Shown: positions 1 to 64,000 of the stretch, one piece after another
How the letters are laid out: each line of letters opens with the position of its first letter
How positions within the stretch are numbered: position 1 is the first letter of the stretch
DNA from: an uncultured Opitutia bacterium
Lineage (GTDB): Bacteria; Verrucomicrobiota; Verrucomicrobiia; Opitutales; Opitutaceae
Length of the DNA: 64,000 nt
Direction: 5' to 3'
Assembly: GCA_903902745.1 (NCBI GenBank)
Contig: CAIUWA010000024.1
Coordinates: forward strand, 1 to 64,000
The notes under the pieces: model-generated
Databases searched by the model: none
The model's input: only the letters and a program-made list of their open reading frames with translations
What the model was told of the DNA's origin: nothing
Made by a program: the position numbers and the translations under genes

Positions 1-1
1 C

Positions 2-286
2 AAGGCGGGATCAAATTCCACTCCTGACTCCGCCATCGCGACTGGTGCATATAATGCTGGTTATGCCTTCGGGATCAAACTGGGAGCCAATGAGCGTCCA
101 GAATTGGTGGGGCATACGGAGCAAGCTGTACTCAGTGGCAGGCGAACTCTTGAGCGAGCTGGTTGGAGCGCCAGTTACAACGAGGGGTATAAGGGCGATG
201 ACCAATTGGCCTTTGTGCAAGGCTTCTGTAACGCTTACGCAGATCACGGTCTCGTTGGCGGAGGTCGTTTCACAGTCACGCCATGA
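2..286 (+). CDS. C-terminal fragment of a hypothetical protein (truncated by window start)
   Basis: An open frame runs from the first bases of the window to a TGA at 284-286, giving about 94 residues of the C-terminus of a larger protein. The visible part has Gly/Ala/Tyr-rich text (AYNAGYAFGIKLG) and ends GGGRFTVTP. No start is visible, and I recognise no family or motif. It is preferred over the overlapping frame starting at 45 because its composition is protein-like and it stays open to the window edge. It reads toward the oppositely oriented reductase gene, with about 120 bp between them. Confidence 0.5.
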   Translation, partial: KAGSNSTPDSAIATGAYNAGYAFGIKLGANERPELVGHTEQAVLSGRRTLERAGWSASYNEGYKGDDQLAFVQGFCNAYADHGLVGGGRFTVTP

Positions 287-302
287 CCAATTACTTCTTA
301 TG

Positions 303-352
303 AGGCGAACCGTAGGGGGTCAGGTTGCGGATATTGATATTTTCGCTGCGAC
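303..352. repeat. Degenerate dispersed repeat copy (GGGGTCAGG type), copy 1
   Basis: The stretch contains GCGAACCGTAGGGGGTCAGG followed by an AT-richer tail. A related stretch near 1640-1680 contains CGAACCGTGCGGGGTCAGG and a similar tail. Both flank the reductase gene. The similarity is partial, so these are read as decayed copies of a dispersed non-coding repeat. No further content is seen in the gap 287-408. Confidence 0.3.
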
Positions 353-408
353 TTGCCGACCTTAGACAGGCCCACACGCGCAGCGCGGCCCGCTGATCGA
401 ACAGCAAC

Positions 409-1485
409 TCAGGCCATGGCGGGATAATCCGTATAGCCGCGCGGGCCGGGGCTGTAGAAGGTCTTGGCGTCGGGCTCGACCAGGGCCGCGCCGGCCGACA
501 CGCGGGCGACGAGGTCGGGGTTGCTGACGTAATGATGCCCGAACACGATCGCCGCCATTGTGCCGCTGGCGACGGCCTGCTCCGCCTCGGCGGGCGTGTA
601 GCCCATGCCGCAGAGGAGCGCGCCCTTGAAGGCCCGGCGGGCCGGTGTCACGACGTCCCCCTTTTGCAGGCCGAAGAAGTCCGCACGCATCAAATCGAGA
701 AACGCGATGCCGCGGCGGTCGAGCTCGGTCGCAACATAGCTCGTGAGCGCCACCGGGTCGCTGTCCTTCATGTCGTTGTAGCTGTTGAGCGGCGAAATCC
801 GCACGCCGACCCGGCCGGCGCCCCAGACCGACACCGCCGCGTCGACGACCTCGAGCAACAGTCGCGCGCGATTCGCGATCGCGCCGCCGTAGGGCCCGGA
901 GCGCTGGTTGCTGCCGTCGCGGAGAAACTGATCGAGGAGATAACCGTTGGCGCCGTGAATCTCGACGCCGTCGAAGCCGGCGGCCCGGGCGTTTTCCGCG
1001 GCGTGGCGGAAGCCGGCGACGATGCCGGGTAGCTCATCGTCCCGCAGCTCGCGCGGGATCTCGTAGGGTTTCTTGCCCTGCGGCGTGTGCGTCTCGTCGT
1101 TCGTGATGCGCAGCGGACTCGGGGCGACGGGCTGCGCGCCGTTGTTCAGCAGGGAGTGACACGCACGACCGCCGTGCCAGAGCTGGCAGAGAATCCGGCC
1201 GCCCTTGGCGTGCACCGCGTCGGTGACCTTTTTCCAGGCGGCGACCTGCGCCGCGGAATGGATCCCCGGCTCGCGCGCGCCGAAGGCGGAATTTCCCGCG
1301 ATGACCATCGTCGCCTCCGTGAGGATGAGGCCGGCGGAGGCCCGCTGCGCATAGTATTCGACCATGATATCGGTCGGCACATGGTCGGCGTCAGCGCGGC
1401 AGCGCGTGAGCGCGGACATGACAATGCGATTCGGCAGCGAGAGAGCCCCGAGTTTTACGGGCGTGAAGAGCGCAGGATGGTTCAT
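409..1485 (-). CDS. Alkene reductase / NADH:flavin oxidoreductase, Old Yellow Enzyme family (NemA-like)
   Basis: The 358-residue protein is a single TIM-barrel FMN enzyme of the Old Yellow Enzyme family, which reduces activated C=C bonds with NAD(P)H in the cytoplasm. It opens with the typical NHPALFTPVKLGALSLPNRI and contains CQLWHGGRACH in the FMN/active-site region. It also contains HGANGYLLDQFLRDGSNQR, the His-x-x-Asn substrate-binding region, and GIAFLDLMRADF late in the barrel. The chosen ATG at 1485 matches the family N-terminus; the frame stays open 24 codons further upstream, but that text is not family-like. The gene is monocistronic, with no neighbour suggesting a substrate. The family call is firm; the physiological substrate is unknown. 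Confidence 0.9.
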   Translation of the reverse strand: MNHPALFTPVKLGALSLPNRIVMSALTRCRADADHVPTDIMVEYYAQRASAGLILTEATMVIAGNSAFGAREPGIHSAAQVAAWKKVTDAVHAKGGRILCQLWHGGRACHSLLNNGAQPVAPSPLRITNDETHTPQGKKPYEIPRELRDDELPGIVAGFRHAAENARAAGFDGVEIHGANGYLLDQFLRDGSNQRSGPYGGAIANRARLLLEVVDAAVSVWGAGRVGVRISPLNSYNDMKDSDPVALTSYVATELDRRGIAFLDLMRADFFGLQKGDVVTPARRAFKGALLCGMGYTPAEAEQAVASGTMAAIVFGHHYVSNPDLVARVSAGAALVEPDAKTFYSPGPRGYTDYPAMA

Positions 1486-1558
1486 AGTTGAAGAAGGAAG
1501 GTTGGCGCCAAAGGGAAATACCGTTGGCCGAAAAGCAACTCGCCTGAGCCAATTCATT

Positions 1559-1596
1559 CGGATTTTCCGCGGATTGTACGGATTAGGACGGATAAG
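1559..1596. repeat. Solo arm of a word-repeat inverted element (CGGATTTTCCGCGG type)
   Basis: This stretch starts CGGATTTTCCGCGGATTG and ends CGGATAAG. The reverse complement of 26815-26850 begins with the same 18 bases and also ends in CGGATAAG, so the two loci are copies. Only one arm is visible here. It lies in the 244-bp gap upstream of the reductase gene; the rest of that gap contains a GGGGTCAGG-type repeat at 1640-1680. Confidence 0.5.
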
Positions 1597-1639
1597 GGAG
1601 TTAGGATTAAAACTCGATCACCCTGAGCACACGACCCGG

Positions 1640-1680
1640 GCGAACCGTGCGGGGTCAGGCCGCCAGAATCATATTCACAC
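1640..1680. repeat. Degenerate dispersed repeat copy (GGGGTCAGG type), copy 2
   Basis: CGAACCGTGCGGGGTCAGG here resembles 303-352 in both the core and the AT-richer tail. It lies just upstream of the antitoxin gene. The identity is imperfect, and the call rests on only two copies in the window. Confidence 0.3.
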
Positions 1681-1729
1681 GATCCCCACTCAGACTTGAA
1701 TCACACCGGGAAGATCATACGTTCCAGCC

Positions 1730-1942
1730 ATGAGCAAAACGGAGATTCTCGCTGAACTGCCGAAACTTTCGGCGCAGGACCGCGGGGAGATTCTTGAGCA
1801 GCTCTGGCACCTGGAGGAAGCCGCCGGTCCGACCGAGCGGGAAAAGACTTTGCTCAATGAGGCCCAGGCTGCTTTCGACGCCAATCCCTCAGCGGGTGCG
1901 CCGTGGTCTGAAGTGGAAGCGCGTTTGCGGAAGCGCACATGA
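1730..1942 (+). CDS. Addiction-module antitoxin (PF09720-like small protein)
   Basis: This 70-residue acidic protein resembles the putative addiction-module component family (TIGR02574/PF09720). It has the ILAELPKLSAQDRGEILEQL helix near the N-terminus and ends PWSEVEARLRKRT, the usual C-terminal signature that contacts the toxin. Its stop overlaps the start of the next gene by 4 nt (ATGA), so the two are translationally coupled, as in type II toxin-antitoxin operons. The expected role is to neutralise the downstream ParE/RelE-like toxin and autoregulate the operon. The family call is strong; DNA binding is inferred. Confidence 0.85.
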   Translation: MSKTEILAELPKLSAQDRGEILEQLWHLEEAAGPTEREKTLLNEAQAAFDANPSAGAPWSEVEARLRKRT

Positions 1943-2235
1943 GGTGGCTCCTGCTCGTCCGGCCCGAGGCAGAACAAGACTTGGCCGTCGCCCGCGATTG
2001 GTATGATCAGAAACGGGCGGGACTCGGTGGCGAATTCCTTGATGAAATGACTGCCGCCATGCGCCAGTTGGCGCATGACCCGGAGCGCGCCCGACTCTAC
2101 CACCGCAATTTCCGCCGCGTGCTGCTCCGACGTTTTCCTTACAAGATATTCTATCAAATCATCGGCGAACGCATCGTCGTCTTCCGCGTGCTGCACTCGA
2201 AACAAGAGCACGGGCGAGGTCTGCGCGCTTCATAG
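1939..2235 (+). CDS. ParE/RelE-superfamily toxin
   Basis: This 98-residue basic protein has the ParE/RelE plasmid-stabilisation fold signature. It carries LVRPEAEQDLAVARDWYDQ at the N-terminus, a central GGEFLDEM helix, HRNFRRVLLRRFPYKIFYQI, and the final beta strand IVVFRVLHSK. It starts inside the antitoxin stop codon (4-nt overlap). Family members inhibit gyrase (ParE) or cleave mRNA (RelE); the sequence alone does not decide which applies here. The pair looks intact and probably active. Confidence 0.85.
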   Translation: MRWLLLVRPEAEQDLAVARDWYDQKRAGLGGEFLDEMTAAMRQLAHDPERARLYHRNFRRVLLRRFPYKIFYQIIGERIVVFRVLHSKQEHGRGLRAS

Positions 2236-2306
2236 GATCGTTGATCCGGTTGTCCTCCAGGCAGCGAGAGCCGTTTCTCCAGCCCACGTTCCCCCTCCCT
2301 TTCCAA

Positions 2307-2341
2307 CTTGGCGTCCCTTCGCGCCCCTTCGTGGTTTCCCA
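2307..2341. repeat. Solo arm of a word-repeat element (CCCTTCGCGCCCCTTCG)
   Basis: The stretch reads as repeated words, GGCGTCCCTTCGCGCCCCTTCGTGG, split here as GGCGTCCCTTC, GCGCCCCTTC and GTGG. Its complement is a chain of purine-rich ACGAAGGGGCGCGAAGGGACGC-like words. No facing arm was found. It lies in the 267-bp gap between the toxin gene and the first lyase; a short CCGGCTTAGCCGG palindrome follows. No gene is seen in the gap. Confidence 0.45.
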
Positions 2342-2502
2342 TTGCATCTTTCCGGCTTAGCCGGGTGGCTCATCTAACCTGGCATTCCATTGCACGTTTG
2401 GTCCGGTGGAATCCGCGGTCCAAAACCTTGAATGACTCGTCTTGCTTTGAAATGCTTTCCCCGTCTCAAAAATCGCACCCTGCGAATCAGAAAATTACCC
2501 CC

Positions 2503-4791
2503 ATGCCATCCTCACCATTGAGCAGTCTACGCCTTCTCATTGCCTTTGCCGTGATTTCCGCGGCTCCGATCCTCCGCGCCGCCGAGGCCGCTCCCGTGGT
2601 CGCCAAGCCCGCCTCCAATGCGCCCGTGACCGTCACCGACGACGACAAGTTCTTCACGCTCGCCAATGGCATTGCGACCGCCCGCATCAACAAGCGCACC
2701 GGCGAGATGGCGTCACTGGTCCACCAGGGCATCGACACGATGGGGCACGACCAGGGCCAGGCAGGCTACTGGGAGCAGGACCCGTCCGCCGCCGAGAAGG
2801 TGGGCGGCCTCACTCAATCCATCACCATCGACCCGGCGAAAAACGGCGGCGCCCGCGCCGAGATCTCGATCAAGGGCGTCACCGGCGGCAAGGCCGGCCT
2901 GACCCCCGGCTCACCCGGCGGCGCCCAGGGCGGAACGATGAACCTCGACCTGGAGATCCGCTATGCAATGGGCCGCGGCGAAAGCGGCATCTACGCTTAT
3001 GCGATTTTTTCCCACCCGGCGGACTACGGACCGCTCAACGTGCCGGAGAGCCGCTATATCACCAAGCTCAACCAGACCTTCGACTGGATCTCGGTCGACG
3101 CCGACCGCAACATGCTCGAGGCCGCGCCGACCGACTGGGGCACCGGCGTGGTCGTCCACGCCAAGGAGCAGCGGATCATGAGCAAGGGCGTCTACAAGAA
3201 TTCCGTGGAGCACAAGTACAGCTACAACGCCATCCAGTACAAAATTCCCGCCTACGGCTGGTCGAGCACCAAGGACCATGTCGGCGTCTGGTTCATCAAC
3301 CCGACCATCGAATATCTCAGCGGCGGTGCCACTAAGCAGGAACTGGTCTGTCACTTCGGCGACAATGAAAACCCTGACCCCATCATCCTGAACTACTGGC
3401 GCGGCACCCATTACGGCGGCGGTGCGACGGCCAGCATTTCCGCCGGCGAAAGCTGGAGCAAGGTCGTCGGACCGATGTTCATCTACGTGAACTCGCTGTC
3501 CACCTTCAAGACGCCCTCCCCGGCCGACCTCGCCACGCTGGCCGCCACCGCCGGCAACCCGACGGTGCCATCCGCCTGGAAGGACAACCAGACGGCCCTA
3601 TGGAAGGAAGCGCTTGAGCAGGCGAAAAAGGAAAAGGCGAAATGGCCCTACGACTGGGTCAACGGCGTCGACTACCCGCACAAGAATGAACGCGCCAGCG
3701 TGACCGGCCAGCTCGTGCTTAACGACCCGCAGGCCGCCAGCGAAAAACTGCCCCACCTCACCGTTGGCCTCGCCTCGCCCGACTACGTCATCGAAGGCCG
3801 GGGCAATCCGGCTCCTGCGGCTGCTCCCGCCGCCACTCCAGCGGGTACGACGGCGAATGCCGTTGGCGGTCCGGCACGCGGCGGCTTCGGCGGCCCCCGC
3901 ACCATCGACTGGGTGCACGACGCCAAGCACTACCAGTTCTGGAACGATGGCACAGAGGACGGAAAATTCACCCTCACCCAAGTGCGTCCCGGCAAGTATA
4001 CGCTCCACGCGTTCGCCGACGGCGTCCTCGGGGAATTCGCGCAGACCGACATCACCGTCGAGGCCGGCAAGGTGCTCGATCTCGGCAAGCTCGACTGGAA
4101 GCCCGTGCGTTACGGCAAGCAGGTCTGGGAAATCGGCTTTCCCGACCGCACCGGCGGCAAGTTCTTCAAGGGCGACGGCGACAACTACTGGCTCTGGGGC
4201 TGGGGCCTGCGCTACCCGCTGCTCTTTCCGAACGACATCACGTACACGATTGGCAAAAGCGATTACCACAAGGACTGGTTCTTCCAGCAGACGCCGCACA
4301 GCGAGACCACGGCCTGGATGAATCCCGACGCGAAGGATCCCGCCAACCAGCGCTTCGGCTGGGTGAAGGCCGAGTCGTTGACGGAGTATCCTCAAACCAA
4401 CCAGGCCGGTCCCTGGAAGATCTACGGCCGCGGCCGCGCGACCACCTGGACGATCAAGTTCAACCTGGACAAGCCGGCGACGGGCACGGCCGCCCTCCGC
4501 ATCGCCCTCGCCGGCGCCGACACCCAGCAGCTCGCCATCGGCGTCAACGGCACCGACGCCGGGACCATCCGTCCGGCGAGCACCAACGCGCTCCGCTACA
4601 ACACCAACAAGGGTGTCTGGCAGGAACTGCCCGTGAAGTTCGACGCTGCCCTGCTAAAGGTCGGTGAAAACGAAATCTCGCTCACCGTCCCCGCCGGCGA
4701 ACTCACGAGCGGCGTGGTCTACGATTACCTGCGCCTCGAGCTCGACGAGAACCAGAAATTCGAGGTCAAGGCCGTGGCCTTCGCCAACTGA
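2503..4791 (+). CDS. Rhamnogalacturonan endolyase, polysaccharide lyase family 4 (paralogue 1 of 3)
   Basis: This 762-residue secreted enzyme is expected to cleave the rhamnogalacturonan-I backbone of pectin by beta-elimination (EC 4.2.2.23). A signal peptide (LRLLIAFAVISAAPILRAAEA) opens it. The catalytic domain I contains HKYSYN with Lys238 and THYGGG with His303. Their spacing suggests the catalytic Lys/His pair known from the Aspergillus enzyme. An FnIII-like domain II follows (TGQLVLND to LDLGKLDWKP), then a carbohydrate-binding domain III with WEIGFPDRTGGKFFKGDG and SDYHKDWFFQQ. An Ala/Pro/Gly-rich insert near residues 430-465 is absent from the other two paralogues. The start at 2503 puts the signal peptide first; upstream in-frame codons are not signal-like. 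Confidence 0.92.
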   Translation: MPSSPLSSLRLLIAFAVISAAPILRAAEAAPVVAKPASNAPVTVTDDDKFFTLANGIATARINKRTGEMASLVHQGIDTMGHDQGQAGYWEQDPSAAEKVGGLTQSITIDPAKNGGARAEISIKGVTGGKAGLTPGSPGGAQGGTMNLDLEIRYAMGRGESGIYAYAIFSHPADYGPLNVPESRYITKLNQTFDWISVDADRNMLEAAPTDWGTGVVVHAKEQRIMSKGVYKNSVEHKYSYNAIQYKIPAYGWSSTKDHVGVWFINPTIEYLSGGATKQELVCHFGDNENPDPIILNYWRGTHYGGGATASISAGESWSKVVGPMFIYVNSLSTFKTPSPADLATLAATAGNPTVPSAWKDNQTALWKEALEQAKKEKAKWPYDWVNGVDYPHKNERASVTGQLVLNDPQAASEKLPHLTVGLASPDYVIEGRGNPAPAAAPAATPAGTTANAVGGPARGGFGGPRTIDWVHDAKHYQFWNDGTEDGKFTLTQVRPGKYTLHAFADGVLGEFAQTDITVEAGKVLDLGKLDWKPVRYGKQVWEIGFPDRTGGKFFKGDGDNYWLWGWGLRYPLLFPNDITYTIGKSDYHKDWFFQQTPHSETTAWMNPDAKDPANQRFGWVKAESLTEYPQTNQAGPWKIYGRGRATTWTIKFNLDKPATGTAALRIALAGADTQQLAIGVNGTDAGTIRPASTNALRYNTNKGVWQELPVKFDAALLKVGENEISLTVPAGELTSGVVYDYLRLELDENQKFEVKAVAFAN

Positions 4792-4802
4792 GCCTTCATC
4801 TC

Positions 4803-4827
4803 GTAGGGGCGTTCCTCGCGGACGCCC
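4803..4827 (+). repeat. REP-like element (GTAG foot plus hairpin) after lyase 1
   Basis: A GTAG tetranucleotide is followed by a hairpin with stem GGGCG/CGCCC extended by TCC/GGA around a TCGC loop. It starts 11 bp after the lyase stop. The same 40-odd bases, including the TGAGCCTTCATCTC lead-in, recur after lyase 2, so the element was copied with the gene duplication or inserted twice. Confidence 0.7.
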
Positions 4828-4847
4828 TCGGGCCTCGGAACCCGGAA

Positions 4848-4922
4848 TTTCACACAGAGGCACGGGGGACACTGAGGTTTATCATCGCGAATCCTCCGTG
4901 TCCCCCGTGCCTCTGTGTGAAA
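4848..4922. repeat. Long inverted repeat of CAC-RGAGG words between lyases 1 and 2
   Basis: Two 30-nt arms (4848-4877 and 4893-4922) are reverse complements with one mismatch, separated by 15 nt. Each arm is a chain of short words of the CACAGAGG/CACGGGGGA/CACTGAGG type. No coding potential is evident, and there is no U-tract to make it a standard terminator. Confidence 0.85.
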
Positions 4923-5002
4923 CCACTTCCCACAGTCCGAAATCCCCGATGACGCGTCTTGCTGCACGGTAGATTCCCGGTCTAAAACGACTCCACCCCG
5001 CC

Positions 5003-7171
5003 ATGTTGAAAACCCTCCCCATGCCTGCTTTCCGCCTACGCCGTCTCGTCGCCTTTGCCATGATTGCCACGGCTTCTTTGCTCCGCGCCGCGGACTCCGC
5101 CCCGGTGGTAGACAAAACCACCTCCAGCGCGCCCGTGAATGTCGTGGACAACGGCCGCTCCTGGACGCTCGACAACGGCATCGTCAAGGCGACGGTCGAC
5201 AAGGGCACGGGCCGCATGAGCGCGCTGGTTTACCGGGGCATCAACACGATGGGCGGTGGCGGCTATTGGGAGCAGAATCCGGCGAACGCGCCGCAGCTGG
5301 CCAACACCATCACGATCGATCCCGCCACCAACGGCGGCGAGCGCGCGGAGATTTCCGTCAAGGGCCTGAGCGGCGGCAAGGGCTTCGACATGGAGTTCCG
5401 CTACGCCCTCGCCCGCGGCACGAGCGGTATCTACGTCTACGGTGTGTTCTCCCATCCCGCATCGTACGGCGCCATGGGGGCCGGTGAGAGCCGCTACATC
5501 ACGAAGCTGAACCACACGTTCAACTGGATCTCGGTGGACGCCGACCGCAACATGCTCGACTGCACCCCGGAGGACTGGGGCGCGGGCGTCGTCATTCACG
5601 CCAAGGAGCAGCGCATTCTCAGCACCGGCTACTACAAGAACACCGTCGAACACAAATACAGCTACAACGCGGTCCAGTACAAAATCCCCGCCTACGGCTG
5701 GTCCAGCACCAAGGACCATGTCGGCGTCTGGTTCATCAACCCGACCACGGAATTCCTAAGCGGCGGCGCCTCCAAGATGGAGCTGGTCGCGCACCTCGAC
5801 GCCAACGACAACCCCGATCCCATCATCCTCGATTACTGGACCGGCGGGCATTACGCCGGCGGAGCGAGCTGCAGCATCCCCGCCGGTGAGGCTTGGAACA
5901 AGGTCATCGGCCCGATCTTTGTTTACTGCAACGCCCTCGCCACGCCCAAGGTCGCGTCGCCCGCGGAGCTCGCCACGCTGGAGGCCACCGCCGGCAACCC
6001 GACGGTCCCGTCCGCATGGCAGGCCAACGCCATGGCCCTCTATCACGATGCGCTGGACCAGGCGAAGAAGGAGAAAGCCCTCTGGCCCTACAACTGGGTC
6101 AACGGCGTCGACTATCCGCACCGCGAGCAGCGCGCCACCGTCACCGGCCAGCTTGTGCTGGTCGACCCGCAGGCGGCCTCAACGAAGCTGCCGCATCTGA
6201 CGGTCGGCCTCGCCCACCCGGATTACCCGGGCGGCAGCCCGCGCGCCGGCAACAACGGGATCGTCACCTGGCCGCACGACGGAAATTACTACCAGTTCTG
6301 GAACGACGGCAGCGACGACGGCAAGTTCACCCTCACGCAGGTGCGTCCCGGCAAGTACACGCTCCATGCGTTTGCGGACGGGGTGCTCGGAGAATTCGCG
6401 CAGACCGACATCACCGTCGAGGCCGGCAAGGCGCTCGATCTCGGCAAGCTCGACTGGAAGCCCGTCCGTTACGGCAAGCAGGTCTGGGATATCGGCTTTC
6501 CCGACCGCACCGGCGGCAAGTTCTTCAAGGGCGACGGCGCCAACTACTGGCTCTGGGGCTGGAACCTGCGTTACCCGCTCCTCTTCCCGAACGACATCAC
6601 CTACACGATCGGCAAGAGCGACTACCGCAAGGACTGGTTCTTCCAGCAGACGCCCCGCAGCGAGACGCTCGCGTGGCTGAATCCCGCGGCCAAGGATCCC
6701 GCGAACCAGCGCTTCGGCTGGATCAAGACGGAGTCGGTCGCGCAATATCCGCATACCGACGAGGCCGGCCCTTGGAAAGTTTACGGCAGCGGGCGCGCGA
6801 CTACCTGGACGATCAAGTTCAACCTCGCCGCCGCACCCAAGGGCTCGGCGACGCTGCGCGTGGCGCTGGCCGGCTCCGACGGCAACGCCGGCCCCGGCGG
6901 CGGTGGCGGGCTGGCGGTCGGGGTCAACAACCAGACGGTCGGCAATATCCGGTTCATTTCCACGAATGGCCTGCGCTACAACACCAACGCCGGCGTCTGG
7001 CGAGAATATCAGCAGCCCTTCGACGCCTCGCTCCTGAAGGCGGGCGAAAACGAAATCCAGCTCACTGTCCCCGCCGGCGACCTCACCTCCGGCGTCGTCT
7101 ACGATTACCTCCGGCTTGAGCTCGACGAGAACCAAAAGTTCGCAGGCAAGCCCGTCGCCTTCGCCAACTGA
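5003..7171 (+). CDS. Rhamnogalacturonan endolyase, PL4 (paralogue 2 of 3)
   Basis: This 722-residue paralogue of the preceding enzyme has the same order: signal peptide (LVAFAMIATASLLRAAD), catalytic domain with VEHKYSYN and GGHYAGG, FnIII-like domain, and carbohydrate-binding domain with IGFPDRTGGKFFKGDG. It should cleave rhamnogalacturonan-I outside the cytoplasm. Long stretches are nearly identical to paralogue 1, especially domains II and III, while the N-terminal catalytic region is more diverged, which suggests sub-functionalisation. A Gly-rich loop (GPGGGGG) sits in the last domain. The start could also be the ATG at 5021; both leave the signal peptide intact. The spacing of about 210 bp and the inverted repeat in between argue against tight co-transcription with paralogue 1. 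Confidence 0.92.
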   Translation: MLKTLPMPAFRLRRLVAFAMIATASLLRAADSAPVVDKTTSSAPVNVVDNGRSWTLDNGIVKATVDKGTGRMSALVYRGINTMGGGGYWEQNPANAPQLANTITIDPATNGGERAEISVKGLSGGKGFDMEFRYALARGTSGIYVYGVFSHPASYGAMGAGESRYITKLNHTFNWISVDADRNMLDCTPEDWGAGVVIHAKEQRILSTGYYKNTVEHKYSYNAVQYKIPAYGWSSTKDHVGVWFINPTTEFLSGGASKMELVAHLDANDNPDPIILDYWTGGHYAGGASCSIPAGEAWNKVIGPIFVYCNALATPKVASPAELATLEATAGNPTVPSAWQANAMALYHDALDQAKKEKALWPYNWVNGVDYPHREQRATVTGQLVLVDPQAASTKLPHLTVGLAHPDYPGGSPRAGNNGIVTWPHDGNYYQFWNDGSDDGKFTLTQVRPGKYTLHAFADGVLGEFAQTDITVEAGKALDLGKLDWKPVRYGKQVWDIGFPDRTGGKFFKGDGANYWLWGWNLRYPLLFPNDITYTIGKSDYRKDWFFQQTPRSETLAWLNPAAKDPANQRFGWIKTESVAQYPHTDEAGPWKVYGSGRATTWTIKFNLAAAPKGSATLRVALAGSDGNAGPGGGGGLAVGVNNQTVGNIRFISTNGLRYNTNAGVWREYQQPFDASLLKAGENEIQLTVPAGDLTSGVVYDYLRLELDENQKFAGKPVAFAN

Positions 7172-7182
7172 GCCTTCATCTC

Positions 7183-7233
7183 GTAGGGGCGTTCCTCGCG
7201 GACGCCCTCGGGTGGCGACAAGCACCGCCCTAC
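7183..7233 (+). repeat. REP-like pair after lyase 2
   Basis: The left half (7183-7207) matches the REP after lyase 1: GTAG plus GGGCG/CGCCC hairpin. The right half ends in CGCCCTAC, so the minus strand also begins with GTAG followed by a GGCG/CGCC stem. Together they form an inverted pair, as in REPINs. The stretch directly follows the lyase 2 stop and ends about 37 bp before the next start. Confidence 0.65.
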
Positions 7234-7269
7234 CATCGATCCACCCTCTCCTTAGATTCCCATTCCCCC

Positions 7270-9408
7270 ATGAGCACTCCTCTGACCGTCCGCCTGCGCC
7301 GCCTCCTGCTGGCTGCTTCCGTCTCCACCACCCTCACCCTGGCGACACTCCAAGCCGCCGATGTGGCGCCGACCGTCTCCAAACCCGTCGTCAACTCCCC
7401 CGTGACCGTCACCGAGAGCACCGACGCCTGGGTGATGGACAACGGCATCGTCAAGGCGACGGTGCAGAAGAAAAACGGCAAGATGACCTCGCTCGTTTAT
7501 CAGGGCCAGGAGACGCTCACCCGCAACTCCGAGAGCTGGGAGCAGCTGGCGACCGGCACCGTCACGCAGGTCCTCACCATCGATCCTGCGACCAATGGCG
7601 GTGCACGCGCCGAGGTCGCCGTGAAGGGCGTGACCGGCCGCATGGACATCGAACTGCGCTACACCCTCGAGCGCGGCGTCAGCGGTTTCTACACCTATGG
7701 CATTTACTCGCACGGGGCCAATTATCCCGCTGCAGGCGAGGGTGAGAGCCGTTTTATCAACCAGCTCACGTCGAACTTCGACTGGCTCTCGGTCGACGCC
7801 GACCGGAACATGCCCATGTGCGCCAACGCGGACACGCGCGCCGGCGTCGTCATCCACGCCAAGGAGCAGCGCATCCTGAACACCGGCATCTACAAAAACT
7901 CGGTCGAGCACAAATACAGCTACTGCGCGGAGATGTACAAATTGCCCGCCTACGGCTGGTCCAGCATCAAGGATCACGTCGGCATCTGGTTCATCAACCC
8001 CTCCAACGAATACCTCGGCGGCGGTCCCACCCGGATCGACCTGGTCTGCCACATGGGCGCCACGATGCTCGATTACTGGACGTCCGGCCACTACGCCGGC
8101 GGCGCCGCCTGCAACATTCCCGCCGGGCAGGTGTGGAACAAAGTCATCGGCCCGATCTTCGTTTACTGCAACGCGCTGCAAACCGCCGCGACGCCCACCC
8201 CGGCCGAGCTCGACACGCTGGCGGCCACCGCGGGCAACCCGACCATCCCGGCTTCATGGACGGCCAATGCGAACGCATTGTTCAACGACGCCCTCCTCCA
8301 GGCCAAGACCGTCAAGACGCAATGGCCCTACGCCTGGGTCCAGGGCGTGGACTACCCGCAGAAAGCCGGGCGGGCCACCGTCGCCGGCCAGCTCAAGCTC
8401 AACGACCCGCAGGCGGCCACGACCAAGCTGCCGCACTTGTGGGTTGGCCTGACGCACCCGGATTTCAACGGCCCAGCCGGGGGCTTTGCCCAGCGCTCGG
8501 GCAACGGCACCCTCGTCACGTGGGACCACGACGCGAATTACTACCAGTTCTGGGCCGAGGGCAGCGATGACGGCCGGTTCTCCCTCCCCAATGTCCGCCC
8601 CGGCACCTACACACTGCACGCGTTCGCCGAGGGCGTGCTCGGCGAGTTCGCGCAGACCGACATCACCGTCGAGGCTGGCAAGGCGCTCGACCTCGGCCAG
8701 CTCGCGTGGAAACCCGTGCGCTACGGCAAGCAGGTCTGGGACATCGGCTACCCGGACCGCACCGGCGGCAAGTTCTTCAAGGGCGACCGCGAGAACTACT
8801 GGCTCTGGGGCTGGGGCCTGCGTTATCCGCTCCTCTTCCCGAACGACATCACCTACACCATCGGCAAAAGCGATTACCACAAGGACTGGTTCTTCCAGCA
8901 GGTGCCGCACTCGGAAACCACGGCGTGGCTCAATCCCGACGCGAAGGATCCCGCCAACCAGCGCTTCGGCTGGGTGAAGGGCGAGTCCCAGGCGACCTAC
9001 CCCCAAACCGATCAGACCGGCCCTTGGAAGATCTACGGCCGGGGCCGGGCCACCACGTGGACAATCAAGTTCAACCGTGCCCAGGCCGACAAAGGCCTCG
9101 CCACCCTGCGCGTGGCGCTGGCCGGAGCCGACGGCGGTGGCGGTCTCGCTGTGGCCGTCAATGGCCAGAGCGTCGGCACCATCCGCACTGTCGCCACCAA
9201 CGCCCTCCGCTACAACACCAACAAGGGCATGTGGCGGGAATACACCCAGAAATTCGACGCCGCGCTGCTGAAGTCCGGAGAAAACGAAATGACCCTCACC
9301 GTCCCCGCCGGCGACCTCACCACCGGCGTGGTCTACGACTACCTGCGCCTCGAGCTCGACGAGAACGCCGCGGCCGGCAGCACGACCGTCGCGCCGACGA
9401 AGTCCTAG
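7270..9408 (+). CDS. Rhamnogalacturonan endolyase, PL4 (paralogue 3 of 3)
   Basis: This 712-residue third tandem copy has a signal peptide (LLLAASVSTTLTLATLQAAD), the catalytic KYSY lysine and SGHYAGG histidine, an FnIII-like domain (VAGQLKLNDPQAATTKLPHL) and the C-terminal carbohydrate-binding domain (IGYPDRTGGKFFKGDREN). It lacks the Asp/Asn-Pro insertion seen before the GHY motif in the other two copies (ANDNPDP or DNENPDP). It ends in a different tail (AAAGSTTVAPTKS). The three enzymes probably act on pectin outside the cell and feed the organism rhamnogalacturonan fragments. No transporter or regulator is adjacent. The role of each copy cannot be told apart from sequence. Confidence 0.92.
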   Translation: MSTPLTVRLRRLLLAASVSTTLTLATLQAADVAPTVSKPVVNSPVTVTESTDAWVMDNGIVKATVQKKNGKMTSLVYQGQETLTRNSESWEQLATGTVTQVLTIDPATNGGARAEVAVKGVTGRMDIELRYTLERGVSGFYTYGIYSHGANYPAAGEGESRFINQLTSNFDWLSVDADRNMPMCANADTRAGVVIHAKEQRILNTGIYKNSVEHKYSYCAEMYKLPAYGWSSIKDHVGIWFINPSNEYLGGGPTRIDLVCHMGATMLDYWTSGHYAGGAACNIPAGQVWNKVIGPIFVYCNALQTAATPTPAELDTLAATAGNPTIPASWTANANALFNDALLQAKTVKTQWPYAWVQGVDYPQKAGRATVAGQLKLNDPQAATTKLPHLWVGLTHPDFNGPAGGFAQRSGNGTLVTWDHDANYYQFWAEGSDDGRFSLPNVRPGTYTLHAFAEGVLGEFAQTDITVEAGKALDLGQLAWKPVRYGKQVWDIGYPDRTGGKFFKGDRENYWLWGWGLRYPLLFPNDITYTIGKSDYHKDWFFQQVPHSETTAWLNPDAKDPANQRFGWVKGESQATYPQTDQTGPWKIYGRGRATTWTIKFNRAQADKGLATLRVALAGADGGGGLAVAVNGQSVGTIRTVATNALRYNTNKGMWREYTQKFDAALLKSGENEMTLTVPAGDLTTGVVYDYLRLELDENAAAGSTTVAPTKS

Positions 9409-9441
9409 CCACACGGGCTATCTGCAGCCGGATTGGGATTT

Positions 9442-9553
9442 ATTGGCCGCAAAAAGGCGCAAAAGACGCAAAAAAAATCCGGCCCGGAGCGCGTTCCAGG
9501 TAGCCCGGGGTCCAAATCCCCTTTTGCGCTTTTTGCGCATTTTTGCGGCCAAT
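9442..9553. repeat. Long inverted repeat of GGCGCAAAA words upstream of pgi
   Basis: The left arm (from 9442) begins ATTGGCCGCAAAAAGGCGC and continues in AAAAGACGCAAAA words. The right arm (9518-9553) is its imperfect complement, ending TTTTTGCGGCCAAT. The loop is about 38 nt. A closely related element lies just downstream of pgi at 11206-11316, so pgi is bracketed by two copies. Confidence 0.85.
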
Positions 9554-9607
9554 CGGTATTGGTTGCGGTAAGCTCGCGCCCAGTGTTTTGTGGTTAAAAA
9601 TCCTCCC

Positions 9608-11176
9608 ATGACCTGGTCCCGCTTCAAATCCCACTACTACCAGAACGCCTCGCTCGGCCTGGCGCTCGACATCAGCCGGATGCCGTTCCCGGACGACTTC
9701 CTCGAATCGATGGAGCCGCGGTTCAAGCAGGCGTTCGCCGACATGGCCGCGCTCGAGAAGGGCGCCATCGCCAATCCCGACGAGCAGCGCATGGTCGGCC
9801 ACTACTGGCTGCGCGCGCCGCAGCTCGCGCCGACTAAGGAGATTGCCGATGAGATCACGAGCACTCTGACCGCGATCAAGGAATTCACGACGAAGGTGCA
9901 TCGCGGCGAGATCGCCGGGCCCGCCGGGAAATTCCGCGAGTTGCTCGTCATCGGCATCGGCGGCTCCGCCCTCGGGCCGCAGTTCGTCAGCCATGCCCTC
10001 GGGAAGCTCAAGACCGGCCGCGACAAGCTGCGCGTGCACTTCTTCGACAACACCGATCCCGACGGCATCGACTACGTCCTCAAGGAAATCGGCAGCCGCC
10101 TGAAGCAAACCCTCGTGGTCGTCATCTCCAAGTCCGGCGGCACCGCCGAGACGCGCAACGGCATGCTCGAGGCCGCCGCCGCCTTCAAGGCCGCCGGGCT
10201 CGACTACCCGAGGCATTTCGTCGCCGTCACGGGCGCCGGCTCCAAGCTCGACCAGACTGCGATCAAGGAAAACTGGCTCGCGCGTTTCCCGATGTGGGAC
10301 TGGATTGGCGGCCGCACCTCCGAACTCTGCGCCGTGGGCCTGCTGCCCGCCGCGCTCCAGGGCATCAAGATCGACCAGATGCTCGCCGGCGCCGCCGCGA
10401 TGGACAAGGTCACGCGCAAGGCTTCGCTCAAGGACAACCCCGCCGCCCTGCTCGCCGCGATGTGGTTCTGGGCCACCGACGGCCGCGGCACCAAGGACAT
10501 GGTCGTGCTGCCCTACAAGGACCGCCTGCTCCTCTTCTCGCGCTACCTCCAGCAGCTCGTGATGGAGTCGCTCGGCAAGGAGCTCGACCTCAAGGGCAAC
10601 GTCGTCAACCAGGGCATCGCCGTCTACGGCAACAAGGGCTCGACCGACCAGCACGCCTACGTCCAGCAGCTGCGCGAGGGCGTGAAGAACTTCTTCGTCA
10701 CGTTCATCGAGGTGCTCAAGGACCGCAACGGCCCGTCCCTCGAGGTCGAGCCCGGCACGACCGCGGGCGACTACCTGCAGGGCTTCTACCTCGGTACACG
10801 CGACGCGCTGAGCGAGAAGGACCGCCACTCGATCACCATCACGATCGCGGAGCTCTCGCCAAAGTCACTCGGCATGCTCATCGCCCTCTACGAGCGCGTC
10901 GTCGGCCTCTACGCCTCGCTCATCGGCATCAACGCCTACCACCAGCCCGGCGTCGAAGCCGGCAAGAAGGCCGCCACCGGCGTCATCACGCTGAAGCTCA
11001 AGCTCACCGCCGCGCTCAAGGCCGCACCCGGCCAGGCGTTCACCGCCGAGGGCCTCGCCGCGAAGGCCGGCGGCGATCCCGAGCTGGCTTTCAAGATCCT
11101 CGAGCACCTCGCCGCCAACGGCACCGTGACCAAGGCCGCCAAGACCCCCTGGTTCGAATCGACCTACGGACTCTAG
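9608..11176 (+). CDS. pgi: Glucose-6-phosphate isomerase
   Basis: This 522-residue cytoplasmic enzyme interconverts glucose-6-P and fructose-6-P in glycolysis. Signatures are [18 protein letters not shown] (phosphate-binding SIS domain), [20 protein letters not shown], the PGI signature region [19 protein letters not shown], and [18 protein letters not shown] with the catalytic Glu/His region. The ATG at 9608 gives the family-like start [20 protein letters not shown]; a GTG 18 nt upstream is also in frame. The coding sequence is strongly biased to C/G-ending codons, as expected for a highly expressed gene. It has its own transcription unit between two inverted repeats. Confidence 0.95.
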
Positions 11177-11205
11177 GGTATTTTCAAGCAACCCACTCCA
11201 TTCGG

Positions 11206-11316
11206 ATTTTGGCCGCAAAAAGGCGCAGAAATCGCAAAAGGCCGGTCCATGAACAGAGGAGATGAAATGATGGGATCGCTTTTTTTGCGCCTTCTGCGCC
11301 TTTTTGCGGCCAAAAT
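11206..11316. repeat. Long inverted repeat of GGCGCARAA words downstream of pgi
   Basis: The left arm starts ATTTTGGCCGCAAAAAGGCG and the right arm ends CTTTTTGCGGCCAAAAT. The terminal 23 or so bases of the arms are exactly complementary before they diverge. It shares word type and termini with 9442-9553. It begins 29 bp after the pgi stop. Confidence 0.85.
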
Positions 11317-11423
11317 TCATATTTAAACCGCCATCGCCACCGGAACACCGGGCACCCATTCCGACTCCCACTCCTTGCCCAAGGCTCTTGCGCAACTCCG
11401 TTTTAACCGTATTACTCGCTGAC

Positions 11424-11591
11424 ATGAAATCGCTCAAAAAACCCCTGCTCGGTTTTCTTCTCGTCGTTTCCGGCCTGATCCTGGCGGGCTGCGCCGCCAC
11501 CCCGCAGGGCACCGCGATTCCGTGGAGCCGTCCCGCCCAGTGGGAAAACCAGATCCCCGGCATGACCGGCGCTCCTGGACTGGGACGGTAA
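11424..11591 (+). CDS. Small predicted lipoprotein
   Basis: This 55-residue protein has a basic N-terminus (MKSLKKP), a hydrophobic stretch (LLGFLLVVSGLIL) and a lipobox LAGC, so Cys23 is the likely lipidated residue. The mature part is only about 33 residues, Pro/Trp-containing (IPWSRPAQWENQIPGM), with no recognisable domain. A strong rho-independent terminator follows 19 bp after the stop, supporting a real transcript. Similar mini-lipoproteins with a PWxRP-QWE motif may exist in relatives, but I cannot name a family. Confidence 0.7.
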   Translation: MKSLKKPLLGFLLVVSGLILAGCAATPQGTAIPWSRPAQWENQIPGMTGAPGLGR

Positions 11592-11610
11592 ACTCCCATC
11601 CGCATCTTTC

Positions 11611-11640
11611 AAAAAATCCGGCCATGCGCCGGATTTTTTT
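11611..11640 (+). terminator. Rho-independent terminator after the small lipoprotein gene
   Basis: AAAAAATCCGGC and GCCGGATTTTTTT form a 12-bp stem around a short loop, with a T-run on the plus strand. The A-run on the other side makes it potentially bidirectional. It ends 10 bp before rsmI. Confidence 0.9.
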
Positions 11641-11650
11641 GTGACCTTTC

Positions 11651-12370
<720 letters not shown>

Positions 12371-12373
<3 letters not shown>

Positions 12374-12448
12374 CCACCGAGGCACAGAGATCACGGAGGA
12401 AGATTTAAAGCTTTCCGCCTCTCCGTGTCCTCCGTGCCTCCGTGGCCA
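12371..12448. repeat. Inverted repeat of CAC-GGAGG words overlapping the rsmI stop
   Basis: The left arm TAGCCACCGAGGCACAGAG and onward faces the right arm ending CGTGCCTCCGTGGCCA, with a loop of about 20 nt. The arms are imperfect complements built of CACGGAGG-type words. The first three bases are the rsmI stop codon. A second related element follows after 12 bp. Confidence 0.8.
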
Positions 12449-12460
12449 ACCTTCCGCGGG

Positions 12461-12519
12461 AGCCACGGAGGAAAACTTGAAGAATTCAGGCTCTCCGTGT
12501 CCTCTGTGCCTCCGTGGCT
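12461..12519. repeat. Second CAC-GGAGG inverted repeat overlapping the start of the Ppx/GppA gene
   Basis: The termini AGCCACGGAGG and CCTCCGTGGCT are exact complements, and the right arm is a full chain of CCGTG-TCCTCTGTG words. The GTG start codon of the next gene (12514) lies inside the right terminus. Confidence 0.75.
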
Positions 12520-13455
12520 AACCCTCCGTCAGTCGCCGTCATCGATATCGGCAGCAACACGATCAAGCTGCTCGTCGCCGCGCGCACTAAGGCCGGCAAT
12601 CTCACGGCCCTGAAATACCGCACGATCGATGCCCGCATCAGCGCCGGCATCAGCCAGGCGACACCGCGTCTCGCCGAGGAAGGCATGGCCCGGGGACTTG
12701 AGGCCGTCCTCGCCCTGCTCGCCGATGCCCGGCCCTTCGCTCCCACTCGCACCGTGCTGGTCGCCACCAGTGCTGTCCGCGATGCGGCGAACGGCGCCGA
12801 CTTCCGCGAAAGCGTCCGCGACGCGACGGGCCAGACCATTCGGATCCTGTCGGGTGACGAGGAGGCCAACCTCATCGGCCGCGGCCTGACCTGCGACCCC
12901 GCGCTCACCGCCCTCCGCGACTTCTTCGTGTTCGACCTCGGCGGCGGCAGCCTGGAATGCCTGCGCTTCGAGGATCGCCAGATCAAGCAGGCTGTCAGTT
13001 TGCAGCTCGGCTGTGTCCGCATGACAGAGCGGTTCATCCGCGATGTCACGGCCCCGCTGATTCAATCCGAGTCCGCGGCCCTCGCCCTGCATGTCTGCGG
13101 CGAACTCAAGCGCAGCGCGTTCCGCTGTCCCCTCGCGACCCCGGCCGCCGTTTTCACCGGCGGTAGCATGACCGCCATCCGGGCCATCAAGGCCGCGCGC
13201 CATGGGGTGGCGCTGGAGGAAGCCCCGGCCCTCGTGGCCACCGAGGCCTTGGCCGACCTGCTCGACGAGCTGGCCCCGCTGACCCTCGAGCAGCGCAAAA
13301 CGATTCCCGGCCTGCCTCCCGCCCGCGCCGACGTCTTTCCCGCGGCCCTCATCACGATGCTGAGCGTGGCCGAGTACGCTCACATCCCGGCGTTTCATCA
13401 TTCACTGTACAATCTCCGGTGGGGGCTGGCGGCGGAGATGTTGGGGGATGCGTGA
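12514..13455 (+). CDS. Exopolyphosphatase / guanosine pentaphosphatase family protein (Ppx/GppA)
   Basis: This 313-residue ASKHA-fold phosphatase has VAVIDIGSNTIKLLVA (phosphate-1 motif), VLVATSAVRDAANG, RILSGDEEANLIGRGL and FVFDLGGGSLEC (phosphate-2 motif). The family hydrolyses polyphosphate and/or pppGpp in the cytoplasm. It is the short form, lacking the C-terminal HD-like domain of E. coli Ppx. The only usable start is GTG at 12514, giving MANPPSVAVIDIG; this codon sits inside the right arm of an inverted repeat, so the first four or five codons are repeat-derived. Which substrate is used cannot be decided from sequence. Confidence 0.88.
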   Translation: MANPPSVAVIDIGSNTIKLLVAARTKAGNLTALKYRTIDARISAGISQATPRLAEEGMARGLEAVLALLADARPFAPTRTVLVATSAVRDAANGADFRESVRDATGQTIRILSGDEEANLIGRGLTCDPALTALRDFFVFDLGGGSLECLRFEDRQIKQAVSLQLGCVRMTERFIRDVTAPLIQSESAALALHVCGELKRSAFRCPLATPAAVFTGGSMTAIRAIKAARHGVALEEAPALVATEALADLLDELAPLTLEQRKTIPGLPPARADVFPAALITMLSVAEYAHIPAFHHSLYNLRWGLAAEMLGDA

Positions 13456-13460
13456 GGGGG

Positions 13461-13645
13461 AATTGGGAATTCGTAGTTGGTAGTTGGTAGTTGGGAGTTG
13501 GGTCGAGCATGCGGGGTGCCCTTGTCCTTTGCGGGCCGGGTGAATTCACACGGCAATATCCTGCGACGGATCGTGAAGGGACAAATTGCGCGGAATCTCC
13601 TGCGCCCCTCCGAACCAATTCCCAACTCCCAATTCCCAACTACCC
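13461..13645. repeat. Inverted repeat of GTAGTTGG/TTGGGAATT words
   Basis: The left arm (13461-13502) is a chain of AATTGGGAATTCGTAGTTGG and further GTAGTTGG and TTGGGAGTTGGG words. The right arm (13617-13645) carries the complement, CCCAACTCCCAATTCCCAAC. About 115 nt of unrelated sequence lies between. It fills the space between the convergent Ppx and pseudouridine synthase genes. Confidence 0.8.
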
Positions 13646-13660
13646 GCCGCAGCCGCGGCG

Positions 13661-14695
13661 TCACTTCCTCGACTCGTGTTCGTGGTACGACGGCAACGCT
13701 GGCTTTTTGCGCAGCTTGGTCGCGGTCGCCGTGGCTACCCGCTTCACCTTGACTGCCGACTTCGCGGCCTTGCGCAACAAGGTCAGCTGTGCCTCGAAGT
13801 CCTTCGGCAGCGGGGCGCGGAGATCGAGGGTCTTGCCCGACACCGGGTGGGTGAAAACGATGTGCTCCGCATGCAGCATCACGCGCTCGGGCGGATGCGG
13901 CAGGCGCGGGTCCGGTTTCCAGCCGTAGATCGGGTCGCCCATGATGATGTGCCCGAGCGCCTTCAGGTGGACGCGGATCTGATGCGTGCGGCCCGTGTGA
14001 ATCGTGCAGCGGATCAAGGTCGCGAGATCTCCGAAGCGCTCCACCACCTCCCAGTCGGTGTGCGCCTCGCGGCCGCCGTGTTCCTCATCTACGACGGCCA
14101 TCTTGTGCCGCTGCTGCTTGTTCCGGCCGATCGATTTCCGGATGCTCCCGCTCAGCAGCGCGGGCGCACCGACGACAAGGGCAAGGTATTCCTTCTGCAG
14201 CGTGCGGCCGGAAAATTGCTCCGACAGCCCGCGGTGCGCGATGTCGTTCTTCGCCGCGAGGATGATGCCGGAAGTCTCACGGTCGAGCCGGTGGACAATG
14301 CCCGGCCGTTCCACGCCACCGACGCCACTGAGGCTGCCCTTGCAGTGAGCGAGCAGCGCGTGGACCAGCGTGTCCTCGGCGGTACCGGCACCCGGATGGA
14401 CCACCATGCCCGCCGGCTTGTTGATCGCGAGCATGTGCCGGTCCTCGTAAATCACCTCGAGCGGGATGGGCATCGCCCGCAATCCGGCCGGCCGGGCCTC
14501 CGGAAAGGAAAACTCCAGCACGTCGCCCTCAGACACGGGCTGATCCCGGGTGATGGGCTTCCCCTGCAGCAGCACCAGACCGGTGGTGAAGGAGCGTTGA
14601 AACGCCACGCGGCTGTGCTCCGCAAACGCGGTCGAGAGAATCTTGTCGGCCCGCGCGCGGCGGACGCCGGGCGGGACAATGTAGGAGGTCGGCAT
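13661..14695 (-). CDS. RluA/RluD-family 23S rRNA pseudouridine synthase
   Basis: This 344-residue protein has an N-terminal S4 RNA-binding domain (RADKILSTAFAEHSRVAFQR to EGDVLEFSF). The catalytic domain has the signature RPGIVHRLDRETSGIILAAK, whose HRLD Asp is the catalytic residue. INKPAGMVVHPGAG and HTGRTHQIRVHLKALGHII are also present. The family isomerises uridines in 23S rRNA; the S4 domain and motif make an RluD-like specificity (1911/1915/1917) likely. The C-terminus is basic (ATATKLRKKPALPSYHEHESRK). The ATG at 14695 gives a family-like start; the open frame continues upstream through repeat sequence and is not used. A REP hairpin lies immediately upstream. Confidence 0.9.
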   Translation of the reverse strand: MPTSYIVPPGVRRARADKILSTAFAEHSRVAFQRSFTTGLVLLQGKPITRDQPVSEGDVLEFSFPEARPAGLRAMPIPLEVIYEDRHMLAINKPAGMVVHPGAGTAEDTLVHALLAHCKGSLSGVGGVERPGIVHRLDRETSGIILAAKNDIAHRGLSEQFSGRTLQKEYLALVVGAPALLSGSIRKSIGRNKQQRHKMAVVDEEHGGREAHTDWEVVERFGDLATLIRCTIHTGRTHQIRVHLKALGHIIMGDPIYGWKPDPRLPHPPERVMLHAEHIVFTHPVSGKTLDLRAPLPKDFEAQLTLLRKAAKSAVKVKRVATATATKLRKKPALPSYHEHESRK

Positions 14696-14698
14696 GAA

Positions 14699-14718
14699 GG
14701 AGGAGCCTGCTCGCAGGC
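14699..14718 (+). repeat. REP-like hairpin (GGAG foot)
   Basis: GGAG plus GA is followed by a perfect 6-bp stem GCCTGC/GCAGGC with a TC loop. It lies 3 bp upstream of the pseudouridine synthase start codon, in its 5' leader. The rest of 14719-14800 holds related GC-rich fragments (TCCGCCCCGGCGGA) but no gene. Confidence 0.6.
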
Positions 14719-14800
14719 GACTCACGTGTGACGCGGCTACCCATCGCCAGCAAGCTTGTCCGCCCCGGCGGACAGGCATGTGCGAGACGAATAAACAAAT

Positions 14801-14885
14801 GGTAGGGCGAACCGTCCCGGTGAGCCGCGGCTCCTCCTCCGCCCAGGCTTCGGCGGACAAGTCGGTGGGGACGCCTCGCCCTACC
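14801..14885. repeat. REPIN-like inverted pair overlapping the deaminase stop codon
   Basis: The left end GGTAGGGCGAACCGTCCC and the right end GGGGACGCCTCGCCCTACC are near-complementary, and each strand begins GTAG. Each half has internal hairpin potential. On the minus strand the TAG of the GTAG foot (14883-14881) is the stop codon of the deaminase gene. Confidence 0.7.
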
Positions 14886-15876
14886 CTGTGGCAGCCAGCA
14901 GCCGATCAATTTCCGCCAATTGTTTCTGTCTCTGTTCCACCGGCACATCGGCCACCGTCCAGCCGTTGCGAGCGAGCTGCGCGAGCTCGGCCCGCGTAAA
15001 GCCGGCGTCCGCCGACAGGGCGGCATATTCGTCATTCACGCTGTTGCCGAAAACCAGCGGGTCATCAGTGCTCACCGTGCAGTTGATCCCCGCCTGCATG
15101 AGTCGCCGCAGCGAATGGGCCTTCAGGGACGGAAACACCTGGAGCTTGAGATTGCTGATGGGGCACGTGTCAAAGGTCACACCCCGGTCGCGCGCCAGCG
15201 CCATCACGGCCGGATCCTCGATGGCCCGCACGCCATGTTGCACTCGCGTGACACCGAGCTGCTCGATCGCCTCGCGCACCCGCGTCGCGCCGTCGAATTC
15301 GCCCGCATGGCATTTGGTCACCTTGCCGGCCGCACGGAGGCGCGCCCAGATCTTCGCTGTCCATGGCTCGGTGGATACCTGCTCATGGCCGTGGAGGTCC
15401 ACGCCCGCCAGTTCATCCCAGTTGGCCAGGTCGTCGATCACCGCCTGCATCGGCCCGGCGTAGTCCGTCCGGAGCATTCCGGCGAAGATGCGGACCTCCA
15501 GCCCCGGCGGCACGGCGGCGCGGATCGCCGCGATGATCTCCCGGCCCGGCACGTTGATGAAGTGGGTGACGGGCAGATGAAAACTCGTCTCCACGTAGCG
15601 CACATTCTGCACGACGTGCTTGGCGAAAGTCACCCGCGCCGATTCGTAATAGCGCTCCGCCGAAGTGAACCACGGCAGCGCGTGGCCCAGCAGCGTTTCG
15701 TCAAATTTCGCGAAGGTGGGAAAGCGATAATCCGGAGCGTGGAAGGCCGGGGACGCTGGATATTTGTCCGGCTGCCACGCATGCAGCAGCTCGTAGGGCA
15801 GCGCCCCCTCGATGTGCAGATGGGTCTCCGTTTTCGGGAGCGACTGGATGAAGGACTCTAACGCGGAGTCAGGCAT
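14881..15876 (-). CDS. Adenosine/adenine deaminase family protein
   Basis: This 331-residue zinc amidohydrolase converts adenosine or adenine to inosine or hypoxanthine in purine salvage. Metal ligands and catalytic residues are visible: THLHIEGAL (His-x-His), KCHAGE with the catalytic Glu, RVQHGVRA (His) and [10 protein letters not shown] (Asp). The stretch [20 protein letters not shown] and the VNDEY after the Asp pair look more like the adenine-deaminase (Aah1-like) branch than classical adenosine deaminase; this is an inference from recalled motifs. The stop codon is provided by a REP-like element. The gene reads in the same direction as the pseudouridine synthase. Confidence 0.85.
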
Positions 15877-15950
15877 GACCCACGGAATACACTGATCACA
15901 CGGAAGACCGGAATCCTTTTTTCGCTGTATTCCGTGTGTTCCGTGGGCAA
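15877..15950. repeat. Inverted repeat of CACGGAA words between deaminase and aminopeptidase genes
   Basis: The left arm begins ACCCACGGAATACACTGATC directly at the deaminase start codon. The right arm (about 15926-15950) ends TTCCGTGTGTTCCGTGGGC, its imperfect complement. It occupies essentially the entire intergenic gap. Confidence 0.75.
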
Positions 15951-15955
15951 ACGGC

Positions 15956-17077
15956 TTACTTCCCCCCGAGCAGGTAATCCGGGTTCAGCTTGTGCAACGC
16001 CTTCGGGACGAACAGGCCGTCCTTGCGGATAAGCTTGTCGTCGAACCGGACGTCGCCGCCGCCGTACTCGGGGCGCTGGATGCAGACCATGTCCCAGTGC
16101 ACCTGCGACTTGTTGCCGTTGCCCACGCCCTCGTAGGCCTGCCCGGGCGTGAAGTGGAACGAGCCCGCGATCTTTTCGTCGAAGAGGATGTCGCGCATCG
16201 GCTCCCGGATGTGCGGGTTGAAGCCCAGCGCGAACTCGCCGATGTAGCGCGCGCCCGGGTCGCTATCGAGAATCTCGTTCAAGCGCTTCGTGTTGCTGGA
16301 GGACGCCTCGACGATCTTCCCCTTCCGGAAGACGAGGCGGATGTGGTCGAACGAGGTGCCGAGATAAACGCTGGGGGTGTTGTACTGGACGACGCCCTCG
16401 ACCGACTCCTTCACCGGGCACGAGAACACCTCGCCGTCCGGAATGTTGCGCAGGCCGCCGCAGGGCTGCGCGCCGATGCCCTTGATCGAAAACCGCAGGT
16501 CGGTGCCGGGGCCGGTGAGCTGCACGCGGTCGGTCTTCGTCATCAGGTCCGCCAGCGCCTTCATCCCGGGCACCATGCGCGCGTAGTCGAGGGTGCAGAC
16601 GCGGAAATAAAAATCCTCGAACGCCTCCGTGCTCATCCCGGCCTGCTGCGCCATCGAGGAGGTCGGCCAGCGCAGCACCACCCACTTCGTCTTCCCCACG
16701 CGGTGATCCATCACCGGCTTCATCAAGCGTGAGACGATCTGCACCTTGGTCGACGGCACGTCAGACGTCTCAAAGATATTCTCGGAGCCCCGCAGCGCGA
16801 TGTAGGCGTCCATCTTCTGCATGCGGGCCAGCTCGACCTCCGCATGGGGCGCAAACTGCGCGTCCTCGGCCTCGAGGATCATCTCCCGGGTGATGCGGGC
16901 CCGGTGGATCTGCACATAGGGATGCGCCCCCCGCGCCCGGGCCGCCCGGATGAGGGCGATCACCATCGCGTCGGGAATGTCGAACGCGTCGATCAGCACG
17001 CGCTCGCCCTTTTTCAGCTCAGTCGAGAAACCGACGAGACCCTGGGCCAGCTGGGTGAAACGGGGATCGATAATCAT
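15956..17077 (-). CDS. M29-family metallo-aminopeptidase (aminopeptidase T/AmpS-like)
   Basis: This 373-residue protein matches the M29 family of metal-dependent leucyl aminopeptidases. It has [20 protein letters not shown] at the N-terminus, a central [29 protein letters not shown], and the metal-site part [48 protein letters not shown] follows, supplying the C-terminal Glu/His/Asp ligands. It is expected to trim N-terminal residues from peptides in the cytoplasm. The end [13 protein letters not shown] is typical. It is separated from the downstream deaminase by an inverted repeat, so they may not be co-transcribed. Confidence 0.88.
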
Positions 17078-17243
17078 GTGAACGAGGGAGCTAACCGGGG
17101 AAAGGATGCGTCGGGCAAGGGGGAAAAGGAGATGGGGAAGTTGTACGATGCCTTTCGTTCATTGTCCCGGCTTCACCCAGTTCGTTCCGGCAATTCCGAT
17201 TGAGCCGGCGGGGCGCGGTCTGAACGGAGGCCAACAACGAACC

Positions 17244-17350
17244 ACACACCCCGCCCTGCGGGCACCCCTCTTTTTAGAGGGGAGCTAATGCAATGCTAAC
17301 CGAGGTCTGAGCTCCCCTCTTGAGAGGGGTGCCCGCAGGGCGGGGTGTGT
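17244..17350. repeat. Long inverted repeat with CCCCGCCCTGCGGGC and CCCCTCT/AGAGGGG hairpins
   Basis: The left arm (17244-17286) and right arm (17310-17350) are nearly perfect complements over more than 40 nt, beginning ACACACCCCGCCCTGCGGG. Each arm also folds on itself twice (GCCC/GGGC and CCCCTCT/AGAGGGG). It sits in the 301-bp gap between the aminopeptidase and lpxK. The remaining gap sequence (17078-17243) shows no gene or clear promoter to me. Confidence 0.85.
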
Positions 17351-17378
17351 CATCAGCCCGCTATGGAAGACAGACCCT

Positions 17379-18590
17379 CTACCCCGCCGGCGCCCGCGAG
17401 TCGCTCTGCGGAAAACAAATCCGGCCCACCGCCTCGTCGAAATTCGCGGCGCCGCGGATGATATCGATCTCCAGCCGGAGATAATAGAGCGGCAGCGGCC
17501 AGGAGTGCGTCTCCGCGATGCGCACCGCGTCCTTCTCGGTAGTCACGAGGCACTCGGCACCCTCGCGCTTCGCCAGCTGGGAAAGGTCGTTCAAGTCCTC
17601 CTCCGTGTACCGGTAGTGGTCGAGGAAGCGCTCGCGCGCCATGACCAGCGCGCCGAGGTCGCGCAGGAATTTCTCAAAGCTTTCCGGGGTGGCGATGCCG
17701 CTGAACGCCACCACACGGCGGCCCTTGAGCCACACCAGCGGCTCGCGACCGCCAGGGTCGCCCGGCGCGCTCCCAAAGCGCTGCAGGTATTGCGGCCGGT
17801 GGGCGCACTCGATCACGTCGACGCCGGGATTGTATTTCTGGATGACCGCCTCGAGCTCGGCATCGCGCTGGCCGTTCGACTTGGTGAGGAACACGTAGCT
17901 CGCGCGGCGGAGATGCTTGATCGGCTCGCGCAGGATGCCGCGGGGCAGCAGGTGCCCGTTGCCAAAGGGATTTGTCTTGTCGACGAGCAGCAGGTTGAGC
18001 CGGCCCTTGAGTGGCAGGTATTGGAAGCCGTCGTCGAGCACGAGCGTGTCGCAGCCGAATCGCTTGATGGCGAAGGCGCCCGCCTTCACGCGGTTCTTGT
18101 CCACCAGCACGATCACGCCGGGCAGGTTGCGCGCGAGCATGTAGGGCTCGTCGCCCGCCTGCTCGCTGTCGAGCAGCACGCGCTCGCCGTCGCTCACGAT
18201 GCGGGGCGGCGGCTCCTCCTTGTGCGTCAGCGCGAACCACCATTTCTTCCAGAACGGCGGCGCCTTGCTCTTGTAGCCGCGGCTGAGGATGGCGACCTTG
18301 CGGCCGCGTTCCTGCAGCGCGCGCGCGAACTTTTCCACGACGGGCGTTTTGCCCGTGCCGCCCACGGTCAGGTTGCCCACCACCACCACGAGGCAGCCGA
18401 GCGGCTGGTCGTGCAGGATCCGGTGCCGGTACAGCCAGAACCGCGTCTGCGCGATGCCGCTGAACAGCCAGGACAGCGCCTGGAGAAAAGCCCCGTAAAC
18501 CGCTGACACCGCGTCCTCCCGCCGGCTCAGGATCACGTCGATGGTGTAGAGCTCGAGCGAGTTGAGTTTCTTCTTCAGCCAGGACGACAT
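17379..18590 (-). CDS. lpxK: Tetraacyldisaccharide 4'-kinase
   Basis: This 403-residue inner-membrane-associated kinase phosphorylates the 4' position of the lipid A precursor. The Walker A region [20 protein letters not shown] is preceded by a hydrophobic/amphipathic N-terminal segment ([24 protein letters not shown]). [42 protein letters not shown] and [12 protein letters not shown] are characteristic. It is longer than the roughly 330 residues of E. coli LpxK, partly through a loop with a basic/aromatic stretch ([20 protein letters not shown]). Together with lpxI at 50.3 kb it indicates an LPS-type outer membrane. Confidence 0.93.
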
Positions 18591-18661
18591 GTTATAGTTG
18601 GGAATGAAGGTTGACGCACCGCGCCGCGTAAACTGTTTTCACACGGCCACGTTCCAATCCT
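18591..18661. promoter_or_regulatory. Divergent promoter region, lpxK / aminotransferase
   Basis: This 71-bp gap separates two divergently transcribed genes and must hold both 5' signals unless promoters lie inside genes. A possible plus-strand -35 TTGACG is at 18611-18616, but the -10 at standard spacing (TGTTTT) is weak. There is no clear operator. Confidence 0.3.
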
Positions 18662-19753
18662 ATGAGCTACAAACTTTTCATCCCCGGTCCCATCGCTGTC
18701 TCGGAAAAAACGCTGCGCGCCATGGCCCAGCCCATGATCGGGCACCGCAGCACCGACTTCGTGGCGCTGTACCAGTCCATCCAGCCCGACCTCCAGGCGC
18801 TGATGTACACCAAGGATCCCGTCTACCTCTCGACCAGCAGCGCCTGGGGCGTGATGGAGGGCTCCCTCCGCAACGTCGTCAAAAAGAAGGTGCTGAACTG
18901 CATGAACGGCGCGTTCTCGGACAAGTGGTACGACGTCGCGCTCCGCTGCGGCAAGGCGGCCACTGCGCTCAAGTTTGAATGGGGCCAGCCCGTCGACCCC
19001 GAGGCCGTCCGCCGCGAGCTCGCCACCGGTGCCTACGACGCGATCACGCTCATCCACAACGAGACCTCGTGCGGCTGCATGAGCGACCTGCCGGCGCTGA
19101 TGGCGGTCATCCGCCAGTTCCCCGACGTCATCGCGATCGTCGACACGGTCAGCTCGTTCAGCGCGATGCCGATCAAGAAGGACGAGCTCGGCATCGACGT
19201 GCTCGTCAGCGGCTCGCAGAAGGCGCTCGCGCTGCCCCCCGGCCTCTCGCTGCTCTCCGTCTCGAAGAAGGCGCTCGACCGCGCCGCGACGATGGACGCC
19301 CGCGGCTATTATTTCGACTTCGTGGAATTCCAGAAGAACCACGAGAACGGCATGACGCCCAGCACGCCGGTGATCTCGCTGTTCTACGCGCTCAAGTCGA
19401 AGCTCGAGGACATCAAGGCCGAGGGCGTGGAGGCGCGCTATGCCCGCCACCTCCGCCTGAACAAGATGGTCCGCGACTTCATCTTCTCGAAAGGCTTCAA
19501 GCTCTTCCCGAAGGAAGGCTACGGTTCCATCACGCTGAACTGCTTCGCGAACACGCAGAACATCGACCTCGCCGCGCTGAACAAGACGCTGAAGTCGAAG
19601 CACAAGCTCTTGATCGACGGCGGCTACGGCAAACTGAAGGGCAAGACCTTCCGCATTTCGAACATGGGCGACGAGACGGACGAGACGATCGCGTCGCTGA
19701 TCAAGTCCCTCGACAGCGCCCTGGCCGAAACGCCGAAGGCGGCTGCGAGCTGA
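18662..19753 (+). CDS. Class V PLP-dependent aminotransferase (alanine-glyoxylate / serine-pyruvate type)
   Basis: This 363-residue fold-type I aminotransferase starts YKLFIPGPIAVSEKTLRAMAQP, as in the serine-glyoxylate/alanine-glyoxylate aminotransferase and SerC-like subgroup. The PLP lysine lies in SGSQKALALPPGL, the Asp before it in IVDTVSSFSAMPI, and a small-residue loop STSSAWGVMEGSLRN anchors the cofactor phosphate. TLIHNETSCG is the substrate-side loop. The family transfers amino groups between small amino acids and glyoxylate or pyruvate; the exact substrates, or a role in serine biosynthesis, cannot be fixed. It is monocistronic with a strong terminator. Confidence 0.88.
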   Translation: MSYKLFIPGPIAVSEKTLRAMAQPMIGHRSTDFVALYQSIQPDLQALMYTKDPVYLSTSSAWGVMEGSLRNVVKKKVLNCMNGAFSDKWYDVALRCGKAATALKFEWGQPVDPEAVRRELATGAYDAITLIHNETSCGCMSDLPALMAVIRQFPDVIAIVDTVSSFSAMPIKKDELGIDVLVSGSQKALALPPGLSLLSVSKKALDRAATMDARGYYFDFVEFQKNHENGMTPSTPVISLFYALKSKLEDIKAEGVEARYARHLRLNKMVRDFIFSKGFKLFPKEGYGSITLNCFANTQNIDLAALNKTLKSKHKLLIDGGYGKLKGKTFRISNMGDETDETIASLIKSLDSALAETPKAAAS

Positions 19754-19778
19754 GTCACCCGCTGCCCCTCTCTTTCCA

Positions 19779-19807
19779 AGGCCGCCCAAACCGGGCGGCC
19801 TTTTTTT
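19779..19807 (+). terminator. Rho-independent terminator after the aminotransferase gene
   Basis: AGGCCGCCC and GGGCGGCCTTTTTTT form a GC-rich hairpin around AAACC, followed by seven T. It starts 26 bp after the stop codon. Confidence 0.95.
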
Positions 19808-19859
19808 GTGAACTCACAGTTACTTAGTGTGGCGGCGTCCTGCTAAAAAATGCCGTACG

Positions 19860-19972
19860 GTAGGGCGCGGACTCCGCTCCGCGCCGGGAATATCCCTGTG
19901 TTCTTGTTGAAGCCGCTGACTCCGGCGTGGCATTGTCCTTGGGCCCGGCGCGGAGCGGAGTCCACGCCCTAC
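19860..19972. repeat. REPIN-like inverted REP pair upstream of topB
   Basis: The left REP (19860-19885) is GTAG plus stem GGCGCGGA/TCCGCGCC with a CTCCGC loop. The right REP (19947-19972) is the inverted copy with one stem mismatch. About 60 nt separate them. It fills the middle of the 352-bp gap between the aminotransferase and topB. Confidence 0.8.
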
Positions 19973-20065
19973 CGCATCAAAACGGCACCGCGTATGGGAA
20001 TAAAATCCCCAATGCGAATGCGTCCATTTGTGCAGGACACACGCGACCCCGCCCAAAACTATTTC

Positions 20066-20094
20066 TTGCACTTCATTGGCGTGCCGCCTAACGG
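20066..20094 (+). promoter_or_regulatory. Candidate promoter for topB
   Basis: TTGCAC at 20066 and TAACGG at 20089 are separated by 17 bp. Transcription would start a few bases before the ATG, implying a very short leader. Matches to the consensus are moderate. Confidence 0.3.
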
Positions 20095-20105
20095 CTCGAA
20101 GCTTA

Positions 20106-22901
20106 ATGAAGTCACTCATCATTGCCGAGAAGCCCTCCGTAGCGGCTGATCTCGCTCGCTCGCTCGGCAAGATTCCCAAGAAGGGCGAGCACTACGAGAA
20201 CGACGAATACGTCATCTCGTACGCCCTCGGCCACCTCGTGGAGCTCGTGATGCCGGAGGACATCGACAAGAAAAAATACGGCTTCTGGCGGCTTGAGATG
20301 CTGCCTATCATCCCGGAGAAATTCCAACTCAAGCCCATCGAGCAGTCCAAGGAGCGTTTCAACGCCCTGAAAAAACTCCTCGCCCGCAAGGACATCGACC
20401 AAGTCATCAACGCCTGTGACGCCGGCCGCGAGGGCGAGCTCATCTTCGCCTATCTATACCAGCTCACGAAGTGCAAGCTGCGGGTGAAGCGCGCGTGGAT
20501 GCAGACGATGACCACCGGCGGCATCCAGGACGCCTTCAAGAATCTCCGGGACGGGGCCAAGATGAAGGGCCTTGAAGACGCCGCCCGGTGCCGCAGCGAG
20601 AGCGACTGGCTCATCGGCATCAACGGCACCCGCGCCCTGACGAAGCGCATGTTCGGCTCGCGCGCCGGCAACGTCGCCTCGGTCGGCCGCGTGCAGACCC
20701 CCACCCTCGCGATCGTCTACGCCCGCGAGCTCGAGATTCGGAATTTCAAGCCGCGCGATTACTGGCGCGTCACGGCGACCTTCGAGGTCGCGAAGGGCAG
20801 CTACGAGGGCGTCTATCAGCGCGCCAATTTCAAGAAGGCCGAGAACGACGAGCACGACCGCATCGACCGCATCTGGGAAAAGGCGCTGGCCGAGGCCGTC
20901 GCCGCCGCCTGCGCCGGGCAGCCCCTGGCGAAGGTCACCGAGGAAAAGAAAGGCAGCACCCAGGCTGCGCCCCGGCTCTACGATCTCACCACGCTTCAGC
21001 GCGAGGCTAACAACCGCTTCGGCCTGCCCGCCCGCCGCACGCTCCAGATCGCCCAGGCGCTCTACGAGCGGCACAAGATGATCACTTATCCGCGTACCGA
21101 TTCACGCGCGCTGCCTGAGGATTACGTGCCGACCGTGATCGAGACGATGAAGAACCTCGAGGGCGACCTCGGCGCGCACGCCAAGAAGGCGCTCTCCGAG
21201 GGCTGGGTAAAACCGAACAAGCGTATCTTTAATAATGCGCAGATCTCGGATCACTTCGCCATCATCCCGACCGCCCACGAGGCCAAGAACCTCGACGAGA
21301 TGGAGGCCAAGCTGTTCGACATGATCGCGCGGCGCTTCGTCGCGACGTTCTATCCCGCGGCGGAGTTCGATGTCACCACGCGCACCAGCACGGTCGCGCC
21401 CGGTCACGATTTCAAAACCGAGGGCAAGGTGCTCACCTTCCCGGGCTGGCTCGCGGTTTACGGCAAGAACACCGTCGACGAGGACTCCGCCGAGTCCAAG
21501 GCGCTGCCGGCCCTCACCGCCGAGGACGGCTCCCCGGCCAAGGCGAAGACCGTCAATCCGGTGCTCCACTCCGAGACCACGCGGCCGCCGCCGCGCTACA
21601 CGGAGGCCACCCTGCTCTCCGCCATGGAAGGCGCCGGCAAGCTCGTCGACGACGAGGAGCTCGCCGAAGCCATGAAGGAGCGCGGACTCGGCACGCCCGC
21701 CACGCGCGCCGACACCATCGACGGCCTGATCAACCAGAAGTACATCGACCGCCCCGCCCGCGAGCTCGTCCCCACCGCGAAGGCCGAGCAGCTGATCCAG
21801 TTTCTCGGCGCCGTGAAGGCCGATGCCCTCACCCAGCCCGCGATGACCGGCGAGTGGGAGTTCAAGCTCCGCCAGATGGAGCAGAACAAATTCCCGCGCG
21901 CAAAATTCATGGACGAGGTCATCGACCAGACGAAGGGCATCATCGAGCGCGTGAAAGGCTTCGAGGAAGACGACTCCGTGGCCCGCGTCACCGACATCCC
22001 CTCGCCCACCGACGGCAAGCCGCTGCGCGAAACGCTGCGCGGCTACAAGTCACAGGATGGCGAGTTCATGGTCTACAAAGTTATCGGCGGCCGGAGAATG
22101 GAGGAGGCCGAGGTGCGCGAACTCGTCGAGAAGCGCGCGATCGGCCCGCTGGACGGCTTTATCTCCGCGAAAACCCGCAACCGCTTCTCCGCCCTGCTCC
22201 GCCTCGTGAAGGACGAGGAGAAGGGCAAGTGGGTCGCGCAGTATGATTTCGGCGACAAGGTCGATCTCGGCACCGTCGAGCCGTATTGGGTCGACGAAAA
22301 AACGGGCGCGGGCCTGTGCGAAGTCGGTTCGAGCCACGTGCTCCGCGAGCGCGACGGCGACGGCTGGAAACAGACCTTCCGCATCGGCCGCCTGATGTGC
22401 CAGAAGCCGATCACCCGTGAAATGGCGATCCAGCTTGTTTCGGAAGGCAAGACCAGCGTGATCGAAAACTTCATCTCGAAGAAGGGCCGCCCTTTCAGTG
22501 CGATGCTGAAGCGCGAGGGCGCGAAGTTCTCGTGGGAGTTCCCGCCGCGCGCCCCGAAGCTCGACAAGGACGGCAAGCCGATCCCCCGCAAGAGCAAGGC
22601 GCCACCCGACCTCACCAAGGCGGTCGTCATCGGCGAGAGCAAGATGCACGGAGGCGAAATCCTGCAGACGGCCGACTCCTACTACGTGCGCAAGCCGGAC
22701 CAGGACAACCGCATCGTCTTCACTACGAAGCGGGTGATCTGCGCCAAGGAGATCCCCGTGGAGGAGATCCGCCAGCTGCTCGAGACGGGCCGCACCAACC
22801 TGATTGAAGGCTTGATGTCCAAGCGCATGACACCATTCAGCGCCTATCTCGTGCTCTCCAAGACCAAGTCCAAGGCCGACTTCGAGTTTCCGCCGCGGTA
22901 A
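20106..22901 (+). CDS. topB: DNA topoisomerase III (type IA)
   Basis: This 931-residue enzyme relaxes and decatenates DNA through a 5'-phosphotyrosine link. The Toprim domain opens it (KSLIIAEKPSVAADLARSLG and INACDAGREGELIFAYLY). The TopA core follows with SVGRVQTPTLAIVYARE. The active-site Tyr is in KMITYPRTDSRALPED, and GLGTPATRADTIDGLI is the next core motif. It is much longer than E. coli TopB (653 aa) because of C-terminal topoisomerase repeats, each ending in a phrase like GFISAKTRNRFSALL, NFISKKGRPFSAML or GLMSKRMTPFSAYL. The ATG at 20106 matches the family N-terminus. A solo REP follows the stop. Confidence 0.92.
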   Translation: MKSLIIAEKPSVAADLARSLGKIPKKGEHYENDEYVISYALGHLVELVMPEDIDKKKYGFWRLEMLPIIPEKFQLKPIEQSKERFNALKKLLARKDIDQVINACDAGREGELIFAYLYQLTKCKLRVKRAWMQTMTTGGIQDAFKNLRDGAKMKGLEDAARCRSESDWLIGINGTRALTKRMFGSRAGNVASVGRVQTPTLAIVYARELEIRNFKPRDYWRVTATFEVAKGSYEGVYQRANFKKAENDEHDRIDRIWEKALAEAVAAACAGQPLAKVTEEKKGSTQAAPRLYDLTTLQREANNRFGLPARRTLQIAQALYERHKMITYPRTDSRALPEDYVPTVIETMKNLEGDLGAHAKKALSEGWVKPNKRIFNNAQISDHFAIIPTAHEAKNLDEMEAKLFDMIARRFVATFYPAAEFDVTTRTSTVAPGHDFKTEGKVLTFPGWLAVYGKNTVDEDSAESKALPALTAEDGSPAKAKTVNPVLHSETTRPPPRYTEATLLSAMEGAGKLVDDEELAEAMKERGLGTPATRADTIDGLINQKYIDRPARELVPTAKAEQLIQFLGAVKADALTQPAMTGEWEFKLRQMEQNKFPRAKFMDEVIDQTKGIIERVKGFEEDDSVARVTDIPSPTDGKPLRETLRGYKSQDGEFMVYKVIGGRRMEEAEVRELVEKRAIGPLDGFISAKTRNRFSALLRLVKDEEKGKWVAQYDFGDKVDLGTVEPYWVDEKTGAGLCEVGSSHVLRERDGDGWKQTFRIGRLMCQKPITREMAIQLVSEGKTSVIENFISKKGRPFSAMLKREGAKFSWEFPPRAPKLDKDGKPIPRKSKAPPDLTKAVVIGESKMHGGEILQTADSYYVRKPDQDNRIVFTTKRVICAKEIPVEEIRQLLETGRTNLIEGLMSKRMTPFSAYLVLSKTKSKADFEFPPR

Positions 22902-22920
22902 ATTGCCGATCCGAGATATT

Positions 22921-22943
22921 CGGCGCTCATGGAGCGCCGCTAC
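22921..22943 (-). repeat. Solo REP element after topB
   Basis: On the minus strand it reads GTAG, then an 8-bp perfect stem CGGCGCTC/GAGCGCCG with a 3-nt CAT loop. The architecture is identical to 24172-24194 and 25332-25354. Confidence 0.85.
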
Positions 22944-23007
22944 ATCAGCCCGATCGCGGCCTGGCTCGGGTAACTTTACTCCTCTCTGCTGCGTCTTGAT
23001 CATCAGC

Positions 23008-24165
23008 GTGAAATCCACTCGCAACTACCTCATCGTTGTCCTGGCCTTGGCCGCGCTCGGCGCCGGCGGGCTCGCCTGGCAGCAATATCAGGAACTCATC
23101 GGCCTGCGGGCCGCCGCCTTGAGCGCCAGCGAGCGCGCCAGCCTGCTGAAGCGTCTGCAGGAGGCGCAGGATCGCGCCCGCGAACTGGAAGCCCAACTCG
23201 CGGCGGCAGCCAGCGGGGCGGGCGTTGCGGCAGATGCGGTGACCTTGGCCGACGGCACCCCCAACAATGCGGGCGTGCGCGGTGGCCGCGGCGGCTTCGG
23301 TCGCGGGGCCAACATGACACCCGCCCAGCAGGCCGCCATTCAAGCCATCATGCAGAGCCCGCAGGCGCAGGCGCTGCAAAAGGCCGCCCTTGATGCACGC
23401 TATGCGGCGCTGATCAAGAACCTCAATCTTTCGCCCGAGCAAGGCGACAAACTGAAATCGCTGATCGCCGACGGCCAAGGCGCCCAGCAGGACGCGATGG
23501 CAGCGGCGCGCGCCGCAGGCATTGACCCGCGCACCGATCGGGCCGGATTCCAGAAACTGCTCGCCGACGCCCAGGCCCAGTCGGATGCCAACATCAAGGC
23601 GGCCATCGGCGACAGCGGCTTTGCGGCCCTCCAGCAATATAACCAGACCATGCCGCAACGGAATTTGGTCAGCCAGCTCCAGCAGCAGCTCAGTCTGGGC
23701 GGCGCGACTCTCACCAGCGACCAGTCCGAACAATTGGTGCAAATCCTTGCCACCACTTCATCCCAGCGCGGCGGCCCCAATGCCGGCGGCGGCGGTGGAT
23801 TTGGCGGAGGCTTTGGCGGCGGCGGTGGGGGTGGTTTCGGTCAGGGCAATGGACTGGGCGGTGGCGGATTTGGCGCCATCGGCGCCCTGGCCGGTGGCGG
23901 CGGCGGCGGTGGACGCGGTGGATTCGGTGGAGGCACCCAGATCACCGCGGATGCCATCACCCAGGCCCAGACCGTGCTGGCACCCGTGCAATTACAGGCG
24001 CTCCAGCAGCTCCAACAGACCCAGCAGGCCCAGCAGCAAATTCAACGTCAGATCATGCAGATTACCGCGGGTGACAATCAGGGCGCCCAGGGTGGCGGTG
24101 CGGCACAAGGTGCCCAAGGCGGTGGCCGGCAACGCGGCGGCCGGCGCGCCGCGGCGGCGCAGTGA
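23008..24165 (+). CDS. Membrane-anchored Gly/Gln-rich protein with Spy/LTxxQ-like region
   Basis: The 385-residue product has one N-terminal membrane segment (YLIVVLALAALGAGGLAW), a coiled coil (residues about 30-65, SERASLLKRLQEAQDRAREL), and a Gly-rich linker. A region LIKNLNLSPEQGDKLKSLI resembles the LTxxQ motif of periplasmic Spy/CpxP chaperones. A second Gly-rich tract (about residues 255-310) and a Gln-rich segment (LQALQQLQQTQQAQQQIQ) complete it. The GTG start at 23008 places the membrane anchor first; earlier in-frame codons are within the topB-REP region. It probably faces the periplasm. I recognise no named family; the function is unknown. Confidence 0.75.
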   Translation: MKSTRNYLIVVLALAALGAGGLAWQQYQELIGLRAAALSASERASLLKRLQEAQDRARELEAQLAAAASGAGVAADAVTLADGTPNNAGVRGGRGGFGRGANMTPAQQAAIQAIMQSPQAQALQKAALDARYAALIKNLNLSPEQGDKLKSLIADGQGAQQDAMAAARAAGIDPRTDRAGFQKLLADAQAQSDANIKAAIGDSGFAALQQYNQTMPQRNLVSQLQQQLSLGGATLTSDQSEQLVQILATTSSQRGGPNAGGGGGFGGGFGGGGGGGFGQGNGLGGGGFGAIGALAGGGGGGGRGGFGGGTQITADAITQAQTVLAPVQLQALQQLQQTQQAQQQIQRQIMQITAGDNQGAQGGGAAQGAQGGGRQRGGRRAAAAQ

Positions 24166-24171
24166 AATATT

Positions 24172-24229
24172 GTAGCGGCGGTCTATGACCGCCGGCTCGA
24201 AAAGATCGGCGGTCATAGACCGCCGCTAC
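24172..24229. repeat. REPIN: two perfect inverted REPs
   Basis: The left REP (24172-24194) is GTAG, stem CGGCGGTC/GACCGCCG and loop TAT. The right REP (24207-24229) is its exact inverted copy, so the pair has perfect 25-nt arms if the flanking TT/AA is included. Twelve nt separate them. It begins 6 bp after the stop of the Gly-rich protein. Confidence 0.92.
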
Positions 24230-24330
24230 AACCAGGCAGCTAGGGATTAGCCGGCGCCCGCCGAAAAATCCGCTTGTGAGTGCTTTGTCCCGACGATTAC
24301 GGTGCGCTTCCTGCTGAACCCACCTCCGCC

Positions 24331-25281
24331 ATGATCGTCACCACCGCCCAGCTCTTCAAACACGCCTACGGGAAATACGCCGTCGGCGCCTACAACATCA
24401 ACAACGCCGAGCAGGCGATGGGCCTCTTCAAGGGCTGCATCGAGTCCCAGGCGCCGTTCATCATCCAGATTTCCAAGGGCGCGCGGAAATACACCGACAA
24501 GCGCATGCTCGAGGCGATCATCCGCTCCGCCGCCGAGATTTTTCCCGAGGCCATATTCGCCGTCCATCTTGACCATGGCGACGAGGAGACCTGCTACGAG
24601 TGCATCAACTCCGGGTTTTTCAGCTCCGTCATGATCGACGCCTCGCACGATCCGTTCGACGAGAATGTCGCGATCACCAAACGCGTGGTCGACAAGGCCC
24701 ACGCCAAGGGCATCTCCGTCGAGGCCGAGCTCGGCATGCTCGGCGGTGTCGAGGAGGACATCAAGGTCGAGGAAGGCAACGCGTGCCTCACGGATCCCCT
24801 CGAGGCCGAGGACTTCGTCAAGAAGACCGGCTGTGACTCCCTCGCCTGCGCCATCGGCACCAGCCACGGCGCCTTCAAGTTCAAGGGCAAGCAGTCCCTC
24901 CATTTCGACGTGCTCGACAAGATCAAGGCCCGCCTCCCCGGCTATCCGCTCGTGATGCACGGCTCCTCCTCCGTCCCGCAGGACGAGGTCGCGCGCATCA
25001 ACGCCGCCGGCGGCAAGATCGCCGGCTCCATGGGCGTGGACGTCAACGAATACCTCCCCGCCGCCAAGCGCGGTGTGACCAAGGTCAACATCGACACCGA
25101 CGGCCGCCTGGTCTGGACGCGCGTGCACCGCGAATATTTCCGCGACAAGCCGGGTGACTTCGACTTCCGCCCGCCGGGCAAGATTTTCATCGAGGAATAC
25201 GCGAAGTTCATCGCCAGCCGGAACGTGCTCCTCGGCAGCGCCAACCAGCTCGCCGACCTTCGGAAATCCCTGGGGAAGTAA
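24331..25281 (+). CDS. fba: Class II fructose-bisphosphate aldolase
   Basis: This 316-residue zinc enzyme cleaves fructose-1,6-bisphosphate into glyceraldehyde-3-P and dihydroxyacetone-P. Family features are YAVGAYNINNAEQAMGLFKG, AVHLDHGDEETC with the zinc and catalytic His/Asp, SVMIDASHDPFDENV, SVEAELGMLGGVEED, AIGTSHGAFKFKG, VMHGSSSVP and VNIDTDGRLVW. The ATG at 24331 yields the standard short N-terminus MIVTTAQLFKHAYG. It is monocistronic and flanked by REP-type elements on both sides. With pgi it covers part of glycolysis/gluconeogenesis in this window. Confidence 0.94.
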   Translation: MIVTTAQLFKHAYGKYAVGAYNINNAEQAMGLFKGCIESQAPFIIQISKGARKYTDKRMLEAIIRSAAEIFPEAIFAVHLDHGDEETCYECINSGFFSSVMIDASHDPFDENVAITKRVVDKAHAKGISVEAELGMLGGVEEDIKVEEGNACLTDPLEAEDFVKKTGCDSLACAIGTSHGAFKFKGKQSLHFDVLDKIKARLPGYPLVMHGSSSVPQDEVARINAAGGKIAGSMGVDVNEYLPAAKRGVTKVNIDTDGRLVWTRVHREYFRDKPGDFDFRPPGKIFIEEYAKFIASRNVLLGSANQLADLRKSLGK

Positions 25282-25331
25282 GCGGCGGCAGTGGGAGGAA
25301 TTCGGACACTGGAGGCCACCTCGTTGAGATC

Positions 25332-25354
25332 GCCAGGTCAAAGACCTGGCCTAC
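25332..25354 (-). repeat. Solo REP element after fba
   Basis: On the minus strand it reads GTAG, then an 8-bp perfect stem GCCAGGTC/GACCTGGC with loop TTT. It lies 50 bp after the aldolase stop, in the gap before the protease gene. Confidence 0.85.
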
Positions 25355-25421
25355 GGGGGCGGGTGCGTTCGCCTTTGCGCTGTGAGGCCGAATGCGTTCT
25401 TCTCGCGCGAACCTGACCTCG

Positions 25422-26660
25422 ATGAGAATCACGCCCCGAAAAGGTTTAGGCAGCGCTGGAGCGTTGTTGCGCATGGGACTACTTGGCTGGCTGGTCATCG
25501 CCGCTTCTATTTCCCTGGCCACTGCCTCTTTCGCCACTGCGGCGGCGGCCGCCGCCGCCCGTCTCGACGTGGGCGCCACCTTTGAAACCCTGCAGGTCGG
25601 AAAGATCATCTATCAACACGTCGAAGTCCGCTCACTCAATGCCCGCAGCCTGATGATCGTCCACTCGGGCGGCCTCGTGTCGGTCCGTCTGCGTGACCTG
25701 ACCCCGGAGTTGCAGGCGGCCTTTGGCTACAACCCCGCGGCCGAGGCGACCGCGGATGCCGCGCAAGCAGTGGCGACGCAAAAACAGGCAAAGGAAAACG
25801 CGGCCAGGTCTCTCCTGTCGGAGACGAAGCGGTCAAAGGTCCCCACGCCCTTCGACAACCTCCTCCAAAGTTTCGGCCAGTCGCCGGAAATCCGCCCGAA
25901 TGTGGACCTCCGCCCGAAATTTTTCGACCTCGGGCTCAACGTCAAGAACCAGGGCCCGCGCCCGAGTTGCGCCGTTTTTGCCATCGTCAGCGCCCTTGAA
26001 TATCAGAATGCCCAGCTCACCGGCCAGGCCGAGCGGTTCTCCGAGGAATACCTGGTCTGGGCCACGTGCAAGATTCTCAAGCGCCCACCACGCGTGCGCC
26101 CCGACTCCGGCGGCAACGAGACCGATGACTCTTCCAGCCTCGATAATGCCGACGAAGGCTTCGCGCTGTCCGAAGTCGTGACGGCGCTGCGGACCTACGG
26201 CATCCCGCTTCAGGCCAGCCTGCCCTACTCTTTCGCCAAGACGATGGCGGCCGATCCCCCGCCGGCCGTCCTCGATGAGGCGCGCAACCATCGCCGCGTC
26301 TCCATCGTGGCCCTGCCCGGACGGGATCAAGCCACGCGCATCGCCAACCTCATCCAGGCGCTCAACGCCGGCGTCCCGGTCGCCGTCGGCCTGCAGTGGC
26401 CCGCCTGGCAGACCCTGCGCACCGGCTACGTGAGCAAGCAAACGCCCAAGGCCGGCACCGGGCACGCGGTGACGGTGGTCGGTTATGAAAACAAGACTGG
26501 TGCCATCGCGGACACCGTCTTCATCTTCAAAAACTCGTGGGGCGTGAAATGGGGCGCCGGCGGCTACGGCTACATCACTTACGGATACCTGAACCTCAAC
26601 CTGGGCGACACCGCCCTGCTGGAAGTCGGGCCGGCGGAAAACCCGAAGTCGGCGCACTAA
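25422..26660 (+). CDS. Secreted papain-family (C1) cysteine protease
   Basis: This 412-residue protein has a signal/anchor segment (LLGWLVIAASISLATASFATA) and a roughly 100-residue propeptide-like region. The latter contains LQVGKIIYQHVEVRSLNARSLMIVH, similar to domains seen in verrucomicrobial and planctomycete SLA1-like modules. A papain-like catalytic domain follows. The triad is visible: Cys183 in NQGPRPSCAVFAIVSALEYQ, His348 in GHAVTVVGYEN and Asn371 in FKNSWGVKWGAGGYGYI. The start is uncertain; an ATG at 25392 and an internal Met at the membrane segment are alternatives. It presumably acts outside the cytoplasm. No inhibitor or substrate gene is adjacent. Confidence 0.85.
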   Translation: MRITPRKGLGSAGALLRMGLLGWLVIAASISLATASFATAAAAAAARLDVGATFETLQVGKIIYQHVEVRSLNARSLMIVHSGGLVSVRLRDLTPELQAAFGYNPAAEATADAAQAVATQKQAKENAARSLLSETKRSKVPTPFDNLLQSFGQSPEIRPNVDLRPKFFDLGLNVKNQGPRPSCAVFAIVSALEYQNAQLTGQAERFSEEYLVWATCKILKRPPRVRPDSGGNETDDSSSLDNADEGFALSEVVTALRTYGIPLQASLPYSFAKTMAADPPPAVLDEARNHRRVSIVALPGRDQATRIANLIQALNAGVPVAVGLQWPAWQTLRTGYVSKQTPKAGTGHAVTVVGYENKTGAIADTVFIFKNSWGVKWGAGGYGYITYGYLNLNLGDTALLEVGPAENPKSAH

Positions 26661-26718
26661 AGGTTTACACCCGCTCCGGCCGGCCTTCCCACTCCACGGC
26701 TGGACTCCTGCTGTAGGA

Positions 26719-26850
26719 AACCGCGGATGACGCGGATATTCCAGAGTTCTACCGCTTCAATCACCCACCGGATCGCGTGGCTCAAGGTAATCGGGTTTTA
26801 ATCCCTATTTTCTTATCCGTGCTAAACCGCGCAATCCGCGGAAAATCCGA
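26719..26850. repeat. Inverted repeat of CCGCGGAT words between convergent genes
   Basis: The left arm contains AAACCGCGGATGACGCGGAT. The right arm (26815-26850) is its imperfect complement and ends CAATCCGCGGAAAATCCG. The right arm is nearly the same sequence as 1559-1596. The loop is long (about 75 nt) and shows no gene. Confidence 0.65.
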
Positions 26851-26865
26851 CTGAATGTTTCCGGT

Positions 26866-27702
26866 TCAGGGCAGCCAGGGAAACTTCCGGGCCGCCGGCT
26901 TTCGTTTCTCGCGCTGGGCCGAGTGAAATTCCTTCGCCTCCTCGCTCATGTAGTAGAGTAGCGTGGCGTTGCCGGCGAGCTCCTGGAGGCCGGCCTGGCC
27001 GTCCACGTCGGCGTTGAAGGCGCTCTTCAGGCAGCGGATCGCGAGCGGGCTATGGCCCAGGATTTCGCGGGCCCACTTCACGCCCTCGGCTTCGAGCTTC
27101 GCCACCGGCACCACGGCGTTCACCAAGCCCATCTCGAGCGCCTGCTTCGCGTTGTATTGCCGGCAGAGGTACCAGATTTCACGGGCCTTCTTCTGGCCGA
27201 CAATGCGCGCGAGATAACTCGAGCCGAAGCCGCCGTCGAAGCTGCCCATCCTCGGGCCCACCTGGCCGAAGATGCCGTTGCTCGCCGAGATCGTGAGGTC
27301 GCAGACGAGGTGCAGCACGTGGCCGCCGCCGATGGCGTAACCCGCCACCAGGGCGATGACCACCTTCGGCATGGAGCGGATGAGCTTTTGCAGGTCGAGC
27401 ACATTGAGCCGCGGCACGCCGTCGCCGCCCACATAGCCCATGGGGCCGCGCACCCCTTGGTCGCCACCCGAGCAGAAGGCGTATTTGCCGTCGGTGTGCG
27501 GTCCGGCGCCGGTCAACAGCACCACCCCGACCGACTGGTCCTCGCGCGCATCCGTGAACGCATCGAACATCTGCGCGATCGTCTCGGGCCGGAAGGCGTT
27601 GCGCTTCGCGGGCCGGTTGATGGTGACCTTCGCGATGCCGTCGGCCTTGTGGTAGAGGATATCCGAGTAAGTCTTGGCGACGCGCCATTTCGGGAGGCTC
27701 AT
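26866..27702 (-). CDS. menB: 1,4-dihydroxy-2-naphthoyl-CoA synthase
   Basis: This 278-residue crotonase-fold enzyme closes the naphthoquinone ring in menaquinone biosynthesis. It has [20 protein letters not shown] at the N-terminus, [11 protein letters not shown] (oxyanion loop), [39 protein letters not shown] and the typical C-terminus [21 protein letters not shown]. It lies near menA (29.8 kb) but is separated from it by kup, so the quinone genes are not in one operon. It is divergent from kup with about 170 bp between them. Confidence 0.95.
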
Positions 27703-27801
27703 GTTGGGCCGAGGCTAGCCTATTGGAGTGCGTTGTCGAGGGGCGGCATATGAACAGGAAATAAACGGAATAGACTGGCGCGCAGCAATAACTCGCGGGA
27801 T

Positions 27802-27835
27802 CAAGCAGTTTTGCGCTTGGGTGTGAAACTGCTTG
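27802..27835. promoter_or_regulatory. Inverted repeat in the kup leader
   Basis: CAAGCAGTTT (27802-27811) and AAACTGCTTG (27826-27835) are perfect 10-bp arms around a 14-nt loop. They end 36 bp before the kup start. This could be an RNA hairpin in the leader or a regulator site. No U-tract follows. Confidence 0.5.
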
Positions 27836-27871
27836 GACAAACCGGCTGCTTCGCGAAGATCACCGACTCGA

Positions 27872-29779
27872 ATGAGCACCCGCCCGCCCATGAACCTCAG
27901 CGCCGGCGCCAAGGCCGGCCTGTCACTCGGCGCGTTGGGCGTGGTCTTCGGCGATATCGGCACGAGCCCGCTCTATACGATGCGCGAATGCATCGCCCAC
28001 CTGCCGCCGGTCGACCGCGAGGCCGGCGTGCTCGGCGTGCTGTCGCTGATCTTCTGGTCGCTCGTGCTCGTCGTGAGTGTGAAATACATCTGGTTCGTCA
28101 TGCGGGCCGACAACCAGGGCGAGGGCGGCATCTTCGCGCTGCTCGCGTTGATTCACAGCAAGCAGGAAAAAAAATCGCCCGCCGAACAGGCCAAAAAAGG
28201 CCTCGGCCCGGCCGTGATCATGATTCTGATCGGCGCCGCCCTGCTCTACGGCGACGGCATCATCACCCCGGCCATTTCCGTGTTGGGTGCCGCCGAGGGC
28301 TTCAACGCCATCAGCCCGATCTTCACCCCCTATGTGGCGTGGATCGCCTGCGCCATCCTCGCCGGGCTCTTTTGGTTTCAGCACCGGGGCACCAAGCAGA
28401 TCGGCCGCATCTTCGGCCCGGTCATGCTGCTGTGGTTTGCCGCGCTGGCCTTGCTGGGCGGCTGGCACCTGCTGAGGAATCCCACTGTGCTGCGGGCGCT
28501 CAACCCCGTCTATGGCCTCGCGCTGCTCCACCATCCCCCGGTCGTGGTCGCCACCCTGCTCGGCTCCATCGTGCTGGCCATCACCGGCGCCGAGGCGCTC
28601 TATGCCGACATGGGCCATTTCGGCCGGCGGTTCATCGCCATGGCGTGGTATGGCGTGGCCTTCCCCGGGCTGGTCCTGAATTATTTTGGCCAGGGCGCCT
28701 TCATTCTCTCGCATCCCGAGTCGACCGAAAACCCCTTCTTTGCCATGGCTCCTCTCGGCTTGGCCCGGGCCGCGCTCACCGGCCTGTCCATCGTCGCCGC
28801 CGTCATCGCCAGCCAGGCGCTCATCTCCGGCGCCTATTCCCTGACCCGGCAGGCCATCCAACTGGGCTACTTCCCGCGGTTGAAGATCAACTACACCAAC
28901 GCGGAGCATTCGGGCCAGATCTACGTGCCATTCGTCAACACGCTGCTGGCCATCGGGAGCATCCTCACCGTGGCACTGTTTGGCTCCAGCGATCACCTCG
29001 CCTCCGCCTACGGCATCGCGGTGACGGGCACGATGGCCATCACCACCCTGGCCTACTACCTGGTGGTCCGGCGCAACACCCACTGGCCGCTTTGGCTGGT
29101 CGCGCCGGCATGCGTGGCATTCCTGGTCATTGACCTCGGTTTCCTGCTCTCGAACTCCCGCAAGATCACCGAGGGCGGCTGGTTCCCCCTCGCCATCGGC
29201 GCCGCCGTGCTCGCCGTCATGCACACTTGGAAAATCGGGCGCAACGAGATCTTTGCGCGGGTCTACGGCAACAACGTCACCGAAAGCGAGCTCACGAGCA
29301 TCGCCCGCAGCCAGTATGTGACCCGGGTCTCGGGCAGTGCGGTGTTCATGGTCGGCTCACCGCAGGGCACCCCCATCGCGCTCCTGCACCATGTGAAATC
29401 CAACCGCTGCCTGCACAAGACGGTCGTGCTCCTCAGCATCCTGACCGAGGAGGTGCCCGTGATCCATAAGACCGAGCAACTCGCGATGCGCGTCGTCGGC
29501 GAAGGCATCTGGCGGGCGGTGGGCCGTTACGGTTACATGGAGTCGCCCGATGTGGGCACGATCATGGAAAAAATCCGGGCCGGCGGCGTGCCCATCAATC
29601 CCCAGGCCACCACGTATTTTTTCAACCGCGAGATGGTCATCACCGGCGGCAATGCCCGGATGTGGGAATGGCAGAAGCGGCTCTATGCCGTGCTCGGCCG
29701 CAACGCCAGCCCGGTGCGGGATTATTACCAGATCCCTCCGTCCCAGATCATCGAGATCGGCCTGCCGTTGCAGCTGTAG
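27872..29779 (+). CDS. kup: Kup-family potassium uptake protein
   Basis: This 635-residue inner-membrane K+ transporter begins KAGLSLGALGVVFGDIGTSPLYTMREC, the hallmark first helix of the KUP/HAK/KT family. It continues with about twelve hydrophobic segments, including LLYGDGIITPAISVLGAAEG, VLAITGAEALYADMGHFGRR, LVLNYFGQGAF and AYGIAVTGTMAITTLAYYLV. A cytoplasmic C-terminal domain follows (VFMVGSPQGTPIALLHHVKS, ending PSQIIEIGLPLQL). It takes up K+ with protons. The start at 27872 is preferred; an ATG 18 nt downstream is possible. It is convergent with menA, with only 13 bp between the stops. Confidence 0.94.
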   Translation: MSTRPPMNLSAGAKAGLSLGALGVVFGDIGTSPLYTMRECIAHLPPVDREAGVLGVLSLIFWSLVLVVSVKYIWFVMRADNQGEGGIFALLALIHSKQEKKSPAEQAKKGLGPAVIMILIGAALLYGDGIITPAISVLGAAEGFNAISPIFTPYVAWIACAILAGLFWFQHRGTKQIGRIFGPVMLLWFAALALLGGWHLLRNPTVLRALNPVYGLALLHHPPVVVATLLGSIVLAITGAEALYADMGHFGRRFIAMAWYGVAFPGLVLNYFGQGAFILSHPESTENPFFAMAPLGLARAALTGLSIVAAVIASQALISGAYSLTRQAIQLGYFPRLKINYTNAEHSGQIYVPFVNTLLAIGSILTVALFGSSDHLASAYGIAVTGTMAITTLAYYLVVRRNTHWPLWLVAPACVAFLVIDLGFLLSNSRKITEGGWFPLAIGAAVLAVMHTWKIGRNEIFARVYGNNVTESELTSIARSQYVTRVSGSAVFMVGSPQGTPIALLHHVKSNRCLHKTVVLLSILTEEVPVIHKTEQLAMRVVGEGIWRAVGRYGYMESPDVGTIMEKIRAGGVPINPQATTYFFNREMVITGGNARMWEWQKRLYAVLGRNASPVRDYYQIPPSQIIEIGLPLQL

Positions 29780-29792
29780 TCACGGGAGCGCC

Positions 29793-30674
29793 TTACAGGG
29801 CCAATCCGGCGCCGAGCAACAGCGCGTAGAGCACGAGGAGCCTCCCCGTGTCTCCCAGCAAGGCGATGAGTTCGGCGGGTTCCCGTGCATCCCGCAGGCG
29901 CCCGCAATGCCGCCAGCCCAGCGGAATGAGCAGCACTGGCAGGAGCACGGCCGGCAAATGGCCGCGGAGGAACAGCAGCAGAGGCACAAGCAATGCGACC
30001 ACGAGCGAGCCCGCGAACTGCGCGCGCGCAAACCGGCGGCCAAACCGGACCACAAGGGTGCGCTTGCCCGCCGCCGCGTCCGTTTCGGCGTCACGATAAT
30101 TGTTCACGACGAGGATATTGGCCGCGAGCAGGCCGATCGGCACCGCCACCGCGATGGCGGCCCGGCTCACCCCGCCCGCCTGCACGTAGTAAGTCGTGCC
30201 GACCGCCACCAGGCCGAAAAAGATAAACACGAACACATCGCCCAGCCCGTTATAGCCCAGCGGCCAGGGGCCGCCCGTGTAGGCGATCCCGCTGAGGATG
30301 CTCGCGACTCCCACCAGAATGAGCCAGGGGCCGCCCCAATGAATCAGCGTCAGTCCCAGCAGGAACGCCGCCGCAAACACGCCCGCCATGACGCGGCGCA
30401 TGACGGCCGGGGCCACCAACCCCGCCGCCACCGCCCGGCGCGGTCCCACCCGCGCGGCCGTGTCCGCGCCTTTCACGAAGTCATAGTAGTCGTTGGCGAA
30501 ATTGGTGCCGATCTGGACCAGCAACGCAAAGGCCAGACAGAGCAGTGCGGCGACAAGATCAAACCGGCCATCATGCCAGGCCAGCGCAGAGCCGACCATC
30601 ACCGGCGCCACCGCCGCGGGTAGTGTCCGCGGCCGCGCCGCATCCAGCCAGATTTGGAACCGGGTCGGTGTCAT
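29793..30674 (-). CDS. menA: 1,4-dihydroxy-2-naphthoate polyprenyltransferase
   Basis: This 293-residue UbiA-family membrane enzyme attaches the isoprenoid tail to dihydroxynaphthoate in menaquinone synthesis. It starts TPTRFQIWLDAARPRTLPAA, has the prenyl-diphosphate-binding motif NFANDYYDFVKGAD, and a second Asp-rich loop VVNNYRDAETDAAAGKRTL. There are eight to nine hydrophobic helices. ATG at 30674 is the first proper start; codons further upstream begin with TTG. It works with menB of this window; other men genes are outside it. Confidence 0.93.
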   Translation of the reverse strand: MTPTRFQIWLDAARPRTLPAAVAPVMVGSALAWHDGRFDLVAALLCLAFALLVQIGTNFANDYYDFVKGADTAARVGPRRAVAAGLVAPAVMRRVMAGVFAAAFLLGLTLIHWGGPWLILVGVASILSGIAYTGGPWPLGYNGLGDVFVFIFFGLVAVGTTYYVQAGGVSRAAIAVAVPIGLLAANILVVNNYRDAETDAAAGKRTLVVRFGRRFARAQFAGSLVVALLVPLLLFLRGHLPAVLLPVLLIPLGWRHCGRLRDAREPAELIALLGDTGRLLVLYALLLGAGLAL

Positions 30675-30732
30675 GACATGAATCAAACAAATGGCCGGCC
30701 GGAGGGTGTCAAAGGCCGATCCCTCGCCGCCC

Positions 30733-30816
30733 TTGATTTCACGCGGAGACGCAATGATCCCAGCGAAATTCCGGTCAATTAATGCGGTTCTGCTCTCCGC
30801 GTCTCTACGTGAAGCT
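30733..30816. repeat. Inverted repeat of ACGCGGAGACGC words upstream of menA
   Basis: The left arm contains TTTCACGCGGAGACGC and the right arm CTCCGCGTCTCTACGTGAAG, its imperfect complement, with about 45 nt between. It lies in the 192-bp gap between the menA start and the TPR gene end. No gene is seen in the rest of the gap. Confidence 0.7.
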
Positions 30817-30866
30817 CGCCTTGAAATCCCTCCGCTCCCAACGCGGCATCTTGTGCCTCTTGTTGG

Positions 30867-31646
30867 TTAAATGCGTGGAAGATATCGCTGCTCCGATGGT
30901 ACGCCCAATTCCTCCTCTAGCTCCCGGATCCGTGACAGCACAAGGCCGGCCGCGGCCGCTTCCTCACCCTGTGGCAGCCGGGGATGGAGTTCCACCAGCC
31001 AGGCGAGCGCCTCCGCTTTTCGACCGACGCGGCGCAGGAGCTCGGCGTGCAACCGGGCGGCATAGTAAGGCGCATCAGGCTGTTCGGCCGCGCGCCGGTA
31101 GTCAGCGGCCGCGGCGGCGGGATCGCGCCGGCAATTAAGCTGAAGATTGGCCCGCTCGATGAAGATCGCCGCCGAAGCCGGATGGGACTTCAACGCCTCA
31201 TCCAGCCAAGCCAGCGCCAGCCGGGTCTGCTCGGCCTCAATGCGCTCCCGTAAGCCGGTGACCGGGCCGTCGCGACCAGCCAGGTTTTCGATCCGCCACG
31301 AGGGCATGTCGTAAGCCATCATGCGGGCACCGTTGAGCCAGAAAATCAGCGGACGCGGATCCACCGCTGTCACCAGATGCAGATAGGCCAGCGTGTCGGG
31401 TACGCGGCGCCGCTCCCACGAAAGATTTACGCGCAGCCAGAGCAGATCCGCCAGCAGGGCGCGCAATCCGCCGAACAATCCCAGGCTGATCCCCTGAACC
31501 AGCCCACCCGGCCGTGAGTCCGCTCGCGATTGTGGCTGCGGGATGTGCAGTTCCTTCCACAACGGCATCTCGAGCCAGCGGGCAGGGATCCCGGAAATCC
31601 CCAGACCCACCAGCACGACTCCCAGCGTGATGAATCTAGATCTCAC
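30867..31646 (-). CDS. Membrane-anchored TPR-like protein, last gene of the ABC operon
   Basis: This 259-residue protein has an N-terminal membrane segment (ITLGVVLVGLGISGIPARW) and a second hydrophobic stretch (GLFGGLRALLADLLWLRVNL). The helical C-terminal half looks TPR-like: LALAWLDEALKSHPASAAIFIERANLQL, AAADYRRAAEQPDAPYYAARLHAELLR and KAEALAWLVELHP. The GTG start overlaps the permease stop by 11 nt, so it is translationally coupled to the ABC permease. A structural or adaptor role with the transporter is inferred. I do not recognise a named family. Confidence 0.75.
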   Translation of the reverse strand: MRSRFITLGVVLVGLGISGIPARWLEMPLWKELHIPQPQSRADSRPGGLVQGISLGLFGGLRALLADLLWLRVNLSWERRRVPDTLAYLHLVTAVDPRPLIFWLNGARMMAYDMPSWRIENLAGRDGPVTGLRERIEAEQTRLALAWLDEALKSHPASAAIFIERANLQLNCRRDPAAAAADYRRAAEQPDAPYYAARLHAELLRRVGRKAEALAWLVELHPRLPQGEEAAAAGLVLSRIRELEEELGVPSEQRYLPRI

Positions 31647-32472
31647 GTCGTTTAAAACAGAAAACCGCCAGCATCCCGGCCACCCCGACGTAAAACAGGG
31701 CATAGCCCGTCACCCGCGCCAGCAGCATGACTCCGATTTCCCCTTCCACGCCCGTCACATCGCCGAGGTTGAAGACCTGGAAATTTGGAAACAGCAGCGC
31801 GATGAATCCCGCCACCCAGCGCCCACCCAGCGTTCCGGCCTTCGCGTAAGCTTCTTGCGCGAGGAATTGCAGCTGACAAATCACCAGCACGCCCAAGCTC
31901 ACCCCCACGGTGAAGAGGCTGCTCTGGGCAAAACTCGCAATCAGCAGGGTGAACGCCACAAGGACCGCCAGACCCAGCCAATGCGCAAAGCCCACCGCCA
32001 GGATCGCGGCATAGTTCAGGTGCCGGCCGCGTTCCCAGAGCTCCGGCCGCCCGTGCATCAGCGCTGTCTCGCGCGACCAGAGCATGACGATGATCAGCGC
32101 GGTCATCAGCACACAGAACAGACTGATCACCGCCATAATGCCAAAAAACTTTCCCGCAAGGTACTCGGACCGCCGGACCGGCTTGGCCAGGAGCGTCAGC
32201 GCAGACCGCTCGTCGATCTCACGAAAGAACAGCTGGGCACTGGCGACGATGGCGAGGATGGAACCGAAAAAGGCCGCGACGCCCTGACCCAGATCCGCGA
32301 TAAATTTCAACTCGGACAAGCCGAAATTGAACTCCTCAAGCATCTGCGCACCCAGCTCCAGGCCGGCGGCACCCAGCATCAGGAGCGGCAGCAGACGCTG
32401 ACGACGGGCCTCGAGGAAGGTGACGCGGGCGATGAGCCCGACCCGCCTTGGGGAAAATTGCCACGCGTTCAT
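31636..32472 (-). CDS. ABC-2 type transporter permease
   Basis: This 278-residue membrane protein has about six hydrophobic segments (FFGSILAIVASAQLFF, FGIMAVISLFCVLMTALIIVML, AAILAVGFAHWLGLAVLVAFTLLIASFA, FTVGVSLGVLVICQLQFL, VTGYALFYVGVAGMLAVF). The motif FREIDERSALTLLAKPVRRSEYLAGKFFG is typical of ABC-2/NosY-like permeases. It overlaps the ATPase gene by 4 nt and forms a complex with it. The substrate is unknown; such pairs handle exporters, cofactor insertion or envelope functions. Confidence 0.85.
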   Translation of the reverse strand: MNAWQFSPRRVGLIARVTFLEARRQRLLPLLMLGAAGLELGAQMLEEFNFGLSELKFIADLGQGVAAFFGSILAIVASAQLFFREIDERSALTLLAKPVRRSEYLAGKFFGIMAVISLFCVLMTALIIVMLWSRETALMHGRPELWERGRHLNYAAILAVGFAHWLGLAVLVAFTLLIASFAQSSLFTVGVSLGVLVICQLQFLAQEAYAKAGTLGGRWVAGFIALLFPNFQVFNLGDVTGVEGEIGVMLLARVTGYALFYVGVAGMLAVFCFKRREI

Positions 32473-33338
32473 GGCTTGTATTTCGCCGCATGGCCGGCTG
32501 GCGGAGTTAGGAGGAAACTCCTGTCCATGCCCGACCGGAATGGCCCGACACTCAACAGTGAGCGGCCCCGGGCCTCCAGCCAGGCGCTCAGCTCGGTGAG
32601 CTGCTCCGGATTCAGCGGATCAACCACGAGCGCCTGCCGGCTCGCAGAACCGGCCAGTTCGGCCGGCGTGCCTTCCCGGACGAGCCGGCCGTGATCCAGG
32701 ATGGCCACGCGGTCGCAGACTTCCTCAACCTGCTCCAGCAGATGGGAGACGATGATCACGGTCCGGCCTTCCGCCTTCAGCCGCAGGATCAGGGCCGTGA
32801 TATCCGCCACCCCGGCGGGATCCATCCCCGCCGTCGGCTCATCGAGGATCACGAGACGCGGATCGTGCACCAGTGCCTGGGCGAGGCCAATCCGCTGCAG
32901 CATGCCCTTGGAATAGGTCCCCACCCGACGGCTGGCGGCTTCCGCGAGGCCCGCCCACGACAGCATCTCATCAACGCGCGCCTTCAGTGGCGCGCCCCGG
33001 AGGCCGCAAAGTCCGCCATGCAAGCCCACCAGTTCGCGCCCCGTGAGATAGCGGTGGAAACAAGGCGACTCCGGCAGATAGGCGGTCGACCGCCGCGACT
33101 CCATGCATCCGCTCGGCACGCCAAACACCCGGCACTCGCCCGACGTCGCGGAAAGCAAATCCAGCACGAGCTTGACCGTGGTGCTCTTGCCGGAGCCGTT
33201 GGGACCCAACAGCCCGAAAATCTGCCCGGCGGCGATGCGCAGCGAAAGATGATCGACCGCGCGCAACCGGGTGCCCCGCAACCCGAGTTCGAAATCCTTC
33301 GTCAGTTCCTGGATGACAACGGCAGGCTCGGCGCTCAT
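32469..33338 (-). CDS. ABC transporter ATP-binding protein
   Basis: This 289-residue ATPase has Walker A GLLGPNGSGKSTTVKLVLDL, signature YSKGMLQRIGLAQALVHDPR, Walker B LVILDEPTAGMDPAGVADIT and the switch IIVSHLLEQVEEVCDRVAIL. The C-terminal part (LVVDPLNPEQLTELSAWLEARG) is a regulatory tail as in CcmA/NatA-like subunits. It overlaps acyP upstream and the permease downstream by 4 nt each, so all four genes are coupled. It energises the adjacent permease. Confidence 0.92.
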   Translation of the reverse strand: MSAEPAVVIQELTKDFELGLRGTRLRAVDHLSLRIAAGQIFGLLGPNGSGKSTTVKLVLDLLSATSGECRVFGVPSGCMESRRSTAYLPESPCFHRYLTGRELVGLHGGLCGLRGAPLKARVDEMLSWAGLAEAASRRVGTYSKGMLQRIGLAQALVHDPRLVILDEPTAGMDPAGVADITALILRLKAEGRTVIIVSHLLEQVEEVCDRVAILDHGRLVREGTPAELAGSASRQALVVDPLNPEQLTELSAWLEARGRSLLSVGPFRSGMDRSFLLTPPAGHAAKYKP

Positions 33339-33610
33339 CGGATGGCAAACCCGCGAAACTGGGCCGGCCGTCGGTCTGACTGCCGCTCCCGTTTGCGAAT
33401 GTACCCGTGCATGCGCTCCTCAATTGCCGCGACAAAGGCCGCGACCTCGCCAGCCTCGCCTTCCGCTTCGAGCTGGACACGTCCATCGGGTAAGTTGGTC
33501 ACATACCCTGTAACGTCGAATTCCTTCGAAACTTGCAGCGATTGATAGCGAAATCCCACGCCCTGCACCCGGCCGCTGAAGAAAACCGTCTCATGATGCA
33601 CATCTGGCAT
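33335..33610 (-). CDS. acyP: Acylphosphatase
   Basis: This 91-residue enzyme hydrolyses acyl phosphates such as carbamoyl or acetyl phosphate. The phosphate loop FSGRVQGVGFRYQ with catalytic Arg21 and VTNLPDGRVQLEAEGE with Asn39 are intact. It is the first gene of a tightly overlapping operon with an ABC ATPase, permease and TPR protein (4-nt overlap with the ATPase). That linkage is unusual and may be only a promoter-sharing convenience. Confidence 0.93.
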   Translation of the reverse strand: MPDVHHETVFFSGRVQGVGFRYQSLQVSKEFDVTGYVTNLPDGRVQLEAEGEAGEVAAFVAAIEERMHGYIRKRERQSDRRPAQFRGFAIR

Positions 33611-33741
33611 GCCAAATGGTTAAGGTAGCGGGAGCACCAAGGACGGTTCAATCAGCAAAAAACGCCCGCGGTGCGTCAGATCTCACACCGGGTTTTGATT
33701 TGCATTTCACTGATGTCCGCCCTCAGTTTTCGCCAACCGCA

Positions 33742-34431
33742 ATGAATGAATTTGACGCTGACGGTGCCTCGGAGAACGAGTGGGAGGAACAGGGTGAGCT
33801 GACATGGAACGAATTTGACTGGGAAAAATATCTGCGGGAGCAGGACGAGGCCATTGCCCGCTACCTCGTTTTTTATGACCGGCTCAAGGGCCATCCCGAG
33901 CGCATCGATGAGACGGCCCGCCTGATGGGCTGGGAGGAAGGTGACTGGAGCACCGAACATGACAGCGACGCGGTCGAGGAATCGGCTGCGGCCGAAGAGG
34001 TACCGGTCGATTACGACAACCTGGAGCCGTACACGCTGCACAAGAACCCGGTCTTCATCGCAACCAAGGCAATTTACCTCGGACTCACGCGCGAATGGAA
34101 CGCCCTTGCGTCGGATCCGCTCAAGGTTCCGCAACCCGTGGCGCTGGTCTTCCAGGCCGCGCTCCACCGCGGCGAGGAGCAGGCCAGCCTGGCGATCCAG
34201 GCGCTCGACCTCGGTGACTACGCGATGGCCGTCAGTCTTTTCAAGCGGGCTCTGCGCGAGCTCAATGCCTCGCTGGCCCTCATTGACGGAGCCGGCGCGG
34301 GAGCCCACCCCGCCCTCCCGGCTTTTCGCGAGAGCGCCTGGCCGCGACTCTTTGACCTGAGGGAAATCTGGCTCCGCGTCATCAACGAGTGCCGGGACGA
34401 ACTCGCCCGGCACATTGACGAGGAAAACTGA
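33742..34431 (+). CDS. Acidic hypothetical protein, helical C-terminal half
   Basis: This 229-residue, strongly acidic protein has no signal peptide or membrane segment. The N-terminal third is Glu/Asp/Trp-rich (ENEWEEQGELTWNEFDWEKYL). The rest is helical (HKNPVFIATKAIYLGLTREW, EEQASLAIQALDLGDYAMAVSLFKRALRELNASLALID) and resembles a four-helix bundle. The ATG at 33742 is chosen because the preceding in-frame 42 codons are not protein-like. It is divergent from acyP and upstream of a tRNA gene. I do not recognise a family. Confidence 0.7.
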   Translation: MNEFDADGASENEWEEQGELTWNEFDWEKYLREQDEAIARYLVFYDRLKGHPERIDETARLMGWEEGDWSTEHDSDAVEESAAAEEVPVDYDNLEPYTLHKNPVFIATKAIYLGLTREWNALASDPLKVPQPVALVFQAALHRGEEQASLAIQALDLGDYAMAVSLFKRALRELNASLALIDGAGAGAHPALPAFRESAWPRLFDLREIWLRVINECRDELARHIDEEN

Positions 34432-34472
34432 GGCACAGGATCTGGGCTCGCCGAGACCCTGATCGTGCCACC

Positions 34473-34486
34473 GGGTCAATTGACCC
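34473..34486. promoter_or_regulatory. Perfect 14-bp palindrome upstream of tRNA-Ser
   Basis: GGGTCAATTGACCC is a perfect palindrome about 60 bp upstream of the tRNA gene, in the 116-bp gap after the acidic protein gene. It could be an operator for a dimeric regulator. No clear -35/-10 pair is associated, so this is tentative. Confidence 0.35.
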
Positions 34487-34547
34487 ATGCAGCAAATCCG
34501 CCTTGCGCTCGTCTTCGGCGCCCTTTTCTCTGTCGGCTCCATTTCTC

Positions 34548-34637
34548 GGAGGGGTGGCTGAGTGGTCTAAAGCAGGACTTTGCTAAAGTCCCGTAGGGGT
34601 AACCCTACCGGAGGTTCGAATCCTCTCCCCTCCGCCA
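34548..34637 (+). tRNA. tRNA-Ser (anticodon GCT)
   Basis: The 7-bp acceptor stem GGAGGGG/CCCCTCC, D-arm with GAGTGGTCTAAAGC, anticodon stem GGACT/AGTCC with loop TTGCTAA, long variable arm (CGTAGGGGTAACCCTACC) and T-arm GGAGGTTCGAATCCTC are all present. The anticodon is GCT, reading AGC/AGU. The 3' CCA is encoded. The long variable arm confirms a class II serine tRNA. Confidence 0.97.
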
Positions 34638-34646
34638 TTTAAAACG

Positions 34647-34669
34647 CGGCCGCTCCTGGCCGGGTTTTT
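34647..34669 (+). terminator. Probable terminator after tRNA-Ser
   Basis: CGGCC and GGCCG form a 5-bp stem around GCTCCT, followed by GG and five T. It starts 10 bp after the tRNA. The remaining sequence to 34810 holds nothing I can identify. Confidence 0.6.
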
Positions 34670-34813
34670 CGTTGGCTGCAGCGGAAGATAGCGCACCCAG
34701 CCTGCTATCCGCCCGAGTGCAGCGAGCCTTCAGCGCCGAGCTTGTGTCATCCCTTGGAAGCACCCGGGGGACCATGGACAACAGGGCCTCAGTCCCTTTT
34801 CGGCGCGGCCAAA

Positions 34814-34842
34814 TAAAAAGCCCGCCAGGGAATGGCGGGCCT
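34814..34842 (-). terminator. Rho-independent terminator of the metK-ahcY operon
   Basis: On the minus strand GGCCCGCCA pairs with TGGCGGGC around TTCCC, followed by TTTTTATTT. It lies about 32 bp after the ahcY stop. Confidence 0.92.
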
Positions 34843-34874
34843 TGTGGGAAAAGGCGGAAGAGCCGCAGCCCGGA

Positions 34875-36302
34875 TCAATAGCGATAATGCTCGGGCTTGT
34901 ACGGACCACCGACGGGCACGCCGAGATACTCGGCCTGCGACTTGGTCAGCGTGGTGAGCTTCGCGCCGATCTTGTCGAGGTGCAGGCGGGCCACTTCCTC
35001 GTCGAGATGCTTCGGGAGGCGGTAGACGCCGACCTTGTAAGTGTCCTTGTTCTTCCAGAGGTCGAGCTGCGCGAGCGTCTGATTGGTGAAGCTGTTCGAC
35101 ATCACGAACGAGGGATGGCCCGTCGCGCAGCCGAGGTTCACGAGGCGGCCTTCCGCCAGCATATAGATCGTCGGGCCCTTCGGGAAGGGGTACATGTCGT
35201 ACTGCGGCTTCACGTTGACGCGCTTGGCCGCGGACTTGTTCAGGCGGTCGACTTGGATCTCGTTGTCGAAATGGCCGATGTTACAGACGATGGCCTGGTC
35301 CTTCATCTTCTCCATGTGCTCCAGCGTGATGATGTCCTTATTACCGGTCGTCGTGACGTAGATGTCGGCGGTGCCGAGCGTGGACTCAATGGTATTGACC
35401 TCGAAGCCCTCCATCGCGGCCTGCAGCGCGTTGATCGGATCGATCTCGGTGACGACAACGCGCGCGCCGAAACCCTTGAGGGAATGCGCGGAGCCCTTGC
35501 CGACGTCGCCGTAGCCACAGACGCAGGCGACCTTGCCGGCGATCATAACATCGGTGGCGCGCTTGAGGCCGTCGGCAAGTGACTCGCGGCAACCGTAGAG
35601 GTTGTCGAACTTGGACTTGGTGACCGAGTCGTTGACGTTGATCGCGGGGACGCGGAGTTTGCCCTTCTCGAGCATCTGGTAGAGCCGGTGCACGCCTGTG
35701 GTCGTTTCCTCGGAAACACCGCGCCATTGCTTCGCGATGGTGGTCCAGCGGATCGGGTCCTCCTTGTGGACGCGCTTGAGCGTGTCCTTGATCACCTGCT
35801 CCTCGTGGGAGCCGGAAGGCGTGTTGACCCAGTCGCTGCCTTCCTCGAGCTCACAGCCCTTGTGAATGAGGAGCGTGACGTCGCCGCCGTCGTCCACGAC
35901 GAGCTGCGGTCCCTTGCCACCGGGGAAGCCAATGGCCTTGAGCGTGAGATCCCAGTATTCCTCGAGCGTCTCGCCCTTCCAGGCAAAGACCGGCACGCCG
36001 GATTTCGCAATGGCAGCAGCGGCGTGGTCCTGCGTCGAGAAAATGTTGCAGGAGGCCCAGCGCACATCGGCGCCGAGTTCCTTCAGGGTCTCGATCAGCA
36101 CCGCGGTCTGGATCGTCATGTGCAGCGAGCCGGTGATGCGAACGCCGGCCAGCGGCTGCGACGGACCGAACTTCTTGCGGACGGACATGAGGCCGGGCAT
36201 CTCGTGCTCGGCGATGGCGATCTCTTTCCGGCCCCACTCGGCGAGGGAAATGTCCTTAACGTGGTAATCCTGCTTCGGGGCGGTCTGGGCGGCGGTGCTC
36301 AT
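34875..36302 (-). CDS. ahcY: Adenosylhomocysteinase
   Basis: This 475-residue NAD-dependent enzyme hydrolyses S-adenosylhomocysteine to adenosine and homocysteine. Features are [20 protein letters not shown] at the N-terminus, [36 protein letters not shown], the NAD-binding [34 protein letters not shown], and the C-terminal [20 protein letters not shown] ending [11 protein letters not shown] with the NAD-contacting Lys/Tyr. ATG at 36302 matches the family start. It lies 35 bp downstream of metK in the same direction, forming a SAM-cycle operon with a shared terminator. Confidence 0.97.
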
Positions 36303-36337
36303 AGGTTTCGTTTTGGTTGAATTTAAAAAATTTTGCT

Positions 36338-37552
<1,215 letters not shown>

Positions 37553-37803
37553 AAGAGGAATAGTGCGCGCACTAGAACTGGCCGATCCATGCCGGGCAAG
37601 CTTAATATCAACATATGCGGATTCAATGATACGATGCTGGGAGTCCCTCGCCCATCAGGCTAACGGACCCGGCCTGACGTTGGTCGCAAGATGGCCGCAT
37701 GGATGTGTTGTCTCCAGAGATCGCACCTCGCATGCACAGTGCGGTTCGCGCGGATAAATCTGCTGGCTGAAATTGAATTACTTGAAATAGTTGCCGCCTC
37801 ATC
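37553..37803. promoter_or_regulatory. Divergent intergenic region metK / Hpt with possible structured leader
   Basis: This gap must carry the promoters of both metK (minus) and the Hpt gene (plus). On the minus strand the metK-proximal 90 nt are AT-richer (GTTGATATTAAGC). They are preceded by a stem-loop-prone block near 37630-37680 (GATGGG/CCCAGCATC; AGGCC/GGCCT). I cannot match it confidently to a known SAM or SAH riboswitch class. Confidence 0.3.
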
Positions 37804-38166
37804 ATGCCCGACGCGCCCGTTATTGATCTGCAGGCCATTGACAACCTGCGTTCACTCAACCCCGGCGACAATGACGAGTTTCTGCGGGAGATCGTGGCGA
37901 TCTTCATCGAGGACACCCCGCTGCGAATCGCCGATCTTGAAACGGGCCTGGCCACAAGTGACACGGCGAAGTTCACCCGGGCGGCACACAGCATCAAGGG
38001 CAGTTCCGCCAATCTCGGCGCCGCCGCCCTGGGGACGCTGGCGGAAAAGCTGGAGCACCAGTCACGCAAGGAAGGCCTGACCGGCGTCGCTCCCTTGCTG
38101 GCGTTGCTAAGCAGCGAGTTCCAGCGCACCAAGGCGGAGCTGACAAAGCTGATCACGGCCAAATGA
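37804..38166 (+). CDS. Histidine phosphotransfer (Hpt) domain protein
   Basis: This 120-residue all-helical protein is a single Hpt domain. The phosphorylatable His62 sits in TRAAHSIKGSSANLGAAALG, preceded by DEFLREIVAIFIEDTPLRIADLETGL. Hpt proteins relay phosphate between hybrid histidine kinases and response regulators. No kinase or regulator is adjacent, so it must act in trans. It is divergent from metK and convergent with the uracil-DNA glycosylase gene. Confidence 0.92.
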   Translation: MPDAPVIDLQAIDNLRSLNPGDNDEFLREIVAIFIEDTPLRIADLETGLATSDTAKFTRAAHSIKGSSANLGAAALGTLAEKLEHQSRKEGLTGVAPLLALLSSEFQRTKAELTKLITAK

Positions 38167-38218
38167 TCGCAGCAATCGGTCAGCCGCATCGGCATCACTC
38201 CGGCCCCGCCGAGCAGTT

Positions 38219-39139
38219 TTATTTTTCCAAAAAATAATCCCGCTGCTTGCTGGAGATCGGCCGGCCGGCGCGCTCCATGACCTTGAGCAGGTCCTCCCAG
38301 ATAAGCCGCTTGGAACGGTTGGTCGGGTTACGCAGGATGTAGCTCGGGTGGTAGGTGACCATGAGCGGTTTGCCGGCAAACTCATGCCATTGGCCGCGCA
38401 CTTCCCCCAGCGCCCGGAACTTGCCGAAGCCCAGCAACCCCTGCGCCGCCGTGGCCCCAAGCGCCACGAGCAGGGCCGGCGCCACGACTTCGATCTGGGC
38501 CCTTAAAAAAGGCAGGCAATAGGACATCTCCTGCTCCGTGGGCGGGCGGTTGCCATATTGCGCCCCACCCGATGCGGTCGGAATCTCGGGCCGCCAGTTC
38601 ATGATGTTGCCGATATACACCTCGCTCCGTTGCAGCCCCATGCCGGCAATCATCCTGGTCAGGAGCTGCCCCGCCGGGCCCACGAATGGCTCGCCTTGCA
38701 CCTCCTCTTCCGCGCCCGGCGCCTCGCCAACAAACATGATCTGCGCATCGAGGTGGCCCACGCCAAACACCACCTGCTTGCCAGTGCGCACGTGGGCACG
38801 GCAGGTCGCATCCGTCAGGACTCTTTCGCGCAAGGCGGCCCAGCGGGCCGCCTTGTCACCACTTGGCAGTACAATGACGGGCGGCGGTGGAATGGAGGCA
38901 TCGGCCTTCACCACGCCCGGGGCCGCCGCGGCGGCCACCAACTTGGGGGCGGCCGGAGATTGGACCATGAGACCAGGCACAACTGGCCGGTCTGTCGCGG
39001 ATTTTGTCGAAACGGAATTGCGCGTCGCGATCACGCGCCGGAGGGCATCCAGGCTTTCCTCGGAGACGGAGACCGACTTTACCCCGGCGGCTTTCAGGCG
39101 CTTGAGCTCGGTGGCCAGAGCAATGAGGGAGGCTTGCAT
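38219..39139 (-). CDS. Uracil-DNA glycosylase, family 4-like, lacking the usual iron-sulfur cysteines
   Basis: This 306-residue protein has the family 4/5 uracil-DNA glycosylase motifs VGEAPGAEEEVQGEPFVGPAGQLL (motif 1), IGNIMNWRPE with NRPP, and VTYHPSYILRN (motif 3, catalytic loop). It should excise uracil from DNA in base-excision repair. The N-terminal 90 residues are a low-complexity Ala/Pro/Val-rich extension. Only two Cys are present (in DATCRAH and MSYCLPF), whereas family 4 enzymes use four to bind a 4Fe-4S cluster. The cluster is probably absent. Confidence 0.88.
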   Translation of the reverse strand: MQASLIALATELKRLKAAGVKSVSVSEESLDALRRVIATRNSVSTKSATDRPVVPGLMVQSPAAPKLVAAAAAPGVVKADASIPPPPVIVLPSGDKAARWAALRERVLTDATCRAHVRTGKQVVFGVGHLDAQIMFVGEAPGAEEEVQGEPFVGPAGQLLTRMIAGMGLQRSEVYIGNIMNWRPEIPTASGGAQYGNRPPTEQEMSYCLPFLRAQIEVVAPALLVALGATAAQGLLGFGKFRALGEVRGQWHEFAGKPLMVTYHPSYILRNPTNRSKRLIWEDLLKVMERAGRPISSKQRDYFLEK

Positions 39140-39145
39140 GCTGGA

Positions 39146-39742
39146 CTAGGGGGTGCGGGCCAGCAGCAGTTTTTCGACATGCTTGCCCAGCAGATCGAAC
39201 TCAAGATTCACCGCATCGCCGACGCGCCGCGAGCGCAGGTTGGTGGCCAGCATCGTATGGGGAATGAGCCAGACAGCGAATTCCTCCGCCTTGACCTCGG
39301 CGATCGTCAAGGAGATGCCGTCGATCGCAATGCTGCCTTTGTGCACGATGTAACGACCCCAGGCTTCAGCCACCTTGACCCGCAGGTAATGGTCCTTGCC
39401 CCGCGGTTCGAAAGCGATGATCTCACCGGTCGTGTCGATGTGGCCAGTGACAAAGTGACCTCCGATCTTGCCGCCGAAGCGAAGGCTGCTCTCGAGATTC
39501 ACGAGTGAGCCGGCGACAAATCCATTGAAGTTGGTCCGCCGGCGGGTCTCCTCCAGCACATTGAAGTGGAATTGACCGGCCGAGAGGCGGGAGATGGTCA
39601 GACAGCATCCGTTGATGGCGATGCTGTCCCCGACCGTCGCATCCTGCCGCGTCTGCTCGGATTCGATGACGAGATCCCACGACTCGCTTCCGGCCCCGAA
39701 GGAGACAACTCGGCCAGTTTCCTGGATAATACCGGTGAACAT
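39146..39742 (-). CDS. ribE: Riboflavin synthase alpha subunit
   Basis: This 198-residue enzyme dismutates two 6,7-dimethyl-8-ribityllumazines to riboflavin. It has the duplicated lumazine-binding barrels: MFTGIIQETGRVVSF, GDSIAINGCCLTISRL and FHFNVLEETRRRTNF in the first; GGHFVTGHIDTTGEI, KGSIAIDGISLTIAEV and LIPHTMLATNLRSRRVGDAVN in the second. It lies 6 bp upstream of the uracil-DNA glycosylase gene, so the two are likely co-transcribed, although functionally unrelated. Confidence 0.95.
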   Translation of the reverse strand: MFTGIIQETGRVVSFGAGSESWDLVIESEQTRQDATVGDSIAINGCCLTISRLSAGQFHFNVLEETRRRTNFNGFVAGSLVNLESSLRFGGKIGGHFVTGHIDTTGEIIAFEPRGKDHYLRVKVAEAWGRYIVHKGSIAIDGISLTIAEVKAEEFAVWLIPHTMLATNLRSRRVGDAVNLEFDLLGKHVEKLLLARTP

Positions 39743-39806
39743 CAGATTCGAAATGGAGAAAAGCTGAAAGGACAGTGCAGGATTTCCAGGTTCGGGATGA
39801 GTCCGC

Positions 39807-41207
39807 TTACTTCAACTTCACCCGCAGCACCGCAGTCTCGCCGCCGCGACTGGCGAGGATCACAAATTCGCCCCGGTCGCGGTCGGCCTCGATCGCGGCC
39901 AGTTTTTGCACCGCCAGGTCGAAGGTTTTCACCTCGACGCCGTCGATCTCCTTGATCCAGTCGTCCGCATGCAGGCCGGCGATGGCCACGGGGCTGTTGG
40001 CCTTGACGAAGTGCGCCACCACGCCGGTGGATTCACCGCTCTTCACCCGGAGGGCCACGCCATCGCCGTAGACAAATTCACGCACCGTGAGACCCAGGCG
40101 GTCGAAATACTTCCGGCTGGTCTCGCGAATGAGCTTCGGCTCATCGCCCAGGACAACTTTGATTTCACGCCGATCGGTCCCGCGCAGCACGCTGACGGCG
40201 AGCAGATCCCCCGGCAGCCTTTTCGCCAGCTCCCGGTCGACATACCCCACCACCACACTGCCGGGCTTGAATCGCGGCAGGGGTTGGCCATCGAGCGCCA
40301 CGATGATGTCATGATCCTTCAGGCCCGCCTTTTCAGCGGGACTGCCCTCCAGCACTTCGCTGATGACGACTGCTCCCTGTGATTCCAATTTCATGAACTG
40401 AGCCACTTCCGGGTCGATCGGCTCGAGCCCATAGGCACCGAGCCAGGCCAACGGACGCCCGCTCACACTCTTGGGGATCCGTCCAAAATACGGCAGCACT
40501 TCCTCCGCCAGGGGAAAGACGCTGCTTTCCTCCACGTTCACGAGGACGACGGGCGTTGCTCCGCGATCAGGCCGCGAGAACTGCATGTAGCTCTGGCCAA
40601 ACGAACTCGTCGCCAGCCCAAGAAACATGCCCTCCTGGTTGAAAACCGGCAGCCCGGGCGCGGCCACTTCATGCAGCGCAATCGCGGAGCGCTGCGGCAG
40701 GGACTGGATGAGGCCGATCCTGCTCATCATGATGTAAGGGGTGAAGTCCTCGTCCTTGTTGCGCAGGCCGATGCCCCAAACCTCTTCCGCCAGTGCCGGT
40801 GCCGGTGATGGCGCGCCGTCCTTGGCGGCAAAGACGGTGATCGGCACCAACCCAGTGAGCTGCTTCGGGTCAACCCGGACAAAGTGCCAGCCGGTCAAGT
40901 TATCCTGGCCGAGATACTGGCCGGGAACGCTCGAGGTCTCGCCGGCACGATGGACCTTGAAGTCCTTCAACTGGTCGGGAGAGACGCGCGGATCCACGGC
41001 TGCGGAAGGCAGGATGATGGTGCCATTGCTGTCGATGACCGTTCCAAAGGAGAGGGCGGGGCGGCGGTCGGTCTCCGTCTCGACATAAAATTCGACCGCC
41101 ACGGTCGATTTGACCCTCTCGGCCCAGAGTGCGGGGATGTCGGAGGCGTCGGCGTGGCGGGCGGCCGCGAGAGCTAGGAAGAAGCAGAGATGACGGCGAA
41201 GATTCAT
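39807..41207 (-). CDS. HtrA-like PDZ protein with degenerate protease site
   Basis: This 466-residue secreted protein (signal MNLRRHLCFFLALAAARHADA) has a trypsin-fold region followed by two PDZ domains (VVISEVLEGSPAEKAGLKDHD and VVAHFVKANSPVAIAGLHADD). The HtrA catalytic triad is lost. TIILPSAAV replaces the LTNAHV His site, GWHFVRVD replaces the TDLALLRLD Asp site, and GLPVFNQEG replaces GNSGGPL. Its start overlaps the stop of the intact HtrA gene upstream by 4 nt. A regulatory or scaffold partner for that protease is the likeliest role. Confidence 0.85.
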   Translation of the reverse strand: MNLRRHLCFFLALAAARHADASDIPALWAERVKSTVAVEFYVETETDRRPALSFGTVIDSNGTIILPSAAVDPRVSPDQLKDFKVHRAGETSSVPGQYLGQDNLTGWHFVRVDPKQLTGLVPITVFAAKDGAPSPAPALAEEVWGIGLRNKDEDFTPYIMMSRIGLIQSLPQRSAIALHEVAAPGLPVFNQEGMFLGLATSSFGQSYMQFSRPDRGATPVVLVNVEESSVFPLAEEVLPYFGRIPKSVSGRPLAWLGAYGLEPIDPEVAQFMKLESQGAVVISEVLEGSPAEKAGLKDHDIIVALDGQPLPRFKPGSVVVGYVDRELAKRLPGDLLAVSVLRGTDRREIKVVLGDEPKLIRETSRKYFDRLGLTVREFVYGDGVALRVKSGESTGVVAHFVKANSPVAIAGLHADDWIKEIDGVEVKTFDLAVQKLAAIEADRDRGEFVILASRGGETAVLRVKLK

Positions 41208-42541
41208 GGTTTGAGAATGTAGAGCGAAACGCGGCGGAAGCGCTGGGCCTCCAGCAGGGTGGGCTCGGGTTTCGCCTCATAGGCCGCATAGACGGCCTTG
41301 ATGTCCTCCAGGGAAGTGACCGGCTGCTGCTTGATCTTCATGATGATGTCGTCACGGGAAATTCCCGCGACATCGGCCGGAAATCCGGGCTGCACACCGA
41401 TCACCAGCACTCCGGTATTGTCCGGAAGCTGACGCTCCCGGGCGTCGCTGCGCGACACCTTGCGCACGCTGAGGCCCCATTTTTCAAACGCCCATTCCTC
41501 CCCCACCCGGCTCTCGAGCTTCTCGGTGGTGACATTGAAGTCACGCGTGTCGTTGCCGCGCTTGACGCTCAACTTGAGCACGGAACCGACGGGCTGGCTG
41601 GCGATAAGATTCTGGATCGGGGGAAGCTGTTCGGGAAAACGTCCGTCGACCTTCCGGCCATTGATCGAAAGCAGGATGTCCCCCACCCGCAGTCCGGCCC
41701 GCGCCGCGGGCGAGCCCGGATCGACGCTGTTGATGAGCACGCCGATGTTGAGGGCCAAGGCGTAGAAACCGGCGAGGTCGCGCAGGGCACCTGGCACGAG
41801 ACCGATATAGCTGCGCGTGATGCCTCCCTCGCGCACGAGGCCGCTGACAATGTCCTGCGCGGTGCTGCTGGGGATGGCAAAGGCGAGATTGTCCGCGCCG
41901 TTGTAGCCGCGGGAATTAATGCCGACGATCTTGCCATCCTCCGTGACCAGCGGTCCGCCGGAGTTGCCGGGATTGATGGCGGCGTCGGTTTGCAACCAGG
42001 TGTTGAACGAGCCGGTTTCATAGCCGTTGATGCCGCGGAGATCCTCGAAGGGCCGGCTGGTGTTCGAGATGATGCCGCGGGTGACGGTGCGCGTGAGGCC
42101 GTAGGGCGTACCAACGGCATAAACTGTCTGGCCGGCGAAGACTTTGTCGCTGTTGCCGAATTCGGCATGGGTGAATTGCAGCCCCCGCCGCTTCACCTCA
42201 CCCATGTCCAATCGCAGCAAAGCCAGGTCGGTCCAATGGTCCCAACCGACGAGCTTTGCACCCACCACCTCCAGGCTCGCCAGCGTGATGTTGATCTCCA
42301 CGGCCCGGGGACTTGCCACGTGGGCATTAGTCAGGATCAGCCCGTCTGCGGACAGAATGACCCCCGAGCCGATGCCGGCGGAAAACCGCTTGCCGCCCTC
42401 CTCGAAAGTGACCTCCCGCACATCAATCCGCACCACGGCATCGAGCAGCTGGTTGAAACCCCGGCTCACGGCGGCCCCGAGCGGCGTCACCGCGCACAGC
42501 AGCACCAGCGCGAAGATTGACCGGCTTGTCGAAAGGTTCAC
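41204..42541 (-). CDS. HtrA/Deg-family serine protease with two PDZ domains
   Basis: This 445-residue periplasmic protease has a signal peptide (SIFALVLLCAVTPLGAA). The triad is intact: His74 in LILTNAHV, Asp105 in HWTDLALLRLD and Ser194 in NPGNSGGPL. PDZ1 (GVLINSVDPGSPAARAGLRVGD) and PDZ2 (GVLVIGVQPGFPADVAGISRDD) follow. It degrades or refolds damaged envelope proteins. The start is GTG at 42541 (or GTG 42556); the open frame continues upstream, antisense to leuS, but is not used. The start lies only 18 bp from the divergent leuS start. It is co-transcribed with the protease-dead homologue. Confidence 0.9.
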   Translation of the reverse strand: MNLSTSRSIFALVLLCAVTPLGAAVSRGFNQLLDAVVRIDVREVTFEEGGKRFSAGIGSGVILSADGLILTNAHVASPRAVEINITLASLEVVGAKLVGWDHWTDLALLRLDMGEVKRRGLQFTHAEFGNSDKVFAGQTVYAVGTPYGLTRTVTRGIISNTSRPFEDLRGINGYETGSFNTWLQTDAAINPGNSGGPLVTEDGKIVGINSRGYNGADNLAFAIPSSTAQDIVSGLVREGGITRSYIGLVPGALRDLAGFYALALNIGVLINSVDPGSPAARAGLRVGDILLSINGRKVDGRFPEQLPPIQNLIASQPVGSVLKLSVKRGNDTRDFNVTTEKLESRVGEEWAFEKWGLSVRKVSRSDARERQLPDNTGVLVIGVQPGFPADVAGISRDDIIMKIKQQPVTSLEDIKAVYAAYEAKPEPTLLEAQRFRRVSLYILKP

Positions 42542-42559
42542 AGTGGTGGGTTTCACGCG

Positions 42560-45130
42560 ATGGCAACCAAGTGCAAAGACTACAACTTTCAAGAGATTGA
42601 GCCCCACTGGCAATCTTTCTGGGAGGAAAATCATTCGTTCCGGGCCGAGAATGGCTCGACCAAGCCGAAGTACTACGTGCTCGACATGTTCCCGTACCCG
42701 TCGGGCGCGGGTCTGCATATCGGCCATCCCGAGGGCTACACGGCGACCGATATCATGGCCCGCTACAAGCGGGCGCGGGGTTTCAACGTGCTGCATCCGA
42801 TCGGCTGGGACGCCTTCGGCCTGCCAGCTGAACAGCATGCGGTGAAAACCGGCACCCACCCGGCCAGCAACACGCAGAACAACATCGCGAATTTCAAGCG
42901 GCAGATCAAAGCCCTCGGTTTTTCCTACGACTGGGATCGCGAGATCGATACGACCGATCCAAAATACTTCCGCTGGACCCAGTGGATTTTCCTCCAGTTG
43001 TTCAAGCGCGGTCTCGCCTATGTGGACGAACGCCCGGTGTGGTGGTGCCCGGAATTGCGCACCGTGCTGGCCAACGAGGAGATCGTTGACGGCAAGAGCG
43101 AAGTCGGCGGTTTTCCGGTCGAGCGGAGAAATCTCCGCCAATGGGTGCTGCGCATCACCGCCTATGCCGAGCGCCTGCTGGCGGACTTGAAGGGGGTCGA
43201 CTGGCCCGACTCCACCAAGCGCATGCAGGAAGCGTGGATCGGCCGCAGCGAAGGGGCTGAAATCCAGTTCCAGCTTGAGAATGCGGCACTGGGTTCGTTG
43301 AAGATTTTCACGACGCGACCCGACACCCTCTTCGGCTGCACCTACATGGTAGTCGCGCCCGAGCATCCGCTCGTCGACGCGCTCACCACGACGGAGCAAA
43401 AATCCGCCGTCGCGGCTTACCATAAAATGGCTTCAGGCAAGAGCGACTTGGAACGCACGGATCTCGCCAAGGACAAGTCGGGTGTCTTCAGCGGCTCATT
43501 CGCGATCAACCCGGTGAACGGCCAGCGCGTACCCATCTGGATCGCTGATTATGTGCTCATGGGCTATGGCACCGGCGCCATCATGGCGGTGCCCGCCCAT
43601 GACGAGCGCGACCACGAGTTTGCCGTCCGATACGCCCTGCCAATCGTGCAGGTAATCGCGCCGGCGGGTGAAGCCATCAAACTGCCCTACAGCGGTGATG
43701 GCAAACTGGTCCATTCCGGAGCCTACACCGGACTCGACTGGCCCGAGGCCAAGCGACGCATCACCGCCGACCTCGCCGCTCGCGGCGTTGGCAAGGCTAC
43801 GATCAACTACAAGCTGCGTGACTGGCTGTTCTCTCGCCAGCGCTATTGGGGCGAGCCGTTTCCCATCGTCTGGGTGAGCGAGTCCGACTATCGCCGCGCG
43901 GCCTCGCTCCGCCAGGACTTGCCAGCCCAGGCGGTCACATTCGCTGAGAACGGCGTCACCCACTTTGCCCTGCCGCTGCCGGACGCGGCGCTTCCGCTCG
44001 TGCTGCCGGACGTCCAGTCCTATTTGCCGAGCGGCAACGGCGAGAGTCCGCTCGCCAATGAAACCGCCTGGTTGGAAATCTGGTTCAATCTTGAGACCGG
44101 CGCAGCCGTGCCCTCCTCCCAACCGCTCCCGGCCGGCACTGTCTGGGTGCGGGCCCGGCGCGAAACCAACACCATGCCGCAGTGGGCCGGCTCGTGCTGG
44201 TATTATCTGCGTTTTCTCGATCCCCGGAACAGCACCGCCATCGCCTCACCCGAGGCGCTGCGTTATTGGGGTGTGCCGGACCTTTATGTTGGCGGCGCCG
44301 AGCATGCAGTCTTGCACCTGCTCTATGCGCGTTTTTGGCATAAAGTGCTTTTCGATCTCGGCGTGGTCCCGCAAAGCGAGCCGTTCACCAAGCTTTTTCA
44401 CCAAGGTATTATCCTCGGCGAGGACGGGGAAAAAATGTCGAAGAGCCGCGGCAACGTGGTCAGTCCCGACACCATCATCGCCTCGCACGGCACCGACTCA
44501 TTGCGCCTTTACCTGATGTTCCTCGGTCCGCTCGAAGCCATGAAGCCCTGGAATCCGCGCGGCATCGAGGGCGTGCATCGCTTTCTGCAAAAGGTCTGGC
44601 GGGAATGCCTGACCGCCGAAGGGGCGGTGAACCCGAAGATTACAGCCTCCCTTCCGGAGCCCGCCGAGCTGACAAAATTGCTGCATGAGACGATCAAGAA
44701 AGTCGGGGAGGACATCGAGAACCTGCGCTTCAACACGGCCATTTCCCAGATGATGATTTTTGCCAATGCCCTGCAGAAAGCCCCCCAAGTGGATCCCTCC
44801 ACCATGCGTGCCTTCCTGCAACTCCTTGCTCCCTTTGCGCCGCATCTGGCGGAGGAACTCTGGGCCCGCTTGGGCGAAGCTCCATCGATTCTCCGGGCCC
44901 CATGGCCGGCTTTTGATGCCGCCAAGTTTGCCACCAGCGAAGTGAAGCTCGTGATTCAGATCAACGGCCGGCATCGCGGCGATCTCGTCGTGGCCAAGGG
45001 GCTGTCTCAGGATGCGGTCCTCGAGCTTCTCAAGAACCATGCAAAGGTGACTCCTTATCTTGACGGGAAAATGATGAAACGCGTGATTTACGTCCCAGGG
45101 AAAATCATCAATATTGTGACCGAGGGTTGA
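42560..45130 (+). CDS. leuS: Leucyl-tRNA synthetase
   Basis: This 856-residue class Ia synthetase charges tRNA-Leu. HIGH is at residues 53-56 (GAGLHIGHPEGYTATD) and KMSKS at 625-629 (GEKMSKSRGNVV). The CP1 editing domain contains TTRPDTLFGCTYMVVAPEHP and VPAHDERDHEFA, with the editing Asp. The tRNA-binding C-terminal domain ends FVVAKG-like and VIYVPGKIINIVTEG. ATG at 42560 gives MATKCKDYNFQEIEPHWQSF, the expected start. A GGTGG at 42544-42548 could serve as a ribosome site. The gene is divergent from the HtrA gene. Confidence 0.97.
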   Translation: MATKCKDYNFQEIEPHWQSFWEENHSFRAENGSTKPKYYVLDMFPYPSGAGLHIGHPEGYTATDIMARYKRARGFNVLHPIGWDAFGLPAEQHAVKTGTHPASNTQNNIANFKRQIKALGFSYDWDREIDTTDPKYFRWTQWIFLQLFKRGLAYVDERPVWWCPELRTVLANEEIVDGKSEVGGFPVERRNLRQWVLRITAYAERLLADLKGVDWPDSTKRMQEAWIGRSEGAEIQFQLENAALGSLKIFTTRPDTLFGCTYMVVAPEHPLVDALTTTEQKSAVAAYHKMASGKSDLERTDLAKDKSGVFSGSFAINPVNGQRVPIWIADYVLMGYGTGAIMAVPAHDERDHEFAVRYALPIVQVIAPAGEAIKLPYSGDGKLVHSGAYTGLDWPEAKRRITADLAARGVGKATINYKLRDWLFSRQRYWGEPFPIVWVSESDYRRAASLRQDLPAQAVTFAENGVTHFALPLPDAALPLVLPDVQSYLPSGNGESPLANETAWLEIWFNLETGAAVPSSQPLPAGTVWVRARRETNTMPQWAGSCWYYLRFLDPRNSTAIASPEALRYWGVPDLYVGGAEHAVLHLLYARFWHKVLFDLGVVPQSEPFTKLFHQGIILGEDGEKMSKSRGNVVSPDTIIASHGTDSLRLYLMFLGPLEAMKPWNPRGIEGVHRFLQKVWRECLTAEGAVNPKITASLPEPAELTKLLHETIKKVGEDIENLRFNTAISQMMIFANALQKAPQVDPSTMRAFLQLLAPFAPHLAEELWARLGEAPSILRAPWPAFDAAKFATSEVKLVIQINGRHRGDLVVAKGLSQDAVLELLKNHAKVTPYLDGKMMKRVIYVPGKIINIVTEG

Positions 45131-45143
45131 TCGCACAATGCAC

Positions 45144-45172
45144 TTGCCTTCCTAGGGTGAAACCCCTATGGT
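45144..45172 (+). promoter_or_regulatory. Candidate promoter/operator of the exopolysaccharide operon
   Basis: TTGCCT (45144-45149) and TATGGT (45167-45172) are 17 bp apart, a good sigma-70-type pair, 45 bp before the FecR gene start. The spacer contains the imperfect palindrome TAGGGTGAAACCCCTA, suited to a dimeric regulator. It is the only convincing promoter with an operator I see in the window. Confidence 0.55.
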
Positions 45173-45216
45173 TTGGGCCATTAGCAACCAATGCAGGCCT
45201 TTCTCGATATAAGCAT

Positions 45217-46176
45217 ATGAAAACAAATCTCTTACCGTCTGGTTTTCAGCCGGTGTTTCTCAGGAAAACCTTTGCTTTTATGCTCTGTGCTGCAGTCACG
45301 GTCTCGGCCGCGTCTCAACGGAAGAACCCTGCAAGCAAGCTCTTCGTTACAGATGTCCAGGGACAAGGTGAGATAAACACCGGCGATAAACTCGAGGACT
45401 TGGCAAAAAAGACCGTTCACTCCGCGCAAGGCGCGATCATCGAAACCAAGAAGGCCGAGGACGACAGCCAGAAGGACAAGAATTCCTCGTCCATGGTTTA
45501 TTCGAATGGTACGGGCATTTATTTTGATTCCGACACCAGGCTGGAGGTGAAGAAATTCGCCCAGGAGCCATTTGCTCCGAATCGCACAGACATGGACGTC
45601 GAGCCCTCCATTTCCCAAACCCAAGCTTTCCTGTCCCGCGGCAGTGTGGGTCTTTGCGCCAGCAAGATGGTGGCCGGCAGCAGCATGGTTTATCAGACGC
45701 CCCACGCTACGATCAATGTCCGCGGCCGGAAAGTCATCATTGAGACCAATGAAAAATTCACCAAGATTTCGATGCTGGAAGGTGAAAGCACGGTGCGCGG
45801 AGGAATTGGCGGAAATGTCGATCTGGGCGGACAATCGCTCCGCGCCGGGCAGCAGGCGATCATTCGCGCCGGGGCGGCGGGGGAAGCACCGATAGTTCAG
45901 ATTGCGTCCATCCCTCCCGCCGAGATGGGGCCACTCGATGACAAGGTGTCGATGGCCTGCATGGCCAAGAAGACCGTCTATTTTGAAGTCGTGGACCGCA
46001 AAACCGGCAGCGGCCCGGTGGAAAAAACCCCGGCCGAAGCTGCCTCTGCCGAAGCTGTCACGGCTTTTGATGGCGATGGCAAGACCGGGGCGGAACAGGA
46101 AATCGTGCCCGTGGAAGTTGCGCCGGCCGATCTTCCCGTCCAATTCACCGTCAGCCCCGCGCGATTGGCGCCATAA
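45217..46176 (+). CDS. FecR-domain periplasmic protein
   Basis: The 319-residue product has a signal peptide (FAFMLCAAVTVSAASQ) and a FecR domain: LEDLAKKTVHSAQGAIIETKK, YSNGTGIYFDSDTRLEVKKF, FLSRGSVGLC, TPHATINVRGRKVIIETNEKFTKISMLEGESTVR and LRAGQQAIIR. FecR domains here are not linked to a sigma factor. In verrucomicrobial export clusters they are secreted structural or sensing proteins. It is first in a row of four same-strand genes with short gaps (29, 10 and 15 bp), so it probably heads the exopolysaccharide operon. The exact role is unknown. Confidence 0.82.
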   Translation: MKTNLLPSGFQPVFLRKTFAFMLCAAVTVSAASQRKNPASKLFVTDVQGQGEINTGDKLEDLAKKTVHSAQGAIIETKKAEDDSQKDKNSSSMVYSNGTGIYFDSDTRLEVKKFAQEPFAPNRTDMDVEPSISQTQAFLSRGSVGLCASKMVAGSSMVYQTPHATINVRGRKVIIETNEKFTKISMLEGESTVRGGIGGNVDLGGQSLRAGQQAIIRAGAAGEAPIVQIASIPPAEMGPLDDKVSMACMAKKTVYFEVVDRKTGSGPVEKTPAEAASAEAVTAFDGDGKTGAEQEIVPVEVAPADLPVQFTVSPARLAP

Positions 46177-46205
46177 ATAACGGGCCGCTTATTTTTTCGC
46201 GCTCC

Positions 46206-47345
46206 ATGGGCCTATTCCGCACACTCCACGCCGGGATCGCGGTGCTTTTGTCCCTTGGGGTTGTCGCCCTGCCGGTCCGGGCGCTCGTCAGCATCGACGC
46301 CGGAAAAAACCAGCTCTTCATCAACAGCACCGCCACGGTCACCTACGACTCCAATCTCTTTGCCAATTCCGCGGGAGGCGGGGACTACGTTTACGGCCTG
46401 AATCTCGGCGCCAATTACACCCGCCGCGCCGGCTTGATCGGGCTGGATGCCAGTGTGGGCGTCGCCACCAGCCGGTTCGGCAAATTTCATGCGGAGGATT
46501 TTCAAAATCCCAGCTTTACCGCTGCGTTTGCCAAGCAAACCGGGCGCACGACTGGCACTCTTACCCTGAGCGCCGCCCGTCAGAGCCGCGCCGACTCCGC
46601 CGCCAATCTGCGCAATGAATCCTGGTTTTATCAGGCCGAGATGAACCTTAAGTATCCGGTGATTGAGCGTTACTCCCTTTCAGCCAATGCAGGCTACTCG
46701 CTGCGCGACTATGCGGACAATACCACTGTCGTTGACCTGGCGTCCTACGCCTTTGGCCTCGATCTGTTCTATGTGTACACGACCGACCGGGATCTGATCG
46801 CGGGCTATCATTTCAGCGAGGACAAGACCTCCGCCAACTCCAAGTCCTTCAACCACTCCTTTACCGCCGGCCTGGCAGGCCGCCTCTTCGGCCAGCTGCA
46901 AGGCACGTTGCGCGCGGGCTATGGTCTGCGCGTCCCCCACGACCGCACGACCGATGCCAGTTATGGCTCCTGGACCGCCAATGCGAGCACCGCGTGGAAG
47001 TTCACCAAACGATTGAATGTCACCGGACAGCTGTCCAAGGACGTCTCCACCACTTCTACCAACACTTCCGTCGATACCCTGTCCACCGCGCTTGATGCCC
47101 AATATATCCTGAACGCGAGGACGATTTTCGATCTCGGCACCAGTTGGAGCAACAGCCGTTTCCTCGGTGCGTTGGGTGGCGGCCGGCATGATGTTGCGTG
47201 GAGTTGGAACCTAGCCCTTAGTCGCACCATCAATAGCCACTTGAAAGCCTCGCTAAGCTATGTGTCCTCGCAAAACTGGTCCACGGTCAATTTCTCCGAC
47301 TTCAGCCGCCGGGCCGCCACGATGTCGCTGAGTTCCCATTTCTAA
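46206..47345 (+). CDS. Outer-membrane beta-barrel protein of an exopolysaccharide cluster
   Basis: This 379-residue protein has a signal peptide (GIAVLLSLGVVALPVRA) and repeated amphipathic beta strands. The opening STATVTYDSNLFANS is typical of BBP2/EpsL-like outer-membrane barrels. It ends SFDFSRRA-like strands and a C-terminal Phe (MSLSSHF), as in outer-membrane proteins assembled by BAM. Aromatic girdle residues and alternating Ser/Thr/Gly are frequent. It probably forms the outer-membrane conduit or secretin-like partner for polysaccharide export together with the next two genes. Confidence 0.82.
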   Translation: MGLFRTLHAGIAVLLSLGVVALPVRALVSIDAGKNQLFINSTATVTYDSNLFANSAGGGDYVYGLNLGANYTRRAGLIGLDASVGVATSRFGKFHAEDFQNPSFTAAFAKQTGRTTGTLTLSAARQSRADSAANLRNESWFYQAEMNLKYPVIERYSLSANAGYSLRDYADNTTVVDLASYAFGLDLFYVYTTDRDLIAGYHFSEDKTSANSKSFNHSFTAGLAGRLFGQLQGTLRAGYGLRVPHDRTTDASYGSWTANASTAWKFTKRLNVTGQLSKDVSTTSTNTSVDTLSTALDAQYILNARTIFDLGTSWSNSRFLGALGGGRHDVAWSWNLALSRTINSHLKASLSYVSSQNWSTVNFSDFSRRAATMSLSSHF

Positions 47346-47355
47346 CCGTTTTCCC

Positions 47356-47994
47356 ATGTCCGTTCCCACCATCCGCTCCATCTGCCGCTTGCTTGGACTC
47401 GGGGCGTTTTTTGCCGGCCTGACCGTGATCGTTCATGCCCAGGCTGGCGCACCGCCGCCCAAACCCTCGACCCAGGCCCTCGCCCACACCCTTACCACCA
47501 ATGACAAATTGAACATTGTGGTCGTGCAGGAAAAGGAGCTTGGCGGCATTTCTCGCGTCAACTCCAAGGGTACGATCAATCTCACCCTCGTGGGTGAGGT
47601 TCATGTGGCCGGCCTCACCGTCCAGGAAGCCCAGAAAGCCATTGAGAACGCCTACCATGACGGGCGCTATCTGCTGAATCCCCAAGTCATCATCAATGTC
47701 GAGGACTACGCCCCGCGCGAGGTTTTCATCAATGGCGAGGTGAAGGCGCCGGGAAAATACCAGCTGCCCACCGAAGTGGTGATGACGATCGATGAACTGG
47801 TGCTCAAGGCCGGCGGCTTCACCGATTCGGCCAAGGGCGCGGCGGTCAAGGTCACGCGCAAACTGCCTGACGGGAAAACCACCGTCATTGGCCCGCTTGA
47901 CGTGGAAAGCATCATCAAGGGAAAAAAGGGCACCTCCATTCCGCTGGAGCTGCAGCCCGGCGATACCGTGCAGGTAGATCAGCGCATATTTTGA
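47356..47994 (+). CDS. Polysaccharide export protein (Wza/Poly_export-SLBB type)
   Basis: This 212-residue periplasmic/outer-membrane protein has a signal peptide (LLGLGAFFAGLTVIVHAQA) without a lipobox. A Poly_export domain (LTTNDKLNIVVVQEKELGGISRV to LVGEVHVAGLTVQEAQKAIENAY) and one SLBB domain (VFINGEVKAPGKYQLPTEV to LVLKAGGFTDSAKG) follow. It ends QPGDTVQVDQRIF. Lacking the C-terminal membrane helix of E. coli Wza, it is the short form that relies on a separate barrel, plausibly the preceding gene. It is followed after 15 bp by the tyrosine kinase gene. Confidence 0.9.
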   Translation: MSVPTIRSICRLLGLGAFFAGLTVIVHAQAGAPPPKPSTQALAHTLTTNDKLNIVVVQEKELGGISRVNSKGTINLTLVGEVHVAGLTVQEAQKAIENAYHDGRYLLNPQVIINVEDYAPREVFINGEVKAPGKYQLPTEVVMTIDELVLKAGGFTDSAKGAAVKVTRKLPDGKTTVIGPLDVESIIKGKKGTSIPLELQPGDTVQVDQRIF

Positions 47995-48009
47995 AATTAG
48001 CCGCGACTC

Positions 48010-50190
48010 ATGGCCGAATCATCTTCCAACCCACCGCCCCCCTCGTCCACCGGGATGGGCGACGACAAGGATGAAAACATCATAGAGCGGCGCTCGCTGC
48101 GCGACTACTACATCATCCTGCGCGAAAGGGTCTGGATCGCCTTGCCGCTGGCCTTGCTCGTTTCGATCGGCTTGGGCTACTACCAGTCCCGTGAGACTCC
48201 GATGTACATGGCCTCGGCCACCATCCAGTTTGAAAAACCGGAGAAGGTCGTCACCACCCAGGGGGTCGCGGACCCCACCATCACCTCGGAGATCGATCTC
48301 AACACGCACATCCAGGTTCTGCGCAGTGGCAACCTTCGCGCCAAGGTGGCCGCGTCCTTCACGCCCGAGGAGTTGAAAATCCTGCAGGAGCCGTTCCTGA
48401 AAAATCCTGTTCCCGGCGCCGTGCCGCCCTCGGCCGGCGAACTCCTCGGCAGCGTCGCGATCGACCCGGTCCGCCTCAGTCTCCTCATCCAGATCACCGT
48501 CCGGCACCAAGGCGCGAAGGCCGCCGCCTTGGTCGCCAATCGTTATGTTGACCAATTCATGATCCGCCTGCGCGAGCAGATGAGCGGAATCAACGAGGAT
48601 GCCGTCAAGCAGTTGAATGAGGCGGCCGAACGACTGCGCAAGGAGTCCGGCGAGAAGGATCAGAAGCTGCAGACCTACATGAAGGAGCACAAACTGGGCA
48701 CTTCCCTCGATGTCACAACCAACACCATCAAGGCGCACTTGATTGCCATCGATGCGGCCCGCACGTCCGCGCACCTCGAGGTCCTCCGGCTGCAAAATGA
48801 ATTCAGCCAGGTTGAAGCCTATCAGAGCAGCGGCCGGAATCTGTATGAGATCTCCGCGATCGCCAGCCATGGGACCGTGCCCGTGCTCCGGGGCCAGCTC
48901 GCGGCCGCGGAAAATCTCCAAAGTGAGCTGGCCGGGCGCTACCTGGAACGGCATCCGGAGATGATCAAGATCACCAACACGATCAGCAGTCTCACGGACC
49001 AGCTCAACGCCGCCACGGCCCTCGCCATCGCCGATCTTAAAACCAGCCTGAGCAAGGCCCGCGACAATGAAGTGGCCCTCGAAAAGGACTATGCGCTCAA
49101 CGAGCAGGAGAATCTCCACCTGCGGGATTTGAACACGGAATACGGCAACCTGCAGCAGGAGGCCGACGCGGCCAAGAAGCAGTACATGGAGGTGCTCGAC
49201 CGAAAAAGCCAGACGACCACCCTCCGCAACATCGAGAATCAAAAAGTTCCGCTTCATCCCCTTGACAGTGCCACGGTGCCCGGCGGTCCCTATGCGCCCA
49301 ACCTCAGCCGCATCATCAAGACCTGCGCCGGCATCGGCATCCTGGTTTTCATCGGCGTGGCGGTCGGCCTGAGTTTCATCGACGACCGCATCAAGAGCGC
49401 CTGGGACGTCGAGCACTTTATCGGCGTCAATCTCCTCGGCATCATCCCCGACCTGTCGGGACTGAAGGACGACGACAAATACACCCTCGTCCTCAACAAC
49501 AACCAGGCCCCGGGGGTCGAGTCCTTCCTCAGCGTCTACAGCGCGGTGAAGATTCATTCCAAGCTGGATTTCCCCAAGTCGATTCTCGTCACCAGCACGA
49601 TCCCGGGCGAAGGCAAGACGCTCATCTCGTGCAACCTCGCCGGCAGTTTTGCCCGCCATGGGAAAAAGACGCTGCTGATTGATTGCGATCTGCGCCGGCC
49701 CATGCTCCACCGCCATTTCAAGCAGCAGAACAATGCCGGCGTCATCCAGTGGTATGAGAATGGCGCAAATCTTGAGGGCGATCTCATGAGCGATCCCACC
49801 CTGGGCATCATCAAGATCGGCGATAATCTTTCCCTCCTGTGCTCCGGCGGTCGCTCCAAGGGTCCGACCCAAATTCTCGAGAGCCAGGCCTTCACCAACC
49901 TGCTCCAGCGGCTGAAACGGCAGTATGACCTGATCGTGGTCGATTCCCCTCCGCTGGGCGCGGTCACGGACAGTTTGCTCATTGCCGAGCGCACGGACGA
50001 GGTCATTTACGTGTGCCGATTCAATCGTGCCTACCGGAAGCACATTCGCATGTACATCAAGGCGCTCCGCCGGGGTCGAAATGAAATCCTTGGGGTGGTC
50101 CTCAACGGTCTCTCGCCCCGGCGCATCGAGTACTATTCGAATTATCGCTACTACCGCAGCTACAAGAAATATTACGGTGCGCAGACCTAG
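48010..50190 (+). CDS. Polysaccharide co-polymerase/tyrosine autokinase (Wzc-like)
   Basis: This 726-residue inner-membrane protein has a Wzz-type N-terminal part with a first membrane helix (VWIALPLALLVSIGLGYY). A long periplasmic coiled coil (about residues 190-400) and a second helix (TCAGIGILVFIGVAVGLSFI) follow. The cytoplasmic BY-kinase domain has Walker A STIPGEGKT with Lys536, A' LLIDCDLRRPM and Walker B LIVVDSPPLG. The C-terminus is a tyrosine cluster (YYSNYRYYRSYKKYYG) for autophosphorylation. It controls chain length and export of the exopolysaccharide and is the last gene of the operon. Confidence 0.94.
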   Translation: MAESSSNPPPPSSTGMGDDKDENIIERRSLRDYYIILRERVWIALPLALLVSIGLGYYQSRETPMYMASATIQFEKPEKVVTTQGVADPTITSEIDLNTHIQVLRSGNLRAKVAASFTPEELKILQEPFLKNPVPGAVPPSAGELLGSVAIDPVRLSLLIQITVRHQGAKAAALVANRYVDQFMIRLREQMSGINEDAVKQLNEAAERLRKESGEKDQKLQTYMKEHKLGTSLDVTTNTIKAHLIAIDAARTSAHLEVLRLQNEFSQVEAYQSSGRNLYEISAIASHGTVPVLRGQLAAAENLQSELAGRYLERHPEMIKITNTISSLTDQLNAATALAIADLKTSLSKARDNEVALEKDYALNEQENLHLRDLNTEYGNLQQEADAAKKQYMEVLDRKSQTTTLRNIENQKVPLHPLDSATVPGGPYAPNLSRIIKTCAGIGILVFIGVAVGLSFIDDRIKSAWDVEHFIGVNLLGIIPDLSGLKDDDKYTLVLNNNQAPGVESFLSVYSAVKIHSKLDFPKSILVTSTIPGEGKTLISCNLAGSFARHGKKTLLIDCDLRRPMLHRHFKQQNNAGVIQWYENGANLEGDLMSDPTLGIIKIGDNLSLLCSGGRSKGPTQILESQAFTNLLQRLKRQYDLIVVDSPPLGAVTDSLLIAERTDEVIYVCRFNRAYRKHIRMYIKALRRGRNEILGVVLNGLSPRRIEYYSNYRYYRSYKKYYGAQT

Positions 50191-50297
50191 TCCGGCCGGG
50201 CCTGCACCGGATGCCCACCGATGGTCCCTGCGGTCCATGATGCCGAGCCGGGCTAAAATCGGTTTGGCAATGACTCATAAGCGATAACGATCAGGTC

Positions 50298-51143
50298 ATG
50301 GCACCCGCCTCCGCCTATCTTCCCACCGGTTACGACCCTGGCCGGCCGGTTGTCCTCATTGCCGGGCAGGGACTTTATCCCCAGCTAGCCGCGCAAGGCA
50401 TGCGTCAGGCCGGCGTTTCTCTCCGGCTCATTGCCTTCGAGGAGGAGACCCCCCCGGACCTCATCGCCTCCTTTCCTGAGGCCGAGCGGATCACGCTGCG
50501 CGTGGGTCAATTGGGCCGGATGCTTAAGGCCATCGGGGATTTTGGCGCCGGATACGCTTTCATGGCCGGACAGATCACCCCCCGCCGGCTCTTCCATGGC
50601 CTGCACCCCGACCTCAAGGCCGCCGCGATCCTTTTCTCGCTCAAACGCCGGAATGCCGAGACCATTTTCGGCGCGATCGCCACCGAGATCGAGGCGCTCG
50701 GAGTTCGCCTGCTCGATGCCCGGTCCTTTCTGGATGACAGCCTGGCCACGCCGGGGTGCATGACCGGTCGCAGCTTTCCCATCGGGGAGGAATACTTGGA
50801 TCATGGCATTCACGTTGCCCGCGAATGCGCCCGGCTCGACATCGGCCAGGGCTGTGTCGTGCGCAAAGGCACGGTGCTGGCGGTCGAAGCCTATGAAGGG
50901 ACCGATGCCATGCTCCGGCGCGCAGGTGCCCTGAAAGCCGACCAGGCTCTTTTCGTCAAGGCTGTGAAGCCCCGGCAGGATTTCCGTTTTGACGTCCCCT
51001 GCTTTGGCCTGCGCACGCTTGAAACCATGCGCGAGGCAGGGCTGCACTGTGCCGCGCTCGAGGCGGGTAAGGTCTTAATTCTCGGCAAGCCCGCCGTTCT
51101 TGCCCAGGCGAAGACGTGGGGCATCAGCCTTCTGGGCTTTTAA
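50298..51143 (+). CDS. lpxI: UDP-2,3-diacylglucosamine pyrophosphatase LpxI
   Basis: This 281-residue cytoplasmic enzyme hydrolyses UDP-2,3-diacylglucosamine to lipid X in lipid A synthesis; it is the alternative to LpxH. It matches the former DUF1009 family: VLIAGQGLYPQLAAQGMRQA, FMAGQITPRRLF, SFLDDSLATPGCMTGR, GQGCVVRKGTVLAVEAYEGT, FVKAVKPRQDFRFDVPCFGLRTLETM and AALEAGKVLILGKPAVL. The start ATG at 50298 follows a 107-bp gap after the kinase gene. With lpxK it marks a canonical LPS pathway. Confidence 0.93.
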   Translation: MAPASAYLPTGYDPGRPVVLIAGQGLYPQLAAQGMRQAGVSLRLIAFEEETPPDLIASFPEAERITLRVGQLGRMLKAIGDFGAGYAFMAGQITPRRLFHGLHPDLKAAAILFSLKRRNAETIFGAIATEIEALGVRLLDARSFLDDSLATPGCMTGRSFPIGEEYLDHGIHVARECARLDIGQGCVVRKGTVLAVEAYEGTDAMLRRAGALKADQALFVKAVKPRQDFRFDVPCFGLRTLETMREAGLHCAALEAGKVLILGKPAVLAQAKTWGISLLGF

Positions 51144-51224
51144 GATTACGCGGCTGGCAAACGCGCTCCCCGGCCTTCATCGCCCAGCTTGCGCTTTTCC
51201 CCTCCCCCGGCATCTTTTCGCGCC

Positions 51225-51695
51225 ATGCAGAACGACGTCGTTGCCGTCACGATCAAAGGGGTGATGCCCACCACCAACGGCTGCGCCGTGTTTATCGGCA
51301 CCGACGAGAAGATCTTCCGCATCTACGTCGACCCGTTTGTCGGCAATGCCATTCACATGGCGCTCAAGGGCGTGACGCGCGAACGACCGCTGACCCACGA
51401 CCTGATTGGCAGCCTGTTGCTCGGACTCGGGGCCAGGCTGGATCGCGTGGTCATCAATGATGTCAACACCGACATGTTCTTCGCCCGGATCCTGCTGACG
51501 ATGGAAAACGAGCTGGGCAAAAAAATCGTCGAGATCGACGCCCGCCCCAGCGACTCCATTGTGCTCGCCCTGCAGCAGAAGCGACCGATTTTTGCCGCCC
51601 GCAAGGTTTATGAGGCGGTTGACGACATGAGCGAGATCCTCGATCGCGTGCTCAAACAGCAGGCGGAGGAAGGCGGGGAATCCGCCGGGGACTGA
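51225..51695 (+). CDS. Bifunctional nuclease family protein (DUF151)
   Basis: This 156-residue protein matches the DUF151/BFN domain: VAVTIKGVMPTTNGCAVFIG, FRIYVDPFVGNAIHMALKG, RPLTHDLIGSLLLGLGARLDRVVIND, FFARILLTMENELGKKIVEIDARPSDSIVLAL and RPIFAARKVYEAVDDMSEIL. Plant and some bacterial members have DNase/RNase activity; the bacterial role is unclear. ATG at 51225 is chosen because it starts the conserved domain. It is 5 bp upstream of dus, so the two are probably co-transcribed. Confidence 0.9.
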   Translation: MQNDVVAVTIKGVMPTTNGCAVFIGTDEKIFRIYVDPFVGNAIHMALKGVTRERPLTHDLIGSLLLGLGARLDRVVINDVNTDMFFARILLTMENELGKKIVEIDARPSDSIVLALQQKRPIFAARKVYEAVDDMSEILDRVLKQQAEEGGESAGD

Positions 51696-51700
51696 ATCCC

Positions 51701-52810
51701 ATGGATTCCGCCCTTCCGCCACCCGCCAGCCCCCACCGCCTTCCTGCCGGCCAGCAACCGGGCGGCCCGTTCACCGCCCTGGCCCCGATGCAGGATGTGA
51801 CCGACCTCGCGTTCATGCGGGTGATCACGCGCTACGGTGCGCCAGATTTTTTCTTCACCGAGTTTTTCCGGGTCCACGCCCAATCGCGCCCGGAAAAGCA
51901 CATTCTCCGCTCCATCGACGAAAACGAGACCGGCCGGCCCGTCTTCGCCCAGCTCATTGGCGAGGATCTGTCCCATCTCGCGCGCACCGCCGGCGAATTG
52001 CTCCGTCATTCCGTGGCTGGCATCGATCTCAACCTGGGCTGTCCCGCCCCCAAGGTTTACAAGAAAAATGTCGGCGGCGGTCTCCTGCGCGACCCCGACC
52101 GGATTGGTGAAATCCTCGCCACCCTGCGCGCCGCGGTGCCCGGGCGGTTTACCGTGAAGATGCGCATCGGCTTCGACAGCACCGATCATTTTGACCGGGT
52201 CATCGACCTCGTGAATGAGCACCACGTCGATCTCCTGAGCGTGCACGGCCGGACCGTGAAGGAAATGTATCGCAGCGAGGTGCATTACGATTTCATCGCG
52301 CGGGCCGCCGCGCGGGCCCGCTGCCCTGTGCTGGCCAATGGCAATGTCACCTCCGCCGCGCGCGCCGCGGTCATCCTCGACGAGACGCGTGCCGCCGGGG
52401 TGATGATCGGCCGCCACGCCATCCGCAACCCGTGGATTTTCCGGCAGTGTCGCGAGCAATTCGCCGGGCAACCCGTCACGCCGGTCACACTGGGTGATGT
52501 GCGCGACTACATCGAGCACCTGTTCCGCGCCACCCAACTGCCCGGCATTCCCGAACGGGCCCACGTCAACAAGATGAAAAAGTACCTCAATTTCGTGGGC
52601 CAGAGCGTGGATTCCTCGGGCGCCTTTCTCCACGACATGCGGCGAGCCGAGACCGAGGCCGAACTTTTCGCCCTTTGCGACCGCCATCTCCTGGCCGAGC
52701 CTTCGCGGCTTTTCGCCGCCGAACCCTACCCCGGCGTCATCGCCCGGCCCAATTGCGAAACCCCTGAGGCCGTCACCGACGGCTGCTCGCTGGAGTCGGT
52801 GACGGCCTGA
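51701..52810 (+). CDS. dus: tRNA-dihydrouridine synthase
   Basis: This 369-residue FMN enzyme reduces uridines in tRNA D-loops. Features are FTALAPMQDVTDLAFMRVI (substrate/FMN entry), VFAQLIGEDLSHLARTAGEL, GIDLNLGCPAPKVYKKNVGGGLL with the catalytic Cys, FTVKMRIGFD, LLSVHGRTVKEMYRSEVHYD, PVLANGNVTSA, GVMIGRHAIRNPWIF and a C-terminal helical domain with KMKKYLNFVG. Which uridine (20, 16 or 17) is modified cannot be told. It converges on sufT with a 7-bp gap. Confidence 0.93.
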   Translation: MDSALPPPASPHRLPAGQQPGGPFTALAPMQDVTDLAFMRVITRYGAPDFFFTEFFRVHAQSRPEKHILRSIDENETGRPVFAQLIGEDLSHLARTAGELLRHSVAGIDLNLGCPAPKVYKKNVGGGLLRDPDRIGEILATLRAAVPGRFTVKMRIGFDSTDHFDRVIDLVNEHHVDLLSVHGRTVKEMYRSEVHYDFIARAAARARCPVLANGNVTSAARAAVILDETRAAGVMIGRHAIRNPWIFRQCREQFAGQPVTPVTLGDVRDYIEHLFRATQLPGIPERAHVNKMKKYLNFVGQSVDSSGAFLHDMRRAETEAELFALCDRHLLAEPSRLFAAEPYPGVIARPNCETPEAVTDGCSLESVTA

Positions 52811-52817
52811 GCCGGCC

Positions 52818-53360
52818 CTACTCTAATCCGAGCTTCTTGCGGCCTTCCGGGGAAATCATCTGCGGCGTCCAGACGGGATCCCACACGATGTGGACCTTCG
52901 CCGACTCGACCGTCGGCAGTGCGGCAATTTTCTGGCGGGCATCCTCGGCAATCACCGGGCCCATTCCGCAGCCGGGTGCTGTGAGTGTCATCTTCACCTG
53001 AATGGCATGTCCCCCGGAAGGCGCCGGCTCGATCGCCAGATCGTAGACCAGTCCGAGATCGACGATGTTCACCGGAATTTCCGGATCGAAGCACGTTTTC
53101 AATGCGTCCCACACCGCGACTTCACTAAAATTCGCCGGCTCCAAGCCCGGGGATGGGTCCGCGTCCTTTGGGGCATATCCTTCGATGGCAACAGCCTGCT
53201 CCCGCGCGATCCGGAACAGGCCGCGATCCGTGCGCACCGTCACGTTGCCCCCGAGGGTCTGCGCGATGAAGACTTCGGTTCCCGCGGGCAGTGTGAGCGC
53301 ATCACCCGCCGGGATGGCGGTCGCGGGACAATCGCGGGACAGGCGGTGGTTTTCGGCCAT
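52818..53360 (-). CDS. sufT: Putative Fe-S cluster assembly protein SufT (DUF59/MIP18 domain)
   Basis: This 180-residue protein has an N-terminal all-beta region (GDALTLPAGTEVFIAQTLGGNVTVRT) followed by a DUF59 domain. That domain contains AVWDALKTCFDPEIPVNIVDLGLVYDLAI and VKMTLTAPGCGMGPVIAEDARQKI with its conserved Cys, then VHIVWDPVWTPQMISPEGRKKLG. This architecture is the SufT form used in Fe-S protein maturation. No suf genes are adjacent. It lies 7 bp downstream of sppA in the same direction. Confidence 0.92.
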   Translation of the reverse strand: MAENHRLSRDCPATAIPAGDALTLPAGTEVFIAQTLGGNVTVRTDRGLFRIAREQAVAIEGYAPKDADPSPGLEPANFSEVAVWDALKTCFDPEIPVNIVDLGLVYDLAIEPAPSGGHAIQVKMTLTAPGCGMGPVIAEDARQKIAALPTVESAKVHIVWDPVWTPQMISPEGRKKLGLE

Positions 53361-53367
53361 GGCGGGG

Positions 53368-55200
53368 TCAGTGAATCGCCAGATCCACCGGCAACTTCGC
53401 GTACAGACCGGAGGGTTCGTTGAATGACTTCAAGGCTCGCAGCTCCGTCGTCACCCGCTCCACAATCTGACCGACCACTCCGCCCTGGGCATGGGTGCCG
53501 CTGGCGTTCTTCATGTCGTCAAGCAGGTCGGAGATCATTTCGGACAGATCCCTTTTGCGGGGATATTCGGTCAACTGGTAATTGCTGCCGAGCCCGGCCT
53601 TTTTCGCCGTGTAGGCCAGCGCGGCGTCAAGCCCGCCGATCTCATCGACCAGCCCGAGTTTTTGCGCCTCGGCACCCGACCAGACGCGGCCCTGGGCGAT
53701 TTCCTCGACAATTTCCCGCTTCAACTTGCGCGAGTCCGCGACCTTGGTGACAAACTCACCATAGATCCAGTCGACCAAGCGCTGAAAGACCGCCAGTTCC
53801 TCGTCGGTTTTGGGCCGCGTGATGGTGATCGCATCGGCAAATTTCCCGGTCTTCACGCTGTCAAAGGTCACGCCGAGATTGTTCGCGAGTTTCTTCATGT
53901 CGAACTGGATGCCAAACACGCCGATGGACCCCGTGATTGTCGTCGGCTCGGCAAAGATCCTGTCGCCATACGTCGCGATCCAATAGCCACCCGAGGCGGC
54001 ATAGGAGCCCATTGATACCACCACCGGCTTTACTTCCCGTGTCAGGCGGATTTCGCGCTGGATGGCTTCGGAGGCCGGCGCGCTTCCACCGGGGCTGTTC
54101 ACCCGCAACACGACCGCTTTGACGTCCTTGTCCTGGCGCAATTCGCGCAATTCGCGGGCAAACTTGGCGCCGCCCACTTCGCTCAGGTCGCCTTCTCCGT
54201 CCACAATGTCACCCTCGGCATAGACGAGCGCGATGCTCCCCTTGCCCGAAGCGTTGTTTGTCTCATCGCCCGCACCCTTCTGCGTTCCAACCGGATCGCG
54301 CGCAATTTTCGCATATTCCGCCAGGGAGACCTGCTTGAATGTCTCCTTCCCCGAGGCTCGGCCCGTCTGTTTCTTCAAATCGGCAATCACCTCGTCAACA
54401 TAGGCGGTGCGGTCGACCAGCTTGGCCGCCTTGGCCACGTCGGGACGGATGATCCCCTCGGCATCAACCACCGTCTGCACTCCCGCCACCGTTAGTCCCC
54501 GGCTCTGCGCGATTTCACCAAGCAAGCTCCCCCAGATGTCATCAAGCAGCTTTTGAGTCTGTTCACGGTTCTCGGCGCTCATGTCCTGGCGCGTGAAGGG
54601 CTCGACGAAGGACTTGTACTTGCCGACCCGTGTGACCTGCACGTTGATTCCATACTTCTCAAACGCCCCGGCAAAGAAAACCGGCTCCGACGCGAGTCCG
54701 GGCATGATGATCATGCCGTAGGGATCGAGCGCAAGGTCACTTGCGGTGGAGGCGAGATACAGGTCGCGGGTGGTCGCATTGGTCAGGTAGGCGTGGATCG
54801 GCTTGCCGGCCGCCCGGACCTCGCCCAACGCCGCGCGCACTTCCTTCAGGGCGGCGAAACCCGAGCCGTAATTGAGCGAGAGGACCGAGCCCTTGAGAAA
54901 TACCCCGGCCACGCGGCTGTCATGGGCCGCGGCCCGCAGGGCGCGGGTGACCGTGCGCAACTGGAGCGTCTTGCTCCGGTCGCCCGTGAATGCCCCGAAG
55001 TCGACCGGCGGGGGAGCATCCGTGATGTTGGTCGAGAGATCATAGACCACATAGGCGCCGCGCTCGAAGGCCGGGGACTTGTCGCCCTTCCCCATCGCCG
55101 CGATGAGGCCGAACAGTCCGAGGAAGAGCACCACGCCGCCCAGCGCGAAGATCACCAGTGCCGCCAGCGCGCCGAGCATCGAAACGAAAAAATTCTTCAT
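53368..55200 (-). CDS. sppA: Signal peptide peptidase SppA, 67-kDa type
   Basis: This 610-residue membrane-anchored serine protease degrades cleaved signal peptides. An N-terminal membrane helix (ALAALVIFALGGVVLFLGLFGLIAAM) is followed by two tandem SppA domains. The catalytic Lys is in VGKYKSFVEPFTRQDMS of the first domain and the Ser is in VSMGSYAASGGYWIATYGDRIF of the second. AVVLRVNSPGGSAPASEAI and GSIGVFGIQFDMKKLANNLG are family motifs. A low-complexity loop around ETNNASGKGS lies between the domains. It is co-oriented with sufT and divergent from the unknown protein at 55.3 kb. Confidence 0.94.
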   Translation of the reverse strand: MKNFFVSMLGALAALVIFALGGVVLFLGLFGLIAAMGKGDKSPAFERGAYVVYDLSTNITDAPPPVDFGAFTGDRSKTLQLRTVTRALRAAAHDSRVAGVFLKGSVLSLNYGSGFAALKEVRAALGEVRAAGKPIHAYLTNATTRDLYLASTASDLALDPYGMIIMPGLASEPVFFAGAFEKYGINVQVTRVGKYKSFVEPFTRQDMSAENREQTQKLLDDIWGSLLGEIAQSRGLTVAGVQTVVDAEGIIRPDVAKAAKLVDRTAYVDEVIADLKKQTGRASGKETFKQVSLAEYAKIARDPVGTQKGAGDETNNASGKGSIALVYAEGDIVDGEGDLSEVGGAKFARELRELRQDKDVKAVVLRVNSPGGSAPASEAIQREIRLTREVKPVVVSMGSYAASGGYWIATYGDRIFAEPTTITGSIGVFGIQFDMKKLANNLGVTFDSVKTGKFADAITITRPKTDEELAVFQRLVDWIYGEFVTKVADSRKLKREIVEEIAQGRVWSGAEAQKLGLVDEIGGLDAALAYTAKKAGLGSNYQLTEYPRKRDLSEMISDLLDDMKNASGTHAQGGVVGQIVERVTTELRALKSFNEPSGLYAKLPVDLAIH

Positions 55201-55348
55201 GGCAGTCGCACCGTAGTGCCTTTCCCCCGTTCAGCCAGTGGAAAACACCGCTCAACCTCCCGCACAAGGCGTCGTTATATCGTCACACGCACATGCTTCC
55301 CTTTTTGGCACGATTGGTGTTAGCTATGTCCATTATCTCTCCCGACGC

Positions 55349-56848
55349 ATGAGCGAGCAAAAGGAACTCCTCACCACGAACCGCAAGGCACTGACGATCA
55401 ATCTCGACGATCCGAAGTATGGCACGTTCGCCGAGATCGGCGCCGGCCAGGAGGTCGCCCGGGTGTTCTTCCAGGCCGGCGGCGCCTCGGGCACCATCGC
55501 CAAGTCGATTTCCGCCTACGACATGGCGTTCAGCGACGCCATCTATGGCAAGGCTCCGCGTTATGTCTCGCGTGAACGGCTCGCGCTGATGCTGGAGCAC
55601 GAGTACGGCCTCCTGATCGAGCGCCTCGCGGCCACCCGCGGCGACCGCACCACATTCTTCGTCTTTGCCGACACCGTCGCGGCCAAGAGTTTCAAGGGCA
55701 ACAACGAGGCCCACGGCTGGATGGGCATCCGCTTCCAGACCGAGCCCGGCGGCCCGCCGAGCGAAATCGTCATCCACGTGCGCATGTGGGACAAGGAAAA
55801 CGTCCTGCAGCAGCAGGCGCTCGGCATCGTCGGCACCAATCTCATCTACGGCGCGCTCTATTACCGTGACGCCCCCAAGAAACTCGTCGAATCGCTCCTC
55901 GACGGCCTTAGCTCCGACCGCATCGAGGTCGACATGCTGAAGTTCAGCGGCCCGGCGTTCCCCAGCGTCGACAACCGCCTCATGTCGCTGCACCTAGTGC
56001 ATTTCGGCCTCACGAACGCCGTGATGTTCGGCCCGAGCGGCGAGGTCCTCCAGCCTTCCGAGGTCCTTTATAAGAAGGCCATCCTCGTTGAGCGCGGCAG
56101 TTTCCGTCCGGTCACCCATGTGAACGTCGACATGCTCAACTGCGCCACCGCGCAGTTCGTCCAGGAACCAGCGGTCAAGGGCAAGGATGTCGTCGTCCTC
56201 ATGGAGATCACGATGAACAACCTGCTCGCCGCCGGCGAACTCGACGCCCAGGACTTCCTGGCCCGCGTCGATATCCTCGGTGACATCGGGTTCAATGTCC
56301 TCATCTCGAATTACTCGGAGTATTTCCGTCTCACGTCCTACTTCCGCCGCTATACCAAGGAGATGATCGGCGTGGCCATGGGCATCAATAACCTCCTCGA
56401 GATCTTCAACGAGAAATATTACGACAACCTTGAGGGCGGCATCCTGGAGTCGTTCGGCCGCCTCTTCCGCAACGCCGTCAAACTCTACATCTACCCGATG
56501 CGGCAGGAGGCCTACGACCGCTACCTTACCACCGGGCAGGCCGTCGACGCGCCCAGCAACGGCTCCCGGACCTCCAGCGTCAACGTGCTCATCAACGCCA
56601 AGAACGTCCACGTGGTGGAGCACCTCCGGAACCTCTACAATCACCTCCTCGAAAACCACTACATCGACTGCATCGTGGGGTTCGACACCAACATCCTCCA
56701 CATCTTCTCTCGCGACGCCCTCCGCCGCATCAAGGAAGGTGACGCCACCTGGGAAACGATGGTCCCCGCTTCCGTCGTCGCCGCGATCAAGAAGCGCCGC
56801 CTCTTCGGCTACACCGCAACGCCGGCCGTGGCTGCCGTGGCTAAGTAG
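55349..56848 (+). CDS. Large conserved protein of unknown function
   Basis: This 499-residue soluble protein has no signal peptide or membrane segment. Its text is very conserved-looking: LTINLDDPKYGTFAEIGAGQEVARVFF, GGASGTIAKSISAYDMAFSDAIYGK, RYVSRERLALMLEHEYGLL, EAHGWMGIRFQTEPGGPPSEI, LGIVGTNLIYGALYY, DRIEVDMLKFSGPAFPSVDNRLMSL, TNAVMFGPSGEVLQPSEVLYKKAI and VVVLMEITMNNLLAAGELDAQDFL. I recall relatives in several phyla that carry misleading names such as nicotinate-nucleotide adenylyltransferase or TonB-dependent receptor. I see no motif for either. The ATG at 55349 fits the conserved start. A truncated REP follows the stop. Confidence 0.85.
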   Translation: MSEQKELLTTNRKALTINLDDPKYGTFAEIGAGQEVARVFFQAGGASGTIAKSISAYDMAFSDAIYGKAPRYVSRERLALMLEHEYGLLIERLAATRGDRTTFFVFADTVAAKSFKGNNEAHGWMGIRFQTEPGGPPSEIVIHVRMWDKENVLQQQALGIVGTNLIYGALYYRDAPKKLVESLLDGLSSDRIEVDMLKFSGPAFPSVDNRLMSLHLVHFGLTNAVMFGPSGEVLQPSEVLYKKAILVERGSFRPVTHVNVDMLNCATAQFVQEPAVKGKDVVVLMEITMNNLLAAGELDAQDFLARVDILGDIGFNVLISNYSEYFRLTSYFRRYTKEMIGVAMGINNLLEIFNEKYYDNLEGGILESFGRLFRNAVKLYIYPMRQEAYDRYLTTGQAVDAPSNGSRTSSVNVLINAKNVHVVEHLRNLYNHLLENHYIDCIVGFDTNILHIFSRDALRRIKEGDATWETMVPASVVAAIKKRRLFGYTATPAVAAVAK

Positions 56849-56859
56849 CCCCTCTTCAT

Positions 56860-56884
56860 GTAGGAGCCGGCATTTCACTGTGCT
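56860..56884 (+). repeat. Degenerate REP-like element after the unknown-function gene
   Basis: GTAG is followed by an imperfect hairpin with GGAGC/GCTCC ends and an irregular interior. It lies 11 bp after the stop codon. Confidence 0.4.
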
Positions 56885-56886
56885 CC

Positions 56887-56948
56887 CCATCCGCGTCGAT
56901 TCGTGCCATCCGCGGGGAAATATTTCCGTGTCATCCGGGGGTTCCGTG
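56887..56948. repeat. Solo arm of a word-repeat element (CATCCGCG / GTCATCCGGG words)
   Basis: The stretch repeats CATCCGCGTCGATTCGTGCC, CATCCGCGGGG and GTCATCCGGGG words. It resembles the right arm at 26815-26850 in composition. No facing arm is visible. It ends about 20 bp before the DapF-like gene. Confidence 0.45.
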
Positions 56949-56968
56949 CCCAATCATCGTCCTGTCTC

Positions 56969-57823
56969 ATGCGCTTCCACAAATACCACGCCCTCGGCAA
57001 CGACTACATCGTCCTCAACCCGGCTGACTTTCCGTCCTGGTCGCCCGCCCCCACGGTCGAGCAGATCCGCGTCGTCTGCCACCGCAACTTCGGCGTCGGC
57101 TCCGATGGCATCCTCTGGGGTCCCCTGCCCTCCAAGCAGAGCGAGTTCGGCCTGCGCATCTTCAATCCCGACGGCTCCGAGGCCGAGAAGTCCGGCAACG
57201 GCCTGCGCATCTTCTCCCGCTTCCTCTGGGACCAGGGCCTCGTCAAGAACCCCACCTTCACGATCGAGACCCCCGGCGGCCACGTCCAGTCCGTCATCAA
57301 GGAGAACGGCCGCCTCATCACCGTCGCCATGGGCAGAGTGAGTTTCGACAGCGCCAAGATTCCCGTCACCGGCGCACCGCGCGAGGTCATCAACGAGAAG
57401 ATCAAGATCCTCGACCGCGAGTTCGCCTTCTGCGCGGCCACGATCGGCAATCCGCATTGCGTGATTCCCCTGCCCGAGATCACGCCCGAGCTGGCGCACA
57501 AATACGGCCCCGTGCTGGAGACGCACCCGAATTTTCCGCGCAAGACCAACGTGCAGTTCCTGAAAGTCCGCGACCGGAGGAACATTCAAATCGAAATCTG
57601 GGAGCGTGGCGCGGGCTACACCCTCGCTTCCGGCAGCAGCTCCAGCGCCTCGGCCGCCGTGGCCCACAAGCTCGGCCTCGTGGACCGCAGCGTGACCGTG
57701 CACATGCCTGGTGGCCAGATCGGCATCGAGATCGGCGACGGCTTCACGATCATGATGACCGGCACGGTGAACAAGGTCGCCGACGGCATGATGCATCCGG
57801 AGCTCTTCGCGGTGAAGGTCTGA
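56969..57823 (+). CDS. Diaminopimelate epimerase homologue with both catalytic Cys replaced by Ser
   Basis: The 284-residue protein has the DapF fold and motifs throughout: FHKYHALGNDYIVLNPADF, NFGVGSDGILWG, FNPDGSEAEKSGNGLRIFSRF, AATIGNPHCVIPL, KTNVQFLKV, EIWERGAGYTLASGSSSSAS and VHMPGGQIGIEIGD. In DapF the two active-site bases are Cys in the CGNGxR and ACGTG motifs. Here they are Ser75 and Ser221. The Glu/Arg and Asn substrate-binding residues remain. It may be an inactive or a differently acting isomerase; canonical meso-diaminopimelate formation by it is doubtful. It stands alone in its operon. Confidence 0.88.
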   Translation: MRFHKYHALGNDYIVLNPADFPSWSPAPTVEQIRVVCHRNFGVGSDGILWGPLPSKQSEFGLRIFNPDGSEAEKSGNGLRIFSRFLWDQGLVKNPTFTIETPGGHVQSVIKENGRLITVAMGRVSFDSAKIPVTGAPREVINEKIKILDREFAFCAATIGNPHCVIPLPEITPELAHKYGPVLETHPNFPRKTNVQFLKVRDRRNIQIEIWERGAGYTLASGSSSSASAAVAHKLGLVDRSVTVHMPGGQIGIEIGDGFTIMMTGTVNKVADGMMHPELFAVKV

Positions 57824-57847
57824 ATTTTATTTTCGCCCGGATAAATC

Positions 57848-57928
57848 GCGGAAGTGCGAAAGCGCGGAGAGACGGAAGCCGGCGACCTGCCTTTTTCCGC
57901 GCCTTCGTCCTTTCGCGCTTTCGTGATT
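57848..57928. repeat. Inverted repeat of GCGAAAGCGCGG words between DapF-like gene and rpsA
   Basis: The left arm (57848-57879) contains GTGCGAAAGCGCGGAGAGAC. The right arm (57898-57928) contains CTTCGTCCTTTCGCGCTTTC, its imperfect complement, with an 18-nt loop. It sits between convergent genes, just before the rpsA terminator. Confidence 0.75.
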
Positions 57929-57952
57929 ATCGTTCGTTCCTCGCCGAGAGCC

Positions 57953-57985
57953 AAAAAAAGGCGCCCGGTTTGCACCGGGCGCCTT
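57953..57985 (-). terminator. Rho-independent terminator of rpsA
   Basis: On the minus strand GGCGCCCGGTG pairs with CACCGGGCGCC-type sequence around a short AAA-containing loop, followed by seven T. It starts about 28 bp after the rpsA stop. Confidence 0.95.
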
Positions 57986-58012
57986 GGTAAATAAACGGAC
58001 GTCGTCGAAGGA

Positions 58013-59695
58013 TTATTCCTTCTTGGAGGCCTCGTCGAGAATGTCGCCGAGGTTCATCATGTCGTTCGCGCCATCGCGATTGAGCGCCTCGTAGGCCGAG
58101 GTCTCCGCCGCGAGCTGGTCGGCGTTGTAGTTGGCGGCCTTGATCGAGAGGCCGAGACGGCGGTCGTCGCGGTCGATCTTGATCACGCGCGCCGTGACCT
58201 GCTGGCCGGGCTTGAGCACGTCCTTGATCTTCTCGATGCGCTCCTCGCTGATCTGCGAGATGTGCACCAGGCCGTCGATGCCGTCCTTGAGCTCCACGAA
58301 GGCGCCGAAGGAGGTAATCTTGGTGACGCTGCCGGTGACCACGTCGCCGATGCGGAAGTGGCTGTCGATGTCGCTCCATGGGTCGGTCGCGAGCTGCTTC
58401 ATGCCGAGGCTGATGCGCTGCTGGTTGGGATCGACGTCGAGCACGATCGCGTCGACCTCGTCGCCCTTCTTCAGCACTTCGCTCGGGTGGTTGACCTTGC
58501 GGGTCCAGCTCATGTCGGAGACGTGCACCATGCCGTCGATGCCCTCTTCGAGCTCGATGAAGGCGCCGTAGGTGGTCATGTTGCGCACCTTGCCGCGGAC
58601 GCGTGCGCCCATCGGGTAATTGTGGCGGACCATGTCCCACGGGTTCGGCTCCAACTGGCGGAGACCGAGGGAGATCTTCTGCTCCTCCTTCTGGATGCCG
58701 AGGACCACCGCATCGAGCTCCTGGCCGACCTTGAGCAGCTCGGAGGGCTTGGTGATGCGCTTCGTCCAGGACATCTCGGTGATGTGCACGAGGCCTTCGA
58801 CGCCGGGCTCGATCTCAACGAACGCACCGTACGGCACGAGGTTGACAACCTTGCCGTGGACCTTGGCGCCGACCGGGAACTTCCGGTCGATCTCGTCCCA
58901 CGGGTTCTTGGTGGTCTGCTTGAGGCCGAGGGAAACGCGCTCTTTCTCGCGGTTCACCTCGATGATCATGACCTGAACCTCTTCACCCTGCTTGAGCATT
59001 TCGGAGGGGTGCGAGATGCGGCCCCAGCTCATATCGGTGATGTGGAGGAGGCCGTCCATGCCGTCGAGGTCGATGAACGCGCCGAAATCGGTGATATTCT
59101 TGACGATGCCCTTCCGGACCTGGCCGGGCTGGATCGAGTCGAGCAGGTTGCGGCGCTTCTGCGTGCGCTGCTCCTCGATGAGCTCGCGGCGGGAAAGGAC
59201 GACGTTCTGGCGCTCGAGGTTGATCTTGAGGACCTTGAAGTCGTAGGTCTGGCCCACGTACTGGTCGAGATTCTTGGGCGGCTGCACGTCGATGTGCGAG
59301 GCCGGCATGAAGGCGTCGACGCCGATGCTGACGATGAGGCCGCCCTTGACCTTGGCCTTGACGCGGCCGGTGGCGATGGAGCCCTCGGGGAACTTCGTGA
59401 GGATGTTGTCCCAATTCTTCTTCTGCTCAGCGAGGTCGAAGGAGATGACGGGGTTGCCGTTCTTGTCCTCGAGCTTCTCGAGCATGACCTCGATCTGGGA
59501 GCCGATCTGGAGCTCGCCGAGATCGATGAATTCCGAGGCGGGAACGACGCCCTCGGACTTGCCACCGATGTCGACCACGACTTCGTTCTGGCGGATTTCA
59601 GTGATGGTGCCCGGGACGATCGCGCCTTCCTTCAACTTGTCGAAGGACGACTGCGCGAGCAGCTCGTTCATGATTGAACTGGTGTCTGAACTCAT
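58013..59695 (-). CDS. rpsA: 30S ribosomal protein S1
   Basis: This 560-residue protein consists of six S1 (OB-fold) domains. They start near GAIVPGTITEIRQNEVVVDIGG, GSIATGRVKAKVKGGLIVSIGV, GQVRKGIVKNITDFGAFIDLDG, GAKVHGKVVNLVPYGAFVEIEP, GARVRGKVRNMTTYGAFIELEE and GDVVTGSVTKITSFGAFVELKD. It binds mRNA on the 30S subunit and promotes initiation on weakly structured leaders. That fits the scarcity of clear Shine-Dalgarno sequences in this window. It has its own terminator, and the 226-bp upstream gap (59696-59921) has no gene; a CCCGC/GCGGG hairpin near 59755 is all I see. Confidence 0.95.
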   Translation of the reverse strand: MSSDTSSIMNELLAQSSFDKLKEGAIVPGTITEIRQNEVVVDIGGKSEGVVPASEFIDLGELQIGSQIEVMLEKLEDKNGNPVISFDLAEQKKNWDNILTKFPEGSIATGRVKAKVKGGLIVSIGVDAFMPASHIDVQPPKNLDQYVGQTYDFKVLKINLERQNVVLSRRELIEEQRTQKRRNLLDSIQPGQVRKGIVKNITDFGAFIDLDGMDGLLHITDMSWGRISHPSEMLKQGEEVQVMIIEVNREKERVSLGLKQTTKNPWDEIDRKFPVGAKVHGKVVNLVPYGAFVEIEPGVEGLVHITEMSWTKRITKPSELLKVGQELDAVVLGIQKEEQKISLGLRQLEPNPWDMVRHNYPMGARVRGKVRNMTTYGAFIELEEGIDGMVHVSDMSWTRKVNHPSEVLKKGDEVDAIVLDVDPNQQRISLGMKQLATDPWSDIDSHFRIGDVVTGSVTKITSFGAFVELKDGIDGLVHISQISEERIEKIKDVLKPGQQVTARVIKIDRDDRRLGLSIKAANYNADQLAAETSAYEALNRDGANDMMNLGDILDEASKKE

Positions 59696-59921
59696 ATGCG
59701 GAGACCGGCAAACATGGCACGTGCTCCGAGGCGCCAGATTTCACCGGGATGATCCCGCCGCAAAGCGGGACCGTGGGTTGACTGTTGGACTGTGAAGAAA
59801 GGCCGACGGGAGCGTCGCGGCGACGCCGGCCTGACCGATAACCATGCCGCGAACGGTCAGAATCGCCGAGGCGCGACCCGGTCGGCAAGCGCTAATTTTA
59901 GGCCCGCGCCCGACCGGGAAA

Positions 59922-60974
59922 TCAGGCGGGCTGCTGCTGGGAGATGCAATGCAGCGTGCCCAAGCCCCAGACCAGCTCCAGGCAATCGATGGCAATGATC
60001 TCGCGTCCCGGAAAACACGAGCCCAGCACCTCGGCCGCCTCGGCATCGCGCCTCGCCTGGCGGAAGGCCGGCATGAGCACCGCGCCGTTGATGATGAGGA
60101 AGTTCGCATAGCTCATCGGCAGCGGATGCCCCTTGATCGATCGGGCCTCCGGCAAGGGCAGCTCAACAATCTTGAATTTTCCTCCGGCCGGCGTCCGCAG
60201 CCGGTGCAGTCGCGCGAGATTTTCCTGCAGGATCCCGTAGTTCAAGTCCCTCCGGTTGTGCGTGACGACCGTCAGGATCCCGTCCGCGGAAAAAAACCGG
60301 CTGAGATCGTCGACATGCCCGTCGGTGTCATCGCCGGCTATCCCCTCGCCCAGCCAGAGAATCGTATGCACGCCGAGATAGTCGCGAAGATGCTGCTCGA
60401 TCTGCACTTTTGTCATCCGCGGGTTGCGATTCGGGTTGAGCAGGCAGGCCTCGGATGTGAGCAGCAGTCCGCTGCCATTTACATCGATCGAGCCGCCTTC
60501 GAGCACCATCTTCGGGGCGAATCGGCGCAGGCCGAGCGCCCTGGCAATCCGTGATGGGATCCGGTTGTCCCGGTCATAAGGGGGATACTTTCCACCCCAG
60601 GCGTTGTACTCCCAGTCGGTCAAGGCCACTTCACTCGTCCGGTCATTCCTCACAAAAATCGGACCGTGGTCGCGACACCAGGCATCGTTGGTCGGATGAG
60701 AATAAAACCTTACCCGCGTGAGATCCGCCTTGGCTCGCGCAATAAGCGACCGGGCGCGGGCCTGCAGGGGCTTCGCCGCATTGATGCGCACGTTCTGAAA
60801 ACGGCTGATCTGCGCCACGATCTCGGCAAACTTCGCGGGGATGGGGCGGAAATTTCCGGGCCAGGTCTTGTGCCGGTGAGGCCACGACAGCCAGATGGCG
60901 GCCTGCGGCTCCCACTCCGCCGGCATGCGGAAGCCCAGGGCGGCGGGTGTTCCGGTTTTATTTGCGGGCTTCAT
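59922..60974 (-). CDS. aguA: Agmatine deiminase
   Basis: This 350-residue guanidino-modifying enzyme converts agmatine to N-carbamoylputrescine. Features are FRMPAEWEPQAAIWLSWPH, NDAWCRDHGPIFV, MVLEGGSIDVNGSGLLLTSEACLLNPNRN (catalytic Glu/Asp), WLGEGIAGDDTDGHVDDLSRF with the catalytic His, and the C-terminal WGLGTLHCISQQQPA with the catalytic Cys. ATGs at 60995 and 60974 are both possible; the second is used here. It follows aguB by 39 bp, completing the agmatine-to-putrescine route. Confidence 0.95.
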   Translation of the reverse strand: MKPANKTGTPAALGFRMPAEWEPQAAIWLSWPHRHKTWPGNFRPIPAKFAEIVAQISRFQNVRINAAKPLQARARSLIARAKADLTRVRFYSHPTNDAWCRDHGPIFVRNDRTSEVALTDWEYNAWGGKYPPYDRDNRIPSRIARALGLRRFAPKMVLEGGSIDVNGSGLLLTSEACLLNPNRNPRMTKVQIEQHLRDYLGVHTILWLGEGIAGDDTDGHVDDLSRFFSADGILTVVTHNRRDLNYGILQENLARLHRLRTPAGGKFKIVELPLPEARSIKGHPLPMSYANFLIINGAVLMPAFRQARRDAEAAEVLGSCFPGREIIAIDCLELVWGLGTLHCISQQQPA

Positions 60975-61013
60975 TTTCCAACTCCCAGCTTTCATCGCGA
61001 GTCACCGCACCAC

Positions 61014-61892
61014 CTAATCCAGGAATCGCTGGCTGATGCCGCCGTAGGCATCGATCCGGCGGTCACGCAGGAAGGGCCAGTGGGTGCGCGTGTCATCCAC
61101 CTTCGCCAGATCAACCGGCACGAGGAGGATTTCCTCCTGCTTTTTGTCCGCCTTCGCCATGATCCCGCCGTCCGTTCCCGCTACAAAGCTCTGGCCCCAG
61201 AATTCTATCCCCTCCCCACCCGCCGGTTTTTCCAAGCCGATGCGGTTGACCGCCGCCACGTAGCACCCGTTGGCCACGGCATGGCTGCGCTGGATGGTTT
61301 CCCACGCGTCGTGCTGGGAGGCGCCGTGCTGCGCCTTTTCCTTCGGATGCCAGCCGATGGCCGTCGGGTAAAAAATAATTTCCGCGCCCTGCAGGGCCGT
61401 GAGCCGCGCGGCTTCCGGGTACCATTGGTCCCAGCAAATGAGCACACCAATGCAGCCGAACTTCGTCGACCAGGTGCGAAAGCCCGTGTCCCCCGGAGTG
61501 AAATAGAATTTCTCGTAGTAAAGCGGATCGTCCGGGATGTGCATCTTGCGGTACGTGCCGAGGAGGGCCCCGTCGGCGTCGATCACGGCCGCCGTGTTGT
61601 GGTACAGGCCGGCGGAACGTTTCTCAAAGAGCGATGCGATGACAACCACCCCGTGCTTTTTCGCGAACTGCTGGAATACCTTCGTGGTCGGACCCGGCAC
61701 CGGCTCGGCGAGCCGGAAGTTGTCGTGGTCCTCGCTCTGGCAGAAATACTGCGAGCGGAACAGCTCCTGCGTGCAGATGATGTTCGCCCCCTTTTTCGCG
61801 GCCTGCCCGGCGAGGGCCAGCGTCTTCGCAAGATTGGCCGCCGGATCCGCGGAGCAGGCGTGCTGGAGGAGGCCGAGCGTGACGGTGGCCAT
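61014..61892 (-). CDS. aguB: N-carbamoylputrescine amidohydrolase
   Basis: This 292-residue nitrilase-superfamily enzyme releases putrescine, CO2 and ammonia from N-carbamoylputrescine. The Glu-Lys-Cys triad is visible: Glu43 in ICTQELFRSQYFCQ, Lys116 in GTYRKMHIPDDP and Cys153 in GVLICWDQWYPEAARL. GGEGIEFWGQSFVAGTDGGI and the end DRRIDAYGGISQRFL are typical for AguB. It is placed between hisG and aguA on the same strand with about 40-bp gaps, so the three are likely one transcript. It makes polyamines with aguA. Confidence 0.95.
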   Translation of the reverse strand: MATVTLGLLQHACSADPAANLAKTLALAGQAAKKGANIICTQELFRSQYFCQSEDHDNFRLAEPVPGPTTKVFQQFAKKHGVVVIASLFEKRSAGLYHNTAAVIDADGALLGTYRKMHIPDDPLYYEKFYFTPGDTGFRTWSTKFGCIGVLICWDQWYPEAARLTALQGAEIIFYPTAIGWHPKEKAQHGASQHDAWETIQRSHAVANGCYVAAVNRIGLEKPAGGEGIEFWGQSFVAGTDGGIMAKADKKQEEILLVPVDLAKVDDTRTHWPFLRDRRIDAYGGISQRFLD

Positions 61893-61931
61893 GATGGAAG
61901 GAAGCGGTCGTCCGCCCGGGGCGGTCGGGCG

Positions 61932-62816
61932 TCAATAGACCACTTTGTTGAGCGGATATTCCACGATCCCCTCGGCCCCGAGCCGCTTGAGCTGAGGGAT
62001 GATCTCACGGACGACACTCTCGTCGATGATCGTCTCGAGCGCGATCCAGTCGGCCGAGCTTAGCGGCGAAATGGTCGGATTGCGCAGCGCTGGGATGGCC
62101 TTCAGGATCGCCGGCAGCGATTTTTTCGGGGCGTTCATCTTGAGCCCGACTTTGGTCTCCGCTTCGAGCGCGCCGCGCAGCAGCAGGGCAATGGTCTCGA
62201 TCTTCCGGCGCTTGGCGGGATTCGCCCAACTCTTCTTGTTAGCGATGAACTTGGTGTTCGTCTCGAGGATCGTGTCCAGGACCCGCAGCTTGTTCGCGCG
62301 CAGCGAACTGCCGGTCTCCGTCAAGTCGACGATGGCGTCGACCAGGTCCGGCACCTTCACCTCGGTGGCACCCCACGAGAATTCGACATCGACCGAAACC
62401 TTCTGCTTCGTGAAATACCGGCGCACCGTGCCGACCAGCTCCGTCGCCACGCGCTTGCCCTTGAGATCGGCGACTTTCTGGATCGGCGAGGCCTCGGGCA
62501 CGCAGAGCACCCAGCGCGCCTTCTGGTTTGAAGCCCGGCTGTAGATCAGGTCGCAAACCTCGACGACATCGGATTCATTTTCCAGAATCCAGTCCTGGCC
62601 GCACAGTCCACAGTCAAAGAAGCCGTGTTCGACATACCGGCTCACCTCTTGGCCCCGAATGAAGCGGCCATCGAGCTCCGCATCGTCGATCGACGGCTTG
62701 TAGGAACGCGAGCTGACCGCGATCTTCCATCCCGCCTTGGCGAAAAGCTTGATCGTCGACTCCTCCAGGCTGCCCTTCGGCAGACCGAGCATCAGCAGTG
62801 GTGTTTTTTCTGGCAC
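61932..62816 (-). CDS. hisG: ATP phosphoribosyltransferase, long form
   Basis: This 294-residue enzyme catalyses the first step of histidine synthesis. It begins LLMLGLPKGSLEESTIKLFAKAG and contains FIRGQEVSRYVEHGFFDCGLCGQDWI (substrate site), GKRVATELVGTVRRYF, VPDLVDAIVDLTETGSSLRAN (PRPP-binding loop) and a C-terminal region (GLKMNAPKKSLPAILKAIP to DESVVREIIPQLKRLGAEGI) that is the regulatory ACT-like domain of long HisG. The start is uncertain: GTG 62816 (PEKTPLLM) or ATG 62792. No other his gene is adjacent. It shares a transcript direction with aguB and aguA. Confidence 0.93.
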   Translation of the reverse strand: MPEKTPLLMLGLPKGSLEESTIKLFAKAGWKIAVSSRSYKPSIDDAELDGRFIRGQEVSRYVEHGFFDCGLCGQDWILENESDVVEVCDLIYSRASNQKARWVLCVPEASPIQKVADLKGKRVATELVGTVRRYFTKQKVSVDVEFSWGATEVKVPDLVDAIVDLTETGSSLRANKLRVLDTILETNTKFIANKKSWANPAKRRKIETIALLLRGALEAETKVGLKMNAPKKSLPAILKAIPALRNPTISPLSSADWIALETIIDESVVREIIPQLKRLGAEGIVEYPLNKVVY

Positions 62817-62981
62817 GCGGCCAAGGGACACTTCGCAACGGAGGCCTTCAAGCAATTTCCAGCCGGCGTTTCCCGCGCTGTGCTGGGCGCCCGTCCGTCG
62901 ACACCCGGATTCCTTGTGGAGGATTCCTTTGACAGGCACATTCATAATTGTAAAAAGAGGATGCCTTTACGCTATTTTCCC

Positions 62982-63725
62982 ATGCGCGCCGCACCCAAAC
63001 CCCTGATTCTCGTCGTGGAGGACGAGCCCGAGCTGGCCAAAGTCATCGGAATCCACCTGGAGGAAGCGGGCATGCAGGCCCAGCTTTATGATCGCGCGGC
63101 GCTCGCCATGAAATTCTTGAAGCGGAATTTCGCCAACCTGCTTCTGCTCGACATCAATCTGCCCGACCAATCCGGTTTCGCACTGCTGGAGGAGTTGAAG
63201 ACCAACGACATCTCCATCCCGACCATTTTCCTCACGGGCAACGGGGTCGAGGCCAACAAGGTTAAGGGGCTCGACATGGGCGGTGACGACTACATGACGA
63301 AACCGTTCAGCTACGCTGAATTAGTCGCGCGGATCCGCGCGGTGCTGCGCCGGGCCGAGACCAAGGCCGATTTCAATCTGGCCAAGAATGTCCGCACCGT
63401 TGACGCACCCTTCTCCTTTTGCGGAGCCACGATCACGCCTGACCGGCTCGAGATCCAGTTTCCCGACGGCGCCGTGGTGAAGCTGGGCCGCAAGGAACTC
63501 GGCATTCTCGCTTATCTCGACGCCAACAAGGGCGTCGTCATCACCCGCAAGGCGCTGATCCATTCTGTCTGGGGCCTGCACGCCGACGTGAAAAGCCGCT
63601 CGCTCGACCAGTACATCGTGAAAGTGCGCGATCTCTTCAAGGCGCACGGCATCTCGCTCGATGCCTTCCGCACGGTGCACGGCGTGGGCTACATTTTTGA
63701 GCCCGAAAAATCGGGGTCGGCTTAA
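62982..63725 (+). CDS. OmpR/PhoB-type response regulator
   Basis: This 247-residue protein has a receiver domain (LILVVEDEPELAKVIGIHLE, phospho-acceptor Asp57 in LLLLDINLPDQSGF, switch LTGNGVEANKVKG and Lys in DDYMTKPFSYAEL). A winged-helix domain follows (DRLEIQFPDGAVVKLGRKEL, TRKALIHSVWGLHADVKSRSLDQYIVKVRDLF, FRTVHGVGYIFEP). It should bind DNA when phosphorylated. No histidine kinase is adjacent, so it is an orphan within this window. An alternative ATG at 62961, right after an AGAGG, would add seven residues. It is divergent from hisG. Confidence 0.92.
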   Translation: MRAAPKPLILVVEDEPELAKVIGIHLEEAGMQAQLYDRAALAMKFLKRNFANLLLLDINLPDQSGFALLEELKTNDISIPTIFLTGNGVEANKVKGLDMGGDDYMTKPFSYAELVARIRAVLRRAETKADFNLAKNVRTVDAPFSFCGATITPDRLEIQFPDGAVVKLGRKELGILAYLDANKGVVITRKALIHSVWGLHADVKSRSLDQYIVKVRDLFKAHGISLDAFRTVHGVGYIFEPEKSGSA

Positions 63726-63745
63726 GCCGGCATCCCGCAAGCGGA

Positions 63746-63777
63746 CAATCTCCGCTCCTCCGGGACGCTGGAGATTG
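63746..63777. terminator. Possible bidirectional terminator hairpin
   Basis: CAATCTCC (63746-63753) and GGAGATTG (63770-63777) form an 8-bp stem between two convergent genes. There is no T-run, so a factor-dependent or weak role is likely. Confidence 0.4.
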
Positions 63778-63798
63778 GTCTCAGACGGCCCAATGGCC

Positions 63799-64000
63799 TC
63801 ACATTCCGGCCGTCAGCTCGCAAAGCTCTGCGACCCGTTTCAGGGCATCGCCCAAGTGATCGTGCCGCTTCGGTCCGCCGAGCGGCTTGCCCGGCTCAAG
63901 TCGGCTCAACCAGGTGGTGATCAGCTCGGTGTTATAAGCCTGCAACACGAGCTCGATTCCCTTTTCGCGGCCCACTTTGTCAGTGATCCGCTGCATCATT
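63799..64000 (-). CDS. C-terminal fragment of an unidentified protein (truncated by window end)
   Basis: An open minus-strand frame runs from the window edge to a TGA at 63801-63799, giving about 66 residues. The visible text (GREKGIELVLQAYNTELITTW, RLEPGKPLGGPKRHDHLGDALKRVAELCELTAGM) is protein-like and helical. No start is visible and no family is recognised. It converges on the response regulator gene. Confidence 0.5.
   Translation of the reverse strand, partial: MMQRITDKVGREKGIELVLQAYNTELITTWLSRLEPGKPLGGPKRHDHLGDALKRVAELCELTAGM

Follow-up and report, generated by a model that had tools for sequence, protein, structure and literature searches.

The Ser/Ser DapF gene and its product

The window, that is, the whole 64,000-nucleotide stretch of DNA analysed here, contains an open reading frame (Table 1) with the translation MRFHKYHALGNDY...PDGSEAEKSGNGLR...WERGAGYTLASGSSSSASAA. 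The protein scored 236.6 bits against TIGR00652, the NCBIfam equivalog for DapF, which is twice the cut-off of 114.65, and 188.6 bits against PF01678 (cut-off 34.7), its sole Pfam match. By sequence it did not fall into the proline racemase superfamily, to which its structural matches showed 11-18% identity, and its score against NF038284 (bifunctional DapF/glutamate racemase), 61.3 bits, was below the cut-off of 350. Homologues align from the ATG rather than from the in-frame GTG upstream of it. The host genome (3.29 Mb, 98% complete, 52 contigs) has its nearest relatives in the Opitutaceae, Verrucomicrobiota.

Table 1. Positions of the Ser/Ser DapF gene, its key codons and neighbouring genes in the window
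Feature	Position	Strand	Remarks
Gene for 536-aa protein	55238..56848	+	directly upstream of the DapF gene
In-frame GTG	56903	+	upstream of the ATG
Ser/Ser DapF homologue	56969..57823	+	284 aa, ATG start
Ser75 TCC codon	57191..57193	+	first catalytic Cys position (Cys75, Anabaena DapF); motif AEKSGNG
Ser221 TCC codon	57629..57631	+	second catalytic Cys position (Cys224, Anabaena DapF); motif GYTLASGSSSS
Ser224 codon	57638..57640	+	invariant in Ser/Ser clade, Gly in Cys/Cys relatives
Genes resembling agmatine deiminase and N-carbamoylputrescine amidase	59922..61892	-	both below NCBIfam equivalog cut-offs; probable putrescine route

The upstream 536-aa protein had no match in Pfam, NCBIfam or the PDB. 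In most of the Opitutaceae loci examined its gene lies next to the DapF gene and, like an SppA gene, belongs to the neighbourhood shared within the family. We also considered gene context as a pointer to another substrate, and found no context common to the loci beyond Opitutaceae.

Catalytic positions were assigned by alignment to Anabaena DapF (PDB 9MRO). Both were occupied by serine, confirming the original prediction of a Ser/Ser pair in place of the two catalytic cysteines. Because the Cys/Cys thiol-thiolate pair was looked for and the whole clade has Ser75 and Ser221 instead, we place the protein outside canonical DapF, in a Ser/Ser subfamily whose members probably function as DapF does. 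In a large group of Verrucomicrobiota it seems to be the only enzyme capable of making meso-diaminopimelate (meso-DAP), a key precursor of both lysine and the cell wall; if so, either serine suffices for the job or the textbook mechanism is not the sole one.

The AlphaFold model of the protein (pLDDT 96.2) has the DapF fold of two pseudo-symmetric domains and superimposes on the closed form of Anabaena DapF (9mro) with a TM-score of 0.91, a Z-score of 38.7 and an rmsd of 1.8 over 272 residues. Helices begin at residues 76 and 222 of the model, and both serines are thus predicted to sit at helix N-termini, like the cysteines of DapF. The residues contacting DAP in the Anabaena enzyme, N13, N66, N164, N197, E215, R216 and T226 (PMC12039745), correspond here to N11, N66, N161, N194, E212, R213 and S/T223, and are kept in 55/55 clade representatives, position 223 being Ser or Thr throughout, so that the hydroxyl is retained.

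Compared with canonical Cys/Cys DapF (TIGR00652; PDB 9MRO from Anabaena and 1GQZ from H. influenzae), the protein has the same predicted fold, length, helix-capped catalytic positions and DAP-contacting residues, an equivalog score and the same apparent genomic role. It differs in the replacement of both catalytic cysteines by serine, in a serine at position 224 (Gly227 in Anabaena numbering) and in M74K, C81I, R209E and E217Y; the changes at 74, 81, 209, 217 and 224 (G224S) are all clade-wide. The claim that all other DapF motifs are kept therefore holds for the DAP-binding residues but not for these shared substitutions. The serine-rich loop, which had been called atypical, is indeed so: besides the Ser/Thr at position 223, 55/55 clade members have Ser at position 224, where the Cys/Cys homologues that align at this site invariably have Gly. 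The backbone NH of that glycine in Anabaena DapF is close enough to the sulphur of the catalytic Cys224 for a hydrogen bond, which makes Ser224 a natural candidate for a helper residue.

Conservation and origin of the two serines

Serine was found at both positions in all 181 loci of the Ser/Ser clade that could be read at both, which comprise 157 distinct sequences with a lowest pairwise identity of 39%. The 38 other DapF loci read were all Cys/Cys, and no mixed Ser/Cys pair was seen among these 181 and 38 loci. The ratio of TCN to AGY codons was 119/24 at position 75 and 140/3 at position 221; both serine codon families are in use, which indicates genuine, maintained serines rather than errors. 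The original prediction had allowed for sequencing errors in the serine codons. This explanation, like an assembly error or a pseudogene, has practically no chance of being correct, given the 157 distinct conserved sequences from unrelated assemblies (closed genomes among them), the intact frames and the use of both TCN and AGY.

A tree built by a quick method separates the Ser/Ser sequences from the others by a branch whose SH-aLRT support is 100, or 98 after the 19 signature columns were taken out; the placement of two long branches from reduced genomes is less certain in this tree. A single origin of the clade therefore fits. The clade, as traced among Verrucomicrobiota, spans the Opitutales and several families placed outside the class (f38, f48, f54, f68, f73 and f78). 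It was not in evidence on plasmids, where none of the best matches listed exceeded 40% identity. Catalytic serine is already known in the distant proline racemase superfamily; for a natural Ser/Ser DapF we found no report in the literature searched, which covered few subscription journals.

Sources of meso-DAP in Ser/Ser genomes

The host genome encodes DapL (570 bits), LysA (446 bits) and a MurE with a DNPR motif, the mark of a meso-DAP-adding MurE. It encodes no Ddh, no MurI (glutamate racemase) and, at 98% completeness, no second DapF-like gene, the Ser/Ser gene being its sole PF01678 gene. The presence of DapL, LysA and a DNPR-type MurE, in the absence of Ddh and of a second DapF, suggests that the host needs meso-DAP and appears to have no other known source of it. 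The search for a Cys/Cys DapF elsewhere in the genome, which the original prediction had called for, thus found none in the host, and its suggestion that a second enzyme makes the diaminopimelate is not borne out, as neither a second DapF-like gene nor Ddh occurs in the host or in most relatives. An unrelated epimerase of another kind may nevertheless supply meso-DAP.

Other routes were considered and rejected. A Ddh bypass and MurI acting as a moonlighting epimerase both founder on the absence of the respective gene from the host genome. Peptidoglycan that accepts LL-DAP, with no meso-DAP made, is disfavoured by LysA and the DNPR-type MurE, although the wall itself may still be of this type. 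DapX, considered in connection with GapMind as an alternative epimerase, is an aminotransferase in the paper concerned.

Across genomes, the Ser/Ser gene is usually alone, and it is the sole known meso-DAP source in those without Ddh. Exactly one DapF-like gene was present in 75 of the 79 Ser/Ser genomes searched. The other four (G162, G229, G262 and G319) carry a second copy, which is Cys/Cys; its residue 66 is Glu or Asp, and its residue 213 is Phe. With the DAP-binding Asn66 and Arg213 both replaced, these second copies probably do not bind DAP, and we rejected them as DAP epimerases; the four loci (L166, L212, L213 and L214) look like racemases of another substrate.

Ddh scored over the cut-off in 18 of 22 genomes lacking DapF, and in 4/82 Ser/Ser and 1/24 Cys/Cys genomes. 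By Fisher's test, Ddh presence differed between DapF-less and Ser/Ser genomes (p = 6.7e-13) and not between Ser/Ser and Cys/Cys genomes (p = 1), though the low p value overstates the evidence, since the genomes are non-independent and the DapF-less cases come mostly from one family (f32). The exchange of Ddh for DapF recurs in families f16, f19, f23 and f32; within f19, one genome (G054) is Ser/Ser and lacks Ddh, while two (G194 and G219) have Ddh and lack DapF. By these counts Ser/Ser genomes behave like Cys/Cys genomes, unlike the DapF-less ones. The pattern holds in 11 Ser/Ser genomes assembled into one or two contigs (G006, G007, G021, G040, G055, G135, G169, G186, G216, G315 and G318), in which neither Ddh over the cut-off nor another DapF was found, and assembly gaps are therefore not the explanation.

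The Opitutaceae searched have either a Ser/Ser or a Cys/Cys DapF, never both. Seven of them (G010, G015, G020, G030, G033, G034 and G267) have a Cys/Cys DapF of another subtype, and the Ser/Ser gene was not found in these. Three reduced genomes of 0.9 to 1.9 Mb (G042, G045 and G048) retain the Ser/Ser gene after losing lysA, as expected for a role in the cell wall. One member of the family, G022, is 97% complete and has DapL and LysA with neither DapF nor Ddh, which points to an assembly gap or a novel route there.

Of 57 relatives, no more than 9 had a MurI scoring above the cut-off; the others, like the host, would be expected to draw the D-Glu of their walls from elsewhere.

Proposed serine catalysis and its alternatives

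The conserved DAP-binding residues and the genomic exchanges make it likely, in our view, that the Ser/Ser protein is a functional DAP epimerase. It is probably the DAP epimerase of the cell, with a thiol-free active site in which the two serines act as acid and base. The computations establish homology, the predicted fold, residue conservation, the single copy and the exchange with Cys/Cys DapF and with Ddh. From comparative genomics we infer that the gene supplies meso-DAP in the cell; that the serines themselves move the protons is less certain. DapL would make LL-DAP, which the Ser/Ser DapF would convert to meso-DAP for MurE and LysA. The conserved Asn/Glu/Arg set would hold DAP inside the closed cleft. 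Ser75 and Ser221, each at a helix N-terminus, would flank the alpha-carbon from opposite sides, one serving as acid and the other as base, and may be activated with the help of residues peculiar to the clade, such as Ser224. Of the earlier suggestion that the protein has another substrate or mechanism, the mechanism is a live possibility, and another substrate is disfavoured, since the DAP-contacting residues are conserved and genomes exchange the gene for Cys/Cys DapF or Ddh. On balance we lean slightly towards a natural amino acid epimerase that needs no cofactor and uses a pair of serines, without any thiol, to invert an unactivated alpha-carbon. It would have arisen a single time from a Cys/Cys DapF and become fixed in a major bacterial lineage as its sole DAP epimerase.

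There is precedent for serine in related folds. One natural epimerase is active with a serine on one face, namely the Ser/Cys 4-hydroxyproline 2-epimerase of Agrobacterium vitis (proline racemase superfamily; PMC4113996), which has the same overall fold but keeps one cysteine, acts on hydroxyproline and shares ~15% identity by structure alignment. A natural thiol-free pair occurs in the Ser/Thr trans-3-hydroxyproline dehydratase of the same species, also of the same fold, whose serine is proposed to be catalytic (PMC4113996); its reaction, however, is dehydration instead of epimerization, and its substrate is another one. DAP itself has been found in Opitutaceae cells by GC/MS (PMC5303756). 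These findings agree with the epimerase reading, the main weaknesses of which are the serine chemistry, the indirect assignment of function, the low reported DAP and the genome G022.

As an acid, serine is much weaker than cysteine. DapF is described as dependent on its Cys thiol-thiolate pair, its Cys-to-Ser mutants are used to hinder catalysis, and engineered Cys-to-Ser mutants of HisR lose most of their activity (PMC12039745, PMC11602996). In Opitutaceae, DAP was ~tenfold below the level in E. coli and TLC did not reveal DL-DAP (PMC5303756); this would also be in keeping with an epimerase that is slow or missing.

Since serine alone is a poor base, the protein could be a DAP epimerase in which other residues (for example, Tyr217, Glu209 or Lys74) carry the protons, perhaps by a one-base or relay mechanism involving His163 or Glu212. 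Tyr217 and Glu209 are constant, or almost so, across the clade, as opposed to E217 and R209 in Cys/Cys DapF, Lys74 is nearly invariant, and all three changed together with the Cys-to-Ser swap. We nevertheless regard this variant as unlikely: Lys74 is replaced by Ile in one reduced genome, and the serines, never replaced in 157 distinct sequences, fit a direct role.

It is likewise improbable that the protein binds DAP or a related diamino acid and performs a different reaction (another racemization, dehydration/isomerization or D-glutamate formation), with meso-DAP made by an unrelated enzyme. The low DAP and unseen DL-DAP would suit such a reaction, as would the dehydratase activity of the Ser/Thr member of the distant proline racemase superfamily, the existence of G022, which lacks every known route to meso-DAP, and the scarcity of MurI in the host and its relatives. 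The DapF of Chlamydia trachomatis, an organism of the same superphylum that also lacks MurI, makes D-Glu as well (PMC5885031). That enzyme, however, keeps both cysteines, which it needs for glutamate racemization, and has a remodelled pocket, whereas the full DAP-binding set is retained here. Furthermore, exchange with Cys/Cys DapF and Ddh is the behaviour of a meso-DAP supplier, and no conserved neighbourhood beyond Opitutaceae hints at another pathway.

The protein might also be an inactive DapF retained to sense DAP or to bind a partner. That would account for the loss of both family catalytic residues, and DapF is known to bind partners, as in the E. coli RppH-DapF structures. This is very unlikely, as dead paralogues normally accompany an active copy, whereas here the gene is the sole DapF-like one in DAP-using genomes without Ddh and is retained in genomes of 0.9 Mb.

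DapF is the model enzyme for the abstraction of a proton with a pKa of about 29 by weak thiolates. If the Ser/Ser version, with its handful of co-changed residues, does the same job, it would reveal which active-site features supply the catalytic power, and neither thiol oxidation nor DapF inhibitors directed at thiols should affect it. If it is not an epimerase, Ser/Ser bacteria must hold some novel DAP epimerase. The gene also bears on the old puzzle of DAP and peptidoglycan in Opitutae (subdivision 4 Verrucomicrobia), which were long reported to lack both and were later found to contain DAP at unusually low levels (PMC5303756).

A separate observation concerns the distant Cys/Cys DapF that several Opitutaceae have instead of the Ser/Ser gene (loci L208, L209, L210, L169, L171, L172 and L245), in which the DAP-contacting Asn161 is replaced by Val in the members aligned.
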